Translations under genes and position numbers: made by a program
Source: Mesorhizobium sp.
GTDB lineage: Bacteria > Pseudomonadota > Alphaproteobacteria > Rhizobiales > Rhizobiaceae
Reading direction: 5' to 3'
NCBI GenBank assembly: GCA_027492275.1
Contig: JAPUFC010000003.1
Span: 1-64,000 of the forward strand
Length of the DNA: 64,000 nt
Part shown: positions 1-64,000 of the stretch, piece after piece
Layout: every line of letters begins with the position of its first letter
How positions within the stretch are numbered: the first letter of the stretch is position 1
The notes under the pieces: generated by a model
Seen by the model: the letters and a program-made list of their open reading frames with translations, nothing else
The model's database searches: none
What the model was told of the DNA's origin: nothing

Positions 1-922
1 TTCCCGGAAGCTGGGTGACGGCGGCGACGGACGTCCCTTCGCCGACGCCGGTAATGCCGCTGCCGCCGCCGTCGTCCACCTCGCTGCCGTCCGGCATCAG
101 GCGCTGGGTGAACTTCGGCGCGCCGTCGGTCGCGGCGGCGGGACTCGGCTGGTCGGCGTTCTGGACCGGCTCGGCGGCCGCGACGGGCTGTTCGGCCGGT
201 TGCTGCGGCGTGGCGGCCGGCTGCTCGACGACGGGCCGCGTGACGGCAACCTCGGTGGAGCCGCCGCCGAACAGGCTGCCGAAGGCATCCCGGTTCAGCC
301 AGACGCCATAGCCGGCGCCGGCAATCACGGCGAACACGATGCCCACCGCGATCAGCGCGGCATGGCTGCGGCGCGGCCGCGGCGCATCTCCCCGCATGGT
401 GAAGGGCGCGTCGTCATCGCGCGACGCCACGCCGACGGCGGGCTCCACCCTCGGCGTCGGCGGGGCGGGCGGCGCCGTGACGCCGGGCGCGGGCCGCTGC
501 GCCGACTGCTGCTGCGGCTTGGTCCATGTGTCGACCTTCGGCTCCTGCCGCTTGTCGGGCTGCGGCTCCGGGCGTCTTTCGGTCTTGGGTTCGGGCCGGG
601 GGGGCTCGGGCCGGGGCGGCGTCCTCGGCTCGGCGGGGCGCGGCTGGGGGCTTTTGAGCGAGGCGAAGACGTTCTCCAGCTCGGCCAGAGGATCGTCCTC
701 GGCGGCTGCCGGGGCGGCATAGCCGGCCTCGACGGTGGCGATGGCATCCTCGAGCACGCGCTTCTGGCGCTCGACCACGGCGGGCGCGGGCGGCGGGCTG
801 ATCGCGGCCAGCTTGGCGGCGATGGTGGCGCGCGCCTTGTCGTAGACCTTCCGCCGCGTCGCCGGCGTGGTGTCACCGAGGCCGTCGATCGTCTTTTTCA
901 GAACCGCGACGAAATCTGCCAT
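1..922 (-). CDS. Proline-rich single-pass membrane protein, C-terminus off the window
   Basis: This reading frame starts with ATG at 922 and stays open to the left edge, so about 307 residues are seen and the C-terminus is missing. The first 60 residues form a charged helical segment beginning MADFVAVLKKTIDGL. A long low-complexity stretch rich in Pro, Glu and Lys follows (about 95-165). One hydrophobic segment lies at about 188-208, then an Ala/Pro/Gln-rich part. The layout suggests an N-in, single-pass inner-membrane protein with a cytoplasmic Pro-rich linker. Similar proteins occur beside purA in rhizobia as hypothetical proteins; I know no function. It lies 52 bases downstream of purA on the same strand and may be co-transcribed. 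Opposite frames in this region are open only because of the high GC content. Confidence 0.75.
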   Translation of the reverse strand, partial: MADFVAVLKKTIDGLGDTTPATRRKVYDKARATIAAKLAAISPPPAPAVVERQKRVLEDAIATVEAGYAAPAAAEDDPLAELENVFASLKSPQPRPAEPRTPPRPEPPRPEPKTERRPEPQPDKRQEPKVDTWTKPQQQSAQRPAPGVTAPPAPPTPRVEPAVGVASRDDDAPFTMRGDAPRPRRSHAALIAVGIVFAVIAGAGYGVWLNRDAFGSLFGGGSTEVAVTRPVVEQPAATPQQPAEQPVAAAEPVQNADQPSPAAATDGAPKFTQRLMPDGSEVDDGGGSGITGVGEGTSVAAVTQLPG

Positions 923-974
923 CTTCAGTCGACCTGTCGTTTGCCCCCGGCGCGTAAACCGGGAGAATCGTTAC

Positions 975-2273
<1,299 letters not shown>

Positions 2274-2477
2274 ATCCAAACGTCCTTCGCCAAAAGTCTT
2301 CGATTGCAGGCGGAAATGCCGTCGCCGGTCCGCGACAGGCCTCTATAGAGCGGTTCGGCCGGGAGCGCGACTGTTCATTGGCCGGCCGCGCCGGTTCAGG
2401 CACAACAAATCCGGGGCGCGACGCCATTTACTTGGCCGACGCGGCCCGATAGGCAGGGCTCTCGCCGGACGATCCAC

Positions 2478-3371
2478 ATGCACCGAAGCGCCTACATCCT
2501 TCTGGCCCTGACCACGCTTTTCTGGGCCGGCAACGCGGTCGCGGGCAAGCTTGCGGTCGGCCACATCTCCCCCATGCTGCTCAATCTCGTCCGCTGGGTG
2601 GCGGCGGCCGTGGTCCTTGGCCTTCTCGCGCGCGACAAGCTGCGCGGCGACTGGCCTGCGGCGAAGCGGAACGCCGGTCTGCTGCTCGCATTGGGCTTCA
2701 GCGGAATGACCGTCTTCAGCGGCGGCCTCTATTTCGCGCTGCTGAGCACCAGCGCGATCAACGCCTCCATCATGCAGGCGAGCATGCCGCTGGTCGTCTT
2801 CGTGGTCAGTTTCCTCATGTATGGCACGAAGACCTCGCTGGGCCAGGCGGCCGGCTTCGTCCTGTCGCTGATCGGCGTCGCGATCACGGTCAGCCATGGC
2901 GATCTCTGGCGGCTCTCGGAGATGGACCTCAATCGTGGCGACGCCGTCATGGTGGTCGCCATCATCTCCTATGGCCTCTACACGGTCGCTCTTCGGCGCC
3001 GCCCGGCCATGCACTGGCAGACCTTCATGTTCGCGCTGATGGTCGCGGCCGCGGTGACCTCCATGCCGCCGGCGCTGATCGAGTGGTGGGCTGGCCGGTC
3101 CGGCTGGCCGACGCCCCAGGGATGGGCGATAACCGCCTTCGTCGGCATCTTCCCGTCGCTGCTGGCGCAGGTCTTCTTTGTGCGCGGGGTGGAGCTGATC
3201 GGTCCGAACAGGGCGGGGCTGTTCCTCAACCTCGTGCCGATCTTCGGCACGCTGCTGTCCATCCTGATCCTCGGCGAGACCTTTCACCTCTACCACGCGC
3301 TGGCGCTTGTGCTCGTGCTCGGCGGCATCGGGCTGGCCGAGGCGAAAGGCGGAAGCCGGGACGGCCGCTGA
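2478..3371 (+). CDS. EamA/DMT-family transporter
   Basis: The 297-residue protein is almost entirely hydrophobic and has the two-fold EamA repeat pattern expected to give ten membrane helices. It starts MHRSAYILLALTTLFWAGN, where the FWxGN motif in the first helix is typical of RhaT/EamA drug/metabolite transporters. The second half carries the matching signature VELIGPNRAGLFLNLVPIFG. Such proteins usually export amino acids, nucleotides or drugs, but substrates cannot be read from sequence. It stands alone between divergent purA and a convergent MFS gene that ends 22 bases away. Its substrate is unknown. Confidence 0.88.
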   Translation: MHRSAYILLALTTLFWAGNAVAGKLAVGHISPMLLNLVRWVAAAVVLGLLARDKLRGDWPAAKRNAGLLLALGFSGMTVFSGGLYFALLSTSAINASIMQASMPLVVFVVSFLMYGTKTSLGQAAGFVLSLIGVAITVSHGDLWRLSEMDLNRGDAVMVVAIISYGLYTVALRRRPAMHWQTFMFALMVAAAVTSMPPALIEWWAGRSGWPTPQGWAITAFVGIFPSLLAQVFFVRGVELIGPNRAGLFLNLVPIFGTLLSILILGETFHLYHALALVLVLGGIGLAEAKGGSRDGR

Positions 3372-3393
3372 CCCTCGGGCCGGGCGGGCGGCT

Positions 3394-4569
3394 CTAACCC
3401 TTGTCGGGCGGCGTGAAGTCGGCGCTCGCCGCGAGCCTCGCCATCAGGAACACGACGACGAGCAGCGCTGACACCGCGACGTAGACCGGCCCGAAGCCGA
3501 CATGGCCGCCGACGAAGCCGATCAGCGACGGCGCCGCGAGGATGCCGGAATAGCCCATGGTGGTGACCACGCTCATGCCGGCACCGGTGGACACATCCTT
3601 CTGGTTGCCGGCCGCCGAGAAGGCGATGGGGACCATGTTGGCGATGCCGAGGCCGGAGAAGGCGAAGGCTGCGATCGCCAGCCACGGCGACGGTGCGAGC
3701 CCGGCGCCGAGGATGCCGGCGGCGGCGACGAGGCTCGATACGCGCAGCGTCGTCACCGCGCCGAGCCTGTCGCGCACCGCGTCGCCCATGAAGCGCACCA
3801 GCGCCATGGTGGCGGAAAAGGCGGCGAAGGCGAAACCGGACACGGCGACGTCCGAGCCGAGCTCCTGGCGCAGATAGAGCGCGGACCAGTCGAGCACCGC
3901 GCCTTCCGGCACCATCGAGAACAGCGCCATCACGCCGATGGCGTAGATCAGCGGGCTTTTCGGCAGGCCGATCCTCGGCCTGGCCGCTTGGGCCGGGGCC
4001 TGGTCGCCGAGCAGGCGCGGCAGCGCCCAGGCGACGATCGCGGCGGCGAGAAGCGTCACGCCCACGGCATGCTGGACCTGGCCGGCGCGTTCGATCGCGA
4101 AGCCGCCGAGCGCGCCGCCGGCGAAACCGCCGAGGCTCCAGAACCCGTGCAGCGAGGACATGATGGCGCGGCCGCGCTTCTTCTCGACCGCGACGCCGTT
4201 GGCGTTCATGGCGACGTCCATGCCGCCGATGACGCCGCCGAACAGGATCATGGCCGCGGCAGCGAGCGGCAGGCCGGGGGCGAGCACGACCAGCAGAAGC
4301 GAGATGGTGCCGGCGACGGCGAAGGCGCGCAGCACGGCGGTCGCGCCGTGGCGGGCGATGAGATAGCCGCACCAGCTCATGGACGCGATGGCGCCGAGGC
4401 CGAACAAAAGGATGAGAAGGCCCAGCGTGAACTCGCTGATGCCCAGATTGCCCATGACCACCGGAATCTGGGGAGCCCAGCTTCCGGTGATGAAGCCGTT
4501 CATGAAGAAGACGGCGGAGACGCCATGGCGGCCGCGCGCGGCGGAGTGTCGAAGAGTCGTGGCGTCCAT
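3394..4569 (-). CDS. Major facilitator superfamily transporter
   Basis: At 391 residues with about twelve hydrophobic segments, this is a standard MFS permease. It has the N-terminal MNGFITGSWAPQIP motif seen in YbjJ/FucP-like MFS proteins and the loop GYLIARHGA between helices 2 and 3. YbjJ-like members are sugar or drug permeases of uncertain substrate. The ATG at 4569 gives a protein without an overlong N-terminus. A near-palindromic LacI-type site lies about 40 bases upstream (4609-4620), which hints at sugar-responsive control, though no LacI gene is present nearby. Convergent with the DMT transporter and followed on the same strand by no close partner. Confidence 0.87.
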   Translation of the reverse strand: MDATTLRHSAARGRHGVSAVFFMNGFITGSWAPQIPVVMGNLGISEFTLGLLILLFGLGAIASMSWCGYLIARHGATAVLRAFAVAGTISLLLVVLAPGLPLAAAAMILFGGVIGGMDVAMNANGVAVEKKRGRAIMSSLHGFWSLGGFAGGALGGFAIERAGQVQHAVGVTLLAAAIVAWALPRLLGDQAPAQAARPRIGLPKSPLIYAIGVMALFSMVPEGAVLDWSALYLRQELGSDVAVSGFAFAAFSATMALVRFMGDAVRDRLGAVTTLRVSSLVAAAGILGAGLAPSPWLAIAAFAFSGLGIANMVPIAFSAAGNQKDVSTGAGMSVVTTMGYSGILAAPSLIGFVGGHVGFGPVYVAVSALLVVVFLMARLAASADFTPPDKG

Positions 4570-4608
4570 CGCATCACAGGTTTCGAGACAAGCCCCCGCG
4601 ACGCTTCT

Positions 4609-4620
4609 TAAATCGGTTTA
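4609..4620. promoter_or_regulatory. LacI-type operator candidate upstream of the MFS gene
   Basis: The minus strand reads TAAACCGATTTA, a palindrome with one mismatched pair centred on CG, as in LacI/GalR-family operators. It lies 40 bases before the MFS start codon, where it would overlap the promoter. No LacI regulator is in the window, so the call is inference from symmetry and position only. Confidence 0.35.
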
Positions 4621-4684
4621 GAGCGAAGTCAATGCGTTGCCGCCGGATCAGGCCGGCCGGCGATGGGCCAGCCGGCGGCGACGT

Positions 4685-5071
4685 TCAGGCCTTCAGGGCG
4701 ATGACCGCCTCTACCTCGACTTGCGCGCCGAGCGGAAGGCCGGCGACCTGGAAGGTGGCGCGCGCCGGATAGGGCGCGGAAAAGGCCTCGCCATAGGCGG
4801 CGTTGATGTCGGCGAAGCGCTTCAGGTCCATCACCAGGACGGTGGTCTTGACGCAGTTGGACAGCGAGGTTCCGGCGGCCTCGGCGATGCTCGCGATGTT
4901 CTTCAGGCACTGGCGCATCTGCTCGACCGGGTCGTCGGAGTTGAACTTGCCGGTGGCGGGATCGATCGGCAACTGCCCGGACACGAAGAGCAGCCCGTTG
5001 ACCGCGCGCGCCTGCGCATAGGGGCCGATGGCGGCCGGGGCATTGGAGGTGGCGATGACGGGGATGTCCAT
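4685..5071 (-). CDS. ridA: RidA family enamine/imine deaminase
   Basis: RidA hydrolyses reactive 2-aminoacrylate-type enamines released by PLP enzymes to the keto acid and ammonia, protecting PLP enzymes in the cytoplasm. The 128-residue protein shows the hallmarks NAPAAIGPYAQA near the N-terminus, FVSGQLPIDPATG, and PARATFQVAGLPLGAQVEVEA at the C-terminus; the Arg of PARAT binds the substrate carboxylate. I placed the start at ATG 5071, preceded by AAGGA about ten bases upstream; the frame is open 31 codons further, but that extension has no family similarity. It lies 113 bases downstream of pyc on the same strand. Confidence 0.9.
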   Translation of the reverse strand: MDIPVIATSNAPAAIGPYAQARAVNGLLFVSGQLPIDPATGKFNSDDPVEQMRQCLKNIASIAEAAGTSLSNCVKTTVLVMDLKRFADINAAYGEAFSAPYPARATFQVAGLPLGAQVEVEAVIALKA

Positions 5072-5184
5072 CGTGTCTCGATCCTTCTGTTGGCTGCCGT
5101 GCCGGAGCACGGCGGTGAAGGTCCTCATAGCGGACCGGAGGGCGGCCATCCACCCCGCAATCACGGGGCGGCGGCCAGCGCGGA

Positions 5185-8100
5185 TCAGCCGAGAACGATC
5201 AGCAGGTCCTTGGCGTCGATCTGGTCGCCGGCCTTGACGACCACCTCGGCGACGATGCCGTCGCGTTCGGCGTGCAGCGCGGTCTCCATCTTCATGGCTT
5301 CGATGGAGAGCAGCACGTCGCCGGCCCTGACGGCCTGTCCGGCGGAGACGGAGACGCCCGAGATCACGCCCGGCATCGGCGCGCCGACATGGCCCTCATT
5401 GCCCGGCTCGGCCTTGCGGCGCAGCCTGGCCGCCGCGGCGCCATGGGTGCGGTCCGGCACCTTGACGCGGCGCGGCTGGCCGTTGAGCTCGAAGAAGACG
5501 GTCACCATGCCCTTGTCGTCGGTGTCGCCGACGGCGAGGCAACGGACGACCAGCGTCTTGCCCTTCTCGATGTCGACGAAGATCTCTTCCTCCGGCTTCA
5601 TGCCGTAGAAATAGGTCGGCGTCGGCAGCACGCTGACGGGGCCGTACGTCTCCTGCGCGGCGGCAAAATCCGAAAACACTTTCGGGTACATCAGCCACGA
5701 CGCGAACTCGTGCTCGCCGAGCTTGCGGCCGAGCTTCTCCTCGACCGACCGGCGGTCGGCGGCGAGGTCGGCCGGCTTGAGCAGCGAGCCGGGACGCACG
5801 GCGATCGCGGCCTCGCCTTTCAGCGCCTTCTTCTGCAGCGCGGCCGGCCAGCCGCCCGGGGACTGGCCGAGGTCGCCGCGCAGCATGGAGACGACCGAAT
5901 CGGGGAAGGCGATGTCCTTCGCAGGATTCTCGACGTCGGCGACGGTCAGGTCCTGGCTGACCATCATCAGCGCCATGTCGCCGACCACCTTGGAGGAGGG
6001 CGTCACCTTGACGATGTCGCCGAACATCAGGTTGACGTCGTGATAGGCCTGCGCCACCTCGTGCCAGCGAGTCTCCAGCCCCAGCGAGCGCGCCTGCTCC
6101 TTCAGATTGGTGAACTGGCCGCCGGGCATCTCGTGCAGGTAGACCTCCGAGGCCGGTCCCTTGAGGTCGCTCTCGAAGGCCGCGTACTGGTTGCGCACCG
6201 CCTCCCAGTAGAACGAGATTTTCCGGATCCATTCCGGGTCGAGGCCGGGATCGCGCTCCGTCCCCTTCAGCGCCTCGACGATCGATCCCAGGCAGGGCTG
6301 CGAGGTGTTGCCGGAGAAGGCGTCCATCGCCGCGTCGACCGCATCGACGCCGGCCTCGACCGCCGCCAGCACCGTGGCCGCCGACAGGCCCGACGTGTCG
6401 TGCGTGTGGAAGTGGATCGGCAGGTCGGTTTCCTCGCGCAGCGCCTTGAACAGCGCCTTCGCGGCGGCCGGCTTCAACAGGCCCGCCATGTCCTTGACGG
6501 CGAGGATGTGCGCGCCAGCCTTTTCCAGCTCGCGGGCGAGCGCGACGTAGTAGTTGAGATCGTACTTGGCGCGAGCGGGGTCGAGGATGTCGCCCGTGTA
6601 GCACATCGCCGCCTCGCAGAGCTTGCCTTCCGCGCCGACCGCATCCATGGCGACGCGCATGTTCTCGACCCAATTCAGGCAGTCGAAAACGCGGAACAGG
6701 TCGACGCCGCCTGCCGCCGCCTGCCTGACGAAATGCTGCACGACATTGTCGGGATAGTTGGTGTAGCCGACGCCGTTCGCCCCGCGCAGCAGCATCTGCA
6801 GCAGGATGTTGGGCGCGGCCTCGCGGATCAGCGCCAGCCGCTCCCACGGGTCCTCGGTCAGGAAGCGCATGGCGACGTCGAAGGTCGCGCCGCCCCAGCA
6901 TTCCAGCGACAACAGGTTCGGCAGCGCGCGCGCATAGGCGCCGGCGATGGCGGCGATGTCGTGCGTGCGCATGCGGGTGGCGAGCAGGGACTGGTGGCCG
7001 TCGCGCATCGTCGTGTCAGTGACGAGCACCGGCTTTTCGGCGCGCATCCAGGCAGCGAATTTTTCGGGGCCGAGCGCGTCCAGCCGCTGTTTCGTGCCGT
7101 CCGGGACCGCGCCGTTCAGGTAAGGCACGACGGGGGCCGCCGCCTTCGGGTTGGGGGCGGGGCGGCCGCGCGTCTCGGGATGGCCGTTGACCGACACGTC
7201 GGCCAGGTAATTCAACAGCTTGGTGGCGCGGTCCTGCCGCTTCACCTGCTCGAACAGCTCCGGCGTCGTGTCGATGAAGCGCGTGGTGTAGGAACTGTCC
7301 CGGAAGCTCGGGTGATTGATGATCGCCTCGAGGAAGGTCAGGTTGGTCGCCACGCCGCGGATGCGGAACTCCCTCAGCGCGCGGTTCATGCGCGCGATGG
7401 CTTCCGCCGGGGTCGGCGCCCAGGCGGTCACCTTCTCCAGCAGCGGGTCGTAATAGCGGGTGATGACGGCGCCCGAATAGGCGGTGCCGCCGTCGAGGCG
7501 GATGCCGAAGCCTGTTGCCCCCCTGTAAGCGGTGATCCGGCCGTAATCCGGGATGAAGTTCTGCTCTGGGTCTTCCGTCGTGATGCGGCACTGCAGCGCG
7601 TGGCCGTTCAGCCTGATGTCCGCCTGCGCCGGAACGCCGCTCTCGGGCGTGCCGATGGCGAAGCCGTCGAGGATGTGGATCTGCGCCTTGACGATGTCGA
7701 TGCCGGTGACCTGCTCGGTCACCGTGTGCTCGACCTGGATGCGCGGGTTGACCTCGATGAAGTAGAATTTGCCGGTGCCGGCATCCTGCAGGAACTCGAC
7801 CGTGCCGGCGCCGACATAGCTGGTCTCCTCGGCGATCCTGAGCGCATAGCCGCACAGCTCGTCGCGCAGGGCCTGCGACAGATAGGGAGCGGGGGCGCGT
7901 TCCACGACTTTCTGGTTGCGGCGCTGGATGGAGCAGTCGCGCTCGAACAGGTGCACGGCGTTGCCGTGGGTGTCGCCGAGGATCTGCACCTCGACGTGGC
8001 GGGCGCGCTCGATCAGCTTTTCCAGATAGACCTCGTCCTTGCCGAAGGCGGCGCGCGCCTCGCGCTTGCCCTCGGTCACCTCGCGGGCGAGGTCGGACTC

Positions 8101-8643
8101 CGAGCGGATGACGCGCATGCCGCGCCCGCCGCCGCCCCACGAGGCCTTGAGCATCAGCGGGTAGCCGATGTCGGCGGCCAGCGCCTTCACCCGATCCATA
8201 TCGTCGGGCAGCGGGTCGGTGGCGGGGATGACCGGCACGCCGATGGATACGGCGAGGTTGCGCGCCGCGACCTTGTTGCCCAGCCGGCGCATGGTTTCCG
8301 GCTTCGGGCCGATGAAGGTGATGCCGGCCTCGGCGCAGGCCTCGGCGAATTCCGGGCTTTCCGATAGCAGGCCGTAGCCGGGATGGATCGCGTCCGCACC
8401 CGACAGTCTCGCCACGCGGATCACTTCGGGAATGGCGAGATAGCTCTCGATCGGCCCCAGGTCGCGCTCCAGATGCGGGCCGCGGCCGACCTGGTAGCTC
8501 TCATCGGCCTTGAATCGGTGCAGGGCGTATTTGTCCTCCTCCGCCCAGATTGCCACGGTCTTCAGACCCAGCTCGTTCGCGGCCCGGAACACCCGGATCG
8601 CGATCTCCGAACGGTTCGCGACAAGAATCTTCGAGATCGGCAT
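5185..8643 (-). CDS. pyc: Pyruvate carboxylase (single-chain, biotin-dependent)
   Basis: This 1152-residue enzyme carboxylates pyruvate to oxaloacetate using ATP and bicarbonate, the main anaplerotic step in rhizobia. The order is biotin carboxylase (about 1-460, starting KILVANRSEIAIRVFRAA, with the ATP-grasp glycine loop KASWGGGGRGM and catalytic site FIEVNPRIQVEHTVTEQ). The carboxyltransferase TIM barrel follows (about 535-830, DTTMRDGHQSLLATRMRT, metal-binding HFHTHDTSG). The C-terminus is the biotin carrier domain with AMKME, biotinylated Lys about 1118. Start ATG 8643 removes a six-codon N-terminal extension that begins with a non-ATG codon. The length is usual for the family. The gene stands alone upstream of ridA. 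Confidence 0.97.
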   Translation of the reverse strand: MPISKILVANRSEIAIRVFRAANELGLKTVAIWAEEDKYALHRFKADESYQVGRGPHLERDLGPIESYLAIPEVIRVARLSGADAIHPGYGLLSESPEFAEACAEAGITFIGPKPETMRRLGNKVAARNLAVSIGVPVIPATDPLPDDMDRVKALAADIGYPLMLKASWGGGGRGMRVIRSESDLAREVTEGKREARAAFGKDEVYLEKLIERARHVEVQILGDTHGNAVHLFERDCSIQRRNQKVVERAPAPYLSQALRDELCGYALRIAEETSYVGAGTVEFLQDAGTGKFYFIEVNPRIQVEHTVTEQVTGIDIVKAQIHILDGFAIGTPESGVPAQADIRLNGHALQCRITTEDPEQNFIPDYGRITAYRGATGFGIRLDGGTAYSGAVITRYYDPLLEKVTAWAPTPAEAIARMNRALREFRIRGVATNLTFLEAIINHPSFRDSSYTTRFIDTTPELFEQVKRQDRATKLLNYLADVSVNGHPETRGRPAPNPKAAAPVVPYLNGAVPDGTKQRLDALGPEKFAAWMRAEKPVLVTDTTMRDGHQSLLATRMRTHDIAAIAGAYARALPNLLSLECWGGATFDVAMRFLTEDPWERLALIREAAPNILLQMLLRGANGVGYTNYPDNVVQHFVRQAAAGGVDLFRVFDCLNWVENMRVAMDAVGAEGKLCEAAMCYTGDILDPARAKYDLNYYVALARELEKAGAHILAVKDMAGLLKPAAAKALFKALREETDLPIHFHTHDTSGLSAATVLAAVEAGVDAVDAAMDAFSGNTSQPCLGSIVEALKGTERDPGLDPEWIRKISFYWEAVRNQYAAFESDLKGPASEVYLHEMPGGQFTNLKEQARSLGLETRWHEVAQAYHDVNLMFGDIVKVTPSSKVVGDMALMMVSQDLTVADVENPAKDIAFPDSVVSMLRGDLGQSPGGWPAALQKKALKGEAAIAVRPGSLLKPADLAADRRSVEEKLGRKLGEHEFASWLMYPKVFSDFAAAQETYGPVSVLPTPTYFYGMKPEEEIFVDIEKGKTLVVRCLAVGDTDDKGMVTVFFELNGQPRRVKVPDRTHGAAAARLRRKAEPGNEGHVGAPMPGVISGVSVSAGQAVRAGDVLLSIEAMKMETALHAERDGIVAEVVVKAGDQIDAKDLLIVLG

Positions 8644-8756
8644 CGGCACCCCGCAACGCACAAACCTGCCGACGATCTAGCGTAAAAATGCTGCGGTGCA
8701 AAAGAGTTTTCGCGGCGCGTTTCAAACCGGCCTTCTGCATGACAGACATGCCTGAA

Positions 8757-8783
8757 CGAAAACACCCGGCCGATGGCCGGGTG
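8757..8783 (-). terminator. Rho-independent terminator after livK
   Basis: A perfect nine-base-pair stem CACCCGGCC/GGCCGGGTG with a three-base loop is followed on the minus strand by TTTTCGTT. It lies 28 bases past the livK stop codon and should end the whole liv transcript before pyc. Confidence 0.8.
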
Positions 8784-8810
8784 CTCCGCGTCGGTTGCGA
8801 TCGGATCGGA

Positions 8811-9926
8811 CTACATCTGCTGATGGTAGCCGTAGCTGCCGTCGGCGTTCTTCTTCCACTCGTAGATGACGTAGCCGGGAAGCTTGGGATCGCCCTTATC
8901 GTCGAAGGAGATGTCGCCCAGCGCCGTCGGGAAGGTGCCGGACTTGAGCGCCTTGGCGACTTCCTGCGGGTCGAGCGAGTTGGCGGCCTTCGCCGCGCCG
9001 GCGATGCTCTGCATGGCGGCGTAGGAGTAGAGCGTGTAGGCCTCCGGGTTGAAGCCGGCCGCCTTGAACTTCTCCACCAGGTCCTTGTTGGCCGGATTGA
9101 GCGAGGGGTCCGGGCCGAAGGTGTTGAGCGTGCCCACCACCGCGTCGCCGGCGATCGAGGCGAGCTCGTTGGAGACGATGCCGTCGCCGGAGACGAGGGT
9201 CGCCTTCAAGCCCTGGTCGGCAGCCTGGCGGATGATCAGGCCGGCCTCGGTGTGCAGGCCGCCCCAGTAGATGATGGAGACGCCGGCCTGCTTCATCTTG
9301 CCGATGAGGGCGGAGAAGTCCTTGTCGCCGACGTTCACGCCTTCATACATGACCTCGTTCAGGCCGGCAGCGTTCATCGCCTTCTTGGTCTCGTCGGCGA
9401 GGCCTTGGCCGTAGGGCGTCTTGTCATGGATGACGGCGATCTTGGCGTCCTTGAACTTTTCCGCCAGGAAGGCGCCCGCGATGGTGCCCTGCTGGTCGTC
9501 GCGGCCGCAGGTGCGGAAGGTGTTCCACAGCCCGCGCTCGGTGAAGGTCGGATTGGTGGACGCAGGGCTGATCTCCAGGATGCCGTTCTCGGCATAGACC
9601 TCCGAGGCCGGGATGGAGACACCCGAGTTGAAGTGGCCGACCACGAACTTGACGCCGTCGGCGACGAACTTGTTGGCGACCGAGATGCCCTGCTTGGGGT
9701 CCGAGGCGTCGTCGCCGACGACCAGCTTGATCTGCTCGCCGTTGATGCCGCCAGCCGCGTTGATGTCGGCGACCGCCATTTCGGCGCCCTTCTGAAGCTG
9801 CGCGCCGAAGGCGGCGTTCGGGCCGGTGATCGGGCCGGCCACGCCGATGATGACGTCAGCCCACGCGCTGCCGCCGAAGGCAACCAGCGCGGTGACGGCG
9901 ACCGCGGACAAGAGAGATTTCTTCAT
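8811..9926 (-). CDS. livK: Branched-chain amino-acid ABC transporter, periplasmic binding protein
   Basis: This is the solute-binding protein of the Liv/HAAAP importer (type I fold, Leu/Ile/Val-binding family). The first 23 residues form a classic signal peptide ending AWA, so the mature protein starts about [12 protein letters not shown]. Family blocks include [42 protein letters not shown] and [11 protein letters not shown]. The 371-residue length is usual. ATG 9926 is preceded by GGGAG; the ten residues before it in frame would spoil the signal peptide. It is last in the operon livH-livM-livG-livF-DUF6867-livK, with a 133-base gap before it and a strong terminator after it. True ligands may include other hydrophobic or polar amino acids. 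Confidence 0.93.
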
Positions 9927-10059
9927 TATGACGCTCCCATTCATCGAGTGGGCCAAGGTTCAGACTTCACGCGACGCCCACCCTATCGCAGAAGCCCAAG
10001 TTTGCCGATTTTCAAGCACTTGTCACCCTGTTTCGTCGCGAGCGGGATGATGAAAAAGT

Positions 10060-10407
10060 TCAAGCCTTCGGCCTCCAGCCGAGCAGGGACGACCGCTCGT
10101 AGAGCCAGCGGTACTGCGTCACCATCTGCTTGGTGCGCGTGTAGCGGTAGCCGAGGAACCCCAGCACCATCAGGACGACGGTGTCGACGACATAGTATTG
10201 CAGCGCGAACATGGTGCCGTCGAAAAGCGCGTGGTGGATGAAGCGCACGGCGATGCCGAGGCCGAGGACGTAGACGAACAGGTTGACGGGCGTTCGCCAG
10301 GTGAGGGCGCAGGCCCTTCCCGTCATCCACGCCGCCCAGCCGCCCAGCAGGCAGGTGATGAAGAAGAACTGCCAGACCGACTGCTCCTCGTAGAGAATTC
10401 CCTGCAT
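10060..10407 (-). CDS. DUF6867-type small membrane protein of the liv operon
   Basis: The 115-residue protein has about three hydrophobic segments (roughly 12-28, 40-58 and 70-88) and a basic C-terminus ending RYTRTKQMVTQYRWLYERSS. I recognise the pattern as the DUF6867 family, which in rhizobia sits inside liv operons between the ATPase genes and the binding protein, as here. Its role is unknown; the location suggests an accessory membrane subunit or assembly factor for the Liv importer, but that is inference. It begins 65 bases after livF. Confidence 0.75.
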   Translation of the reverse strand: MQGILYEEQSVWQFFFITCLLGGWAAWMTGRACALTWRTPVNLFVYVLGLGIAVRFIHHALFDGTMFALQYYVVDTVVLMVLGFLGYRYTRTKQMVTQYRWLYERSSLLGWRPKA

Positions 10408-10472
10408 GACGGGCTCCTAGCTTCCGCGCTCGTTCTGTGCCGGCGAGTGGCCGGCGCCTTGGCGGGGCATGC

Positions 10473-11198
10473 TCAGTGCCTCCCGCCTTCGAGATAGGCG
10501 GCGCGCACCTCGGGGCTGGCCAGAAGCTCCCGGCCCGTGCCGTCCATGGTGACCCTGCCGTTGACCATAACATAGCCGCGATTGGCGAGCTTGAGGGCGC
10601 CGAAAGCGTTCTGCTCGACGAGGAAGACGGTGAGCCGCTCGGTGCGGTTCAATTCCCGGATCGCATCGAAGATCTGCCTGACGATCAGGGGAGCGAGGCC
10701 GAGCGAGGGCTCGTCGAGCAGGAGGAGCTTCGGCCTGGCCATCAGGGCGCGGCCGATCGACAGCATCTGCTGCTCGCCGCCGGACAGCGTGCCGCCGCGC
10801 TGGTTGATGCGCTCCTTGAGGCGCGGGAAGAGGGAGAAGACCTTCTCCGCGTCCTCGGCATAATATTTCAGCTTGTCGAGACTGGCGCCCATCTGCAGGT
10901 TTTCCATCACCGTCATGCGCGGGAAGATGCGCCGTCCTTCCGGGGACTGGGCGATGCGCAGGCGGGCGATCTCGTGCGTGGGCAGGCGGGTGATGTCGGT
11001 GCCGGCGAAGACGATCCTGCCGGTCCGCGCGCGCGGACTGCCGCAGATCGTCATCATCAGCGTCGATTTGCCGGCGCCGTTTGCGCCGATCAGGGCGACG
11101 ATCTCGCCCTCCTCGACGGAGACGGACACGCCGTTGAGGGCGCGGATGTTGCCGTAATAGGTCTCGACGCCCTCGACCTGGAGCAGGCTGCCGGCCAT
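10473..11198 (-). CDS. livF: Branched-chain amino-acid ABC transporter ATPase LivF
   Basis: LivF is one of the two cytoplasmic ATPases that power the Liv importer. The 241-residue protein has Walker A GANGAGKST (38-46), ABC signature LSGGEQQML, and Walker B LLLLDEPSLGL. The end YVMVNGRVTMDGTG and AYLEGGRH is typical of LivF. The start ATG at 11198 overlaps the livG stop as TGATG, so the two genes are translationally coupled. The frame is open far upstream, but that part is an unrelated shadow of livG. Confidence 0.95.
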   Translation of the reverse strand: MAGSLLQVEGVETYYGNIRALNGVSVSVEEGEIVALIGANGAGKSTLMMTICGSPRARTGRIVFAGTDITRLPTHEIARLRIAQSPEGRRIFPRMTVMENLQMGASLDKLKYYAEDAEKVFSLFPRLKERINQRGGTLSGGEQQMLSIGRALMARPKLLLLDEPSLGLAPLIVRQIFDAIRELNRTERLTVFLVEQNAFGALKLANRGYVMVNGRVTMDGTGRELLASPEVRAAYLEGGRH

Positions 11199-12255
11199 CA
11201 GGCGTCTCCCTCGGATTTCTTGCGGCCGGATTTCTCGCGACGGTCGACCTGCGCGGCCTTCGAGGCTCCCGGCGAGACCTTGACCGTCTCGCCGGCCGGA
11301 TCGCTGTGCCCGACCGTGTCGCTGACGGGCCCGGCCATCATGGACGCGGAATCGGACGGGCCGTGGGCGCGGTCCGGCTCGGCGTCGAGCTCCTCGACGA
11401 TCTGCTCGCTGCCGACCTCCGTCAGCACGTCCGTCACCTCCTCGTCGTCGACGCCGAGATAGGCGGCGATGACGCGCGGATCGTTGCGCACCGAGGCCGG
11501 ATCGCCGTCCGATATCTTTCGGCCGTATTCCAGCACGACGATGTGGTCGGAGATCTGCATCACCACCGACATGTCGTGCTCGATCAGCAGGATGGAGGTG
11601 CCGGTCGTGTCCTTGATGTCGTTGAGCAGCGTGTTGAGCGCCAGCGATTCGCGCGGGTTGAGGCCGGCGGCGGGCTCGTCCAGGCACAGAAGCTCGGGGC
11701 CGGTGCACATGGCGCGCGCGATCTCCAGCCGGCGCTGCGCGCCGTAGGGCAGGTCGCCCGCCGGATCGTCGGCGCGGTCGATCAGGTCGGCCTTCTCCAG
11801 CCAGTGCCTGGCGAGGTCCGTCGCCTCGGCCGAGGCCTTGCGGTAGGTGGAGAAACCGAGCAGGCCGAGCACCGTGTAGCCGGAGGCGAGCATCAGCTTG
11901 TTGTGCTGCGCCACCAGCAGGTTCTCCAGCAGCGTCATGCCGGAGAACAGGCGGATGTTCTGGAAGGTGCGCGCCACGCTGGCGCGCGCCGTGATCTGGT
12001 AGTCGGGCAGCCGCTCCAGCAGGAACTGCGTGCCGGTGCTGCGGGTCAGCGTGATCATGCCCTCGGTCGGCTTGTAGAAGCCGGTGATGCAGTTGAACAC
12101 GGTGGTCTTGCCGGCGCCGTTCGGCCCGATCAGCGCGGTGATCTCGCCGCGCCTGGCCTCGAAGGAGAGGTCGCCGATGGCGACGAGGCCGCCGAACTTC
12201 ATCGACAGATGCTCGACCTTGAGGATCGGCTCGCTCATGATTGCAGGCGCGTTCA

Positions 12256-12256
<1 letters not shown>
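11198..12256 (-). CDS. livG: Branched-chain amino-acid ABC transporter ATPase LivG with C-terminal extension
   Basis: LivG is the second ATPase of the Liv importer. Walker A GPNGAGKTT is at 44-52; TFQNIRLFSGMTLLENLLVAQH is the LivG-specific Q-loop region, and the signature and Walker B parts are LPYGAQRRLEIARA and LLCLDEPAAGLN. The catalytic domain ends about residue 273 (YLGVDDEE). About 79 further residues follow, first acidic, then Ser/Pro/Gly-rich and finally basic (SGRKKSEGDA), with no recognisable domain. The total of 352 residues is longer than the usual 255-275. The start ATG 12256 overlaps the livM stop as TGATG; a second ATG six codons later is possible. Confidence 0.94.
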
Positions 12257-13647
<1,391 letters not shown>

Positions 13648-13650
13648 GAC

Positions 13651-14553
<903 letters not shown>

Positions 14554-14739
14554 CTAGGAAAGGCTCCCCTGACGCGTCGTCCGCCGCCCATGCGGCGATC
14601 GCGCGTCCTTCTTCGTTCCCCTGGTCGCCTCCGGGACCCGGCCGCGGCCGGCACGGCGGCGGCACGCGAGGGCGCCGGCGCCCGTCCGCCCCTGCCTTCG
14701 GCCAAATCCGACCCGCTCTGGACCATCGTGGAAGCTGCC

Positions 14740-14775
14740 ATTGGTACAGACCAATCTGTTTGACCTCCTGGTCAA
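14740..14775. promoter_or_regulatory. Twin perfect inverted repeats upstream of livH (GntR/FadR-like operators)
   Basis: Two perfect palindromes lie four bases apart. ATTGGT-ACAG-ACCAAT occupies 14740-14755 and TTGACC-TCCT-GGTCAA occupies 14760-14775. The first resembles TGGTnnnACCA operators of FadR-type GntR regulators. On the minus strand the TTGACC of the second could also serve as a -35 element for livH, about 200 bases from its start codon. The rest of the gene-free stretch 14554-14878 shows nothing else I can support. The cognate regulator is not obvious; the local GntR gene at 18166 has a different AT-rich operator. Confidence 0.55.
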
Positions 14776-14878
14776 AAGCAACCGGAAATTTGGCGCGTCC
14801 TTCGATCATTCGTCTATTGCACGGGGGCTCGTTGCGCATCAGCGGCATCGTCCGGCCGATTTGCGCCGTGACGGGGTC

Positions 14879-15880
14879 TCAGCCGACCACGAAGCCGTGC
14901 GCGAAGGGATCGCGGTCGTCGATGAAGATGGTGTTGTAGCCGGTGGTCCGCGCCCAGCCGCCGATGGAGGGCACGATCGCCTGCCGGCCGCCGACAGTCG
15001 CGGCGGCCTCGACGCGGCCGTGGAACAGCGAGCCGATGATGGATTCGTGGACGAAATCGTCGCCGATCGCCAGCCGGCCCTTGGCGTGAAGCTGCGCCAT
15101 GCGCGCCGAGGTGCCGGTGCCGCACGGGCTGCGGTCGATGGCCTTGTCGCCGTAGAACACGGCGTTGCGCGCGTGCGCCCCGGGCCTGGTGGGCGCGCCG
15201 GTCCACAGGATGTGGGTCAGCCGGTCGATGGCCGGGTTCTCGGGATGGGCGAAGCGGTACTTCTCGTTCAGCCTGCGCCGCAGCACCGGGCTCCAGGCGA
15301 CGAGCTCCCCGACCGAATGATCGGCCATGTCGCGGAAATTCCGCTGCGGATCGACGATGGCGTAGAAATTGCCGCCATAGGCGATGTCGACCGCCAGTTC
15401 GCCGAGGCCGGGGCACTCCACCGTCAGGCCTTCGGCATAAAGGAAGGAGGGCACGTTGGTGATGCGCACCTCCTCCACATACTGCCCGTCCTGCCGATAG
15501 TCGGCGACGACGAGGCCGGCGGGCGTGTCGAGCATCAGGCGGCCCGGCGTCCGCGCGCGCACCAGCCCGTGCTCCACGGCCATGGTGACGGTGCCGATCG
15601 TGCCATGCCCGCACATGGGCAGGCAGCCGGACGTCTCGATGAACAGGATGGCGATGTCGCAGTCGGGACGCGTCGGCGGATAGAGGATCGAGCCCGACAT
15701 CATGTCGTGGCCGCGCGGCTCGAACATCAGGCCGGTGCGGATCCAGTCGTACTCGGCGAGGAAATGCGCGCGGCGCTCCATCATCGTCGAGCCGGACAGC
15801 AGGGGGCCGCCTCCGGCTACCAGCCGCACCGGATTGCCGCAGGTGTGTCCGTCGATGCAGTGGAAGGAATGGCGGGACAT
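14879..15880 (-). CDS. 4-hydroxyproline 2-epimerase (proline racemase family)
   Basis: The enzyme inverts C2 of trans-4-hydroxy-L-proline to give cis-4-hydroxy-D-proline without cofactors. The 333-residue protein has both catalytic cysteines: Cys90 in PMCGHGTIG and Cys253 in RSPCGTGTSARM. A Cys/Cys pair marks a true racemase/epimerase, whereas trans-3-hydroxyproline dehydratases have Thr at the second site. The start ATG 15880 follows AAGGA by six bases. It is the third gene of a minus-strand set with an FAD dehydrogenase and a DHDPS-family enzyme, which is the classic hydroxyproline degradation cluster and makes proline itself an unlikely main substrate. Confidence 0.88.
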   Translation of the reverse strand: MSRHSFHCIDGHTCGNPVRLVAGGGPLLSGSTMMERRAHFLAEYDWIRTGLMFEPRGHDMMSGSILYPPTRPDCDIAILFIETSGCLPMCGHGTIGTVTMAVEHGLVRARTPGRLMLDTPAGLVVADYRQDGQYVEEVRITNVPSFLYAEGLTVECPGLGELAVDIAYGGNFYAIVDPQRNFRDMADHSVGELVAWSPVLRRRLNEKYRFAHPENPAIDRLTHILWTGAPTRPGAHARNAVFYGDKAIDRSPCGTGTSARMAQLHAKGRLAIGDDFVHESIIGSLFHGRVEAAATVGGRQAIVPSIGGWARTTGYNTIFIDDRDPFAHGFVVG

Positions 15881-15905
15881 GTCGTTCCTTGGAAACGATG
15901 GAGCC

Positions 15906-17183
15906 CTAGAATCGGTCGGGCGAGAAGGGCAGAAGGTCGATCGCCGGAGCTTGGTCCAGAACGAGGTCGCGGATCAAGCGGCCCGTCGCGGCCGCCTGCG
16001 TCAGCCCGAGATGGCCGTGGCCGAAGGCGTAGAGCACGCGCGGCGCGCGTCCCGCGCGGCCGACGACCGGCAGCGAATCGGGCAGGGAGGGGCGAAACCC
16101 CATCCATGCCCGCCCGCCCTGCGGGTCGAGTCCCGGCAGGAACGTTTGGGCCTTTTCCAGCATGGCCGTCGAACGGGCGAAGTTCGGCGGTCGTCTGAGG
16201 CCGGCCAGCTCGACGGCCCCGCCGATCCGCAGGCCGGTGTCGAGCGGCGTCACCACGAAGCCGTGGCCGGAGAAGACGAGCTGGCGGCGGACATCGAAGG
16301 CGGTCGCGGGCAGCGTGGTGTTGTAGCCGCGCTCCGTCTCCAGCGGAATGCGGTCGCCCAGTCCGGCGGCCAGCCGGTGCGACCATGCGCCGGCGGCCAG
16401 GACGACGGAGCCGACGTGAACTGTGCGGCCGTCCGCCAGATGCAGGGCCGGGCCGGCCGTGATCCGCTCCACCACGGCCGGCTCGAAACGGGCCCCTTTC
16501 GCCGCGGCGAAAGCCCAGATCGCCTTGCCGAGCAGTTTCGGATCGGCGACGGTCTTCCAGCCCGGCACGAAGGTGCCCCTGACGAAGCGCAGCGACAGGC
16601 CGGGCTGGAGCGCGGCGAGGTCGCCGCCCTCCACATGGCGGAAGGCGATGCCGACCTTTTCGCGCACCGCCCAGCCGGGCAGGGAGGCGCGGAACTCGGC
16701 TTCGCTTTCGTAGAGCTCCAGCGAGCCGTCCTCGCGCAGCATCTTTTCCCGCATCCCCGAACGGTCGAGAAGCGACATCCATTCGTCCTGCGCCAGCCGC
16801 ATGAGGGATGCCTGTGCCGTGAGGGAGGCCTCGTAACGCGAGGGAGCTCCTGCGCGCCAGAAGCGCCACAGCCACGGCAGCAGCCTGGGCAGGTAGGCCG
16901 GCGGGATGGACAGCGGGCCGAGCGGGTCCATGAGCCAGCGCGGCAGGTTGCGCATCATGCCCTTGTGGGCCAGCGGCAGCACGTCGGAGAAGGCGAGCGC
17001 GCCGGCATTCCCCGACGAGGTCTCCTCGCAGATGCCGGTGCGGTCGAGGAGCGTGACGGGCAGGCCGGCTTCGGCGAGGAAGGCGGCGGCGCAGATGCCG
17101 ACGATGCCGCCGCCCACGATGGCGATCGCTTCAGGCTGTGCGTCCGGCAAGCAGGCCTCCTCCCGATCGGTCCGGGCGATCAC
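15906..17183 (-). CDS. FAD-dependent D-amino-acid (cis-4-hydroxy-D-proline) dehydrogenase
   Basis: A 425-residue DAO-fold flavoprotein with the dinucleotide motif AIAIVGGGIVGICAAAFLAEAG at about 19-40 and the C-terminal flavin motif YAFGHGHLGLTQAAATG. The DadA-like sequence and its place between an epimerase and a Pyr4H2C deaminase indicate oxidation of cis-4-hydroxy-D-proline to 1-pyrroline-4-hydroxy-2-carboxylate, probably passing electrons to the respiratory chain. It starts with GTG at 17183, overlapping the previous stop by four bases (GTGA), so translation is coupled. A separate alanine-type DadA lies at 22091-23350. The substrate is inferred from context. Confidence 0.85.
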   Translation of the reverse strand: MIARTDREEACLPDAQPEAIAIVGGGIVGICAAAFLAEAGLPVTLLDRTGICEETSSGNAGALAFSDVLPLAHKGMMRNLPRWLMDPLGPLSIPPAYLPRLLPWLWRFWRAGAPSRYEASLTAQASLMRLAQDEWMSLLDRSGMREKMLREDGSLELYESEAEFRASLPGWAVREKVGIAFRHVEGGDLAALQPGLSLRFVRGTFVPGWKTVADPKLLGKAIWAFAAAKGARFEPAVVERITAGPALHLADGRTVHVGSVVLAAGAWSHRLAAGLGDRIPLETERGYNTTLPATAFDVRRQLVFSGHGFVVTPLDTGLRIGGAVELAGLRRPPNFARSTAMLEKAQTFLPGLDPQGGRAWMGFRPSLPDSLPVVGRAGRAPRVLYAFGHGHLGLTQAAATGRLIRDLVLDQAPAIDLLPFSPDRF

Positions 17184-18073
17184 ATCGCCGGCAGGTCCGG
17201 CCGCCCGGCGATGGCGTCGCGGACGATCTTCTCCACCGCCGCGCGCCGGGCGCCGGACAGGGGCTGGCGGGGCATGCGCACGCGGTCGTTGGTGCCGATG
17301 GCCAGCATTTCGGCGAGCTTGATGTTCTGGACCAGATAGGTCGACACGTCGAGGTCGAGCAGCGGGCGGAACCAGCGGTAGATCCCGAGCGCCTCGTCGC
17401 GCCGGCCGGCCCGCATCAGCCGGTAGATGGCGACGGTCTCCTTCGGGAAGGCGGTGACGAGCCCGGCGACCCAGCCGACGGCGCCGACCGACAGCGCCTC
17501 GAAGGCGAGGTTGTCGACGCCGGTGAACAGGTCGAAGCGGTCGCCGAAGGCGTTGACGATGTCGGTCGAGCGGCGGATGTCGTCGGACGATTCCTTGATG
17601 GCGACGAAGCGGGCGTCGGCTGCGAGCCTCTCCATCACCTCCACGGTTACGTCCACGCGATAGGCGACGCGGTTGGAATAGATCATCACCGGCAGGTCGC
17701 CGGCGGCGGCGACGGCCTGCAGCGCGGCCACCGTCTCGTCGGGGTCGGTGTGGTAGATCGGGCTGGGCACGACCATGAGGCCGTCCGCGCCGGCCCGCGC
17801 CGCCCGCTTCGCCAGGGCGGCCGCCTCGCGCGTGCCGGCCTCGTTGACGGTGAGCAGGACGGGCTTGGCGGCCGCGACGGTCTTCGCCGTCGCCAGCACC
17901 TCCAGCTTCTCGTCATGCGAGAGCATCGGCCCCTCGCCGAGCGAGCCGGCCACGATCAGCCCGTCGCAGCCCGCCTCCATCTGGAGCGCGAAGCAGCGCT
18001 CCATCTCGGCATGGTCGAGCCGGTCGTCGTCCGTGAATTTCGTCGTCACCGCCGGAAGGACACCGCGCCACAT
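17180..18073 (-). CDS. 1-pyrroline-4-hydroxy-2-carboxylate deaminase (DHDPS/NAL family)
   Basis: This class I aldolase-fold enzyme of 297 residues belongs to the dihydrodipicolinate synthase family. Lys160 in FVAIKESS forms the Schiff base and Tyr132 in MIYSN is the usual partner. In hydroxyproline clusters this member deaminates and dehydrates 1-pyrroline-4-hydroxy-2-carboxylate to 2-oxoglutarate semialdehyde. It is the first gene of the operon; ATG 18073 has GAGGTG six bases upstream. A 19-base palindrome (18088-18106) sits right before it, so repression by the divergent GntR protein is likely. True DapA is unlikely because of the operon context. Confidence 0.85.
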   Translation of the reverse strand: MWRGVLPAVTTKFTDDDRLDHAEMERCFALQMEAGCDGLIVAGSLGEGPMLSHDEKLEVLATAKTVAAAKPVLLTVNEAGTREAAALAKRAARAGADGLMVVPSPIYHTDPDETVAALQAVAAAGDLPVMIYSNRVAYRVDVTVEVMERLAADARFVAIKESSDDIRRSTDIVNAFGDRFDLFTGVDNLAFEALSVGAVGWVAGLVTAFPKETVAIYRLMRAGRRDEALGIYRWFRPLLDLDVSTYLVQNIKLAEMLAIGTNDRVRMPRQPLSGARRAAVEKIVRDAIAGRPDLPAM

Positions 18074-18087
18074 GGATCACCTCATTT

Positions 18088-18106
18088 GATATATTACCAA
18101 TATATC
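18088..18106. promoter_or_regulatory. Palindromic operator of the hydroxyproline cluster
   Basis: GATATATT-ACC-AATATATC is a perfect eight-base inverted repeat with a three-base spacer in the intergenic region between the deaminase gene and the divergent GntR gene. A further half-site GATATAT occurs at 18145-18151. AT-rich ATATAT-type palindromes are common operators of FCD-domain GntR proteins. The site overlaps the expected promoter of the catabolic operon, and the half-site lies just before the regulator start, so both genes could be controlled together. Confidence 0.7.
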
Positions 18107-18165
18107 TAGTGTTGGGCCGCGCTTGTCAAGCGTCGTTTGCCGCTGATATATGAATTTCAAATCAG

Positions 18166-18843
18166 TTGGATGATCGATTCTTGGCCGAGTCCGCACTGTC
18201 GCCCGCCGCCGCCGAGCCCGCCTCCCGGCGCGCCTATCGCACGCTGGAGCGGATGATCGCGATGCTGGAGCTGGCGCCCGGCGCGCTGACCACCGAGGGT
18301 GCCCTGATCGAGCGGCTCGGACTCGGCCGCACGCCGGTGCGCGAGGCGATCCAGCGTCTCGCCTGGGAGGGGCTTGTGACGGTGCGGTCGCGCGCCGGCA
18401 TCGAGATCGCGCCGTTGCATGCGGGCGACTGGCTGCGCGTCATAGACGCGCGGCGGGGTGTCGAGGTGGTGCTGGCGCGTTCGGCGGCGCGTTTCCTGAA
18501 CCCGGCCACCGCGGAAGCCTTCCAGAAGTCCGCCGTGTCGATGCACGAGGCGGTGCTGAAGAGCGACGTGGGCGGTTTCCTCGCGGCGGACAAGGAGCTG
18601 GACGAGGCGATCGCGGCGGCGGCCGACAATCCCTTCGCCGTGCGCGTGGCCGGACCGTTGCAGGCGCACAGCCGCCGCTTCTGGTTCCGGTTCCACAGCG
18701 GCACCGGGCTGGCGGAGGCGGCGGGTCATCATGTGTCGCTGATCCGCGCCATCCTCGACCGCGACGAAGACGCCTCGGCGGCCGAGGCCGACCGCCTCAT
18801 GGCGCTGCTGCGGCTGCACGCGCAGGCCGCCGCCATGCGCTGA
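18166..18843 (+). CDS. GntR-family (FadR/FCD) transcriptional regulator of hydroxyproline catabolism
   Basis: The 225-residue protein has an N-terminal winged helix (about 20-85, with the GntR hallmark LGRTPVREAIQRLAWEGLV) and a C-terminal all-helical FCD ligand domain with the metal-site pattern around DKELDEAIAAAADN and HHVSLIRAI. It is divergent from the hydroxyproline operon and probably represses it until hydroxyproline or an intermediate binds. No ATG lies in a suitable position: the upstream stop is at 18151, so TTG 18166 (or TTG 18181) must be used, without a clear ribosome site. Weak initiation would keep regulator levels low. Confidence 0.88.
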   Translation: MDDRFLAESALSPAAAEPASRRAYRTLERMIAMLELAPGALTTEGALIERLGLGRTPVREAIQRLAWEGLVTVRSRAGIEIAPLHAGDWLRVIDARRGVEVVLARSAARFLNPATAEAFQKSAVSMHEAVLKSDVGGFLAADKELDEAIAAAADNPFAVRVAGPLQAHSRRFWFRFHSGTGLAEAAGHHVSLIRAILDRDEDASAAEADRLMALLRLHAQAAAMR

Positions 18844-18990
18844 TCCGGCGCTCCGCTTTTTTGGCGCGACCTGTCGAAACGCCCGCCGCCCGCTCGTCGT
18901 CATCACATCGCAGCGGGCGATGCGGCGTCGAGGGGCACTGTTCCCGCCTCCGGCGTCGATCGTTCCCAACGACCAACGAGGGGAATTCCA

Positions 18991-19392
18991 ATGAGCAAGG
19001 ATATCGCCATACTCGTCGCGCGGCTGATCTTCGCCGGCGTCTTCATCATGGCGGCGGCGTTCAAGTTCGCCGGCATGCAGGACACGGCCGGCTACATCGC
19101 GGCCGCCGGCTTCCCGTTTCCGCTGCCGCTCGCCTGGGCGGCCGCTGTCTTCGAGGTGGCGCTGATCCTGGGCTTCGTGAGCGGGGCGTATTTTTCGGAG
19201 ACCTGCCTGCTGGCCGGCGCCTACGTCGTCTTCCTGGCCTTCGCCTTCCACGGCCCGTCGCGGTGGGAGAGCAACCAGGCCGAGTTCGGCTTCTTCGTCG
19301 ACCACTTCACGTTCCTGGCCGGCCTGCTGTTCGCGGCCGTGCACGGTCCCGGACGGCGTCTGGCCATGACAGCCGGCCGGCTGTGGAAGTAG
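18991..19392 (+). CDS. DoxX family membrane protein
   Basis: The 133-residue protein has four hydrophobic segments and the DoxX pattern ARLIFAGVFIMAAAFKFAG, then AAAGFPFPLPLAWAAAVFEVALILGF, and ends with a basic tail. DoxX-like proteins are small inner-membrane proteins linked to redox or thiosulfate/quinone metabolism, but most have no known role. ATG 18991 follows GAGGGG by seven bases. It stands alone after the GntR gene (147-base gap) and converges with mmsA. Confidence 0.85.
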   Translation: MSKDIAILVARLIFAGVFIMAAAFKFAGMQDTAGYIAAAGFPFPLPLAWAAAVFEVALILGFVSGAYFSETCLLAGAYVVFLAFAFHGPSRWESNQAEFGFFVDHFTFLAGLLFAAVHGPGRRLAMTAGRLWK

Positions 19393-19393
19393 C

Positions 19394-19425
19394 GGCGGGA
19401 GCGGCGCGCTGGCGCCGTTCCCGCC
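19394..19425. terminator. Bidirectional hairpin between doxX and mmsA
   Basis: GGCGGGA-g-CGGCGC / GCGCCG-t-TCCCGCC forms a fourteen-position stem with one G-T pair and a four-base loop between two convergent genes. There is no long T tract, so it may slow polymerase rather than terminate alone. Confidence 0.5.
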
Positions 19426-19431
19426 CACAGC

Positions 19432-20928
19432 TCAGTTCATCGTCGGGATGACGAACTCCGCGCCGTCCTTGACGCCGGACGGCCAGCGCGAGGTGACCGT
19501 CTTGGTCTTGGTGTAGAAGCGGAAGGCGTCCGGCCCGTGCTGGTTCAGGTCGCCGAAGCCCGAGCCCTTCCAGCCGCCGAAGGTGTAGTAGGCGATCGGC
19601 ACCGGGATCGGCACGTTGACGCCGACCATGCCGACCTCCACCCGCGAGGCGAAGTCGCGCGCGGCGTCGCCGTCGCGGGTGAAGATGGCGACGCCGTTGC
19701 CATATTCGTGCTCGTTGGGCAGCTTCAGCGCATCCTCGTAGGTCCTGGCGCGGACGACGGAGAGCACGGGGCCGAAGATCTCCTCCTTGTAGATCTTCAT
19801 CTCCGGCTTCACGTCGTCGAACAGGCAGCCGCCCATGTAGAAGCCGTTCTCGTAGCCCTGCATGGCGAAGCCGCGCCCGTCGACGACGAGCTTCGCGCCT
19901 TCCTTGACGCCGAGGTCGACATAGCCCTTCACGCGCTCCAGCGCCTGGCGGGTGACCAGCGGGCCGAAATCGGCCGAAGAGTCGGTCGAGGGACCGACCT
20001 TGAGGCTTTCCACGCGCGGGATCAGCCGCTCGATCAGGCGGTCGGCGGTCTCCTGGCCGACGGGGACGGCGACCGAGATCGCCATGCAGCGCTCGCCGGC
20101 GGAGCCGTAGCCGGCGCCGATCAGCGCGTCCACGGTCTGGTCCATGTCGGCGTCGGGCATGATGATCATGTGGTTCTTGGCGCCGCCGAAGCACTGGGCG
20201 CGCTTGCCGTTCGCCGTGGCGCGCGCGTAGATGTACTGCGCGATCGGCGTCGAGCCGACGAAGCCCACGGCCTTGACGTCGCGGTCGTCGAGGATGGCGT
20301 CGACCACCTCCTTGTCGCCGTTTACGACGTTGAGCACGCCGGCCGGCAGGCCCGCTTCCACGAACAGCTCGGCGATGCGCAGCGGCACGCCGGGGTCGCG
20401 CTCCGACGGCTTCAGCACGACGGCATTGCCGCAGGCGAGCGCCGGGCCGAGCTTCCACAGCGGGATCATGGCCGGGAAGTTGAACGGCGTGATGGCCGCG
20501 ACCACGCCGAGCGGCTGGCGCATGGAGTAGACGTCGATGCCGGGGCCGGCGCCGTCGGTGAACTCGCCCTTCATCATGTGCGGCGCGCCGATGCAGACCT
20601 CGATGACCTCCAGCCCGCGCTGGATGTCGCCCCTGGCGTCGGCGATCGTCTTGCCGTGCTCGCGGGCGAGAAGCTCGGCCAGTTCGTCATACTCCTTGTG
20701 AACGAGCTCGAGGAACTTGATGAGCACGCGCACGCGGCGCTGCGGGTTGGTAGCCGCCCAGGCGGGCTGGGCGGCCTTGGCGTTCTCGACCGCGGCGCGC
20801 AGCTCGGCGGCGGAGGCCAGCGCCACCGTGCCGCGCACGCTGCCGTCCATCGGCTGCATGACATCTTGCTTGCGGCCGGTCGCGCCCGGCACGCGCTTGC
20901 CGCCGATGAAATGCCCGTACTCGATCAT
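19432..20928 (-). CDS. mmsA: CoA-acylating methylmalonate-semialdehyde dehydrogenase
   Basis: MmsA converts methylmalonate semialdehyde (from valine) or malonate semialdehyde (from inositol or beta-alanine) to propionyl-CoA or acetyl-CoA with NAD+ and CoA. The 498 residues match the family. Catalytic Cys281 lies in GSAGERCMAIS, and GGAKNHMIIMPDAD replaces the general-base Glu region of ordinary aldehyde dehydrogenases, a mark of CoA-dependent MmsA. The start ATG 20928 follows GGGAG; the frame runs on upstream but without similarity. A LysR gene is divergent across 163 bases and is the likely regulator. It is not the 2-oxoglutarate-semialdehyde dehydrogenase needed by the hydroxyproline pathway. 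Confidence 0.94.
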   Translation of the reverse strand: MIEYGHFIGGKRVPGATGRKQDVMQPMDGSVRGTVALASAAELRAAVENAKAAQPAWAATNPQRRVRVLIKFLELVHKEYDELAELLAREHGKTIADARGDIQRGLEVIEVCIGAPHMMKGEFTDGAGPGIDVYSMRQPLGVVAAITPFNFPAMIPLWKLGPALACGNAVVLKPSERDPGVPLRIAELFVEAGLPAGVLNVVNGDKEVVDAILDDRDVKAVGFVGSTPIAQYIYARATANGKRAQCFGGAKNHMIIMPDADMDQTVDALIGAGYGSAGERCMAISVAVPVGQETADRLIERLIPRVESLKVGPSTDSSADFGPLVTRQALERVKGYVDLGVKEGAKLVVDGRGFAMQGYENGFYMGGCLFDDVKPEMKIYKEEIFGPVLSVVRARTYEDALKLPNEHEYGNGVAIFTRDGDAARDFASRVEVGMVGVNVPIPVPIAYYTFGGWKGSGFGDLNQHGPDAFRFYTKTKTVTSRWPSGVKDGAEFVIPTMN

Positions 20929-21091
20929 GGCCGTTCTCCCTGAGGCTGTTTTGATGCCGCATTGTCCGTCCGCGCCGGGCTGCTGGCAACGCCAGCGAAA
21001 TCGCAGCCGATGTGCATGGATTGAATAACGGCTGGAAGGCGAGCGCCATTTTGTGCAATAAGGCTGCAATGTATCCGCTGGACGTTGCCCG

Positions 21092-21973
21092 ATGAACTGG
21101 GACGATGCGCGCATCTTCCTCGCCGTAGCGCGGACCGGGCAGATCCTCGGCGCGGCGCGCCGGCTGGGGCTGAACCACGCGACGGTGGCGCGGCGCATCG
21201 ACAAGCTGGAGACGGCGCTGGGCGCAAAACTCTTTCGCCGCCATACGGCCGGCAGCGCGCTGACGCCGGCCGGCGAACGCTTCCTGCATGTCGCGGAGCG
21301 CATGGAGGCCGACCTCGATGCGGCGCGCGCCGAGGTGGCGGGCGAGGACGAGGAGATTTCCGGCACGGTGCGGATCGGCGCGCCGGACGGTTTCGGCGTC
21401 GCCTTCTTGGCGCAGCGGCTCGGCGCGCTGACGGCGCGCCACCCGGCGCTGCGAATCCAGCTCGTGCCGGTGCCGCGCTCGTTCTCGCTGTCGCGCCGCG
21501 AGGCGGATATAGCCATCACGGTCGAGCGTCCGTCCGAGGGCAGGCTGTTCGCGGTCAAGCTGGTCGACTATGCGCTCGGGCTCTATGCGTCGCGCGCCTA
21601 TGCGCAGGCCCACGGCCTGCCGGCGAGCCCGGAGGAGCTTGCCCGGCACCGGCTGGTCGGCTACGTGCCGGACCTCGTCGCCACGCCCTCGCTCGACTAT
21701 GCCGCCGAGTTCAGCCCGGACTGGAACGCCGCCTTCGCCGTGTCGTCGGCGCTGGGGCAGGTGGCGGCGGTGCGCTCCGGCGCCGGCATCGGCATCCTGC
21801 ACGCCTTCATCGCCCGCGAGGCCGCCGATCTCGTGGCGGTGCCGGCGATCGCGCCGATCCGACGAGCCTACTGGCTGGTCTATCACGAATCCGTGCGGCC
21901 GCTGCGGCGCGTGCAGACCGCCTCGGCGTTCATCATCCGCGCCGTGGAGAAGGAGCGGGCGCTGTTCATTTAA
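21092..21973 (+). CDS. LysR-family transcriptional regulator, divergent from mmsA
   Basis: The 293-residue protein has the LysR N-terminal winged helix (about 1-60; MNWDDARIFLAVARTGQILGA, then LNHATVARRIDKLE) and a substrate-binding domain of type 2 periplasmic fold (about 90-290). Its closest style is the group beginning NWDDARIFL, common in alphaproteobacteria. Position, divergent from mmsA with a 163-base shared promoter region, suggests it activates mmsA in response to a valine or inositol intermediate. That link is inference; the ligand is unknown. Confidence 0.88.
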   Translation: MNWDDARIFLAVARTGQILGAARRLGLNHATVARRIDKLETALGAKLFRRHTAGSALTPAGERFLHVAERMEADLDAARAEVAGEDEEISGTVRIGAPDGFGVAFLAQRLGALTARHPALRIQLVPVPRSFSLSRREADIAITVERPSEGRLFAVKLVDYALGLYASRAYAQAHGLPASPEELARHRLVGYVPDLVATPSLDYAAEFSPDWNAAFAVSSALGQVAAVRSGAGIGILHAFIAREAADLVAVPAIAPIRRAYWLVYHESVRPLRRVQTASAFIIRAVEKERALFI

Positions 21974-21976
21974 AAG

Positions 21977-22089
21977 GGTAGCGCCTCTCCACCACTTCGT
22001 GGTCCCCCTCCCCGTGAACGGGGGGGGGGGATCGGGGTCGAGGTCGTCAGAAACGCCTATCCTCCCCTGCGAAGCGGGGAGGGGGCGCC
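21977..22089. repeat. GC-rich palindromic intergenic repeat with an 11-G run
   Basis: The gap between the LysR gene and dadA carries two hairpin-like blocks: CCCCTCCCCGTGAACGGGG running into eleven consecutive G residues (22020-22030), and CCTCCCC/GGGGAGG around a short loop (about 22061-22085). Such CCTCCCC-type palindromes are dispersed intergenic repeats in rhizobial genomes. It lies between convergent genes and could act as a terminator. The G run is prone to length change and to sequencing error. Confidence 0.5.
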
Positions 22090-22090
22090 A

Positions 22091-23350
22091 TCAAGCGTAG
22101 CGGCCCGGCCCGAGCTGCGACAGGTCGATGTCGGGCTTGCGCCCGGAGATCAGGTCGGCCAGCGCGCGGCCCGAGCCGCAGGCCATGGTCCAGCCCAGCG
22201 TGCCGTGCCCGGTGTTCAGGAACAGGTTCGGATAGCGCGTCGCGCCGACGACGGGCGGGCCGTCCGGCGTCATCGGCCGCAGCCCGCACCAGAAGGAGGT
22301 GCGCGACAGGTCGCCGCCGTTCGGGAACAGGTCGCCGACGGAATGTTCCAGCGTGGCGCGCCGGGAATCGCGCAGCGTCAGGTCGAAGCCGGAGATTTCC
22401 GCCGTGCCGCCGACGCGGATGCGATCGCCCAGCCGCGTGATCGCCACCTTGTAGCTCTCGTCCATGACGGTCGAGACGGGCGCGGAAGCCTCGTCGGCGA
22501 CCGGGACGGTGATCGAATAGCCCTTCACCGGGTAGACGGGGACATGGATGCCGAGCTTGGCCAGCCAGCGCGGCGAATAGCTGCCCAGCGCCACCACGAA
22601 GGCGTCGGCCGTCATCTTGCCCTCGCTGGTGTCGATGGCGACGAGCCTGCCGGCCTCGCCGTGCTTGCGCAGCCTGGCCGTCTCGACGCCGAAGCGGAAG
22701 ACCACGCCGCGCTCGCGGCACATCTCGGTCAGGCGCTCGGTGAACAGCTTGCAGTCGCCGGTCTCGTCGCCCGGCAGGCGCAGGCCGCCGGCAATCTTGT
22801 CGCGCACGGCGGCGAGGCCCGGCTCGGCGGCGATGCAGCCGGCGGGATCGAGCATCTCGTAGGGCACGTTGAACTCGTCCAGGACGGCGATGTCGGAGGC
22901 GGTGCCGTCGACCTGCTTGCTGGTGCGGAAGAGCTGCAGCGTGCCCTGGCTGCGCTCGTCATAGGCGATGCCGGTTTCCTGGCGCAGCGCGCGCAGGCAG
23001 TCGCGGCTGTACTCGGCCAGCGGCACCATGCGCGCCTTGTTGACCGCATAGCGCGCCGAGGTGCAGTTGCGCAGCATTTTTGCCAGCCACAGCCACATGG
23101 CGGGGTCGAGTTTCGGGCGCACGACGAGGGGGCCGTGCCTCATCGTCAGCCATTTGATCGCCTTCACGGGGACGCCGGGGCCGGCCCAGGGCGAGGCGTA
23201 GCCGGGCGAGACCTCGCCGGCATTGGCGAAGCTGGTCTCCAGCGCCGGTCCCGCCTGCCGGTCGACCACGATCACCTCGTGCCCGGCCTCCGCGAGATAC
23301 CATGCCGTCGTCACGCCGATCACGCCGGCGCCCAGTATCAGGATGCGCAT
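22091..23350 (-). CDS. dadA: D-amino-acid dehydrogenase (small subunit type)
   Basis: DadA oxidises D-alanine and other D-amino acids to 2-oxo acids, passing electrons to the respiratory chain at the inner membrane face. The 419-residue flavoprotein starts [26 protein letters not shown] (FAD motif). It has the DadA blocks [47 protein letters not shown] and [26 protein letters not shown] 23350 follows GGAGG; nine further residues in frame upstream lack support. The gene begins 16 bases after the alanine racemase gene, forming the alr-dadA L-alanine degradation pair. Confidence 0.95.
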
Positions 23351-23366
23351 CGTTCGCCTCCGTCCC

Positions 23367-24479
23367 TCAATCAACATAGCGGCAGTGGAAACGCCTGCCG
23401 AGCCCCGTCAGAATCTCGTAGCCGATGGTGCCGGACAGCGCCGCGACGTCGTCCACGCCCTGGTGCGGGCCAATCAGCTCGACGAGGTCGCCGGGCCGGA
23501 GCCGGCCGCGGTCCAGCGCCGAGACGTCGAGGATGATCGAATCCATCGAAACGCGCCCCGCGAACGGCAGCTTCACGTCGCCCAGATAGGCGGCGGCCGC
23601 GGCCCGGCGCGGCCAGCCGTCCGCATAGCCGATCGATATGGTGGCGGTGCGCAGCGGCGCGGCGGCCAGAAGCGTGTGGCCGTAGCCGATGCCGGTGCCG
23701 GCCGCGACCTCGCGGGTCTGGATGACTCGGGCGGACAGCTCGATCACGGCCTCCATCGGGTTCGGCTCGCCGGGACGCGGATTGACGCCGTAAAGCGCCG
23801 CCCCCGGCCGCGCCAGGTCGAAATAAAATCGTTCGCCGAGGAAGATGCCGGAGGAGTTGGCCAGCGAGGCCGGAGCCGGCGGCAGCTTTCGCCGCAGCGC
23901 CGCGAAGGCCCTCAGCTGGCTTTCGTTGGCGGGATGCGCCGGCTCGTCGGCGCAGGCGAGGTGGCTCATGACCAGACGCAGGTCGAGCCCGGCCAGCCTT
24001 TCGGGCTCGGCGGCGAGGCGCTCGACCTCGCCCGGGCTCATGCCGAGACGCGTCATGCCGCTGTCGACCTGCACCGCGACCGGCAGCGACGCGCCCCGGC
24101 GTCCGGCCTCGGCGCGCCAGGCGTCGAGTTGCTCGAGGCTGTTGCAGACCGGAACGAGGCCGGCGGCGGCCGCAGCGCCCTCGGCGCCCGGTGGCAGGCC
24201 GTTGAGGACGAAGAGGGACGGCGCGGCCCCGAGCGCTTTCCTCAGCGCGGTCGCCTCGCAGACATGGGCGACGAAGAAGGTCTCGCAGCCTTCGTCGCGC
24301 AGCGCCTGCGCCACCCTGTCCGCGCCGAGACCGTAGCCGTCCGCCTTGACCACCGCCGCGCAGGCGGCCTGGCCGTGCAGCCGCGCGGCGAGCAGGCGGA
24401 AGTTGCGGCGCAACGCGCCCAGATCGATGGTGAGAATGGCGCCCGCCTGTTCGAGCGGCACCGGAGAGCACCCAGCCAC
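23367..24479 (-). CDS. alr: Alanine racemase (catabolic, DadX type)
   Basis: This PLP enzyme interconverts L- and D-alanine. Lys45 in [14 protein letters not shown] binds PLP and Tyr266 in [11 protein letters not shown] is the opposite-face base. The 370-residue length is normal. Pairing with dadA points to alanine degradation, though it may also supply D-alanine for peptidoglycan if no second copy exists. Translation starts at GTG 24479. Upstream, a hairpin with a GAAA tetraloop (CCTTGC-GAAA-GCAAGG, 24494-24509 on the minus strand) takes in part of the purine-rich AAGGGGG ribosome site. Confidence 0.94.
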
Positions 24480-24645
24480 GTCGCGATCGACCCCCTTGCT
24501 TTCGCAAGGATCTATAGGTCAGGAGCGTTTTTTACGCAATATTCCACCAAATCTTTGCATGAAAGCGCGGTATTTGGTGGGCCGACCCTTGGAAACGTGC
24601 AAAAGAGTGCGCGGCCTTCGGCCAAAGCGGCGCTTTCTTGCGTTT

Positions 24646-25167
24646 TCAGCCGGCCAGATGGCGGAACGTGGCGACGACCTGTTCGTAGACGGGACGCTTG
24701 AAGGGCACGATCAGGTCGGGCAAATCGGCCATGGGCTTCCAGGCCCAGTCATCGAACTCGGCCTCGTGTCCGCCGGGCGGCGGGTTGATGGCGATCTCGT
24801 TGTCGTCGCCCTCGAAGCGGAAGGCGAACCATTTCTGCGCCTGACCGCGAAACCTGCCCTTGAGGGCGATGCCGACCAGCTCGCGCGGCAGATCGTAGTT
24901 GATCCAGCCGGGCGCCTCGGCCAGCAGGCTCACCGAGCGCATGCCGGTCTCCTCGTAGAGCTCGCGCAGCGCCGCCGGATAGGGTTCCTCGCCACTGTCG
25001 ATGCCGCCCTGCGGCATCTGCCAGAGCCTGTCGGAGCCGGCCATCTCGCTGTCGGCGCCGGCGATGCGCCGCCCGGCCCACACCTTGCCCGCGCGGTTCA
25101 GCACCATCAGCCCGACGCAGGGGCGGTAGGGCAGGGTCTCGGGGTCGACGGCCGTCTTCTTCGCCAT
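24646..25167 (-). CDS. rppH: RNA pyrophosphohydrolase (Nudix)
   Basis: RppH removes pyrophosphate from the 5' triphosphate of mRNAs, opening them to RNase E-type decay. The 173-residue protein carries the Nudix box at 54-76 (GGIDSGEE followed by RELYEETGM) with the metal-binding glutamates. [21 protein letters not shown] is the standard RppH N-terminus. It begins three bases after the polysaccharide deacetylase gene, in the rhizobial order envC-like, ctpA, deacetylase, rppH. The 166 bases downstream hold only weak GGCC hairpins. Confidence 0.94.
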
Positions 25168-25170
25168 GGC

Positions 25171-26394
25171 TCAGCCTTTTTCCGGATCGAGCGCCAGGGC
25201 CGAGACGGGGACGATCTCGATGCCCCGCCGCTTGGCCTCGGCGGCCCATTGGACGACGGCCTCGACGGTGACGTCGAAGGCCGAGCCGGTCGCCAGCGCG
25301 AAACCCTTGGCGCGGGCCGTGGCCTCGATCTGGTCCAGCCGCTTCAGGATGGCGCCGCGGTCGCGTTCGCCGTCGATGGCGGCGTCGGCGGCGGCGAAGG
25401 GCACGCGGTCCTTCATCGCCAGTTCGGGCGCGACGCTGCGTGCCGAGGAGCCGTCGTCGAGATAGAGCAGCCCGCGCCGGCCGAGTTCGGCCATCAGCGG
25501 CTCCATGGCGGCGCGGTCGGCGACGAAGCGCGCGCCCATATAGTTCATGATGCCGGTGTAGTTGGTGGTGCGCGACAGCGCCCAGCGCAGGCTCTTCAAA
25601 TTCTCCTCCGCCGTGGCGGCGACGGTGAGCGTGTTGCGGCCGGGATCGACGTTGGGATAGTCGAACGGCTCCAGCGGCACCTGCATCAGGATCTCGTGGC
25701 CACGGCGGCGCGCCTCCTGCATCCAGCGCGACAGGCTGTTGCCCTGCGGCGCGAAGGCGAGCGTCACCTCGGCCGGCAGGCGCTCGATGGCGGTCTGCGT
25801 GCCGGTCTGCGACAGGCCGAGCCCGCCGATGACGATGGCGACGCGCGCGCCGCGCGTGCCCGACCACGGGCGGGCGTAGACGTCGAAGGGCCGGCGTCCG
25901 TCTTCGGCACGGATCGGCAGCGGGCCGGCGGGGCCCTCCTCCAGCACCGCCTTTTCCGGGATGTGGGCGACGCGCAGGTTCTGGCCGAGCGCGGAAGGAT
26001 CGCGGATGACGGCGATGCCCGCCACCTGCTCTCCCGGCTCAGGCTGGACGCGGATGATCTGCGGGCCGCCCGAGGCGGTCGAGCGGGAATTGCCGATGGC
26101 GGGGGAGGCCGGCAAAGGCTGCGGCGCGGCTGCCGGCAGCGGCTCGCGCCGGACGGTCCCGGTTATGTCGGTGCCCGTTGTCTCAGCCCCGGTGACGTCG
26201 GGCGTGCTGACGGCGCTGGCGGCGGGGTTGCGCCAGGGCCTGTCGCCGAGCGCGATGGCGCCCGACACGGCCACCGTGGCGACGCAGGCCGCGGCGAAGA
26301 CGAGGGAGCGCAGCGGCGGCAGGATGCGCCGCCGCCCGCGCACCGGCGCAAGCTGGCCGAGCGGCCGGTCGATCTCCCTGCGCGTGCCGGTCAC
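25171..26394 (-). CDS. Divergent polysaccharide deacetylase family protein
   Basis: The 407-residue protein has a short basic N-terminus, one membrane anchor at about 30-50 (LRSLVFAAACVATVAVSGAI), a Pro/Thr-rich linker and a C-terminal divergent polysaccharide deacetylase domain (about 175-407). That domain contains VAIVIGGLGLSQTGTQTAIERLP, EILMQVPLEPFDYPN and GIMNYMGARF. This family (DUF610) sits with envC and ctpA in many proteobacteria and is thought to act on the periplasmic cell wall, but no reaction is established. I chose GTG 26394, preceded by AAAGGA at five bases; the frame is open to 26496. The gene lies between ctpA and rppH. Confidence 0.87.
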   Translation of the reverse strand: MTGTRREIDRPLGQLAPVRGRRRILPPLRSLVFAAACVATVAVSGAIALGDRPWRNPAASAVSTPDVTGAETTGTDITGTVRREPLPAAAPQPLPASPAIGNSRSTASGGPQIIRVQPEPGEQVAGIAVIRDPSALGQNLRVAHIPEKAVLEEGPAGPLPIRAEDGRRPFDVYARPWSGTRGARVAIVIGGLGLSQTGTQTAIERLPAEVTLAFAPQGNSLSRWMQEARRRGHEILMQVPLEPFDYPNVDPGRNTLTVAATAEENLKSLRWALSRTTNYTGIMNYMGARFVADRAAMEPLMAELGRRGLLYLDDGSSARSVAPELAMKDRVPFAAADAAIDGERDRGAILKRLDQIEATARAKGFALATGSAFDVTVEAVVQWAAEAKRRGIEIVPVSALALDPEKG

Positions 26395-26509
26395 GGCGTC
26401 CTTTCCCGGATGGCTCGACCCGAGCTCCCCCGAATCAAACTGCCGGAACCTTGCGGTCCCGGCAGCGAAGGAATCACGACGATGAGGCCGGATCAAGCCC
26501 GCCCGCGGG

Positions 26510-27835
26510 TTACTGGTTCATCACCGCCTTGTCGGGATTGGGCGGGAAGGCCGGATCGGTCTTGACGCCGCGCAGCAGGTCGAGCGCATAGGAGAGCTGT
26601 ACGTCGTCCTTGGGGTCCGGCGGCACGTAGGCGGCGGAGCCCGACCCTTCCTCGTTTTCCTCGGCGCCCTTGATGTGGCCCTTGAGCTCGGATTCGCCGC
26701 GCGACACGTCGCGGCCCTTCAGGTCCTCGGGCAGCGGCTGGTCGATCTTGATGTCGGGCGTGATGCCGCGACCCTGGATCGATTTGCCGGACGGCGTGTA
26801 ATAGAGCGCCGTGGTCAGCCGCAGCGCGCCGTTCTCGGCCAGCGGAATGATGGTCTGCACCGATCCCTTGCCGAAGGAGCGCGTGCCGACGACCGTCGCG
26901 CGGCGGTGGTCCTGCAGGGCGCCCGCCACGATCTCGGAGGCGCTCGCCGAACCGCCGTTGACCAGCACGACCAGCGGCTTGCCGTCGATCTCGTCGCCGG
27001 CGCGGGCGTCGAAGCGCGACACGTCCTTGGGGTCGCGGCCGCGCGTCGAGACGATCTCGCCGCGGTCGAGGAAGGCGTCCGAGACGCTGACCGCCTGGTC
27101 GAGCAGACCGCCGGGGTTGAGCCGCAGGTCGAGCACGTAGCCCTTGAGCTTGTCGCCGGGGATCTGCGCCTTGATCTTGGTGATGGCGTCGTCGAGGTCG
27201 GCCTGCGTCTTCTCGGTGAAGGAGGTGATCTTCATGTAGCCGACGTCGTTCTCGACGCGGAACTTGACGGCCTTCACCTTGATGATGTCGCGCACCACGG
27301 TGATGTCGAGCGGCTTGTCGGCGCCCTCGCGCAGAATGGTCAGCTTGATCGGCGTGTTGACGAGGCCGCGCATCTTGTCGACCGCGTCGTTCAGCGTCAT
27401 GCCGCGCACCTCGGTGTCGTCGATCTTGGAGATGAAGTCGCCGGCCCGCACGCCCGCCTTGGCGGCCGGCGTGTCGTCGATCGGGGTGATGACCTTGACC
27501 AGCTCGTTCTCCATCGTGACCTCGATGCCGAGGCCGCCGAACTCGCCCTTGGTCTGGACGCGCATGTCCTTGGCGGCTTCGGCGTTCATGTAGGAGGAGT
27601 GCGGGTCGAGCGAGGTGAGCATGCCGTTGACGGCGCTCTCCACCAGCGATTTCTCGTCCGGCGGGGTCACGTACTGGGCGCGGACGCGCTCGAAGATGTC
27701 GCCGAAGATGGCGAGCTGCTTGTAGGTCTCGGAACCCGCCGCATTCGCCGTCGAGCTCGGCACACCGTGCACCAGGCTCATGGCCGAGGCGCCCATCAGG
27801 GCTCCGGCGAAGAGCAGCGAGAACTTACGTACCAT
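26510..27835 (-). CDS. ctpA: Carboxy-terminal processing protease (S41)
   Basis: CtpA is a periplasmic serine protease with a Ser-Lys dyad that trims C-termini of envelope proteins and peptidoglycan hydrolases. The 441 residues show a signal/anchor (1-32), a PDZ domain (about 100-180, GLGIEVTMENELVKVITPIDDTPAA) and the S41 core with the Ser in GGSASASE (298-300) and Lys323 in SFGKGSVQ. The tail after residue 400 is acidic and Pro-rich. ATG 27835 follows AAGGA. Its first eleven bases overlap the end of the envC-like gene, so the pair is coupled, and the protease may process that amidase activator. Confidence 0.95.
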   Translation of the reverse strand: MVRKFSLLFAGALMGASAMSLVHGVPSSTANAAGSETYKQLAIFGDIFERVRAQYVTPPDEKSLVESAVNGMLTSLDPHSSYMNAEAAKDMRVQTKGEFGGLGIEVTMENELVKVITPIDDTPAAKAGVRAGDFISKIDDTEVRGMTLNDAVDKMRGLVNTPIKLTILREGADKPLDITVVRDIIKVKAVKFRVENDVGYMKITSFTEKTQADLDDAITKIKAQIPGDKLKGYVLDLRLNPGGLLDQAVSVSDAFLDRGEIVSTRGRDPKDVSRFDARAGDEIDGKPLVVLVNGGSASASEIVAGALQDHRRATVVGTRSFGKGSVQTIIPLAENGALRLTTALYYTPSGKSIQGRGITPDIKIDQPLPEDLKGRDVSRGESELKGHIKGAEENEEGSGSAAYVPPDPKDDVQLSYALDLLRGVKTDPAFPPNPDKAVMNQ

Positions 27836-29141
27836 TTCCTGTCCTTCCAGAAAATCGGTCCGCCCACCACGGAGCCGGATCGACGGGTTTTCCATCTTTG
27901 CGGAACTCGACATAGAGTTCCGGCGCCGCAATTCCACCGGAGGAGGCGGACGCGTCCGCCACCCTCGCCTCGCCCATCGCGCCCACCGGCTCCCCCGCCA
28001 GGACGGACTGGCCGAGCGCGACGTTGATTCTGCTCATCCCCGCCAGGACGACATGATAGCCGTCGCCGGCATTGAGGATCAAGAGTTGACCATAGGAGCG
28101 GAACGGGCCGGCATAAAGCACGCTTCCGTCCGATGGTGCGGTGACGATCGCCCCCGATTGTGTCGCAAGCGTGTCGCCGAGCATCACGCCGCCGTTACCG
28201 TCGGCGGCCCCGAAACGGCGCAGGAACGCGCCGCTGGCCGGCAGCGGCGTCGTCCCCTTCAGCCTGGCGAAGTCGACATGGCCGGCGAGGCGGTTGTCGC
28301 GGGGAACGGGCGCGGCGAGCCGCTCCGCCTCGGCCCTGCGGCGCGCGGCCTCCGCGGTGGCCGCCTGCTGCTCAAGCGAGGCGATCAGCTCCTTCAGGCT
28401 CTTGGAACGCGCGGCGAGCTCTTCGGAGCGCTCCTGCTCGGCGAGCAGTTCCTTCGCGCCCTCGCTCTCGATCCGCTGCTTCTCAGCCAGAAGCAGCGAC
28501 AGGCGCTCCTTCTCCGCCACCTGTCCGGACACCGCGGCCGCGAGCCGGTCGCGCTCGGCCTCGATGGACGCCGCCACCTTCGACAGTTCGGCGAGGTCGG
28601 CGACCAGCACCTCCGTCTGCGCGCGCAGCTCCGGCACCACCGCGCCGAGCAGGATGGCGCTGCGCACCGAGGACAGGGCGTCCTCGGGCCTGACCAGAAG
28701 GGCGGGCGGCGGGTTCAAGCCCATGCGCTGGAGCGCGCCGAGCACCTCGGCCAGCACGTCGCGGCGGGCGGCGAGCGAACGGGCGATCTCGCCCTTGCGG
28801 CCGTTCAGAAGCTGGATGCGCCCGCCGATCTCCTCGATGTCCTGGGACAGTTTCCGCTCGGTCTTGGCGGACTGCACGAGGGCGGCGGTGATCGAGACGC
28901 TGTCCTTGCGCACCGCCGCGATCTCGGCCGTCAGCGCCTTCATCTTCTCGTCCGACAGCGACATCTCGCGGCTGATGCGCTCGTATTCGGCGCGCTGCTG
29001 CTCGGCGGGCGACAGGGACGCGGTTTTCCGGGCGGGCGTCTCCTGCGCGGCCGCGACGTTCGCCAGCGGCGGCAGGGTGCCGGCCAGCATCGCCGCCGCG
29101 AGCGCGACGCCCAATCCCCGTGTTCTGCATCCGATCGCCAT
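27825..29141 (-). CDS. EnvC-like murein hydrolase activator (degenerate LytM domain)
   Basis: The 438-residue protein has a signal peptide (about 1-32), a long coiled coil (about 40-290, heptads rich in Glu, Arg and Ala) and a C-terminal LytM/M23 fold (about 320-430). Zinc-binding motifs of active M23 peptidases (HxxxD and HxH) are missing: the positions read YHVVLAGMSR and PELYVEFR. It should therefore activate amidases, as EnvC activates AmiA/B at the division septum, rather than cut peptidoglycan. I chose ATG 29141 at the signal peptide; ATG 29219 is an alternative with no signal peptide at its start. First gene of the envC-ctpA-deacetylase-rppH operon. Confidence 0.88.
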   Translation of the reverse strand: MAIGCRTRGLGVALAAAMLAGTLPPLANVAAAQETPARKTASLSPAEQQRAEYERISREMSLSDEKMKALTAEIAAVRKDSVSITAALVQSAKTERKLSQDIEEIGGRIQLLNGRKGEIARSLAARRDVLAEVLGALQRMGLNPPPALLVRPEDALSSVRSAILLGAVVPELRAQTEVLVADLAELSKVAASIEAERDRLAAAVSGQVAEKERLSLLLAEKQRIESEGAKELLAEQERSEELAARSKSLKELIASLEQQAATAEAARRRAEAERLAAPVPRDNRLAGHVDFARLKGTTPLPASGAFLRRFGAADGNGGVMLGDTLATQSGAIVTAPSDGSVLYAGPFRSYGQLLILNAGDGYHVVLAGMSRINVALGQSVLAGEPVGAMGEARVADASASSGGIAAPELYVEFRKDGKPVDPAPWWADRFSGRTGNGT

Positions 29142-29314
29142 CGGCCCGAGCTCGCTCCTGTCCGACGCCTGCGCCGGCGCGAATTCTAGCGGCTGCACTC
29201 TTAACGAATCATCAACCATGAAAGGCGCGCGCCACAACTTCCCATACCGGGACCGCTCTTTCCGTGCCGGCGCAATTTGTCGGAATTTCGCCGGCCGGCA
29301 TTCGCCGCGCGTGT

Positions 29315-29797
29315 TCACGCCCGATGATACGGGTGGCCCGACAAAATGGTGGCGGCGCGGTAGAGCTGCTCGCCCAGCATGACGCGGACGAGCTGGTGTG
29401 GCCAGGTCAGCGCGCCGAAGGACAGCACCAGCCTCGCCTTGCCACGCAGGGACGGATCGTGGCCGTCCGGGCCGCCGATGGCGACGGCGGCGGTGCGCTC
29501 GCCGATGTCGCGCAACCCGGCCAGCATCGCGGCGAAATCGGGCGAGGTCATGTTGCGGCCGCGCTCGTCCAGGAGGATCAGCGCGCCGCCCTCGGCGAGG
29601 AACGTTTCGAGGCGGACGCCTTCCTCGCGCTTGCGCTCGGCCTCCGAGCGGGCGCGGGACTCGGCGATCTCGGCCACGCCGGTGAAATCCAGCCCGACCG
29701 CGCCGCCGACGCGCGACAGACGCTCGAAATAGCGGTCGGCCAACTCCTGCTCGGGGCCGGCCTTCATGCGGCCCACGGCAAAGACCGACAGCTTCAT
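29315..29797 (-). CDS. rlmH: 23S rRNA (pseudouridine1915-N3)-methyltransferase
   Basis: RlmH is a SPOUT methyltransferase that methylates pseudouridine 1915 in helix 69 of 23S rRNA on whole 70S ribosomes. The 160-residue length is normal. The knot region shows AIGGPDGH and LVLSFGALTWPHQLVRVMLGEQLYRA, ending ILSGHPYHRA as in all RlmH proteins. ATG 29797 follows GGAAGGGG. It lies 61 bases after rsfS, the conserved neighbour. Confidence 0.96.
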   Translation of the reverse strand: MKLSVFAVGRMKAGPEQELADRYFERLSRVGGAVGLDFTGVAEIAESRARSEAERKREEGVRLETFLAEGGALILLDERGRNMTSPDFAAMLAGLRDIGERTAAVAIGGPDGHDPSLRGKARLVLSFGALTWPHQLVRVMLGEQLYRAATILSGHPYHRA

Positions 29798-29858
29798 CGC
29801 AGCCCCTTCCGCCCTGTCCCGCCGGCGCGGTCGCCGACCACGCCGCGGGAAGAACCAT

Positions 29859-30236
29859 TCAGTGGATCGTCTCGTCCTCGAAATCCGGTGTCTGCCACAT
29901 CTTCTCGATGTTGTAGAACTCGCGGATTTCCGGGCGGAAGACATGCACGATGACGTCCCCGGCGTCGATCAGCACCCAGTCGGCAGCGGCAAGGCCCTCG
30001 ACCCGGGCATTGCCCAGGCCGGCTTCCTTCAGCGCCTTCAAAAGGTGGTCGGCGACGGCAGCGACGTGGCGGTTCGAGCGGCCCGACGCGATGACCATGT
30101 GGTCGGCGAGGCTCGATTTCCCGTTCATGTCGATGGAGACGATGTTTTCCGCCTTGGAGTCTTCGAGACTGGCAAGGACTGTCTTGATGGCGCGGGAGGA
30201 TGCGTCCGTTCCGCTGATCCCGGCCGGCGAAGGCAT
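29859..30236 (-). CDS. rsfS: Ribosomal silencing factor RsfS
   Basis: RsfS binds ribosomal protein L14 and blocks joining of subunits in starvation. The 125-residue protein has the family core SLEDSKAENIVSIDM, MVIASGRSNRHVAAVADHL, ADWVLIDAGDVIVHVFRPEIREFYNIEKMW. ATG 30236 follows GAAGG by eight to nine bases; an open extension upstream has no similarity. The usual upstream nadD gene is absent here, replaced by a divergent MscS channel gene across a 247-base gap. Confidence 0.94.
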   Translation of the reverse strand: MPSPAGISGTDASSRAIKTVLASLEDSKAENIVSIDMNGKSSLADHMVIASGRSNRHVAAVADHLLKALKEAGLGNARVEGLAAADWVLIDAGDVIVHVFRPEIREFYNIEKMWQTPDFEDETIH

Positions 30237-30483
30237 GATCTCAGCCTTCTTCCGCAGTGCTGTTCTCAGTGTTTTCCCTTTCAAACCAGAACAACCAGTC
30301 GCCCTGCAAATCAGGCGACACCCAATAGATAGGCAGAGTTGCATTGCACTTTCAAGACGGCCTTTTCCGCCATGGGGGCTGCCCGCCCGGCAGCCATGCC
30401 GGGCGGAACGGATGCGCGGTGCGGGGATTATGCCGAGGTCCGAACAGGCCATCGCGGCCGAAAGCCACCGAAGGAGACCGATC

Positions 30484-31296
30484 GTGGACCTCGACCCCGC
30501 AAACGCCGTCGTCAGCATCCAGAACGGCTGGGCGCAGCTCAGCGCGCTGGCCGTCTCCTATTCGATGTCCGTCCTCGGCGCGGTCCTGCTGCTCGTCGCC
30601 GGCTGGTTCATCGCCGGTCTGGCCGAGCGTTCGGTCTATGCGGGGCTCAGCCAGATACCGGGCTTCGACCAGACGCTGCGGCGCTTCTTCGCGATGGTCG
30701 TGCGCTATGCCGTGCTGGTGCTGGTCGTCATCATGGTGCTCGGCCAGTTCGGGGTGCAGACCGCCTCGATCATCGCGGCGCTGGGCGCGATCGGGCTCGC
30801 CGTCGGGCTGGCGCTGCAGGGCACGCTGCAGAACATCGCCGCCGGCATCATGCTTCTGGTGCTGCGGCCGCTGCGGATCGGCGAGACGGTGGAGGTCGGC
30901 GCGGTCGCCGGCACGGTCGAGGAGATCGGCCTGTTCGCCACGCAGCTTCGTACGGCCGACGGCGTCTACCTGCTGGCGCCGAACTCGACGCTGTGGAACC
31001 AGCCCGTTCGCAACTATTCCCGCAACAGGACGCGCAAGGCGGAGATCACCATCGGCGTCAAGCCGGGCGAGGACATCGACGCGGCCCTGCGCATGCTGGT
31101 CGAGACGGCCCGGAGCGACCCGCGCGTCCAGCAAGATCCCGCGCCGGAAGCGGTGCTTGCCGAACTCGGCGACGACGGCGCGGCGAAGCTGGCGCTCCGC
31201 TTCTGGACGTCGCCGGGGGATTTCGGCAAGGCCAAGGCCGAGGTGTCGCGCAAGCTGCGCGGCGCATGGGCGGCGCGGCTGGAGAGCGCGGCCTAG
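30484..31296 (+). CDS. Small-conductance mechanosensitive channel (MscS family)
   Basis: The 270-residue protein has three membrane helices; the pore helix reads ALGAIGLAVGLALQGTLQNIAAG, with the Gly/Ala ridge that lines MscS pores. It is followed by the beta domain (LRIGETVEVGAVAGTVEEIGLFATQLRT, then NYSRNRTRKAEITIGV) and a short C-terminal alpha/beta part. It protects cells from osmotic downshock. Translation starts with GTG 30484, supported by AAGGAG eight bases upstream. It converges with the GapR-like gene. Confidence 0.93.
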   Translation: MDLDPANAVVSIQNGWAQLSALAVSYSMSVLGAVLLLVAGWFIAGLAERSVYAGLSQIPGFDQTLRRFFAMVVRYAVLVLVVIMVLGQFGVQTASIIAALGAIGLAVGLALQGTLQNIAAGIMLLVLRPLRIGETVEVGAVAGTVEEIGLFATQLRTADGVYLLAPNSTLWNQPVRNYSRNRTRKAEITIGVKPGEDIDAALRMLVETARSDPRVQQDPAPEAVLAELGDDGAAKLALRFWTSPGDFGKAKAEVSRKLRGAWAARLESAA

Positions 31297-31319
31297 CCTT
31301 CGCTTCCGGGTCGCCTGGC

Positions 31320-31574
31320 TCAGGCCATTCCGAGCGCGGCCTTGTAGAGGTCGAGGATGGCCTCTTCCTCCTGCCGCTCGTTGGCGTCCTTCTTGCGCAG
31401 GCGCACGATGGCGCGGATCGCCTTGGTGTCGTAGCCGCGTCCCTTGGCCTCCGCCATGACGTCCTTGATGTCGTCGGCGATCGCCTGCTTGTCCTCCTCC
31501 AGCCGCTCGATGCGCTCGATCAACTGGCGCAGTTCACCGGCGGCGACGGTATCCTTGGGCGACGTCTCATCCAT
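31320..31574 (-). CDS. DUF2312 protein, GapR-like nucleoid-associated protein
   Basis: The 84-residue, mostly helical and charged protein has the DUF2312/UPF0335 pattern [56 protein letters not shown]. In Caulobacter this family is GapR, which binds overtwisted, AT-rich DNA ahead of moving polymerases and helps replication. I chose ATG 31574 because GGAG lies seven bases upstream; the ATG four codons earlier has no site. Confidence in the family is high, function by family only. Confidence 0.9.
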
Positions 31575-31672
31575 TGCGGGCTCCATGCGAGAAGGGGCGC
31601 GATTCCCGCGCCGGGTCGGCGGGTTCGATGCCTCAAGCGGGCGGGAGGGTCAAGTGCGGCGGGACGCGCCGC

Positions 31673-31981
31673 TCAATGGTCCTTCGGGCGGTTGCGCTCG
31701 AAGGCGGCCTTGCTGGCGTCCGAGGCCCCGGTCTGATGGAGACGTTGCCATTCGGCATAGGGCATGCCGTAGACGATCTCGCGCGACTCCTCCTTCGACA
31801 GCGGCACGCCGTCGGCCTCGGCCGCCTCGCGATACCAGTTCGACAGGCAGTTGCGGCAGAAGCCGGCGAGGTTCATGAGGTCGATGTTCTGGACGTCGGT
31901 GCGGGCGCGCAGGTGCTCGACCAGCCGGCGGAAGGCGGCGGCCTCGAAATCGCGTTTCCGGTCCTCGCTGAGCTCGGTCAT
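31673..31981 (-). CDS. DUF1244 domain protein
   Basis: The 102-residue soluble protein shows the DUF1244 pattern: AAFRRLVEHLRARTDVQNIDLMNLAGFCRNCLSNWY, then a tail EIVYGMPYAEWQRLHQ. Two cysteines in FCRNCL are conserved in the family. No biochemical role is known to me. Its ATG overlaps the stop of the preceding N-formylglutamate amidohydrolase gene by four bases (ATGA), so the two are coupled. Confidence 0.88.
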   Translation of the reverse strand: MTELSEDRKRDFEAAAFRRLVEHLRARTDVQNIDLMNLAGFCRNCLSNWYREAAEADGVPLSKEESREIVYGMPYAEWQRLHQTGASDASKAAFERNRPKDH

Positions 31982-32805
31982 CGCGACCCTCCGTCTTCTG
32001 TCCTGTCGGGCACGGGTCCGGTGCGGGACCCGTAGCGCTTCACCCTGTGAATATCGGGACGGCGGTTGATGGCGTCAATGATCGGGGCGAGCCGCTCGGC
32101 CCATTCCCGGCAGCCGGCATCGTCGGCGACGAGGTCCTGCCGGATCTCGATCAGCGCGTGCGGAAATCCGTTGACGATGGCGTGGCGGTACATGGTGTCG
32201 CCCTTCAGCGCGCCGTCATAGGGCTCGTTGTCGCCGATCGCCAGCGTCGGGTCGGCGGCCAGCATGTCGATCAGCGGCCGCGCGGCGCGGTCGTCCGTGT
32301 CCCACAGCACGCCGGCATGCCAAGGCCGCACGAAACCCTGCATCACAGGCGTGAAGGAATGCACCGAGAGCAGGAACGGCGCGCGGCCGGCGGCCGCGGC
32401 GACGGAGGCGACGAGCGAGCCCACCGCGTCGTGGTAGGGACGGTAGTAGCCGTCGAGGCGGCGCTGCCGCTCCTCGACCGGCATGGGGTAGTTGGCCGGC
32501 ACGACGGCGCCGTCATAGAGCTGGCGGATCAGCGTGGGATCGTCCTCGCCCCGGTTGGGGTCGATCAGCAGGCGTGAGAAGGTGGCGTAGACGGCCGGCG
32601 CGCCGGTCAGCGCGGCAAGGTCGCGCACCACCCGCTCGACGCCGATGTCGTAGGCGATGTGGCGGTCGAACTCGGAGGCCGGCAGGCCGAGGTCGCCATA
32701 TTCGTCCGGCAGGTCGCGCCGCGCATGATCGGCGACGATGACGAGGCCGGCGGCGCGGTCGCCCTCGATGAGATGGAAGGGTGCGAAAAGGGCCGAGCGG
32801 GTCAT
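31978..32805 (-). CDS. N-formylglutamate amidohydrolase family protein
   Basis: The 275-residue protein belongs to the FGase family, zinc-type hydrolases that release formate from N-formylglutamate in histidine breakdown or act on related N-acyl amino acids. Typical parts are GLVIVADHARRDLPDEYG, HIAYDIGVERVVRDLA, FSRLLIDPNRG and LLSVHSFTPVMQG; the His of ADHA, the Asp of YDIG and the His of VHSF look like metal and catalytic residues. No hut genes lie nearby, so the substrate is open. It heads a two-gene unit with the DUF1244 gene. Confidence 0.87.
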   Translation of the reverse strand: MTRSALFAPFHLIEGDRAAGLVIVADHARRDLPDEYGDLGLPASEFDRHIAYDIGVERVVRDLAALTGAPAVYATFSRLLIDPNRGEDDPTLIRQLYDGAVVPANYPMPVEERQRRLDGYYRPYHDAVGSLVASVAAAAGRAPFLLSVHSFTPVMQGFVRPWHAGVLWDTDDRAARPLIDMLAADPTLAIGDNEPYDGALKGDTMYRHAIVNGFPHALIEIRQDLVADDAGCREWAERLAPIIDAINRRPDIHRVKRYGSRTGPVPDRTEDGGSR

Positions 32806-33007
32806 GCGTCAGGGGCGATCACTTCAACGTCATGCCGTCTTTCCACGAACAGGGCCCGGCCGCAACGCCGTCCTTTGGCCAATCTTTCATGGCAACCGCA
32901 TCGGGCGCATGGGAGGCAAAGCCGATTCAATCGATTGGAACGGCGTTGACATGCGTATGGACATTGCCGAAAAGACCGAAAATGCCTTTGCACAGAGGGG
33001 ATTCGTG

Positions 33008-33508
33008 ATGAAGACCGCCAGGGGGCTGCCCTCGCGTTCCATGCTCCTTGCCGTGGCCCTGCCGCTGTGCGTGCCCGCCATGCTGCTTGCCGGCACGGGA
33101 AAGGCGGCGGCGGATTTCCGCGTCTGCAACGCCACCCAGAGCCTCGTCGGCGTCGGCATAGGCTACCGCGCCAAGTCGGGCTGGATCACGGAAGGCTGGT
33201 GGCATGTCGACGCGTCGAGCTGCAAGACGCTGATCGAGGGGCCGCTGTCATCGCGCTATTACTATCTTTATGCAGAAGACGCCGAGCGCGGCGGGCGATG
33301 GGACGGGCCGATCAACATGTGCGTGGCGGAAAAAGAGTTCAAGATCGCCGGCGTGAACGATTGTTTCGCGCGCGGCTTCCAGCGCGCCGGCTTCCAGGAA
33401 TACGACACGGGCGAGCAGTCGAGCTGGATGGTGCAGCTCACCGACACGCCGGCGCCCAACGGCCAGACGGCCGCCAACGGCACGGCCGGGAACGGCGCGG
33501 CACAATGA
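33008..33508 (+). CDS. Secreted DUF1036 protein, coupled to pyruvate kinase
   Basis: The 166-residue protein has a long signal peptide (about 1-36, cleavage after KAAA). A DUF1036 domain follows: DFRVCNATQSLVGVGIGYRAKSGWITEGWWHVDASSCKTL, then YYYLYAEDA and MCVAEKEFKIAG. It ends in a Gly/Asn/Ala-rich tail. Four or more cysteines suggest periplasmic disulfides. Function is unknown. I chose ATG 33008, with GAGGGG upstream; the frame is open further up. Its stop overlaps the pyk start (ATGA), which couples a periplasmic protein to a glycolytic enzyme, an arrangement also seen in other Rhizobiales as far as I recall. Confidence 0.87.
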   Translation: MKTARGLPSRSMLLAVALPLCVPAMLLAGTGKAAADFRVCNATQSLVGVGIGYRAKSGWITEGWWHVDASSCKTLIEGPLSSRYYYLYAEDAERGGRWDGPINMCVAEKEFKIAGVNDCFARGFQRAGFQEYDTGEQSSWMVQLTDTPAPNGQTAANGTAGNGAAQ

Positions 33509-34995
33509 GACGCAGCCGCAAGGTCAAGATCCTCGCCACGATCGGCCCGGCCTCGTCCGAAGAGGCGATGCTGAAGAAGCTGTTCGAGGCGGGCGCGGAC
33601 GTGTTCCGCATCAATATGAGCCACACCGACCACGAGCTGATGCGCGATCTGGTGCGCCGCATCCGCTCTGTCGAGGAGCAGGTCGGCCGTCCGATCGGCA
33701 TCCTCGCCGACCTGCAGGGGCCGAAGCTCCGGGTCGGCAAGTTCGCCAGGGGCAGGGAAGAGCTCGTCGTCGGCCAGACCTTCACGCTGGACGACGATCC
33801 GGCGCCAGGCGACGCCGGCCGCGTGCACCTGCCGCATCCCGAGATCCTGCGCTCGGTCAAGCCGGGCGACCGGCTGCTGATCGACGACGGCAAGCTGGAG
33901 CTGAAGGCGGTCAGCGCCGACGGCCGCTCGATCGTCACCACGGTCGTCTCGGGCACGGTCATCTCGGACAAGAAGGGCGTCAGCCTGCCGGACACGGAAC
34001 TGCCTGTCGGCGCGCTGACGGAGAAGGACCGCAGCGATCTCGACGCGGTGCTGGGGGCCAACGTCGACTGGATCGCCGTGTCCTTCGTGCAGCGGCCGGA
34101 CGATCTTGCCGAGGTGCGCAAGATCGCGCGCGGACGCGCGCTGGTGATGTCCAAGATCGAGAAGCCGCAGGCGGTGGCGCTGCTGCCGGAGATCATCGAG
34201 ATGTCCGACGCCATCATGGTGGCGCGCGGCGATCTGGGCGTGGAAATGCCGCTGGAGGCGGTGCCCGGCATCCAGAAGCAGATCACGCGCCTGGCGCGGC
34301 GCGCCGGCAAGCCGGTGGTGGTCGCCACGCAGATGCTGGAATCGATGATCACCGCGCCGGTGCCCACCCGCGCCGAGGTGTCGGACGTGTCCATCGCCGT
34401 GTTCGAGGGCGCGGACGCCGTGATGCTGTCGGCCGAATCGGCCGCCGGCAAGTATCCCGTCGAGGCGGTGGCGACGATGAACCGCATCGCCGAGAAGGTG
34501 GAGACCGATCCGCTCTACGCCGGCATCATCAACGCGCAGCGCTCGCAGCCGCAGGCGACCGGCGCGGACGCCATCTCGCTGGCGGCGCGCGAGATCGCCG
34601 AGACGCTCGGCCTGTCGGCGATCGTCACCTACACCGCCTCGGGCACGACGGGCCTGCGCGCGGCGCGCGAGCGGCCGCAGGTGCCGATCATCGCGCTGTC
34701 GCCGATCCTCGCCACGGCGCGCCGGCTGTCGCTGCTGTGGGGCACGCATTGCGTGGTCTCGCCCGACGCCACCGATCTGGACGACATGGTCGACCGCGCC
34801 TGCCGCATCGCCAGCGAGGAGAAGTTCGGGGCCAAGGGCGACCGCATCATCATCACGGCCGGCGTGCCGCTGCGCACGCCCGGCTCCACCAACATGCTGC
34901 GCATCGCCTATATCGGTTCGGACGAGAACTCGGTCGATCCCGACCGGGGGCGGCTCACGAGGGCGCCAATTCCGCCGCTGGCGCTTCCGGGCTGA
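33505..34995 (+). CDS. pyk: Pyruvate kinase
   Basis: Pyk makes ATP and pyruvate from ADP and phosphoenolpyruvate. The 496 residues begin MRRSRKVKILATIGPASSEE. They have the active-site signature MSKIEKPQAV (catalytic Lys), MVARGDLGVEMPLEAVPG, and the conserved KPVVVATQMLESMITAPVPTRAEVSDV; the C-terminal domain follows at about 350-475. The last 20 residues (DPDRGRLTRAPIPPLALPG) exceed the usual family end. Its 3' end overlaps the convergent alpha/beta hydrolase gene by 41 bases. Translation is coupled to the DUF1036 gene. Confidence 0.96.
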   Translation: MRRSRKVKILATIGPASSEEAMLKKLFEAGADVFRINMSHTDHELMRDLVRRIRSVEEQVGRPIGILADLQGPKLRVGKFARGREELVVGQTFTLDDDPAPGDAGRVHLPHPEILRSVKPGDRLLIDDGKLELKAVSADGRSIVTTVVSGTVISDKKGVSLPDTELPVGALTEKDRSDLDAVLGANVDWIAVSFVQRPDDLAEVRKIARGRALVMSKIEKPQAVALLPEIIEMSDAIMVARGDLGVEMPLEAVPGIQKQITRLARRAGKPVVVATQMLESMITAPVPTRAEVSDVSIAVFEGADAVMLSAESAAGKYPVEAVATMNRIAEKVETDPLYAGIINAQRSQPQATGADAISLAAREIAETLGLSAIVTYTASGTTGLRAARERPQVPIIALSPILATARRLSLLWGTHCVVSPDATDLDDMVDRACRIASEEKFGAKGDRIIITAGVPLRTPGSTNMLRIAYIGSDENSVDPDRGRLTRAPIPPLALPG

Positions 34996-36013
34996 GGCAT
35001 CCGGCCCCGAAGCGGTCGCCGGCGATGCGGGCTTCCACCTGGCGCGCCACCGCCGCGAGGTCGCGCGGTCTGCCTGCGACCTTCTCGACGGCGGCGACGA
35101 CGAGGTCCGGCGCGATCCAGTCCGGCTTGTGGCCGAGGTTGCGGACCCAGACGAGCTCCGCGCCAGGAATGTCGCGGGCCAGACCGGCCGAGTGGATCTC
35201 CTCGTAGACGATCGTGTCGGCATCGCCGGTGACGACCACGGTTGGCGCGGAGATCCTGCGATAGTCCGGGGCGGTCTTCACCGCATAGTCGTAAAGGCCG
35301 GCGACGTCGATGGCATTGGCGCGGAAGGCCGATGGGCGGGTGACCAGCGGAATCGCGGCGCGCTCCAGATAGTCGTCCGGCACGGCGTTGGGCGCGAAGA
35401 CGCAGGTGGCCGCGCCGCCGATGCGGGCCAGCGACGCCGGATAGACGGCGGTCCATGAAAACAGCCTGCCGATCACCGGCCGCGCGGCGAGGCGGTAGTA
35501 CCAGGCCGTCTCGCCGCCCGGCCACGGGTGGGTGGCGGCGGAGAGGAAGACGAGGCCGGCGGTCTTCTGCGGATAGGCGAGCGCGAAGGCGGTCGCCAGC
35601 GCGCCGCCGAAGGAATGCGCCACGAGGACGGCGCGCGGCATGTTCATCCTGTCCATGAGCGCGGCGAGCAGCCGCGCCTGGCCCTGCGGGGTGTCATGGC
35701 CGTCGCCGCGCCCCGACCAGCCATGGCCGGGCCGGTCGAAGAACAGCATGTCGGCCCGGCCCTCGAACAGCGGCCGGAGCGGAACCATCTGGTCGTTGAG
35801 ATTGGCGCTGGCGCCGTGGATGAAGACGAGCGGCGGCAGGTCGGGCGAGGTGGCCGGCATGTGCACGTAGTGGATCGACGCGCCGTCCACTTCGACGAAG
35901 GCGCCGACGGGTGGAAAGCGGCTTTCGGTGCGCCATGCGCCGATGGCGCTGACGCCGGCCAGCAGCAGGAGGGAACCGACGCCGAGCGCGGCAAGGGCAT
36001 AGAGCAGGTTCAT
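34955..36013 (-). CDS. Membrane-anchored alpha/beta hydrolase
   Basis: The 352-residue protein has an N-terminal membrane anchor (about 5-27) followed by an alpha/beta hydrolase fold: oxyanion region LVFIHGASANLNDQM, FFDRPGHGWSGRG, nucleophile elbow VAHSFGGALA (Ser), acid near VVTGDADTIV (Asp), and catalytic His in VRNLGHKPDW. The substrate is unknown; esterase, lipase or dehalogenase-like roles are all possible. ATG 36013 was chosen over the adjacent GTG. The coding end overlaps pyk by 41 bases on the other strand. Confidence 0.88.
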   Translation of the reverse strand: MNLLYALAALGVGSLLLLAGVSAIGAWRTESRFPPVGAFVEVDGASIHYVHMPATSPDLPPLVFIHGASANLNDQMVPLRPLFEGRADMLFFDRPGHGWSGRGDGHDTPQGQARLLAALMDRMNMPRAVLVAHSFGGALATAFALAYPQKTAGLVFLSAATHPWPGGETAWYYRLAARPVIGRLFSWTAVYPASLARIGGAATCVFAPNAVPDDYLERAAIPLVTRPSAFRANAIDVAGLYDYAVKTAPDYRRISAPTVVVTGDADTIVYEEIHSAGLARDIPGAELVWVRNLGHKPDWIAPDLVVAAVEKVAGRPRDLAAVARQVEARIAGDRFGAGCLSPEAPAAELAPS

Positions 36014-36040
36014 CACGTGCTATACGCGCAAAGGCGCCGC

Positions 36041-36649
36041 TCAGATGCCTTCGCCGACCAATTCCTCCGACAGCGTCGCCACTTCGGTCTGCGCGCCGCG
36101 CATCATCGGGTAGATATCCAGAACGCGGTGCCAGGCCTGGAGCGCGGCGTCCTTGTGGTTGGTCGCCTTGAGGATCTGCGCCATGCCGGCGATGGCGCCG
36201 AAATGGCGCGGCTCCAGCGCCAGCGTCCGGTTGATGTCGGCCATCGACTTGGCATAGTTGTTCATCATGAAATGGGCGGTGGCACGGCGGTTCCAGCCCT
36301 CGGCGTAGTCCGGGTCCATGGTGACGACCTGATCGAGGAAGTCGAGCGCGACGTCGAATTTCTTCTTGTCCATCGCCTCCTTTGACCAGCCCATCATCAG
36401 GTCGATCGAGGCGCTGCCGGACTGGCTCCAGAGATCGGTGATGCGCGAGGCGATGCGTGTGGCGGCGCGCTCGTTGCGCTCGCGCTTCAGGTCCGTGAAC
36501 AGCTTGTCGAGGCGTTCGCGCGGCGTGGCCGGCCTGGCGTCCGCCGGCGGCGGAAGCTCCACGGCCGCCGGCAAGGCCTCTTGCGCGCGAAGGGGGGAGG
36601 CGAGGGAAAGCGCGAGCAAAGCCGCGCCGCATACGAAAACGTTCCGCAT
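36041..36649 (-). CDS. Periplasmic TPR-repeat protein
   Basis: The 202-residue protein has a signal peptide (about 1-22, cleavage after RAQ) and then at least three tetratricopeptide-like repeats. The clearest are at about 95-165 (ALDFLDQVVTMDPDYAEGWNRRATAHF, NNYAKSMADINRTLALEPRHFGAIAGMAQ). TPR proteins are scaffolds, so a partner role in the envelope is likely, but no partner is evident. A GTG 18 bases upstream is an alternative start. It lies 27 bases before the alpha/beta hydrolase gene and may share its transcript. Confidence 0.82.
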   Translation of the reverse strand: MRNVFVCGAALLALSLASPLRAQEALPAAVELPPPADARPATPRERLDKLFTDLKRERNERAATRIASRITDLWSQSGSASIDLMMGWSKEAMDKKKFDVALDFLDQVVTMDPDYAEGWNRRATAHFMMNNYAKSMADINRTLALEPRHFGAIAGMAQILKATNHKDAALQAWHRVLDIYPMMRGAQTEVATLSEELVGEGI

Positions 36650-36732
36650 GCCGGGAAATCTATTCACCGGCAGCGGAACGTCAAACTGAATTTCGCGTGA
36701 TGCGTGGACGCGGAGGCGATCAGCGAGTCCGC

Positions 36733-36858
36733 TTAGCCTTGGCGCGCCTTGTAGCGCGGGGCCGACTTGTTGATGATGTAGATGCGGCCCTTGCGGCGGA
36801 CCATGCGGTTGTCGCGATGACGGCCCTTGAGCGCCTTAAGCGAGTTCTTGATCTTCAT
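36733..36858 (-). CDS. rpmJ: 50S ribosomal protein L36
   Basis: A 41-residue gene: [17 protein letters not shown], then [20 protein letters not shown] and a short basic end. This is the alphaproteobacterial L36 type (YkgO-like) that lacks the four zinc-binding cysteines of C+ L36, so it should work without zinc. L36 binds 23S rRNA near the peptidyl-transferase region. It is monocistronic, as usual in this group, and too short for many gene callers. Confidence 0.93.
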
Positions 36859-37037
36859 TGGTCTGCCTGCGTCGTCAGCCGAAATCGAAAGGCGCGCTCC
36901 TCGTGAGGGCGCGCCGCTTGGGCTGGGCTCTTAGACGAAGAGCCTCGGCGATGTCAACCGCCGGCGTGGCGCGGGCCGACTTGCGGCGGCGTCCTCCTGC
37001 TGGAATGATGCGGGTTCCGATGGAGGAGACCCTGGAC

Positions 37038-37457
37038 ATGCCGCATCGCCTGACCCTGCCCCTGGCCGTGATCGCCGGCCTGCTCGGCGCCCTTTCGGCC
37101 GCGCAGGCGCAAAAATGCGACCGCGCCGACGAAAGCCAGGCCGGCATGAACATCTGCGCCGCCGCCGATCACCAGGCCGCCGACCGCAAGCTGAACAAGG
37201 CTTATGGCGACATCATGAAGCGCCTGTCCGACGATGCCGATGCGCGCAAGCGGCTGCAGGCGGCGCAGCGCGCCTGGATCGCCTTCCGCGACGCGGAATG
37301 CGATTTTTCGACCGCCGACAGCAGGGAAGGCACGATCTATCCGGCGCTGTATTCCGAATGCCTGACGGCGCTGACCGACGAGCGGACCGGCCAATTGAGC
37401 GGCTACCTGAACTGCGAGGAAGGCGACATGAGCTGTCCCGTGCCGCCCGCGCCCTGA
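37038..37457 (+). CDS. LprI-family (DUF1311) periplasmic protein
   Basis: The 139-residue protein has a signal peptide (about 1-24) and a DUF1311/LprI domain with AGMNICAAADHQAADRKLNKAYGDIMKRL, AQRAWIAFRDAECDF and TIYPALYSECLTALTDERTGQL. Cysteines fit a disulfide-stabilised helical bundle. LprI of Mycobacterium inhibits host lysozyme; most proteobacterial members are uncharacterised. ATG 37038 has GGAGGAG about ten bases upstream; an ATG six codons earlier is possible. It converges with purK three bases away. Confidence 0.87.
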   Translation: MPHRLTLPLAVIAGLLGALSAAQAQKCDRADESQAGMNICAAADHQAADRKLNKAYGDIMKRLSDDADARKRLQAAQRAWIAFRDAECDFSTADSREGTIYPALYSECLTALTDERTGQLSGYLNCEEGDMSCPVPPAP

Positions 37458-37460
37458 CGA

Positions 37461-38543
37461 TCAGGCGCCTGCCGGGCGCAGCCGGGTGACATGCCCCATC
37501 TTGCGGCCGGGGCGGGCTTCCGCCTTGCCGTACAGGTGCAGCACCAGGCCGGGCTCGGCCAGCAGGGCCGGCGCGCGCAGGACATCGTCGCCGATCAGGT
37601 TCTCCATCACGCAATCGGAATGGCGCGCGGGATGGCCGAGCGGCAGGCCGGCGACGGCGCGGATGTGCTGCTCGAACTGCGAGACGGCGCAGGCGGCCTC
37701 GGTCCAGTGGCCGGAATTGTGGACGCGCGGCGCGATCTCGTTCACCAGGAGGTCGCCGCCGGGCAGCATGAAGAACTCGACGCCGACGACGCCGACATAG
37801 TCGAGCGCCTCGAGGATGCGGAACGCGCTTTTGCGCGCGCTGTCCATCGTCTTCGGGGAGATGGCGGCCGGCACGGTGGAGGTGTGCAGGATGCCGTCGC
37901 GATGCACGTTCGCGGCCGCGTCGTAGGCGGCGAGCGCGCCGTCGCGGCCGCGCGCGGCGATGACGGAGATCTCGCGCTCGAACGGGACCAGCGATTCCAG
38001 GATCAGGTTGCCGCCGCCGAGGCTGGCGCAGACGCCGTCGTAGCCGCCGGCCTCGACGTCGCGGAAGACGCGCTGGCCCTTGCCGTCATAGCCCAGCCTC
38101 CGCGTCTTCAGAACGCCGCTGCCGCCGAAGGATTTCAGGCCGGCGGCCAAGTCGACATCGTCCTCGACGGGCCTGAAGCCGGCGGTGGGCACGCCGATGC
38201 CGTTCAGGAAGGACTTTTCGGCGACACGGTCCTGGCTGACCTCCAGCGCGCGCGGCGGCGGCAGGACGGCGACCGTGCCGGCCAGCCGGGTCGCGGCCGC
38301 GACGGGCACGTTCTCGAACTCGTAGGTGACCACGGCGGCCGTCGCGGCGAGGCGCGCCAGCGCAGCCGGGTCGTCGTAGGCGGCGACGATCTGCTGATTG
38401 GCGACCTGCGCGGCGGGGCAATCCGGCTGCGGCTCCAGCACGACCGTGCGGTAGCCCAGCCTTGCGGCCGCCATGGCCAGCATCCGCCCGAGCTGGCCGC
38501 CGCCGATGATGCCGATGGTGGCTCCCGGAGCGAGGGGGGTCAT
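37461..38543 (-). CDS. purK: 5-(carboxyamino)imidazole ribonucleotide synthase
   Basis: PurK is an ATP-grasp ligase that carboxylates AIR at N5 with ATP and bicarbonate in purine synthesis. The 360-residue protein starts with [22 protein letters not shown], and has [23 protein letters not shown] and [15 protein letters not shown], all diagnostic. Its ATG overlaps the purE stop by four bases (ATGA), giving the usual purEK pair. Confidence 0.96.
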
Positions 38544-39046
38544 GCGCCGGGCGCCGCGTCTGACGGCTCGTTCGCCACGGCGGCGGTCTGCTCGGCGCGG
38601 AAGGCGTCGAGCCGGGCGGCAAGCGCGGCGTCGCCGAGCGCCAGCACGGCTGCGGCCAGCAGTGCGGCGTTGATCGCGCCGGCGCGGCCGATGGCCAGCG
38701 TGCCGACCGGGATGCCGGCCGGCATCTGCACGATGGAGAGCAGCGAATCCTGCCCGGACAGCGCCTTCGATTCGACCGGCACGCCGAAGACCGGCAACGG
38801 CGTCAGCGACGCGGTCATGCCCGGCAGATGCGCGGCGCCGCCGGCCCCCGCGATGATGACCTTGTGGCCGGCCTGCCGAGCGCCCCTGGCGAATTCGTAG
38901 AGGCGCTCGGGCGTGCGGTGCGCCGAGACGATGCGGCTTTCATGCGGGATGCCGAGCCGGCCGAGCGTCTCGGCGGCGTGGCGCATGGTCGCCCAGTCGG
39001 ACTGGCTGCCCATGATGATCGCGACGTCCTTGCCCTTGGCCAACAT
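38540..39046 (-). CDS. purE: N5-carboxyaminoimidazole ribonucleotide mutase
   Basis: PurE moves the carboxyl group of N5-CAIR to C4 to give CAIR. The 168-residue protein shows [39 protein letters not shown] and [13 protein letters not shown], all class I PurE marks, with the His of SAHRTP in the active site. GGAGG lies only two bases before ATG 39046, closer than usual; TTG 39043 at five bases may be the real start. First gene of purEK. Confidence 0.95.
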
Positions 39047-39109
39047 CACCTCCGCGGGGAAAGGGGCCGATTAGCCGAATCACGGCGATGCCGCAACAGC
39101 GGCGCGCCC

Positions 39110-39328
39110 CTATGCGATGATGTCGGGAATGACGCGGCTTTCGAGCTGGCGCAGCCTGTCCTTCAGCGCCAGCTTCTTCTTCTTCATCCGCTGGATCTGC
39201 AGCGGATCGCAGCCGGTGGCCATCATGGCGTTGATGGCGGCGTCGAAATCCGCATGGTCCTGCTTGAGCTTCGCAAACTCCAGGCGAATCTCCGCCTGCT
39301 CCTGGTCGGCAATGTCGGTGGTCTGCAA
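39110..39328 (-). CDS. DUF465 (YdcH-like) small coiled-coil protein
   Basis: A 72-residue charged helical protein with the YdcH/DUF465 pattern: LEFAKLKQDHADFDAAINAM, then a turn and PLQIQRMKKKKLALKDRLRQLE. It should fold as a helical hairpin or coiled coil. The function is unknown. It reads the same way as purEK, 63 bases downstream of nothing but upstream of purE on the minus strand, and is divergent from a second DUF465 gene across 247 bases. Confidence 0.85.
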   Translation of the reverse strand: MQTTDIADQEQAEIRLEFAKLKQDHADFDAAINAMMATGCDPLQIQRMKKKKLALKDRLRQLESRVIPDIIA

Positions 39329-39575
39329 ATTCCGCCTCGAAAAGGCCTGTCAAGCACTGGAACGGCGATGCCGAAATCCTAACTCAGGAGGTGGCCACCG
39401 ACGCGGCACCGCCCATAGCACATTTCGCGGCTGCGGGAAATGCTACCACAGGGCGTTCGACATGGTTTCGCTTCGGTGGCACATTGTCATCGCACCGTCA
39501 TGCTTGTTCGAGGGACAGCACCGGCGGCGGGAAAGTCCCTGCGGTGTTCGAGGAAACCATGAAAGGGAGCCAATC

Positions 39576-39752
39576 ATGTCGCTTGCCAACCACCTTGAAG
39601 AGCTCAAGCGCCGTCACAACGATATCGAGCGCGAGATCGATGAGGCCCTGCTTCATCCGTCCGTGGACGATCTCCAGATCGCGACGCTGAAGCGACGCAA
39701 GCTGGCACTCAAGGACGAGATTGCGAAACTGCAGGTGCCGACGCGGCACTGA
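39576..39752 (+). CDS. DUF465 (YdcH-like) small protein, second copy
   Basis: A 58-residue protein, MSLANHLEELKRRHNDIEREIDEA then HPSVDDLQIATLKRRKLALKDEIAKL, of the same DUF465 family as the divergent gene at 39110. ATG 39576 has GGGAG seven bases upstream; the frame is open far upstream without similarity. The shared LKxxKLALKD motif shows that the two are distant paralogues. Function unknown. A terminator follows 25 bases after the stop. Confidence 0.87.
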   Translation: MSLANHLEELKRRHNDIEREIDEALLHPSVDDLQIATLKRRKLALKDEIAKLQVPTRH

Positions 39753-39777
39753 GCGTCGATCATCCTTCATGATCCCG

Positions 39778-39800
39778 CCGGCGGCCGATGCGGCCGCCGG
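39778..39800. terminator. Terminator between DUF465 and pentapeptide genes
   Basis: A perfect nine-base-pair stem CCGGCGGCC/GGCCGCCGG with a five-base loop, followed on the plus strand by TTCAATTC, lies between two convergent genes. Confidence 0.6.
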
Positions 39801-39863
39801 TTCAATTCATCTATTTATTGACAGGCTCGAGACGGCGGCCGTCCGCCTTCGATAGAACCGCGG

Positions 39864-40571
39864 TCAGTCCATCTGAAAGGCGCAGGGCCAGCCCGCCGGA
39901 GCCGTGAGCCCCGCCGGAAGCTTCGTCTTGTCGTCGCCGCAGGCCATATCGATCTGCCATTGCGCCAGGCCCTTGGCCTGGGTCAGGTCCATGCCCTCGA
40001 TGCGCGTGAGGAAGAAGAAGGCCGAGGTGAAATCCACCGGGCCCGAGAACTTCGCCTTGGCGAGGTCGACCCGCGCCAGGTTGGCGAGGGCGAATGTCGC
40101 GCCCTGGATCGCGGCGCCGTCGAACTGGGCGCGGCCCAGCTCGGCCTTGGTGAAATCGACGTCGACGAGGGTCGCGCCGCCGAAGGTCGAGCGCTGCAAT
40201 TCGGCGCTGGCGAAGCTCGCGCCCGAGGCGTCGACCTTGTTGAAGATGGTGCGAAACCCCTCGACGCGGCTGAAATTGGCGCCCTTGAGGTTCGAGCCTT
40301 CCAGCGACGCCCGCAGCAGGGCGGCCTTTTCCACGTCGGCGCCGGCGAAGTTGCCGTTGCTCAGGTCGGTGAAGGTGAAGTTCACGCCCTTCAGCCGCGC
40401 CTTCTCGAAATTGCTGCGGTCGATGATCAGGTTCATCTTGTTGCAGCCCTCCCAGTTGACGCCGGGAGCGGCGGCGGCGCGGCATTCCTGCGCGTCGGCC
40501 GGCCGCAGCAGGAGCGGCATGACGAGCACGGCCATGAGGAGGGCGAGCAGGGTTCGGGACGCGGTCATCAT
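39864..40571 (-). CDS. Secreted pentapeptide-repeat protein
   Basis: The 235-residue protein has a signal peptide (about 1-27, cleavage after ADA). About 25 pentapeptide units A(D/N)Lxx then run from residue 55 to 190, seen as FEKARLKGVNFTFTDLSNGNF, ADVEKAALLRASLEGSNLKGANF and similar. These fold into a right-handed square beta-helix. Periplasmic location rules out the gyrase-protection role of Qnr-type members; function unknown. Two adjacent ATG codons (40571, 40568) can start it. Confidence 0.87.
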   Translation of the reverse strand: MMTASRTLLALLMAVLVMPLLLRPADAQECRAAAAPGVNWEGCNKMNLIIDRSNFEKARLKGVNFTFTDLSNGNFAGADVEKAALLRASLEGSNLKGANFSRVEGFRTIFNKVDASGASFASAELQRSTFGGATLVDVDFTKAELGRAQFDGAAIQGATFALANLARVDLAKAKFSGPVDFTSAFFFLTRIEGMDLTQAKGLAQWQIDMACGDDKTKLPAGLTAPAGWPCAFQMD

Positions 40572-40635
40572 GGTGGCACCGGAAAATCCATTTCGTGCGC
40601 CAGTCTAGCAAGCGCGGACGGTCGCGTCACCCGAG

Positions 40636-40899
40636 CTATTCGGTCCAGAACTGGTCCAGCCAGACGTTCAGCCCGAGAAAGCCGGCATTGGACACGGCGT
40701 AGATGCGCCGCGTGCCCTGCGCCCGCGTGCTGACCAGGCCCGCGTCGAGAAGGATGCGCAGATGCTGGGAAACGGCCGGGCGCGACACCGGCAGGCCGGC
40801 CGCCAGCTCGGTCACCGTCTTGGGGCCGCGCCGCAGCTCCTCCAGCAGGAAGCGCCGGTTCGGGTCCGCGATGGCCATGAACGCATCGGCGCCGGACAT
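40636..40899 (-). CDS. ArsR-family helix-turn-helix regulator
   Basis: An 87-residue winged helix protein: FMAIADPNRRFLLEELRRG, KTVTELAAGLPVSRPAVSQHLRILLDAGLV, then a wing RAQGTRRIYAVSNAG. No metal-binding cysteines are present, so it is an ArsR-fold regulator that does not use the classic metal site. AGGAAG lies before ATG 40899. No clear target: neighbours are the DUF1192 gene ten bases upstream on the same strand and the pentapeptide gene downstream. Confidence 0.87.
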   Translation of the reverse strand: MSGADAFMAIADPNRRFLLEELRRGPKTVTELAAGLPVSRPAVSQHLRILLDAGLVSTRAQGTRRIYAVSNAGFLGLNVWLDQFWTE

Positions 40900-40908
40900 C
40901 GCCGCTTC

Positions 40909-41100
40909 CTAGCGCCTGAACAGCGCGTCGGCGGCGCTGCGGGTGGTCCCCTTGGAGCGCAGCTCGGCCTCCAGCCGCGCGATCTCGCCCTTCAGGAGCG
41001 CGATCCGGTCGTTCAGCTCGCCGACGGACAGCGTCGACAGATCCTGGCCGATCTCGTGCGGCCTGGGTCTGGCGCGCGGTTCCTCCTCGAATGAAGCCAT
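40909..41100 (-). CDS. DUF1192 small protein
   Basis: A 63-residue protein beginning MASFEEEPRARPRPHEIGQDL with the DUF1192 core LSVGELNDRIALLKGEIARLEAELRSKG, a short coiled coil, and a basic tail. The family is conserved in alphaproteobacteria and unstudied. The reading frame is open for another 375 codons upstream, but that part is antisense to the quinone oxidoreductase gene. It is ten bases upstream of the ArsR gene and divergent from the oxidoreductase. Confidence 0.85.
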   Translation of the reverse strand: MASFEEEPRARPRPHEIGQDLSTLSVGELNDRIALLKGEIARLEAELRSKGTTRSAADALFRR

Positions 41101-41202
41101 TGTTCGTTTCCGCCTTGCATCGCTCGCGGCCAAGAATACATAGGTTTCGCCCCGATGCCAGACGATGCGACCCGAGCCGGCCGGGCAGAAGCGGAGACCA
41201 TC

Positions 41203-42210
41203 ATGACCGATCAGGCCATTCCGGCGACGATGACGGCGATCGCGATCACCGAGCCCGGCGGGCCGGACGTCCTGAAGCCGATCACGCGCGCGGTGCCTAT
41301 GCCTGCCGGCGGCGACATCCTGGTGCGGGTGCGCGCGGCAGGCGTCAACCGGCCCGACGTGGCGCAGCGCAAGGGCGTCTACCCGCCGCCGCCGGGCGCG
41401 TCGGACCTGCCGGGGCTGGAGGTGTCGGGCGAGGTGGCGGCCGTCGGGCCTGACGTCAAACGCTGGCGGGTGGGCGACGCGGTGTGCGCGCTGACGCCGG
41501 GCGGCGGCTATGCGCAATATGCCGCCGTGCATGAATCCAACGCGCTGCCGGTTCCAAAAGGTTTCGGCCATCTGGAGGCGGCGGCGCTGCCGGAAACCTT
41601 CTTCACCGTGTGGCACAATGTCTTCCAGCGCGGCATGCTGGCGGCCGGCGAAACGCTTTTGCTGCATGGCGGCGCGTCCGGCATCGGCACGACCGCCATC
41701 CAGCTCGCCACCGCCTTCGGCGCGACGGTGATCGTCACGGCCGGATCGGCCGCGAAATGCGCCGCCTGCGTGACGCTGGGCGCGGCGCGGGCGATCAACT
41801 ACCGCGAGGAGGATTTCGTCGCCGCGGTCAGAGAGGCGACCGGCGGCAAGGGGGCGGACGTGATCCTCGACATGGTGGCCGGCGACTATGTGGCGAAGAA
41901 CTATCAGGCGGCGGCGGAAGATGGCCGCATCGTGCAGATCGCCGTGCAGAACGGGGCGAAGGCCACGGCGGATTTCGCCCGCCTGATGATGATGCGACTG
42001 ACGCATACCGGCTCGACGCTGCGCCCGCGCTCCGTGGCGTTCAAGGCAGGGATCGCGGCCGACCTCGAGGCCAGGGTCTGGCCGCTGCTGGAGGCGCGCA
42101 CGGTGCAGCCGGTGATGGACCGCGTGTTCCCGCTCGCCGAAGCCTGGCGGGCGCATGAGCGCCTGGACGCCGGCGAGCACATCGGCAAGATCGTCCTCGA
42201 CGTGGCCTGA
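41203..42210 (+). CDS. NAD(P)H-quinone oxidoreductase (zeta-crystallin-like MDR)
   Basis: The 335-residue medium-chain reductase has the quinone oxidoreductase (PIG3/QOR) pattern: ITEPGGPDVLKP at the start, RVRAAGVNRPDVAQRKGVYPPPPG, the nucleotide-binding LLLHGGASGIGTTAIQLATAFGA, and MMMRLTHTGSTLRPR near the end. Zinc ligands of alcohol dehydrogenases are missing, as expected. It reduces quinones or enones with NADPH. ATG 41203 follows GGAG by seven bases; sixteen residues are open upstream but unsupported. Confidence 0.92.
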   Translation: MTDQAIPATMTAIAITEPGGPDVLKPITRAVPMPAGGDILVRVRAAGVNRPDVAQRKGVYPPPPGASDLPGLEVSGEVAAVGPDVKRWRVGDAVCALTPGGGYAQYAAVHESNALPVPKGFGHLEAAALPETFFTVWHNVFQRGMLAAGETLLLHGGASGIGTTAIQLATAFGATVIVTAGSAAKCAACVTLGAARAINYREEDFVAAVREATGGKGADVILDMVAGDYVAKNYQAAAEDGRIVQIAVQNGAKATADFARLMMMRLTHTGSTLRPRSVAFKAGIAADLEARVWPLLEARTVQPVMDRVFPLAEAWRAHERLDAGEHIGKIVLDVA

Positions 42211-42369
42211 CCGCGCCGCGGGCAACTGCCTGCCGGACAGGCGAAAGCACGCATTAACCGATCATGAATGGTGCAATGCAGCAGATGCATTGCTGCCCTG
42301 CGAACTACGCTGTTCAATTAACGGGCTCATCTGCCTATCTGCTGTGCATCAAAGCGAATGGAGAGAGAG

Positions 42370-42522
42370 ATGAATCTGATCCGCAAATACCGCGACTGGC
42401 GCCGCTACAGCGCGACCGTGCGCGAACTCAACAACCTCAGCAACCGCGAGCTGGCCGACATCGGCATCCGCCGCGAGCAGATCGAGAGCGTCGTGATGGG
42501 CGGCCGCGGCCGCGGCCGCTGA
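42370..42522 (+). CDS. DUF1127 small regulatory protein
   Basis: A 50-residue Arg-rich protein: MNLIRKYRDWRRYSATVREL then NNLSNRELADIGIRREQIESV and a Gly/Arg tail. The DUF1127 core (LxxLSxRELxDIGIxRxxI) is clear. Small DUF1127 proteins in alphaproteobacteria have RNA-related roles in phosphate or carbon metabolism and stress, shown for some members of Agrobacterium and Rhodobacter. It is a single gene with a strong terminator 46 bases after its stop and a GAGAGAGAG ribosome site. Confidence 0.9.
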   Translation: MNLIRKYRDWRRYSATVRELNNLSNRELADIGIRREQIESVVMGGRGRGR

Positions 42523-42567
42523 CACCACGTCGCCCGGCATCGTCCGGGCGCGACAGTTCGACGTTGG

Positions 42568-42602
42568 AAAAACCCGCCCGCTTGCGCCGGCGGGTTTTTT
42601 TG
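42568..42602. terminator. Strong bidirectional terminator
   Basis: AAAAACCCGCC / GGCGGGTTTTT forms a perfect eleven-base-pair stem with a ten-base loop and seven T residues after it. It separates the DUF1127 gene from the convergent esterase-like gene, whose stop lies eleven bases away. Confidence 0.9.
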
Positions 42603-42613
42603 TCTCCTTGGGA

Positions 42614-44812
42614 TCAGTTCATCGCGGCGACGTTGCCCAGGCGCAGGAACAGCGTCTCGCCGGACGAGTCGTCGACGCCGTCATTGTCGGTCACCGCGTA
42701 GGCCTCGCCGTTCCTGTCGATGGTGAAGCCCTCGACCTTGTCGACCACATAGCCGTTGGTGGCGGATTTCAAATCGCCGATCAGGTCGCGCACCAGGGTC
42801 TTTTCGACCACCGGCAGCTCCTTGTCGAGCGCGACCGGCTTGAAGGCGTCGAGCGAGACGGCGTAGACGCGCTTCACCTTCGCCAGCTCGCCGAGCTGGT
42901 TGTCGCGCTCCAGCACGTAGAGCTTGCCGCCGTGCGCGGTGATCTCGGACAGGCCCACCCAGCCCTTTTCCGCCTTTTCCAGCGGGTAGCGCACGGCCGA
43001 CCATTCCTTGGCCTTCGGCTTATAGGCGAGCAGCTTCACCTGTCCCTTCGGATCGTCCTTCCACTCGCGCTGGACGGCCATGACAAGCGTCAGCTCGTCG
43101 CCCTCGCCGATGGTGGTGATGCCTTCCAGGCCGAAGCGCTGCTCGCCGGCGAGCAGCGCGGCCGGGAAGGGGATCTCCTGCCTGATCGCGCCCTTGGCGT
43201 CGACGCGGAACACGGCGTGCGGGGTCAGCTTGGCGGCGTCGCCCTCGTTGGCCAGCCAGAAACCGCCCTGGCCGTCGGCGGCGATGCCTTCCAGATCGAG
43301 CTTCTGCGCCGCCGCGCCGTCGCGGTTGACGATGACCTTGCCGGTTATCAGGGCAGGGGTCTTGGTCACGTCGATGGTGTAGATCGCCGGGGCGCTGCCG
43401 TAGACGGAGTCCGACACGGCATAGAGCTTGCCCGCATCGGCGGGGTCGGCGGCGAGACCGGAGAGCGCCCCCCAGCCGAGCGGCTTGCCGTCCTCGGCCG
43501 GTGCGGCCGTGATCATCGGATAGGTTGCCGAGCCTTCCGCGCGCTCGAAGATCATGACGTGCGAGCGGGCCAGCCCGTCCTCGCCGAGATCGGTCTCGTT
43601 GGCGGTGACGAACAGGTTGCGCGACGGGATGGAGATCATGCCTTCCGGGCCGATGCCGGACGGCAGCATCTGCAGGAACTGCGGCTCCGCGCCCGTGTCC
43701 TTGTAGACGCCGACGACGGAGCCCCGCTCCGAGCCGACGAAGAGCAGCCTGTCCTGGCCGAATGTGCCGGTGGCGAGACCTTCCGGCTCGACGCCCTTCT
43801 TGTTGCGATGCTCGGGATAGTGGCCGATCTCGGCGACCTTGTATTCGAAGGAGTTGTCGGATTCGTAAAGCACCTCGCCGGTCTTGGAGAAGACGGTGAA
43901 GCCGCGCGAGCCACCCTTCCAGTCGCCTTCATTGGCGGTGACGAAGCGGTCATCGTCCAGCCATTTCACCGAATCCGGCTCGCGAGCGACGTCCTCCATC
44001 CTGCCGGTGAATCGCAGGGCGCCGTCCTTCTTCACGTCGATGCCGTCCAGCGTGACGGTGCCGGCGGAGAAGTGCGACAGGATCTTGCCGGCCTTGTCGA
44101 CGACCGCGATGTGGTTGTTCTCCTGCATCGTCACGACGATCTCGCCCAACGCGTTGATGTCGACGAATTCGGGCTCGGCGTCCTCCGGCGCGATCTCGGC
44201 GAGGCCGGTCAGCTCGACGGTCAGGACAGCGGCGCAGTCCGGCACGCCGTCGTGAGAGAGCGGCACGATCTTGAGATTGCCGGACGGCATCTGCGGGAGC
44301 GCGCCGTCGTTGATCTCCTCGTCGCGCTCGTTCTCGATGGCGATCGCGAGAAAGCTCCTGTCGGGGCTGAGCGCGACGGAATCCGGCTGGCCGCCGAGGT
44401 CGCAGGAGGCCTCGACCGCCTTCGAGGCGATGTCGATGACGACCAGCTTGCCGGAGGGCTCGACCTTGCTTTGCGAGGTGTTGACGCCGGCCAGCACCTT
44501 GCCGCCGTCGATGATGACGGTCGTCGGCTCGCCGTCGAGCTTGACGTATCCGGCCGGCTTGGGCGCCTTGACATCGGTGATGTCGATGAAGCCGACGCCG
44601 CCATGCGGGCTGTCGGAATAGGCGAGGAGGTTGCCGTCCTCGGATGCGGAGATGATTTCCGACGAGGTGGGCTTTTCGCGGTCGGCCTCCGGCAGGTTCA
44701 GCGCCACGGGGAAGCTCGCGACGCGGTTGAACATCATGTCGGCATGGGCGGGGAAGGCTGCTGAGGCGGCCAGCGCTGCGGTGAGCAGCACCAGGCTGGA
44801 GCGGCGTTGCAT
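42614..44812 (-). CDS. Large secreted esterase-like/phytase-like beta-propeller protein
   Basis: The 732-residue protein has a signal peptide (about 1-24, cleavage after AHA). The first half resembles choice-of-anchor-I beta-propellers (GVGFIDITDVKAPKPAGYVKLDGEP, PEFVDINALGEIVVTMQENNHIAVVD). The C-terminal half matches the esterase-like domain of phytase-type proteins (LEGIAADGQGGFWLANEGD, RFGLEGITTIG, VEGFTIDRNGEAYAVTDNDG). Such proteins are predicted periplasmic or extracellular phosphoesterases; activity is unproven. AAGGAG lies eight bases before ATG 44812. Acidic composition and repeated DG turns suggest calcium binding. It stands alone. Confidence 0.85.
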   Translation of the reverse strand: MQRRSSLVLLTAALAASAAFPAHADMMFNRVASFPVALNLPEADREKPTSSEIISASEDGNLLAYSDSPHGGVGFIDITDVKAPKPAGYVKLDGEPTTVIIDGGKVLAGVNTSQSKVEPSGKLVVIDIASKAVEASCDLGGQPDSVALSPDRSFLAIAIENERDEEINDGALPQMPSGNLKIVPLSHDGVPDCAAVLTVELTGLAEIAPEDAEPEFVDINALGEIVVTMQENNHIAVVDKAGKILSHFSAGTVTLDGIDVKKDGALRFTGRMEDVAREPDSVKWLDDDRFVTANEGDWKGGSRGFTVFSKTGEVLYESDNSFEYKVAEIGHYPEHRNKKGVEPEGLATGTFGQDRLLFVGSERGSVVGVYKDTGAEPQFLQMLPSGIGPEGMISIPSRNLFVTANETDLGEDGLARSHVMIFERAEGSATYPMITAAPAEDGKPLGWGALSGLAADPADAGKLYAVSDSVYGSAPAIYTIDVTKTPALITGKVIVNRDGAAAQKLDLEGIAADGQGGFWLANEGDAAKLTPHAVFRVDAKGAIRQEIPFPAALLAGEQRFGLEGITTIGEGDELTLVMAVQREWKDDPKGQVKLLAYKPKAKEWSAVRYPLEKAEKGWVGLSEITAHGGKLYVLERDNQLGELAKVKRVYAVSLDAFKPVALDKELPVVEKTLVRDLIGDLKSATNGYVVDKVEGFTIDRNGEAYAVTDNDGVDDSSGETLFLRLGNVAAMN

Positions 44813-44912
44813 GAGACGTCTCCTTGTGGGTGGAACGTCCCTGCTTTGGGCGAGGTGTATTTCAGGGGCATGACCGTTGCGCGACAATTCCGTGACAGCC
44901 ACGCCGCGCGCC

Positions 44913-45389
44913 TTATGCCGCGCCGGCCATCCCGCGCACGACGTCCTCCAACTGGTCCAGCGCCGAATTGGTGCCCGCCACGAAGCCCTGGCCGACATGG
45001 GAGTCGTGCATGGCGATGGTGGAAAAGACCGTGTGGTGGGTCAGCATGGTGCGGCCGTCCTTCTCGTCGAAGGTGATGGTCATCACCATCCGCTCGTCCG
45101 AGCCCTCGAAGCCGTTGTCGAAGACGATCTTCCGGTCGGGAACGATCTCAAGATAGGTTCCGCCGAAGGGCGTGTTCTGGACGCCGGACGGCCCGGTCAT
45201 GGCGAAGCGGAAGCGGCCGCCGACGCGGAAGTCGATCTCGCACAGCGTGATCGGCCAGCCGACCGGGCCGAACCATTTCGCGACGTGCTCCGGCCGGCTC
45301 CAGGCAAGGAAGAGGTAGCGGGCGGGCACGTCGTATTCGCGCGTGATGGTGACCTCGCGGGCGGCGACGGTTTCGTTCGTGTCAGGCAT
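44913..45389 (-). CDS. SRPBCC (AHSA1-like) family protein
   Basis: The 158-residue protein has the START-like fold of the AHSA1/CalC family: ITREYDVPARYLFLAWSRPEHVAKWFGP, FRVGGRFRFAMTGPSG, VFDNGFEGSDERMVMTITFDEKDGRTMLTHHTVF and a C-terminal helix. The deep pocket binds hydrophobic ligands in relatives. Its start overlaps the ArsR gene by eight bases, the standard ArsR-SRPBCC pair in which the regulator controls both genes. The ligand is unknown. Confidence 0.88.
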   Translation of the reverse strand: MPDTNETVAAREVTITREYDVPARYLFLAWSRPEHVAKWFGPVGWPITLCEIDFRVGGRFRFAMTGPSGVQNTPFGGTYLEIVPDRKIVFDNGFEGSDERMVMTITFDEKDGRTMLTHHTVFSTIAMHDSHVGQGFVAGTNSALDQLEDVVRGMAGAA

Positions 45390-45732
45390 CTGTGCTGTCC
45401 CTGTCCTGGAGTTGCTTCGCGTAGTCGCCCAGCCGGTCGAGCCCGCCTTCCCAGAAACGGCGATAGTCGCCCAGCCAGCCGAAGGCCTCGGCCAGCGCCT
45501 CGGGCCTGAGGCGCACGGGCCGGAACTGGGCGCTTCTGCCGCGCGAGACGAGACCGGCCGTCTCCAGCACCTTGACGTGCTTGGAGATGGCGGGCTGGCT
45601 CATCGCGAAGGGTTGCGCCAGCTCGTTGACGCCCGCCTCGCCCTCGGCAAGCCGGGCCAGAATGGCGCGCCGGGTGGGATCGGCCAGCGCGCCGAAGATC
45701 ACGTCGAGTCGAGGGGATGCGGATGGGCTCAT
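45382..45732 (-). CDS. ArsR-family regulator of the SRPBCC gene
   Basis: The 116-residue winged helix protein reads FGALADPTRRAILARLAEGEAGVNELAQPFAMSQPAISKHVKVLETAGLV, then the wing GRSAQFRPVRL. It belongs to the SdpR-like ArsR subgroup that is paired with SRPBCC proteins and lacks metal ligands. A perfect palindrome 13 bases before the start codon (45745-45756) fits autoregulation. Confidence 0.9.
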   Translation of the reverse strand: MSPSASPRLDVIFGALADPTRRAILARLAEGEAGVNELAQPFAMSQPAISKHVKVLETAGLVSRGRSAQFRPVRLRPEALAEAFGWLGDYRRFWEGGLDRLGDYAKQLQDRDSTDA

Positions 45733-45744
45733 GAATATCCAATA

Positions 45745-45756
45745 GGTTATATAACC
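45745..45756. promoter_or_regulatory. ArsR autoregulatory operator candidate
   Basis: GGTTATATAACC is a perfect twelve-base palindrome in an AT-rich promoter region thirteen bases upstream of the ArsR start codon. The site ATATAAC/GTTATAT is typical of SdpR-like ArsR operators. Binding here would block ribosome loading or the -10 element. Confidence 0.6.
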
Positions 45757-45947
45757 GTATTGTTATTTTAATGTGGCTCGGCTGTCAAGGGTGGCGTGGA
45801 GGCGTCGGGGCAGCGGCCTCGACGGGGGCGCTTCGGCATTTTCGTTGCGATGGCGGGGAGGACGGTTTATATAGCGGCTGATTTCCCAACTTCGGTGGCT
45901 TGCCACCGCCCGCGACAGGGACGCGGGCGAACGAGAGGACTTTTGTC

Positions 45948-46634
45948 ATGGCCAATACCTTGCTGATGCCCAAGGCGACCGCCGTCTGGCTGGTCGACAA
46001 CACCGCGCTCTCCTTCGACCAGATCGCGCAGTTCTGCGGGCTGCATCCGCTCGAGGTGAAGGCGATCGCCGACGGCGAGTCCGCGCAGGGCATCAAGGGC
46101 ATGGACCCGATCATGACGGGCCAGCTCACGCGCGAGGAGATCGCGCGCGCCGAGAAGGAGCCGAACCACAAGCTCAAGCTATCCGACCCGAAGGTGCGGG
46201 TGCCGGAATCCAAGCGCAAGGCGCCGCGCTACACGCCGCTGTCGAAGCGTCAGGACCGCCCCAACGCCATTTTGTGGCTGGTGCGCAACCATCCAGAGCT
46301 GAAGGACGCGCAGATTTCGCGCCTCGTAGGCACGACCAAATCGACCATCGAGCAGATTCGCGAGCGCAAGCACTGGAACGCCGCCAATCTCCAGCCGATG
46401 GACCCGGTGATGCTCGGCCTGTGCTCGCAGATCGACCTCGACCTCGAGGTGCAGCGCGCCTCGCGCGGCCGCGAGCAGGTCCCCACGGGCGACACGCTGC
46501 TGCCCGCCGCGCTCACCGAGCGCCTGCAGCCGGCGCAGCCCAAGCCCAGGGACCAGGACGAGGAACTCGACGCGGACGCCGTGTTCGCCAAGCTCTCGGC
46601 GCTCAAGGGCCGCACGGACGAGGACGAGGAGTAA
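45948..46634 (+). CDS. trcR: Cell-cycle transcriptional regulator TrcR (DUF1013)
   Basis: The 228-residue DUF1013 protein begins MANTLLMPKATAVWLVDNTALSFDQIAQFCGLHPLEVKAIADGE, a helix-turn-helix segment. A second such segment appears in RPNAILWLVRNHPELKDAQISRLVGTTKSTIEQIRER. The acidic tail (DEELDADAVFAKL to DEDEE) is typical. In Caulobacter the family member TrcR associates with RNA polymerase and cell-cycle promoters. AGGAC lies before ATG 45948. The last 32 bases overlap the convergent GrpB gene. Confidence 0.9.
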   Translation: MANTLLMPKATAVWLVDNTALSFDQIAQFCGLHPLEVKAIADGESAQGIKGMDPIMTGQLTREEIARAEKEPNHKLKLSDPKVRVPESKRKAPRYTPLSKRQDRPNAILWLVRNHPELKDAQISRLVGTTKSTIEQIRERKHWNAANLQPMDPVMLGLCSQIDLDLEVQRASRGREQVPTGDTLLPAALTERLQPAQPKPRDQDEELDADAVFAKLSALKGRTDEDEE

Positions 46635-47172
46635 GCCGCTCCGCTTCGCGCCCGGCCATCGCCAGCGCGACCGTTTCCGCCACGAAGGCGCTCTTGCCGC
46701 CGGTGTAGGCCTGCCAGTCGTCGCCGGCCCGCGCCGCCAGAAGCCGCTTCAAGGCGGCGTAGGCGGCGGCCCGGTCGGGGTGCGCGCGCAGATAGTCCCG
46801 GAAGAGCATGCGCTGCGCGTGGACGGGATTGTCCGGCGTGCACAGATAGAGCCTTTCTCCATAGGCTCCGTGCGGACGCGTGAACGTCCACTTGCCGTCC
46901 CGATAGGGGTCGCCGTGGAAGGTGTAGCCTTCGACGGCGCGCAGGCGCGCCACGGCCTGAGGCAACGCGGTCGCTTCGATCAGGGCGTCGATGTCGATCT
47001 TCGGCTTGGCGGCAAGGCCGGGCACGGCGGTGCTGCCGACGTGATGGATGTCGGCGGGGATATCGCCCAGCGCCGCCCGGATGCCGCGGCGCAGCGCGGC
47101 GAAGTGCAGCGGCCACGCCGGATCATGGTCGACGACGCGGATCGGCGGCTCAGGGGCGGGGCGGGAATCCAT
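46603..47172 (-). CDS. GrpB family nucleotidyltransferase-fold protein
   Basis: The 189-residue protein belongs to the GrpB/DUF178-type family with a nucleotidyltransferase fold: VVDHDPAWPLHFAALRRGIRAALG, HHVGSTAVPGLAAKPKIDIDALI (active-site-like GS and DxD), GYTFHGDP, and a C-terminal YLRAHPDRAAAYAALK with a Lys-rich finish. Enzymatic role unknown. Its 3' end overlaps trcR by 32 bases on the other strand. It begins 37 bases after the WYL regulator. Confidence 0.85.
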   Translation of the reverse strand: MDSRPAPEPPIRVVDHDPAWPLHFAALRRGIRAALGDIPADIHHVGSTAVPGLAAKPKIDIDALIEATALPQAVARLRAVEGYTFHGDPYRDGKWTFTRPHGAYGERLYLCTPDNPVHAQRMLFRDYLRAHPDRAAAYAALKRLLAARAGDDWQAYTGGKSAFVAETVALAMAGREAERLTPRPRPCGP

Positions 47173-47209
47173 CCGGGAAGGATGGACCGATTCGGCAGGC
47201 CCGTGACAG

Positions 47210-47932
47210 TCAGCCGGCCATGCCGCGATGGGCGGGGTGCTCGCCGGCGCTCTCGGCACGCTCGAGACGCCGGTAGAAATCGGCGAGCTGGCGTCCGCGT
47301 TCCGGGCGGAAGGTCCTGCCCGGCGCCTCGATAAGCGCGATGCGGTCGATGCGGAAGGTGCGGAAATCGCTCCGCATCTCGCACCACGCGACCAGCGTCC
47401 AAACCTTGCCCCAGAACCACAGGCCGAGCGGTCGCACGTCGCGCGCGCTGTCGCGGCCCTGCTCGTCCCGGTAGGTGAGGGTGAGAACGTCGCGCGCCTC
47501 CACCGCGCGCTCGATGCGGTCGATGGCGGCGCGGTCGGCGTCGGAGACGACCCACATCGGGGCGTGGATCTCGGTGCGCGCGATGCGGTCCTTCTCGCCG
47601 TCGGGAAGCACGGCGCCGATCTTGACCAGCGCCTCCTCGGCGGCCCGCGCCATCGCCGCGCCGCCGAAGGCGCGCACCATGCGCGCGCCGGCCACCAGAG
47701 CGACGATCTCGTCACGCGTGAACATCAGCGGCGGAAGGTCGAAACCCTCCCTCATGATGTAGCCGACGCCCGCCTCGCCGTCGATCGGCACGCCGGTCGC
47801 CTGCAGATCGGCGATGTCGCGGTAGATGGTCCGTTCCGAGACCTCCAGCCACTCGCCCAGCTTCTGCGCGGTGACCAGCCGGCCGCCGCGAAAATACTGA
47901 ACGATCTGAAAGAGCCTGTCGGCGCGCCGCAT
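47210..47932 (-). CDS. YafY-type HTH/WYL transcriptional regulator
   Basis: The 240-residue protein has an N-terminal HTH_11 domain (MRRADRLFQIVQYFRGGRLVTAQKLGEWLEVSERTIYRDIADLQATGVPIDGEAGVGY) and a C-terminal WYL domain (about 140-240, LTLTYRDEQGR and GLWFWGKVWTLVAWCEMRSDFRTFRIDRI) that binds nucleic-acid or nucleotide ligands in some relatives. A perfect inverted repeat 55-72 bases upstream (47987-48004) is a likely autoregulatory site. The regulon is unknown; the GrpB gene lies next on the same strand. Confidence 0.9.
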   Translation of the reverse strand: MRRADRLFQIVQYFRGGRLVTAQKLGEWLEVSERTIYRDIADLQATGVPIDGEAGVGYIMREGFDLPPLMFTRDEIVALVAGARMVRAFGGAAMARAAEEALVKIGAVLPDGEKDRIARTEIHAPMWVVSDADRAAIDRIERAVEARDVLTLTYRDEQGRDSARDVRPLGLWFWGKVWTLVAWCEMRSDFRTFRIDRIALIEAPGRTFRPERGRQLADFYRRLERAESAGEHPAHRGMAG

Positions 47933-47986
47933 CCGTCCGTCCCGTGATCGCCGGAGTGATCATCGCAGGATCATTACATAGCGCTC

Positions 47987-48004
47987 CTGACAGCATATTG
48001 TCAG
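47987..48004. promoter_or_regulatory. WYL-regulator operator candidate
   Basis: CTGACA-GCATAT-TGTCAG is a perfect six-base inverted repeat with a six-base spacer, 55 bases upstream of the WYL regulator gene and 269 bases upstream of the divergent terC gene. CTGACA/TGTCAG half-sites are characteristic of YafY-type autorepressors. One site could serve both directions. Confidence 0.6.
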
Positions 48005-48272
48005 CAGCCACCCCGAACCGTCGGCAGGCCGACGGCGAAACCGGCGGGGCTTGAGTTTCGCCGCGTCCTTCGCTACAGACACGCCCACCAGACCGGGCCC
48101 CTCTGGCAGCTCCCAAGGCTGCGATGTCGGACTGGACGTCCAATCGGGTGGCCTGGATCGCGGATCGCAATCGGCAATGCAACCGGGTGGACAGTGGCAT
48201 TTTCAATGCCCTGGACCGGAGGCCGTGCGCGTGACCGCTCGAAAAGCTGCCCCCTGAACAAGTGGGTGCCAT
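48005..48272 (+). other. Hairpin-rich leader region upstream of terC
   Basis: This 268-base stretch before terC (part of the 340-base gene-free span 47933-48272) contains no convincing coding frame. It does contain stable hairpins: CCGTCGG-CAGG-CCGACGG at 48018-48035, and a nested stem at 48183-48219 (CCGG, CAG and GGCATT pairing with AATGCC, CTG and CCGG around TTC). TerC-family genes are often preceded by yybP-ykoY manganese riboswitches, but I do not see the conserved GGGGAGTA core, so that identity is not claimed. Confidence 0.3.
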
Positions 48273-48926
48273 ATGAGCGAATATCTAACGACCGAAGCGC
48301 TGTCCGCTCTGCTTCAGGTCATCATGATCGATCTCGTGCTTGCCGGCGACAACGCCATCGTCATCGGCCTGGCGGCGGCGGGACTGCCGAAGGAGCAGCG
48401 GGCGAAGGCCATCCTGATCGGCATCATCGCCGCGACGGTGCTGCGCATCGGCTTCGCGGCCGCGACGACGCAGCTTCTCCAGATCGTCGGGCTGCTGCTG
48501 GCCGGCGGAATCCTGCTTCTGTGGGTGTGCTGGAAAATGTGGCGCGAGCTGCGCACGCCGCATCACGAGGAGCAGGCCGCGACCGAGGCGCTGGCCGACG
48601 CCGATCTGAACAAGGACGGCACGGTGGCCGGCGGCGCGCCGCGCAAGACCTTCGCGCAGGCCGCCTGGCAGATCGTCATCGCCGACGTGTCGATGTCGCT
48701 GGACAATGTGCTGGCGGTGGCCGGCGCGGCGCGCGACCATCCCTATATCCTTGTCTTCGGCCTGATCCTGTCCATCGCGCTGATGGGCATCGCGGCCAGC
48801 TTCATCGCGCGCATCCTGCAGAAGCACCGCTGGATCGCCTATGTCGGCCTGGTCGTGATCCTCTACGTCTCCGTGGAGATGATCTATCGCGGCGGCATGG
48901 AGGTCTGGGGCGCGCTCGGCGCGTAG
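48273..48926 (+). CDS. TerC/YjbE-family integral membrane protein
   Basis: The 217-residue protein has about six hydrophobic segments with the TerC hallmarks IMIDLVLAGDNAIVIGLAAAGL near the N-terminus and VIADVSMSLDNVLAVAGAARDH in the second half; the acidic residues in the membrane (LAGDN, SLDN) are conserved and suit metal ion transport. A charged loop (about 90-125) separates the halves. Family members export manganese or aid metalation of secreted proteins. The 268-base structured leader suggests post-transcriptional control. Confidence 0.9.
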   Translation: MSEYLTTEALSALLQVIMIDLVLAGDNAIVIGLAAAGLPKEQRAKAILIGIIAATVLRIGFAAATTQLLQIVGLLLAGGILLLWVCWKMWRELRTPHHEEQAATEALADADLNKDGTVAGGAPRKTFAQAAWQIVIADVSMSLDNVLAVAGAARDHPYILVFGLILSIALMGIAASFIARILQKHRWIAYVGLVVILYVSVEMIYRGGMEVWGALGA

Positions 48927-49003
48927 CCGGCACCGCTGCCAAACTGCGCCGGCCCTTCCTTTGCGGGCGGGGCCGGGCGAACAAAGCCCCCGGTGGGCTT
49001 GCC

Positions 49004-50911
49004 TCAGACGCCGATGCCGTGCGCGCGCAGCGCACCGGCGATCTCGTCCAATATGGCGGGGTCGTCGATGGTGGCGGGCATCTTCCACTCCTCGCGGTCG
49101 GCGATCTTCTGCATCGTGGCGCGCAGGATCTTGCCCGAGCGCGTCTTGGGCAGGCGCTTGATGCGGACCACCGTGCGCAGCGCGGCGACCGGGCCGATGC
49201 GGTCGCGCACCAACGCGACGATCTCCTGCTGGATCTCGACGGAAGCCCGGTCGACGCCGGCGTTGAGCACGACGAAGCCGAGAGGCACCTGACCCTTCAG
49301 CGCGTCGGCGATGCCGATGACGGCGCATTCGGCCACGTCCGGATGCTCGGCGACGACCTCCTCCATGCCGCCGGTGGAGAGGCGGTGGCCGGCGACGTTG
49401 ATGATGTCGTCGGTGCGCGCCATGATGAACAGGTAGCCGTCGGCATCGACCAGCCCCGCATCGGCGGTCTTGTAGCAGCCGGGGAACTCGGCGAGGTAGG
49501 CGTCGCGGAAGCGCTGGTCGGCGTTCCACAGCGTCGGCAGCGCGCCGGGCGGCAGCGGCAGCTTCACCACCACGTTGCCGAGCGTTCCGGCGGGCACCTC
49601 GTGGCCGGCGTCGTCGAGGATGCGGACGTCGTAGCCGGGCATCGGCACGCCGGGCGAGCCGTGCTTGACCGGCAGCAGGCCCAGGCCGGCCGGGTTCTGG
49701 CTTATCGGCGCGCCGGTCTCGGTCTGCCACCAGTGGTCGATGACCGGCACGCCGAGCTTGGCCTCCGCCCAGGCAAGCGTCGGCGGGTCGGCCCGCTCGC
49801 CGGCCAGGAACAGAGTGCGGAACCGCGACAGGTCGTATTTCGGCACGAAACTGCCCTCGGGGTCCTGGCCCTTGATGGCGCGGAAGGCGGTGGGGGCGGT
49901 GAACAGCGCCACGACGCCGTGCTCGGCAATCACGCGCCAGTAGGTGCCGGCGTCGGGCGTGCCGACAGGCTTGCCCTCGAACAGGATCGTGGTGCAGCCG
50001 TGCAGCAGCGGCGCGTAGACGATGTAGGAATGGCCGACCACCCAGCCGACGTCCGACGCCGCCCAGAACACCTCGCCCGGCCTGACGCCGAACTCGTTCT
50101 CCATGGTCCATTTCAGCATGACCATGTGGCCGCCATTGTCGCGCACCACGCCCTTGGGCTGGCCTGTGGTGCCGGAGGTGTAGAGCACGTAGAGCGGGTC
50201 GGTGGCCGCCACCGGGACGCAGTCGACATTGGCGCCGGCGGCCTTTTCCCGCGCCACCTGGTCGGCCCAGTCGAGGTCGCGGCCGTCGATCAGGTCGCAG
50301 CCGAGTTCGGGCCGTTGCAGGACCAGGCAGCGCGCGGGCTTGTGGCGCGCGATGTCGATCGCCGCGTCGAGCAGCGGCTTGTAGGCGACGGTGCGCCCCG
50401 GCTCGATGCCGCAGGAGGCCGACACGATGACGGTGGGCTGCGCGTCGTCGATACGGGTCGCCAGCTCGCGCGCGGCGAAGCCGCCGAAGACCACCGAGTG
50501 CACCGCGCCGAGGCGCGCGCAGGCGAGCATGGAGAACACCGCCTCGGGCACCATCGGCATGTAGACGATGACGCGGTCGCCCTTCCCGACGCCCATGTTG
50601 CGGAGAACGGAAGCCAGCGCGACGACCTCGCGCTTCAGCTCGGCGTAGGTGAAGCTCGCCTTCGTGCCGGTGACGGGGCTGTCATAGATGAGCGCGGCCT
50701 GTTGCGCCCGACCGGCCGCCACATGCCGGTCGACGGCGTTGAAGCAGGTGTTGCATTGCGCGTCGGGGAACCAGCGGCCGTAGACGCCCATCGCGGGATC
50801 GAAGACCTTGTTCCATGGCTTCGTCCAGTCGATGGCTTCGGCAGCCTTCGCCCAGAACGCCTCGGGATCACGGCGCCACGACGCGTAGACCTCCGGGTAG
50901 CGCGATGTCAT
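49004..50911 (-). CDS. prpE: Propionyl-CoA synthetase
   Basis: PrpE activates propionate with ATP and CoA through an acyl-adenylate. The 635 residues begin SRYPEVYASWRRDPEAFWA, the PrpE form. They contain the AMP motif LYVLYTSGTTGQPKGVVRDNGG, the active-site WWQTETGAP, and the hinge and C-terminal lysine region ARTDDIINVAGHRLST and LPKTRSGKILR (Lys subject to acetylation). GGAGG lies before ATG 50911. Sequence start and length favour PrpE over acetyl-CoA synthetase Acs (about 650, different N-terminus). It stands alone, with 136 bases to the divergent small membrane protein. Confidence 0.92.
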   Translation of the reverse strand: MTSRYPEVYASWRRDPEAFWAKAAEAIDWTKPWNKVFDPAMGVYGRWFPDAQCNTCFNAVDRHVAAGRAQQAALIYDSPVTGTKASFTYAELKREVVALASVLRNMGVGKGDRVIVYMPMVPEAVFSMLACARLGAVHSVVFGGFAARELATRIDDAQPTVIVSASCGIEPGRTVAYKPLLDAAIDIARHKPARCLVLQRPELGCDLIDGRDLDWADQVAREKAAGANVDCVPVAATDPLYVLYTSGTTGQPKGVVRDNGGHMVMLKWTMENEFGVRPGEVFWAASDVGWVVGHSYIVYAPLLHGCTTILFEGKPVGTPDAGTYWRVIAEHGVVALFTAPTAFRAIKGQDPEGSFVPKYDLSRFRTLFLAGERADPPTLAWAEAKLGVPVIDHWWQTETGAPISQNPAGLGLLPVKHGSPGVPMPGYDVRILDDAGHEVPAGTLGNVVVKLPLPPGALPTLWNADQRFRDAYLAEFPGCYKTADAGLVDADGYLFIMARTDDIINVAGHRLSTGGMEEVVAEHPDVAECAVIGIADALKGQVPLGFVVLNAGVDRASVEIQQEIVALVRDRIGPVAALRTVVRIKRLPKTRSGKILRATMQKIADREEWKMPATIDDPAILDEIAGALRAHGIGV

Positions 50912-51047
50912 GGTCGACCTCCCCTCCGCCGATGTCAGGCCGCTAGATAAAGCCTGCGGGGTCGTTCCGTCCATCTGACTTAGGGCGAACGCGTCGGCGA
51001 GGCGCGAAGCCTTTGACAAGGCGAGGCGTCCGGTTCACACCGGCACC

Positions 51048-51209
51048 ATGTCGAAGATGCTCGCCCTCGTGATCCTCGGGCTGATGGTGGTGCAGCTCAT
51101 CAAGCCGCTCGGCCTGCCGGGATTGCGTCGGCGGGCGGACTGCTGGAAGCTGGCTGTGGCCGCTCTTGCCGCGATCTCGGCCACCGTGCTTCTCAGCCAC
51201 GGCCAGTAA
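51048..51209 (+). CDS. Small two-helix membrane protein
   Basis: A 53-residue protein: MSKMLALVILGLMVVQLIKP, a loop with LRRRADCWK, and a second hydrophobic helix ending LLSHGQ. The codon use and Lys/Arg placement look like a real small inner-membrane protein, and I recall similar short proteins in rhizobia. It is too short for standard gene callers and is antisense to nothing, lying between prpE and gap. A hairpin terminator starts five bases after the stop. No function is known. Confidence 0.65.
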   Translation: MSKMLALVILGLMVVQLIKPLGLPGLRRRADCWKLAVAALAAISATVLLSHGQ

Positions 51210-51213
51210 AGAA

Positions 51214-51236
51214 GCCCGCCGCGGGAAGCGGCGGGC
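51214..51236. terminator. Bidirectional terminator between the small membrane protein and gap
   Basis: A perfect nine-base-pair stem GCCCGCCGC/GCGGCGGGC with loop GGGAA is followed by TTCTTT on the minus strand, 27 bases past the gap stop codon, and by GTTTC on the plus strand. Confidence 0.75.
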
Positions 51237-51262
51237 CGGGCGTTTCGCGGTGTGCGCCTCTG

Positions 51263-52273
51263 TCAGGCGATGGTCTTGGCGAAGGCGACGGCGGTGTCGG
51301 CCATGCGGTTCGAGAAACCCCATTCGTTGTCGTACCAGGACAGGACCGAGACGAAATTGCCGTCCATGACCTTGGTCTGGTCGAGCGCGACAGTCGAGGA
51401 GTGCGGGTCGTGGTTGAAGTCGATCGAGACGTTCGGGTGGCTGGTGACGGCCAGTACGCCCTTCAGCTTGCCCTTGGAGGCGGCGATCAGCGCGTTGTTG
51501 ATCTCCTCCGCCGTGGTGGCGCGCTTGGCGATGAACTTGAAGTCGACGACCGAGACGTTCGGGGTCGGCACGCGGATGGAGATGCCGTCGAGCTTGCCCT
51601 TCAGTTCCGGGATCACCAGGCCGATGGCCTTGGCCGCGCCGGTCGAGGTGGGGATCTGCGACATGGCCGCCGCGCGGGCGCGGTAAAGGTCCTTGTGCAT
51701 CGTGTCCAGCGTCGGCTGGTCGCCGGTATAGGAGTGGATGGTCGTCATCATGCCCTTCTCGATGCCGACCGTGTCGTGCAGCACGGAGGCCAGCGGCGCC
51801 AGGCAGTTGGTGGTGCAGGACGCGTTGGAGATGACGATGTGGTCCTTGCTGAGCTTGTCGTGGTTGATGCCGTAGACCACGGTCAGGTCGGCGCCGTCGG
51901 CGGGGGCCGACACGATGACGCGCTTGGCGCCGGCGGTCAGGTGCGCGGAGGCCTTGTCCTTCGAGGTGAAGATGCCGGTGCACTCCAGCGCGATGTCGAC
52001 GCCGAGCTCCTTCCACGGCAGTTGCGCCGGGTCCTTGATCGCGGTGACCTTGAATTTTTCCGCGCCGATGCCGATCTGGTCGCCGTCGACCGTCACCTCG
52101 TGCGGGAAGCGGCCATGGACGGAATCGTAGCGCAGCAGGTGCGCGTTGGTCTCGACCGGGCCGAGATCGTTGACGGCGACGACGTCGATGTCCGTGCGGC
52201 CGGACTCATAGATGGCGCGGACGATGTTGCGCCCGATGCGGCCGAACCCGTTGATGGCGACTCTGACGGTCAT
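51263..52273 (-). CDS. gap: Glyceraldehyde-3-phosphate dehydrogenase
   Basis: Gap oxidises glyceraldehyde 3-phosphate to 1,3-bisphosphoglycerate with NAD+ and phosphate. The 336-residue protein starts [20 protein letters not shown], has catalytic Cys153 in [13 protein letters not shown] and the conserved His in [10 protein letters not shown], and ends [14 protein letters not shown]. It lies 113 bases after tkt, the rhizobial tkt-gap order; pgk and fba are not within the window downstream, where prpE follows instead. Confidence 0.97.
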
Positions 52274-52386
52274 GAAGTGCTCTCCTGCGGCGTCTCTCGA
52301 TGGATGGCGGCTTCATAGCGGCGATAGCGCGAAGAATCCATTCCCGCGCCCGCCCCGGCAATCGATTTAGTTGGAGTGCCGCCCGC

Positions 52387-54378
52387 TTATTTGCCGCGCA
52401 GCCGCGCCTCCACGGCCTGCGCCGCCGCCTCGGCGGTGATGCCGAAATACGGGTACAGCGCCTCGATCGGCGCGCTGGCGCCGAAGCCGTGCATGCCGAC
52501 GAAGATGCCGTCGGTGCCGATGAAGCGGTCCCAGCCCTGCCGGATCGCCGCCTCGATGGCGACCTTCACCTTCGACCGGCCGAGGATCGCGGCCTTGTAG
52601 TCGTCGGGCTGCGCCTCGAAGAGCTCGAAGCAGGGCACCGAGATGACGCGGGTGGGATGGCCCTTGCCGTCGAGCAGCTTCTTGGCGGCCACGGCGATCT
52701 CGACCTCCGAACCGGTGGCGAAGATCGTCACCTCGGCCTCGCCATTGGCGGTAGCCAGCTCGTAGGCGCCGTAGCGGCAGAGGTTCTCCTCGACGAAATC
52801 GGTGCGCAGCGCCGGCAGGTTCTGGCGGGTCAGCGCCAGGGTCGACGGCGTCTTCACGCTCTCCAGCGCGATCTGCCAGCACTCGGCGGTTTCCATCGCG
52901 TCGGCGGGGCGCATGACGTTGTGGTTGGGGATGGCGCGCAGCGCCGCCAGATGCTCCACCGGCTGGTGCGTCGGGCCATCCTCGCCCAGCCCGATCGAAT
53001 CGTGCGTCATGACGAAGATGGAGCGGATGCCCATCAGCGAGGCGAGGCGCATGGCCGGACGCGCATAGTCGGAGAAGCAGAGGAACGTGCCGCCGTAGGG
53101 GATAAGGCCGCCATGCAGCGCCATGCCGTTCATGGCCGCCGCCATGCCGTGCTCGCGGATGCCGTAATGCACGTAGCGCTCGCCGTAATTGTCGGGCGTG
53201 ATGTTCTTCGTCTGGCTGGTCTTGGTGTTGTTGGAGCCGGTCAGGTCGGCCGAGCCGCCGATGGTCTCGATGACGCAGCCGTTGATGACCTCCAGCGCCA
53301 TCTCGCTCGACTTGCGGGTGGCGACCTTGGGCTTGTCGGCGGCGAGCTGGCGCTTGTAGTCGCTGATCGCGGCGTCGAAGCCGCCGGGCAGCTCGCCGCG
53401 CATGCGGCGCTCGAACTCGGCGCGCAAGCCGGCCTCGGCCTTGGCGAGGCGGGCTTCCCAATCCTTGCGGGGCTTGGCCGCGTTCAGTCCGGCGAGACGC
53501 CAGGCGTCGAGGATGTCGGAGGGAATCTCGAAGGGTGCGGCCTCCCAGCCGAGCGCCTTGCGCGCGGCGGCGATCTCCTCCTTGCCGAGCGGCGAGCCGT
53601 GCACCTTGTTGGTGCCGGCCTTGGTCGGCGCGCCGAAGCCGATGGTGGTCTTGGTCGCGATCATGGTCGGCCTGTCCGACGCCCTAGCCTGCTCGATGGC
53701 GGCGGCGATGGCGTCCGGATCGTGGCCGTCGACGTGGAAGGCGTTCCAGCCGCTCGCCTTGAAGCGGGCGACCTGGTCGGTGGAATCGGAAAGCGACACG
53801 GCGCCGTCGATGGAGATGGAATTGTCGTCCCAGAAGACGATCAGGCGGTTCAGCTTCAGATGGCCGGCGAGCGCGATCGCCTCCTGGCTGACGCCTTCCA
53901 TCAGGCAGCCGTCGCCGGCCAGCACATAGGTGCGGTGGTCGACCAGCGCGTCGCCGAAGCGGGCGTTGAGGATGCGCTCGGCCAGCGCCATGCCGACGGC
54001 GTTGGCGAGGCCCTGGCCCAGCGGGCCGGTGGTCGTCTCGATGCCGGAGGCGTGGCCGTATTCGGGATGGCCGGCGGTGCGGGAGCCGAGCTGGCGGAAA
54101 TTCCTGATCTCCTCGATGGTCATGTCCTCGTAGCCCGTCAGGTAGAGCAGCGAGTAGAGAAGCATCGAGCCGTGGCCGGCCGACAGCACGAAACGGTCGC
54201 GATCGGCCCATTTCGGATTGTGCGGATCGTGCTTGAGGAAGCGGGTGAAGAGCACAGTGGCGACGTCGGCCGCGCCCATCGGCAGGCCGGGATGGCCGGA
54301 ATTGGCCTTCTCGACGGCGTCCATCGAGAGGAAGCGGATCGCATTGGCCATGCGGTCATGTTTTTCGCGATTGGTCAT
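52387..54378 (-). CDS. tkt: Transketolase
   Basis: Tkt transfers two-carbon ketol units in the pentose phosphate pathway using thiamine diphosphate. The 663-residue length is usual. Key parts are [25 protein letters not shown], the ThDP motif starting [13 protein letters not shown] (GDG to about 28 residues later NS), and [21 protein letters not shown] in the pyrimidine domain. I chose ATG 54378 ([14 protein letters not shown]); 29 further residues in frame upstream are not family-like. It is followed by gap on the same strand and is divergent from the DUF4164-zapA unit. Confidence 0.96.
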
Positions 54379-54552
54379 CGGAAGGTCCGTCCAGCAGGTT
54401 CTCGGCAGCAGGCTCTGTGGGCAGCAGGTGAGGGACATTCCCGCCCGCTGTTCGGCGAAGCACATAGCAGGTGAGGGGGCCGAGTCAATGAATCGCGGGC
54501 GACGCGGGAAAACGCGGGCGAACGGTTTGCCGGGGAAAGGCGAAGCGCTTTG

Positions 54553-54580
54553 TTGACGCGGATTTCAACCCGCGTCTAAT
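54553..54580 (+). promoter_or_regulatory. Sigma-70-type promoter for the DUF4164-zapA unit
   Basis: TTGACG, a 16-base spacer and TCTAAT match the housekeeping promoter at five of six positions each, 136 bases before the DUF4164 start. The spacer holds an inverted repeat GACGCGG/CCGCGTC that could be an operator. The rest of the 337-base gene-free stretch 54379-54715 is GC-rich, with no other element I can support; the tkt promoter must lie near its left end. Confidence 0.5.
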
Positions 54581-54715
54581 GTTTCGGAGATAAGCTGTTC
54601 TGAAACCGGGCGATTCGCGAGACGAGCCCGCTCAGGCCTAAAACCTGACCCGAGGCCGAGGACCGGGAGGCCCCTGGGGCAGGCCCAAGAGGAAGCCACG
54701 GGAGACCCCACGGGG

Positions 54716-54988
54716 ATGAGCGGGGAAGCGACCTTGAAGGAAGTCATCGCCCGTCTCGGACGGGCGATGGAGACGCTCGAGCAGGGCGTCGAGGCCCGGC
54801 TGGAGCGGGAGCAGGACTATGTCGAGGTCGAGGCCGAAATCCAGCGCATGAACGCCGACCGTTCGCGGCTGGCGCAGGAGCTCGACAATTCGGAGGCGCG
54901 CGGCGAGCGGCTGGAGGAGGCCAATCGCGAGGTGTCGCGCCGGCTGGTCACCGCGATGGAGACGATCCGTGCGGTGCTGGACCGGTAG
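54716..54988 (+). CDS. DUF4164 coiled-coil protein, upstream of zapA
   Basis: The 90-residue protein is almost all charged helix: LKEVIARLGRAMETLEQGVEARLEREQDYVEVEAEIQRM and SRLAQELDNSEARGERLEEANREVSRRLVTAMETI, a typical long coiled coil. I recognise it as the DUF4164 family, found directly before zapA in rhizobia. Its position suggests a partner of ZapA at the division ring, but that is inference. It ends 39 bases before zapA. Confidence 0.82.
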   Translation: MSGEATLKEVIARLGRAMETLEQGVEARLEREQDYVEVEAEIQRMNADRSRLAQELDNSEARGERLEEANREVSRRLVTAMETIRAVLDR

Positions 54989-55027
54989 GGCCGCGGCGAG
55001 GTCGGGGCGGATGCGTGGAGTTTCGTC

Positions 55028-55393
55028 ATGGCGCAGGTGACGGTGACGATCGACGGCAAGCAGTACCGGATGGCCTGCGACGAGGGCCAGGAAGAGCATC
55101 TGATCGATCTCGCCACGCGCTTCGACGGCTACGTCATGCATCTGAAGGATTCTTTCGGCGAGATCGGCGACCAGCGGCTCACCGTCATGGCCGGCATCAT
55201 GGTGATGGACGAGCTGACCGAGATCGGCAAGCGCCTCAAGGGACTCGAGAGCGAGGTGCTGACGCTGCGCAAGACGCGCGACGAGGCGCTGACCAAGTCG
55301 GAGCGGACCGACACGGCCCTGGTGGGCGCGCTTTCGGGGCTGGCGCAGCGCATGGAAGCGCTCGCCGCCCGGCTGGCCGTCAAGAAGGATTGA
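55028..55393 (+). CDS. zapA: Cell division protein ZapA
   Basis: ZapA binds and bundles FtsZ filaments. The 121-residue protein begins MAQVTVTIDGKQYRMACDEGQEEHLIDLATRFDGYV, the ZapA globular domain, and continues as a coiled coil (QRLTVMAGIMVMDELTEI to EALAARLAV). TGGAG lies eight bases before ATG 55028. In many proteobacteria zapA is followed by 6S RNA and a folate cyclo-ligase gene; here the gene after it is different, see the candidate RNA at 55402. Confidence 0.92.
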   Translation: MAQVTVTIDGKQYRMACDEGQEEHLIDLATRFDGYVMHLKDSFGEIGDQRLTVMAGIMVMDELTEIGKRLKGLESEVLTLRKTRDEALTKSERTDTALVGALSGLAQRMEALAARLAVKKD

Positions 55394-55401
55394 TCGGCGC
55401 C

Positions 55402-55520
55402 GGCTTGCCGCCCGACATTCGCCATCATGACAGGTTGTCTTCGCCCCGGCGGTTCCGCCGCGGCATGCGCCGTGGCCGGCCCCTGTCCGGGGCATGGGGT
55501 TCCGGGCATTCAGGCATGGA
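55402..55520 (+). ncRNA. Candidate 6S-like structured RNA downstream of zapA
   Basis: This intergenic stretch can fold as a long imperfect rod. TGCC (55406) pairs with GGCA (55513), GCCCG (55410) with CGGGC (55503), CCAT with ATGG, and GACAGG with CCTGTC, separated by internal loops and topped by a GGCGG/CCGCC stem. Position right after zapA is where 6S RNA lies in many proteobacteria, and the open central loops are similar in style. It is shorter (about 120 bases) than usual 6S RNA, and I cannot confirm conserved bases, so the call is tentative. Confidence 0.28.
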
Positions 55521-55544
55521 GTTTTCAATGAGCGGGAGATTTCA

Positions 55545-55910
55545 ATGATCGCAAGGATCGCATTGGCGGCGGGCCTGCTCGCGGCGGGACTGACGGGTTC
55601 GGCGCTGGCGCAGGAGAAGCAGGCGTTGACGCCGGGCATCGTCGAGCAGCTCGACATCGTGTCAAAGCTGACCAATTACGGGATCGAGCGAAAAGACCCG
55701 CTGCTGCTGCTCGCCGCCGCGCGGCTGGTGACGACGATCGCGCCCGAGGCGGCCGCCTCGTCCGATGCGCTCGGCGCCGACGAGCTGATCGCCAAGGCGA
55801 AGGCGTTCGGCGGCGGCAAGGCGGAGATCGGCGCGCTGGCCGACGACATCGCGTCGGAAAGCTCGCGCGGGCTCTGCCATGGGCCCGGAACGGTCTACGG
55901 CTGCTTCTGA
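55545..55910 (+). CDS. Small secreted protein of unknown function
   Basis: The 121-residue protein has a clear signal peptide (about 1-22, ending SALAQ) and a mostly helical mature part: GIVEQLDIVSKLTNYGIERKDPLLLLAAARLV, then TTIAPEAAASSDALGADELIAKAKAF, and a C-terminus SSRGLCHGPGTVYGCF with two cysteines. I do not recognise a family. GGGAG lies six bases before ATG 55545. It is followed by a strong terminator 20 bases after the stop and so forms its own unit. Confidence 0.75.
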   Translation: MIARIALAAGLLAAGLTGSALAQEKQALTPGIVEQLDIVSKLTNYGIERKDPLLLLAAARLVTTIAPEAAASSDALGADELIAKAKAFGGGKAEIGALADDIASESSRGLCHGPGTVYGCF

Positions 55911-55929
55911 GCAGGGCGCTCCCTCGAAT

Positions 55930-55957
55930 AAAGCCGCGCTCATCCAGCGCGGCTTTT
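55930..55957 (+). terminator. Rho-independent terminator
   Basis: AAAGCCGCGCT / AGCGCGGCTTT makes a perfect eleven-base-pair stem with a five-base loop and a TTTT run, 20 bases after the small secreted protein gene. The rest of the 342-base gene-free stretch 55911-56252 turns AT-rich beyond about 56080 and holds a promoter (56108-56136). Confidence 0.88.
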
Positions 55958-56107
55958 CCATGCGATCAAGTCCATCCAGCCGGCCGTCTGGCCGGGTCGT
56001 GCCCGGTGGGCCGGCGCGCCGGCGCCTGCCTTCCGCGACGACGGCGCCCTAAAGCCGTCATGTCGCGCCATCGCATGTAAGAACTTAATGGGCGATAAAA
56101 TTTTGTA

Positions 56108-56136
56108 TTGACCGCTTCTCCCGAGGCGGCTACTTT
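56108..56136 (+). promoter_or_regulatory. Sigma-70-type promoter for the SnoaL/binding-protein pair
   Basis: TTGACC, a 17-base spacer and TACTTT lie in an AT-rich patch 117 bases upstream of the SnoaL-like gene. Five of six -35 positions and four of six -10 positions agree with consensus. It probably drives both the SnoaL-like gene and the binding-protein gene. Confidence 0.42.
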
Positions 56137-56252
56137 CCGGCGGCAATCTCGAACATATCCGGTTTCAAGGTCATATCTTTCTGAAGGGGGAAGAATAATC
56201 CTTCGCAGAAGCAATGTCCGTCTGCATCAGAAAAGATATCGGGGGGAATTCC

Positions 56253-56699
56253 ATGGTGTCGATCAGCGATCACCAGCGCCGCTCCATCGAGCATGACTGC
56301 GAAAAGGTCATCCAGAACCTTTTCTACGCCATAGATGAGTTCGATTATGACAGCGTCGTCGACTCATTTACCCGCGACGGGATCTGGCATCGCTTCGGCA
56401 AGGCCGTTACGGGGCATGAGGCGATACGTTCGGAGCTTAACGCACGGTCAAATTTTCAGGTCATCCGGCATATCGCGACCAATGTCATCGTCAATGTTCT
56501 GGATGCCGATACGGCAAGCGCCGTCGTCTACGTCAAAACCTACAAGCATGACGATGGGACGCCTGCCCCCACGCCTGTCGAGCTGCGCGCGCCCATGCTC
56601 CTGGGGGTCGTCAGCGCGCGCCTGTCGAGGCAGGCGGACGGATGGCGCATAGCCGAGCAGGATTTGGAAGTTTCCTTCAATTTCACGGAACGACAATAA
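56253..56699 (+). CDS. SnoaL/NTF2-like protein
   Basis: The 148-residue protein has the NTF2-like cone fold pattern: IQNLFYAIDEFDYDSVVDSFTRDGIWHRFGKAVTGHEAIRSEL, then IRHIATNVIVNVLDADTASAVVYVKTYKHD and a final strand GWRIAEQDLEVSF. Relatives are ring-hydroxylating dioxygenase small subunits, ketosteroid isomerases or ligand-binding proteins; conserved Asp/His suggest the SnoaL_4 type. ATG 56253 follows GGGGGG by eight bases. It precedes an ABC binding-protein gene by 41 bases, and base composition is lower than in the flanking genes, so both may have come by transfer. Confidence 0.82.
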   Translation: MVSISDHQRRSIEHDCEKVIQNLFYAIDEFDYDSVVDSFTRDGIWHRFGKAVTGHEAIRSELNARSNFQVIRHIATNVIVNVLDADTASAVVYVKTYKHDDGTPAPTPVELRAPMLLGVVSARLSRQADGWRIAEQDLEVSFNFTERQ

Positions 56700-56740
56700 T
56701 AATGTGAATTTTACTAGACTATCATCACAGGGAGGAAGAA

Positions 56741-57748
56741 ATGAAGCTTATCGTCAGGATGGCTGCGGTCAGTCTCGCGTTTCTGGGACTGGCGCCGACG
56801 CAATCATTCGCCGAAGTCAGCGAAGTTCGCATCATGCATACTTATGCGCTTCCGTCGATGTCGCATTATGTCGTGCAGGATCTGGCCCTCATCCAAAAGC
56901 ACGCCAAGGCGCTCGGGCTGGGTGACATCGCCGTCAAAATTGAACGCGTCGTAAGCGGGCAGATCGCCAACGACGTCCTTCTCTCCGGAAATACCGACAT
57001 TATCGGCAGCTCGATGGGGCCGCTCCTGACGCTGTGGGACAAGACGACAGGCGCCCAGAAAGTGCGGGGAATGCTCGGGCTCGCCGTCTTCTCCTGCGAT
57101 CTGATGACGGTTGATCCGAAGATCAATTCGCTGAGCGACTACGGGCCCGACGACCGCATCGCCATGGCCAATGTGAAGACGTCGACGCAGGCGATCATCC
57201 TGCAGATGGAGGCGGCCAAGAAATATGGCTGGGAGGAACGGTTCCGCTACGATCCGCTCATGGTCGCGATGTCGGGCGCGGATGCGGCCGCGGCGCTGGT
57301 ATCGGGCAAGTTCGAGGTGAAATCCGACATGAACACGGTTCCATTCACCTATATCGAGGCACAGGCCGGCGCGCGGGCGATCTTCAAGAGCAAGGATTTC
57401 TTCGGCCGCATGATCTCGGCCACGCTCATCTACACGACGGAGGACTTCAAGGCCAAGAATCCGACGGTCTATCGCGCCGTCGTCGACGCCTATGAGGAAG
57501 CGGGCGAATACATCAAGGCCAACCGGCGGGAAGCCGCCGAAATATACAACCGTCACGAGCCGCAGAAGCAGGGGGTGGAGTTCGTCGAGCAGCTACTGGA
57601 CCAGAAGGAAGCGTTCCAGTTCAGCTCGACGCCAGCAGGATTCGAGGAGATCGCGGACTACATGCACAAGAGCGGCCTGCTGCGCAACAGGCTGGACTCC
57701 TGGAAGGACGCGTTCTTCGACAATGTATGGGACAAGGACGGCAACTGA
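56741..57748 (+). CDS. Orphan ABC transporter substrate-binding protein (SsuA/TauA/NMT1-like)
   Basis: The 335-residue protein has a signal peptide (about 1-24, cleavage after SFA) and the type II periplasmic fold of the NrtA/SsuA/TauA family: VRIMHTYALPSMSHYVVQDLALIQKHAK, VLLSGNTDIIGSSMGPLLTLWDK and FGRMISATLIYTTEDF. Family ligands are sulfonates, thiamine precursors, nitrate or aromatic acids. No permease or ATPase gene is present in this window near it, so it is an orphan or serves a transporter elsewhere. The partner SnoaL-like gene hints at an aromatic or polyketide-type compound. A very strong terminator follows. Confidence 0.85.
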   Translation: MKLIVRMAAVSLAFLGLAPTQSFAEVSEVRIMHTYALPSMSHYVVQDLALIQKHAKALGLGDIAVKIERVVSGQIANDVLLSGNTDIIGSSMGPLLTLWDKTTGAQKVRGMLGLAVFSCDLMTVDPKINSLSDYGPDDRIAMANVKTSTQAIILQMEAAKKYGWEERFRYDPLMVAMSGADAAAALVSGKFEVKSDMNTVPFTYIEAQAGARAIFKSKDFFGRMISATLIYTTEDFKAKNPTVYRAVVDAYEEAGEYIKANRREAAEIYNRHEPQKQGVEFVEQLLDQKEAFQFSSTPAGFEEIADYMHKSGLLRNRLDSWKDAFFDNVWDKDGN

Positions 57749-57826
57749 CTTTTGCACGCGCGGAATCCAATTCCGCCAACGGGGCCCATCGCGGATCTAT
57801 ACGGTCGCCCGAGGCCGGGTTCACAG

Positions 57827-57865
57827 AAAAAGGCCGCGCCGGCTTTTGCCGGCGCGGCCTTTTTT
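57827..57865. terminator. Very strong bidirectional terminator
   Basis: A perfect seventeen-base-pair stem, AAAAAGGCCGCGCCGGC pairing with GCCGGCGCGGCCTTTTT around TTTT, lies between the binding-protein gene and the convergent rpoH gene and carries T runs in both directions. Confidence 0.93.
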
Positions 57866-57919
57866 CGAAGACTGCCAAAACGCGTCGCGATCTTCAGATT
57901 CTCTTCCGGCGCTTCATGC

Positions 57920-58828
57920 TCAGGCCGGCTGCGCCTCGATCGTGCGAAGCGCCTGCGCCTGCCGCTTGGCGGCGGCCTTGACCGCGTCCTGCACCTTCTC
58001 GAAGGCGCGGACCTCGATCTGGCGCACGCGCTCGCGGCTGATGTCGAACTCGCCCGACAGCTCCTCCAGCGTCAGCGGCTCGTCCGACAGGCGGCGCGCC
58101 TCGAAGATGCGCCGCTCGCGGTCGTTGAGCACCGACAGGGCGCCGGCCAGCATGCCGCGACGGTTGTCGAGCTCGTCCTGCTCGATCAGCATGGTCTCGG
58201 CATTGTCATGGTCGTCGACCAGCCAGTCCTGCCACTCGCCCGACTCGCCTTCCGTGGCGCGGATCGGCGCGTTGAGCGAGGCGTCGCCCGAGAGGCGCCG
58301 GTTCATCGACACGACCTCCTCTTCCGAGACGTTGAGGCGCGTGGCGATCTCCGAGACCTGATCGGGACGCAGGTCGCCGTCGTCCAGCGCCTGGATGCGG
58401 CCCTTGACCTTGCGCAGGTTGAAGAACAGCCGCTTCTGGTTGGCCGTCGTGCCCATCTTCACCAGGCTCCACGAGCGCAGGATGTATTCCTGGATCGAGG
58501 CCTTGATCCACCACATGGCATAGGTGGCCAGCCGGAAGCCGCGCTCCGGCTCGAACTTCTTCACGGCCTGCATGAGGCCGACATTGCCTTCCGAGATGAC
58601 TTCGCCGATCGGCAGGCCATAGCCGCGATAGCCCATCGCGATCTTGGCGACGAGACGCAGATGGCTGGTGACGAGGCGGTGGGCCGCTTCCGTGTCGCCG
58701 TGCTCGTTGTACCGCTTGGCGAGCATGTACTCTTCCTGCGGCTGCAGCATGGGGAAGCGGCGGATTTCCTCCAGATAGCGGGACAGGCCGCCTTCTCCGG
58801 AAACTATGCTGGGCAGTGACTGGGCCAT
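57920..58828 (-). CDS. rpoH: RNA polymerase heat-shock sigma factor RpoH
   Basis: The 302-residue sigma-32 has region 2.1-2.4 with EYMLAKRYNEHGDTEAAHRLVTSHLRLVAKIA and YAMWWIKASIQEYILRSWSLVK. The RpoH box GTTANQKRLFFNLRKVKG distinguishes it from RpoD. Region 4 contains LTLEELSGEFDISRERVRQIE. It drives heat-shock and envelope-stress genes. GAGGAG lies before ATG 58828; the 24 further residues open upstream are not family-like. Rhizobia often have two or more rpoH copies; this resembles the RpoH1 type, but I cannot separate the two from sequence alone. Confidence 0.95.
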   Translation of the reverse strand: MAQSLPSIVSGEGGLSRYLEEIRRFPMLQPQEEYMLAKRYNEHGDTEAAHRLVTSHLRLVAKIAMGYRGYGLPIGEVISEGNVGLMQAVKKFEPERGFRLATYAMWWIKASIQEYILRSWSLVKMGTTANQKRLFFNLRKVKGRIQALDDGDLRPDQVSEIATRLNVSEEEVVSMNRRLSGDASLNAPIRATEGESGEWQDWLVDDHDNAETMLIEQDELDNRRGMLAGALSVLNDRERRIFEARRLSDEPLTLEELSGEFDISRERVRQIEVRAFEKVQDAVKAAAKRQAQALRTIEAQPA

Positions 58829-59014
58829 AAAGCGCCCTCCTCTCTCTCCGATGTGCCCCCTGATCAAGGCGGGCATGAGGCGAGGGGCCGCAAAGCGCAC
58901 CCCGCGCGAACCCTCATATATAGGAACAAAACAGGAAAAGACAGCTTTTGTTCGCGCCTGAACGGTGTGTCACGTCGAAGTGAACAAAGCCAGTCAGTCT
59001 ATTTGAGCGAAGGT

Positions 59015-60082
59015 TCAATGATTCCGAAGGGCTTCGGCCAGGGCCTGGAAATCGGCGGGCGGCTCGGTCTCGAAGCGCATCGCGACGCCGGTGGCGGGGT
59101 GCGGGAAGGCGAGGAGGCGGGCGTGCAGCGCCTGCCTGGGAAAGGCGAGGGCGAGGCTTCTCGCCGGCTCGGGCAGCCGGTTGGCGCGGCTTTTGAAGCC
59201 CGCGCCATAGTCGGCGTCGCCGATCAGCGGGTGGCCGGTATGGGCCATGTGGACGCGGATCTGGTGCGTGCGGCCGGTCTCCAGCCGGCATTCGACAAGC
59301 GAGGCCAGGGGCGAGGCCAGGGGCGAGGCGGGGGCCGGCTCGCCGAAGCGCTCCAGTACCTCGTAGCGCGTCGCCGCGTGGCGCGCGTCGCTCCGGCCGG
59401 CCGGCACAACGGCGCGCCGCACGCGGTCGGCGGCGCGGCCGAGCGGGGCCTCGATCCTGCCCTGGCCGCGGTCCGGCGCCCCCCAGACCAGCGCCCAATA
59501 GGCGCGCTCCAGCCCGCCCGAGCGGCCGTGGTCGGCGAAAATACCGGCCAGCGCCTGGTGGGCGCGGTCGCTCTTGGCGACGACCATGACGCCGCTGGTG
59601 TCCTTGTCGAGGCGATGCACGATGCCCGGCCGCCGCACGCCGCCGATCCCCGACAGGCTGTCGCCGCAATGGTGGATCAAGGCGTTGACCAGCGTTCCGG
59701 TCCAGTTGCCCGCGCCCGGATGGACGACCAGGCCGGCCGGCTTGTCGACGACGATCAGGTCGGCATCCTCGAACAGGATGGCGAGCGGAATGTCCTCGCC
59801 CTGCGGTTCGGCCGGCTCGGGGGCGGACGGGGCGACTTCCACGGCCTGGCCGGCGACGAGCTTCGTGCTGGGCGATGCCTTCGCGCCATCGACAGTCACG
59901 GCGCCCTGCCTGATGAGCGCCTGCACGCGGCTGCGCGACAGTGCGGGGCCCATCGCTTCAGCAAGCCATTGATCGAGGCGGCGTCCGCCTGCCTCCGGCG
60001 CGACTGCCAGCACTATCAATCCGGCACCGCCTCCGCTATCAGCGTCGTCCACATGCGTCGAAAGAGGATCGCCGTCGCCCAT
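59015..60082 (-). CDS. RluA-family 23S rRNA pseudouridine synthase
   Basis: The 355-residue enzyme has an N-terminal S4 RNA-binding domain (about 30-75, RRLDQWLAEAMGPALSRSRVQALIRQGAVTV) and the RluA catalytic domain with Asp in RPGIVHRLDKDTSGVMVVAKS and the RTHQIRVHMAHTGHPLIGDADYG signature. The S4 domain and length fit RluD or RluC (23S rRNA helix 69 or other uridines). A tandem 12-base repeat gives the peptide ASPLASPLASL in the middle (about 59301-59324). The likely start ATG 60082 shares bases with the ATG of the gene on the other strand. Confidence 0.9.
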   Translation of the reverse strand: MGDGDPLSTHVDDADSGGGAGLIVLAVAPEAGGRRLDQWLAEAMGPALSRSRVQALIRQGAVTVDGAKASPSTKLVAGQAVEVAPSAPEPAEPQGEDIPLAILFEDADLIVVDKPAGLVVHPGAGNWTGTLVNALIHHCGDSLSGIGGVRRPGIVHRLDKDTSGVMVVAKSDRAHQALAGIFADHGRSGGLERAYWALVWGAPDRGQGRIEAPLGRAADRVRRAVVPAGRSDARHAATRYEVLERFGEPAPASPLASPLASLVECRLETGRTHQIRVHMAHTGHPLIGDADYGAGFKSRANRLPEPARSLALAFPRQALHARLLAFPHPATGVAMRFETEPPADFQALAEALRNH

Positions 60083-60464
60083 GACCCGGCCCCATGCCGC
60101 AGAAGAAGAGGACAAGCCGCTCGATCCGGCGGTCGAGAAGGTGCGGCGCAGGCTGGTGCGCTTCGTCGCCATCAATCTCGGCATCCTGCTTGCCGCCCTT
60201 ATGGTGGTGGTCGGCGCGCTTGTCTACAAGAACCGCGACGCGCCGGCGCCCGTGGTGACGGCCGGGACCGATCTCCCCATTCCAGGCGAGACGCTGCTGG
60301 AGGGCACGATCGCGCTGCCGGCCGGGTCGCGCGTCGTGTCGCAGTCGCTGTCGGGCGGACGGCTGTCGCTGCATGTCGAATTCGCCGGCGGCGGCGGGGC
60401 AATCTTCCTCTACGACCTTGCCGGACGGCGCATGGCCGGCCGCTTCCCGATCGTTCCGGAGTAG
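60081..60464 (+). CDS. DUF6476-type single-pass membrane protein
   Basis: The 127-residue protein has a charged cytoplasmic N-terminus (MTRPHAAEEEDKPLDPAVEKVRRRLVRF). One membrane helix (about 29-50) and a short periplasmic domain follow, with LPAGSRVVSQSLSGGRLSLHVEFAGGGGAIFLYDLAGRRMAGRF, which looks like beta strands. I believe this is the DUF6476 family of Rhizobiales; function unknown. Its ATG at 60081 overlaps the ATG of the opposite RluA-type gene at 60082 inside CATG, an unusual divergent arrangement. Confidence 0.77.
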   Translation: MTRPHAAEEEDKPLDPAVEKVRRRLVRFVAINLGILLAALMVVVGALVYKNRDAPAPVVTAGTDLPIPGETLLEGTIALPAGSRVVSQSLSGGRLSLHVEFAGGGGAIFLYDLAGRRMAGRFPIVPE

Positions 60465-60586
60465 GCCGCAGGCGGGCCGGAACCCCGTCTTTCCGGCCGC
60501 GCACCCTGCCTCCGCCCGATTTTTCGGGATCACGCCGCGGGCGGTTGCTTTTTGCAAAACGGCGGCCTATATCGCGGCTCTGGCTC

Positions 60587-60661
60587 GCGCCCATCGTCTA
60601 GCGGTCAGGACGGCGCCCTCTCACGGCGCAAACCGGGGTTCGATTCCCCGTGGGCGTACCA
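60587..60661 (+). tRNA. tRNA-Glu(CTC)
   Basis: The 75-base sequence folds as a complete cloverleaf. The acceptor is GCGCCCA with TGGGCGT (first pair G-T), the D arm GTC/GAC, the anticodon stem GCGCC/GGCGC around the loop CTCTCAC with anticodon CTC, the T arm CGGGG/CCCCG around TTCGATT, and CCA is encoded. It decodes GAG as glutamate. tRNA 3' ends are common integration sites, and the sequence changes character right after it. Confidence 0.97.
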
Positions 60662-60705
60662 ATCCTTCCAAAAAGCGATGTGATTTCAGAGGCTTGCAAG
60701 GGTCG

Positions 60706-60735
60706 ATGTCCAACCTTATAAGCTAGGTTGGACAT
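60706..60735. terminator. Perfect inverted repeat just downstream of tRNA-Glu
   Basis: ATGTCCAACCT and AGGTTGGACAT are perfect 11-base complements separated by eight bases, ending TTCTTGTTC. It can act as terminator of the tRNA transcript. It lies 45 bases past the tRNA, at the junction with the island-like segment, so a role as a recombination-site feature is also possible. Confidence 0.5.
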
Positions 60736-60741
60736 TCTTGT

Positions 60742-60969
60742 TCATGATTCGGCTGGCGGTATCGGCTCGGACGGCGGTAATCCATCACTGACATATTGCA
60801 GGGCTGTTTGCCGGAGATGGGCGGGAATGGGCCACTTGCATACCGCTGCTAATAGGTGCGAGCGCGGATCGTGGACATTTACTGATGCCAACGCCAAACA
60901 CCCGAACCTGTTCGATATGCCGTCCTCGGTCCTACCGCCCTTCTACATCCGGTGCGAGTTCGACCGCAT
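60742..60969 (-). pseudogene. Broken small gene downstream of the ImmA/IrrE remnant
   Basis: From ATG 60969 the frame reads MRSNSHRM, then a TAG stop at codon 9, then stays open for 66 codons to a TGA at 60742. The second part (GCLALASVNVHDPRSHLLAA, then PAHLRQTALQYVSDGLPPSE) looks like real protein: it has balanced composition and a Pro-rich end. A nonsense change in a gene of about 75 residues following immA in the same operon explains this best. I recognise no family. Confidence 0.45.
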
Positions 60970-60981
60970 CGTTGATACCGA

Positions 60982-61286
60982 TCAAACTCGGCGATAAGAG
61001 AGCAGCTTGTCGATGCCGGTCTTGTTGCGCCGTATGCGCAACAGTGTGGCGCTAACCCAGAACGCAGGGCTAGAGCCGTATCGCTCATTCCTGCCGGATC
61101 GCCTCAAGCAGGGCGTCGCGAGGAAGAAGCAGCGCGCCGGCGAGGCAGTCCGCTTCCTCTTCTTGAACTTCGTTGTACTCATTCATCATCATGTGCCCGT
61201 CCGGCGTGTGAAGGACATGTGCAGGTTCGTATTCAAGGATGATGCGCAAAGCACTGGTGCTTGGGGACAGTCAGCAGTCTTTCCGC
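60982..61286 (-). pseudogene. Frameshifted ImmA/IrrE-family metallopeptidase remnant
   Basis: Three frames together spell the C-terminal half of an ImmA/IrrE (DUF955) peptidase. HQCFAH at about 61242-61259 replaces the HExxH zinc motif. After a shift, IILEYEPAHVLHTPDG and EVQEEEADCLAGALLLPRDALLEAIRQ follow, including the third-ligand EExAD region. After a TGA at 61085 and another shift, VSATLLRIRRNKTGIDKLLSYRR gives the usual C-terminus. Two frameshifts and a damaged active site make it non-functional. Such genes usually sit with an XRE repressor in mobile elements; no intact repressor is seen here. Confidence 0.75.
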
Positions 61287-61429
61287 CTTTCAGAATGCTG
61301 CCTTTATAGCCGCCCTTCTGGAGCGATCCGCAACGCGCAACTCCGTCCCCGATCCCAAAACAATTGATTCGTTGGACTGAAACCAAGGCCGACCAGTGGA
61401 CCGACTATGCTGTTGCGGTGCCTGGCAAG

Positions 61430-63778
61430 CTACTGATCTACATCGTCGAAGATCGAGCGATTCGCGGCTGGTGGTTGGCTCGAACTCGATTGCCGTCGCT
61501 GCGTCACGATATGCGTCCAGTCGCTATCGTCTTCGGACTCCTCATCCCGCTCGCGCTTGCGGTCTTCAATCGACTCAACCGAACGCTTGACGCTTTCCCG
61601 AACGTCATAAACGAGCATTTCGGCGTGCTCATCGATTCCAATCGCCTCGACGCGGTCGATTACTGCCAACAGCTTCTTGAAGTGACTGTCCGGCTCTTCG
61701 TCGAGATCGGCATCAGCGGCAATTTCTTCGATCCGCTCTTTAAGTGCAGGCAGCATCTTGGTCCGCAGCGCCAACCCCAACTTAACCAGACGAAGCGGCG
61801 GAACTAGCGCTAGCAGTTCGGGATCGTCAAAGAACGATGCGTCGAAATCATCTAGGACCGCGCGCTCGAGCGCATCTGCTGCCTCGAGTCGAATATCTTC
61901 ATCGAGCATTCCCATCGCATATGCACGCGCGAACATCGCGAGCTGAGGGTCATTGGACGCCAGGTCGGTCGTCCAGCAAAAGCGTTTCAGGATGGCGGGG
62001 AATTGCCGCATCACCTTGCTGAAGACCGCGCCGCTGGCGCGATAAGCAAGGAATTGGAACAACATCCAGTTGCGGTGCCGTTCGTCGGGCGTCCGGCCAA
62101 GCCGGTCGACGAGCGCGTCGTCAAGGGCGGCAGGGATCACGAGCGCGTCCCGGATGAGCGGGGATTCCTCGCAGGTAAAACTACTCAGGATGGTGTCGAC
62201 GGTGGCGCCGCGGATTAGGGCGGCCATCATATGTGGCTTCTGACGCAAGATCTCGGTCAACGCGTCTGAAATTGTTGGGTGAGAGAACGTCCATTTTGCG
62301 CCAGAAAGTTTCAGGAACGAGCCTTTGAGTTCACCAAAACAGTCCTGAATTCTTGTGAGGCTGAACCCAGTCAGTTCGGCCACCGCCCGTGCGGCGGAGG
62401 AATCATGATCGGCAGCATCGAAGCCAGCCTGATGCACATAGATAAGGATGAGGGCTGCTTGGAGTTGCGCGTCCAGCGCGTTGATGGTGTCGATCAGATG
62501 CTCACGCGGTTCTTTCATGAACCGGACCAGCGATTCCTCACGCGGCACCAAACCCTTGGTAAAACTTGGGTCGCCTAGGCGCTCGGCGATCCCTGGCAGG
62601 AAATCACGAACCGCGGCAACGGCGATGAGGTGCGGTTTGACGCTCGTCCGCCAGCTTTGGCTTTGACCGCCGAAATTGATGTGGTTGTAGAGGATCTGTG
62701 ACTTTTCCTCGCTGGTCAGATCGCCGACATCGACCACCGCACTGCCATTGGAGAACTGCGGCAGGTTACGCTGGCCGAGACGGAGGCGCGCGGCTTCGTA
62801 GATGTGCTTTCGCGACGTCAGCAGAAAGCGGTTGCCATGCGCGATCGCCGCGCGAAGCTTGGCGAATGCCGACATCCAATCCTGAACATAGTCATTACGC
62901 AGGACGTTCGGGCCGAAGGCATCGTCGATCCAGAAGAACCGTCCAGGATCGTTCGGATTCCAGCCCGCCTCGAAATCGCGTGGGCTTGTCAGGGCGAGCA
63001 CGGTGCTATCCGGATTTTCGGACGCGATCGTGGAGATGATCGCCCCGATCGCGGACTTGCCGCTTGAGGGATTGCCGAGCAGCAGGACAACACCATGTTC
63101 GGCAATCGCATGGACCGCGTCACGATGCGCTCGGGTCGGCACATAGGTGCGTAGTTTGGGGATCCAGCTGTCGAGCAGCGCGCGGCTCTGTTCGGTCAGA
63201 CGCTCGTCGATGATGGCGGTGAGATCCCCCAAGCCGTAGACTTGCGGGACGAGCGCGCGCAGCCGGGCACTGCTGCGGATGGTGCGGATGATATATTGCC
63301 TGCCGAGAATGTGTGGTTTGCGGACACCGAGCGAGCGAAGGCGTACGCGGATTTCGGCTGCCACCGGGGCATCGACGGTCATGTTCGTCATGAACGCGTA
63401 GGTGTCGGCCAGCCCAGCTTTCACCAGCTCTTCGACATGCGCGATCTCAGGGGTTAGATCGCTCGGTCGAAGCGATTTCGCAGCGTCCGATGTGTGTTTG
63501 CATTGCACGGTACCTACCGGCGTGGTGCCGGTTTGGCCGCGAACGAGAAAGACCGCGTCCTGCCCGCCGTCCTGCGCCTCGCGATAAATCTCGACGGGCT
63601 GGCGCAGAACCACCTCACAAACCTGCGAGCACAAATCCTGAAACGCCCGCCAGCCGATCGTATGCAGCGCGAGGTCAGACCATGGTCCGGCGGCCACCCG
63701 CACCCGGCGTTCGCGCTCCGGCTCTGCGCCGGTTATCAGTTGCTCCCAATGCTGCATGGGCAGTCCAGCTTTGTGCAT
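61430..63778 (-). CDS. Mrr-like nuclease / nSTAND3 NTPase fusion, candidate antiviral STAND protein
   Basis: The 782-residue protein has three parts. Residues about 40-170 are a PD-(D/E)xK endonuclease-type domain: WRAFQDLCSQVCE, GGQDAVF (Asp74) and VQCKH (Gln92-x-Lys94), the Mrr arrangement. Residues about 205-400 are a P-loop NTPase with Walker A GNPSSGKS (235-242), Walker B FFWIDDAFG (Asp285-Asp286) and RFLLTSRKHIY (318-328), matching the novel STAND NTPase 3 type. The rest (about 400-782) is helical and ends in an acidic segment and a Ser/Gln/Pro tail; it is the likely sensor. STAND proteins with nuclease ends act in phage defence by cutting DNA on detection of phage proteins. ATG 63778 begins two bases after the stop of the upstream gene. 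GC content is lower than in the core genes. Confidence 0.85.
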   Translation of the reverse strand: MHKAGLPMQHWEQLITGAEPERERRVRVAAGPWSDLALHTIGWRAFQDLCSQVCEVVLRQPVEIYREAQDGGQDAVFLVRGQTGTTPVGTVQCKHTSDAAKSLRPSDLTPEIAHVEELVKAGLADTYAFMTNMTVDAPVAAEIRVRLRSLGVRKPHILGRQYIIRTIRSSARLRALVPQVYGLGDLTAIIDERLTEQSRALLDSWIPKLRTYVPTRAHRDAVHAIAEHGVVLLLGNPSSGKSAIGAIISTIASENPDSTVLALTSPRDFEAGWNPNDPGRFFWIDDAFGPNVLRNDYVQDWMSAFAKLRAAIAHGNRFLLTSRKHIYEAARLRLGQRNLPQFSNGSAVVDVGDLTSEEKSQILYNHINFGGQSQSWRTSVKPHLIAVAAVRDFLPGIAERLGDPSFTKGLVPREESLVRFMKEPREHLIDTINALDAQLQAALILIYVHQAGFDAADHDSSAARAVAELTGFSLTRIQDCFGELKGSFLKLSGAKWTFSHPTISDALTEILRQKPHMMAALIRGATVDTILSSFTCEESPLIRDALVIPAALDDALVDRLGRTPDERHRNWMLFQFLAYRASGAVFSKVMRQFPAILKRFCWTTDLASNDPQLAMFARAYAMGMLDEDIRLEAADALERAVLDDFDASFFDDPELLALVPPLRLVKLGLALRTKMLPALKERIEEIAADADLDEEPDSHFKKLLAVIDRVEAIGIDEHAEMLVYDVRESVKRSVESIEDRKRERDEESEDDSDWTHIVTQRRQSSSSQPPAANRSIFDDVDQ

Positions 63779-63780
63779 GA

Positions 63781-64000
63781 TCAAAGAACTGTGATTCGCG
63801 GCTTCGCCTTGCCAACGAGCCGTATATCATCCACTGTGCCATACGCGCCGTTCCATTCGCGCAGTATCGCCCCGACCTTTTCGATATAGAGAAGGCCATC
63901 TGGCAGCGGCCCGAAGGGCTCGAGTTCTGCGCCGTCACAGATATCGACTAGAAATTGTTGCAGCTTCTCCCGCAGCTCTGAATCGCCACTCACGCGCATA
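63781..64000 (-). CDS. Small protein directly upstream of the nuclease-STAND gene, partial
   Basis: The frame is open to the right edge. At least 72 residues are visible from ATG 63999 (SELREKLQQFLVDICDGAELE, PFGPLPDGLLYIEKVGAILREWNGAYG, ending RLVGKAKPRITVL), but the true start may lie beyond the window. It ends two bases before the ATG of the STAND gene, so the two are surely co-translated. The sequence is mixed alpha/beta with no motif I recognise. A cofactor, sensor or immunity partner of the STAND protein are all possible. Confidence 0.55.
   Translation of the reverse strand, partial: MRVSGDSELREKLQQFLVDICDGAELEPFGPLPDGLLYIEKVGAILREWNGAYGTVDDIRLVGKAKPRITVL

Follow-up and report, generated by a model that had tools for sequence, protein, structure and literature searches.

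The nuclease-STAND gene and its OLD partner

The window, a stretch of 64,000 nucleotides at the start of a Mesorhizobium sp. contig, contains a real and intact gene that joins an Mrr-type nuclease to an nSTAND3 ATPase. Its neighbours are a tRNA gene and an OLD-family gene that lies almost wholly past the window edge. The features are as follows:

60587..60661, + strand: tRNA-Glu(CTC), from the tRNA search
61430..63784, - strand: Mrr-type nuclease/nSTAND3 gene, 784 codons from TTG 63784 or 782 aa from ATG 63778
63251..63664, - strand: nuclease domain, residues 41-178 (Mrr_cat 41-142, invariant columns, alpha/beta in the model)
62672..63142, - strand: nSTAND3 ATPase, residues 215-371 (PF20720; Walker A GNPSSGKS, Walker B FFWIDDAFG)
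62240..62524, - strand: helices and a beta-hairpin, residues 421-515 (secondary structure of the model, block pLDDT 65-86)
61529..62131, - strand: all-alpha C-terminal bundle with no repeat named, residues 552-752 (model, block pLDDT 71-93)
61433..61462, - strand: C-terminal tail NRSIFDDVDQ (alignment A2), preceded by a low-confidence linker (pLDDT under 50)
contig 63781-65712, - strand: OLD-family ATPase-TOPRIM partner, 643 aa (profile matches), of which the 3' 220 nt lie in the window at 63781..64000

The original prediction began the protein at ATG 63778, which is the next start inside a frame that the open reading frame listing extends to the TTG at 63784. Residues are counted here from the TTG; K243 and K96 are thus Lys241 and Lys94 when counted from the ATG. 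The protein had been predicted to combine a PD-(D/E)xK nuclease, a STAND-type P-loop ATPase, and a helical C-terminus, and all three parts were recovered. In the Pfam search, PF20720 (nSTAND3) covers residues 214-371 with an E-value of 2.5e-34 and passes the profile cut-off, and Mrr_cat covers residues 41-142 weakly (E 0.016) and misses it. In alignment A2, which comprises 17 members and excludes the broken copy L011, nSTAND3 is detected in 17/17 and Mrr_cat at E <= 0.01 in 10/17. The predicted motifs GGQD (73-76), VQCKH (93-97), GNPSSGKS (237-244), and FFWIDDAFG (283-291) are all present. In particular, D72, G74, D76, Q94, and K96 on the nuclease side and G237, P239, G242, K243, D287, and D288 on the ATPase side are invariant in A2, and both Walker motifs of the window protein are intact; L011 has Q at position 243. 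The tail motif [RHQ]S[IVLR]F[DR]D[VI]D is found in 13 of the 17 aligned members.

A first structure model drew on 9 close sequences and was of low quality (pLDDT 52.6); the second drew on 11, of which two were 42% and two 18-19% identical, and reached a pTM of 0.45. The model has the expected C-terminal helices, and we read residues 421-515 as winged-helix-like. The best Foldseek matches are Avs3, Avs4, SAMD9, and Avs5, with low whole-chain TM-scores (0.14-0.18) and E-values of 1e-7 to 4e-5 for Avs3/4/5. The STAND part of Avs5 aligns with the model at Z 12.5 (rmsd 2.6, 122 aligned), but unrelated ATPases score just about 1 Z unit lower. A sequence search for solved relatives returned only one chance match (E 0.64). 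In a PADLOC scan at E <= 1, the window protein matched no Avs profile, only the candidate system PDC-S73 (residues 46-379, E 4.8e-21) and, weakly, LmuA (residues 47-135, E 0.002). The proposal of an Avs-like effector therefore holds for the architecture, and the protein is Avs-like without belonging to Avs1-5.

The TGA stop of the OLD gene overlaps the TTG start of the nuclease-STAND gene, or precedes its ATG by 2 nt. Treating the latter as a lone effector, as was done originally, is incomplete and was rejected, since the gene comes second in a pair with OLD. In the profile search, the partner contains AAA_15 (3.7e-23) and an OLD-like TOPRIM (1.4e-7), and its best defence-profile match is Old (E 2.5e-60). 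This ABC-type ATPase with a TOPRIM carries GKNNSGKST, LLIDEPE, VEGDTE, and DVD, which we take to be the ATPase and TOPRIM motifs and which are intact. On its other flank, the nearest profile-matched gene is a tyrosine recombinase (contig 66360-67418). The 3' end of tRNA-Glu (60647-60663) recurs exactly, over 17 nt, at contig 84427-84443, and this repeat points to a probable integrated element of 23.8 kb that would include the recombinase and have the OLD/nuclease-STAND pair at its tRNA end. The tRNA-Glu neighbour and the AT-richer segment had both been noted correctly: G+C is 0.57-0.61 over 61-64 kb, compared with mostly 0.64-0.74 before 56 kb; it is also low at 56-58 kb.

Partner exchange among relatives

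The close set consists of 15 loci, that of the window plus 14 from relatives sharing 65-80% identity, and the upstream side is readable in 14. Across these loci the nuclease-STAND gene is kept and the upstream gene is swapped at the start codon. A co-directional upstream gene is located at -4 to +4 nt in 12/14; the exceptions are L033 (+37) and L019, in which a GNAT gene is 253 nt away, and the spacing in L005, L008, and L030 depends on the ATG chosen within a longer open frame. Counting the looser L033, seven partner classes occur in the close clade: two OLD types, two PrrC-like ABC ATPases, a Sir2-containing ABC three-component-like set, an SMC-like ATPase, and a wHTH/nucleotidyltransferase-like pair. 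The last (L017) is without an ABC ATPase; an ABC-type ATPase is found in 6/7 classes and in the viral-contig partner. The ABC three-component-like partner of L008 and the L033 partner score to LmuB (4.3e-26 and 2e-23, respectively), and one partner weakly matches MComp1. In 13 of the 14 loci the partner belongs among the known or candidate defence genes, counting L017 as a look-alike, and the close relatives stand directly behind varied genes of this kind.

In the same 14 loci, upstream DNA (1.5 kb) is similar only within a partner class and downstream DNA shows no similarity between classes; the nuclease-STAND proteins align along their full length. The first approx. 25 residues vary among A2 members without following partner class (the leader MTAGD is common to the PrrC-like and NTase loci), and inspection of the A2 alignment by eye showed no region specific to a partner. 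As a background, 15 of the 92 neighbouring gene pairs in two Alphaproteobacterial plasmid stretches are co-directional with a spacing of -4 to +4, a rate at which tight spacing in 6/8 classes has a P of about 0.0004, a rough figure; for the wider span of -30 to +10 (18/92 pairs), P is 0.001. The samples searched were small (families of G106 and G432, 15 and 4 genomes; orders of G432 and G240, 4 and 7 genomes), and a 397-genome order search added G1083 alone, which has the contig number and coordinates of L010 and was therefore not counted separately. The attachment of the nuclease-STAND gene to defence genes is well supported by these comparisons.

Partner homologues also occur without the add-on. 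The nuclease-STAND gene has no match beside OLD- or PrrC-like homologues in 10/10 opened plasmid loci (4-kb flanks), these solo homologues being only 37-58.5% identical to the OLDa and PrrC-like partners. An OLD of Paracoccus versutus that shares 84% identity stops at the equivalent position and is followed by a different gene and no nuclease-STAND gene; similarity ends about 9-12 nt ahead of the junction. In L011 and L026, the nuclease-STAND copy is broken and the partner frame is still full-length.

Most distant loci are not tight. In the clade at 30-40% identity, tight spacing is seen in only 2/9 loci, and in four (L021, L023, L032, and L034) the adjoining 250 nt contain no co-directional gene, whether annotated or likely. 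The partners of distant relatives include an OLD/AriA-like gene (+49), AbiE (+4; L024), and Avs2 (+141; L020). Outer-group members L048 and L049 match PDC-S73 at 1.9e-160 and 3e-143, L048 over nearly its full length; they share about 18-27% identity with subfamily members where aligned and have a different C-terminus. Three of the four opened plasmid loci of this outer PDC-S73 group have no close upstream gene. A phage-borne gene was rejected, as the nuclease-STAND protein had no match at E 1e-5 in 50,697 phage records. A first scan of viral contigs found nothing; a profile scan yielded three at 43%, the same three were returned with alignment A4, and the outer-group alignment A3 gave, among the matches listed, two relatives from the outer group plus a single short match.

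A possible second layer of defence

The explanation that we favour, at a probability of about 0.5, is that of a portable Avs-like nuclease-STAND switch that is attached to self-sufficient defence genes and used as a second layer. At rest, the nSTAND3 ATPase would keep the Mrr nuclease inactive; a trigger, possibly from a phage, would be sensed by the C-terminal half and would lead to oligomerisation, freeing the nuclease to cut DNA, and the infection would be halted by DNA clearance or cell killing. The coding sequence has been joined repeatedly, at its start codon, to the 3' ends of unrelated defence genes, which are also found on their own. The overlap suggests translational coupling, by which the nuclease-STAND protein would be made in step with the first system, in the window the OLD-family ATPase-TOPRIM protein. 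The add-on is probably a back-up, and its likeliest use would be that of a layer still active once the first is overcome. A broader claim, that the family is a general-purpose second layer added to any abortive defence gene, translation-coupled, and firing upon defeat of the first layer, is tentative and somewhat doubtful.

It is also possible, if rather unlikely, that both genes encode one machine with Lamassu-like logic, in which incoming DNA or interference by a phage is sensed by an ABC-type partner (OLD, PrrC-like, or SMC-like), which then activates the Mrr-nSTAND3 protein as an additional effector via a property shared by ABC ATPases or by their product. The recurrence of ABC-type ATPases across partner classes would be unexpected for a random back-up and expected for a functional ABC link. 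The LmuB scores of two partners, together with the weak LmuA match of the nuclease, point the same way; the -4 nt coupling suits fixed ratios, and OLD-ABC genes are reported to be paired with PD-(D/E)XK nucleases near BREX (PMC12839542). However, partners without an ABC ATPase exist (wHTH/NTase-like, AbiE, and, loosely, Avs2), the variable N-terminal residues are independent of partner class, and the partners own further domains, such as TOPRIM in OLD and the Sir2-like gene in the ABC three-component-like set. A single protein common to many self-sufficient systems might instead guard them, monitoring the partner or its pathway and firing when phage anti-defence proteins disable it; indeed, PARIS-like OLD modules are discussed in PMC12839542 as an answer to anti-restriction proteins. 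Such guarding is improbable, as one conserved protein would have to detect the loss of very different partners and the A2 alignment, inspected by eye, revealed no region specific to any of them.

A stand-alone Avs-like gene might also simply gain expression behind the defence genes of an island, with no functional link. The five loci lacking a tight defence partner (L019, L021, L023, L032, and L034) and the outer loci without a close upstream gene agree with such hitch-hiking, which is made quite improbable by the excess of tight junctions over background in the close set and by the near-constant presence of a defence gene at these junctions. Most partner classes presumably belong to families that have toxic or abortive members, and the nuclease-STAND protein could then act as an antitoxin or silencer of its partner. 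This role is very unlikely: partner homologues exist without the nuclease-STAND gene, and a need to restrain the partner is disfavoured because L011 and L026 keep a full-length partner frame beside a broken copy.

If either the favoured back-up role or guarding is true, layered bacterial immunity could be tested with natural pairs of closely related OLD genes, one carrying the add-on and the other lacking it. The occurrence of a portable second gene behind many antiviral genes suggests that bacterial immunity has a general layer of add-on or back-up type. It also suggests that single-gene calls of OLD or PDC-S06 may miss a second component.

Comparison with known systems

The usual classification of defence systems starts from a core that is fixed and effectors that can be exchanged. 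Here the exchangeable front includes whole, probably self-sufficient systems (OLD, PrrC-like, AbiE, and ABC three-component-like), and what stays the same is one Avs-like nuclease. Among the matches listed in a search of open-licence papers (titles and abstract starts), no description of this association was found.

The protein resembles Avs in its N-terminal effector, STAND ATPase, and helical C-terminus, and Avs chains are among its top Foldseek matches, although at low whole-chain TM-scores. In Avs3 and Avs4, the N-terminal effector is a nuclease. Avs5 also has nSTAND3 (PMC12931631). In contrast to Avs, the window protein is only 784 aa long, compared with 1534-2028 residues in solved Avs4/Avs3 chains, its C-terminus is one short bundle, and its gene is the second behind other defence genes. 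PDC-S73 likewise combines an Mrr-type nuclease with nSTAND3; however, its profile matches the window protein over about the first half only rather than along the whole length, and PDC-S73 as defined seems to lump a mostly solo group together with a partnered one.

The partner gene shares AAA_15 and an OLD TOPRIM with OLD and Gabija systems. However, no GajB helicase lies beside the window OLD; its flanks are the nuclease-STAND gene and, as the nearest profile-matched gene, the tyrosine recombinase, which rules out Gabija. No mention of Mrr or STAND was found in the main text of a review of OLD classes (PMC10568477). Lamassu and ABC three-component systems resemble the present pairs in having an ABC ATPase and a nuclease in one operon, and LmuB is matched by some of the partners. 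Lamassu keeps its ABC part and varies the effector, whereas the present pairs keep the nuclease-STAND part and vary the ABC part. Lamassu itself is ruled out for the window, as the partner matches Old best, LmuB is not among its 25 best matches, and the LmuA match of the nuclease is weak. Finally, BREX loci carry auxiliary or back-up nucleases, OLD modules included, beside the primary system, as described in PMC12839542; there, many nucleases accompany one system, whereas here one nuclease family accompanies many systems.

The own locus and its probable integrated element

The nuclease-STAND gene lies beside the tRNA-Glu gene and reads toward it. The start chosen in the original prediction is an ATG inside the open frame and gives 782 codons, two fewer than the frame holds from its TTG. 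The contig continues past the window edge at 64000 to a total of 124,535 bases, and only 220 nt of the partner, the defence-type gene directly in front, fall within the window. The features concerned are the following (contig positions):

61430-63784, minus strand: nuclease-STAND gene, open frame of 784 codons from TTG
61433-61462: C-terminal tail [RHQ]S[IVLR]F[DR]D[VI]D (from the alignment), after a linker of low confidence in the model
63781-65712, minus strand: own partner, OLD-family, 643 aa, AAA_15 and OLD-like TOPRIM domain
66360-67418: tyrosine recombinase
71221-71823: serine resolvase

The partner matches the PADLOC Old profile at 2.5e-60 and has both ATPase and TOPRIM motifs. Its TGA stop codon shares nucleotides with the TTG start of the nuclease gene or, if that gene begins at its ATG, sits 2 nt ahead of it. 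The 3' end of tRNA-Glu (60647-60663) recurs as an exact 17-mer at 84427-84443, the sole place matched when words of at least 14 from a 134-nt probe were sought over 40 kb on both strands. Between the repeats, G+C is 0.59-0.66 in 2-kb steps, compared with 0.65-0.70 rightward, and the two ranges touch. A 23.8-kb element (60647-84443) is likely integrated at tRNA-Glu, with the gene pair at its tRNA end. LysR-type and hydantoinase-like genes were recognized by eye within this probable element.

Domains and fold of the nuclease-STAND protein

From its N-terminus, the protein runs through an Mrr-type nuclease and an nSTAND3 ATPase into a segment that is helical and winged-helix-like, followed by an all-helical bundle; a low-confidence linker and a conserved final motif complete it. 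Pfam profiles, a 17-member alignment, and the model bear out the proposed fusion of nuclease and STAND ATPase; Mrr_cat matches the window protein at E 0.016, under its cut-off, and reaches E <= 0.01 in 10 of the 17 aligned members. The catalytic and nucleotide-binding residues, predicted to be intact, do not vary among these members, whose identity goes down to 30%. Over the same range, the tail is present in 13/17 and looks like a short binding motif. In viral-contig relatives (43%), the C-terminal end is RSIFSDVD plus one residue.

A second structure model was built from 11 sequences (mean pLDDT 71.6, pTM 0.45). Its best Foldseek matches are Avs3, Avs4, SAMD9, and Avs5, followed by a plant NLR and RuvB, at low whole-chain TM-scores (0.14-0.18). 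In the second fold comparison, whose match list is dominated by the ATPase domain, the alignment with Avs5 spans 122 STAND residues and scores Z 12.5 (rmsd 2.6), barely above unrelated ATPases, which begin at Z 11.6. nSTAND3 is used by Avs5, according to PMC12931631. The modelled fold supports the Avs-like domain order originally predicted and gives no support for Avs membership; none of the PADLOC Avs profiles matches the window protein.

Exchange of partners in front of a conserved gene

The close clade was sampled at 15 loci, the own locus and 14 relatives of 65-80% identity (L004-L011, L017, L018, L019, L026, L030, and L033). Fourteen are readable; L009 was left out because its contig ends ahead of the partner.

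Partners of the close clade, all co-directional and directly upstream (spacing in nt)
OLDa: own locus, -4 or +2; L010, +3
OLDb: L018, L030, -4
PrrC-like, PDC-S06 (a PADLOC candidate profile), type a: L004, L006, L011, -4
PrrC-like, PDC-S06, type b: L007, 0
Sir2-like gene, middle component, and SMC-like ATPase: L005, L008, L026, -4
MarR-wHTH and nucleotidyltransferase-like pair: L017, -4
SMC-like, 855 aa: L033, +37

In L019, nothing lies upstream except a GNAT gene at a distance of 253 nt. The Sir2-like set resembles an ABC three-component system; in L008, Sir2 (E 1.6e-4) and MComp1 (E 0.005) are both under Pfam cut-offs, and in L005 and L026, the Sir2-like and middle-component genes are named by position and visible likeness only. 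The second protein of L017 has no profile match, and its nucleotidyltransferase motif was read by eye. Across classes, partners share at most about 24% identity over some 260 residues (OLDa and OLDb) and otherwise short ATPase stretches.

The junction is tight (-4 to +4 nt) in 12 of the 14 loci, the distances in L005, L008, and L030 resting on an ATG beside the conserved N-terminus within a longer open frame. The control consisted of two arbitrarily picked 49-kb Alphaproteobacterial plasmid stretches, not chosen as defence islands and both from records also carrying a nuclease-STAND gene. Of the 92 adjacent pairs in this small sample, 15 have the same orientation and a spacing of -4 to +4 nt, 18 lie at -30 to +10, and 7 at exactly -4. 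With each partner class counted once and L019 as its own class, 6/8 are tight, giving P ~0.0004 against this small, arbitrary control, or 0.001 over the wider span (-30 to +10).

In BLASTN comparisons of the upstream 1.5 kb, similarity among the 14 loci is confined to classes (69-99% identity), which places the exchange point near the start codon. Downstream, only short similar stretches occur, within the PrrC-like a and OLDb classes; thus, similarity ends at about the stop of the nuclease-STAND gene. On a tree with weak support for 9 of its 17 inner branches, the seven classes require at least six changes, the class count minus one; multi-member classes cluster in starred forks except for the two OLDa rows, whose placement is not resolved. 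Moreover, upstream DNA is 98.7% identical between the cassettes of L004 (Rhizobiales) and L006 (Paracoccus) and 90% identical between those of L005 (Alcaligenaceae) and L008 (Paracoccaceae), which indicates that partner and add-on (the nuclease-STAND gene) move jointly between distant hosts.

With the window protein as query at E 1e-20, matches occur in 5/385 genomes of the class, 3/398 of the phylum, and 4/397 of the order, the own genome always included; at E 1e-3, an order-level search gave matches in 6/199 genomes, 3 of them with the full nuclease-STAND type. Among plasmid records, 21/72,556 match. On three viral contigs (43% identity), of which L045 and L047 encode an identical protein, an OLD/AriA-like gene precedes the add-on at +49. 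In the 30-40% clade, the junction is tight in 2/9 loci: L024, behind AbiEi-AbiEii at +4 (AbiEii 9.3e-96; AbiEi by annotation), and L025, behind a 289-aa gene without profile match at -4. PDC-S20, another candidate profile, lies at +188 in L022, and the neighbour in L031, an unassigned gene, is about 200 nt away; at L021, L023, L032, and L034, no neighbouring gene of the same orientation lies within 250 nt. The L021 gene is split by a broken frame, and the L023 copy lacks the nuclease part. On a Rhizobium plasmid (L020), the gap between Avs2 (2150-6790; PADLOC 1.5e-269) and the divergent nuclease-nSTAND3 gene downstream of it is 141 nt, so that two STAND proteins are consecutive. Four plasmid loci were read in the more distant PDC-S73 group; an AAA ATPase precedes the gene at +55 in one, and close co-directional genes are absent upstream in the other three. 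Another such relative, on viral contig L053, overlaps by 4 nt a gene (5345-6001) that is helix-turn-helix-like by appearance, and coupling may therefore extend past the close subfamily.

An independent layer or a joint machine

Partner homologues also occur with no add-on. No match to it was found in the 4-kb flanks of OLDa- or PrrC-like homologues (37-58.5% identity) at ten plasmid loci, nor within 5 kb of a Methylobacterium homologue (55%) of the SMC-like partner. In Paracoccus versutus pTAV4 (L060), an OLDb protein with 84% identity has its end at the matching position; the DNA resembles that of L018 up to approx. 9-12 nt ahead of the expected add-on start, and the gene 33 nt behind is SbcD-like by appearance. 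A Shinella nucleotidyltransferase-like pair (52%) is followed by IS genes (annotation). In two loci, the partner frame is full length beside a broken add-on: the L011 copy (7965-10273; outside the alignment) is frameshifted with its Walker A lysine replaced, and in L026 (6938-7333), similarity ends at about residue 117, where an opposite-strand, transposase-like frame (by appearance) overlaps the end. As separate observations, an Acetobacter PrrC-like gene without add-on is preceded, at 244 nt, by type I restriction genes (L040, 571-6268), and SbcCD-/YhaN-like nuclease-ATPase pairs recur on either side of OLD and PrrC-like genes (L018, L037, L038, L039, and L060, the last identified by eye).

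Based on its domain order, intact residues, and fold, the nuclease-STAND protein would be an Avs-type switch, whose production is probably coordinated with that of its partner. Because partner homologues and some add-on relatives stand alone, the evidence favours a second, independent layer rather than a joint machine. A functional link to the partner through ABC-type ATPases is rather unlikely; nevertheless, such ATPases are present in 6/7 close-clade partner classes, as this link predicts, and this is the strongest point against an independent layer. The N-terminal leader varies in length and letters without tracking partner class (MTAGD is common to PrrC-like and nucleotidyltransferase loci), which counts against a partner-specific dock there.

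A single nuclease-STAND family behind many systems was not found described in the open-licence literature searched and would possibly represent a new principle if the protein acts as a back-up or guard. Published work (PMC12839542) already describes auxiliary and back-up nucleases in the vicinity of BREX, as well as pairs of an OLD-ABC gene and a PD-(D/E)XK nuclease.
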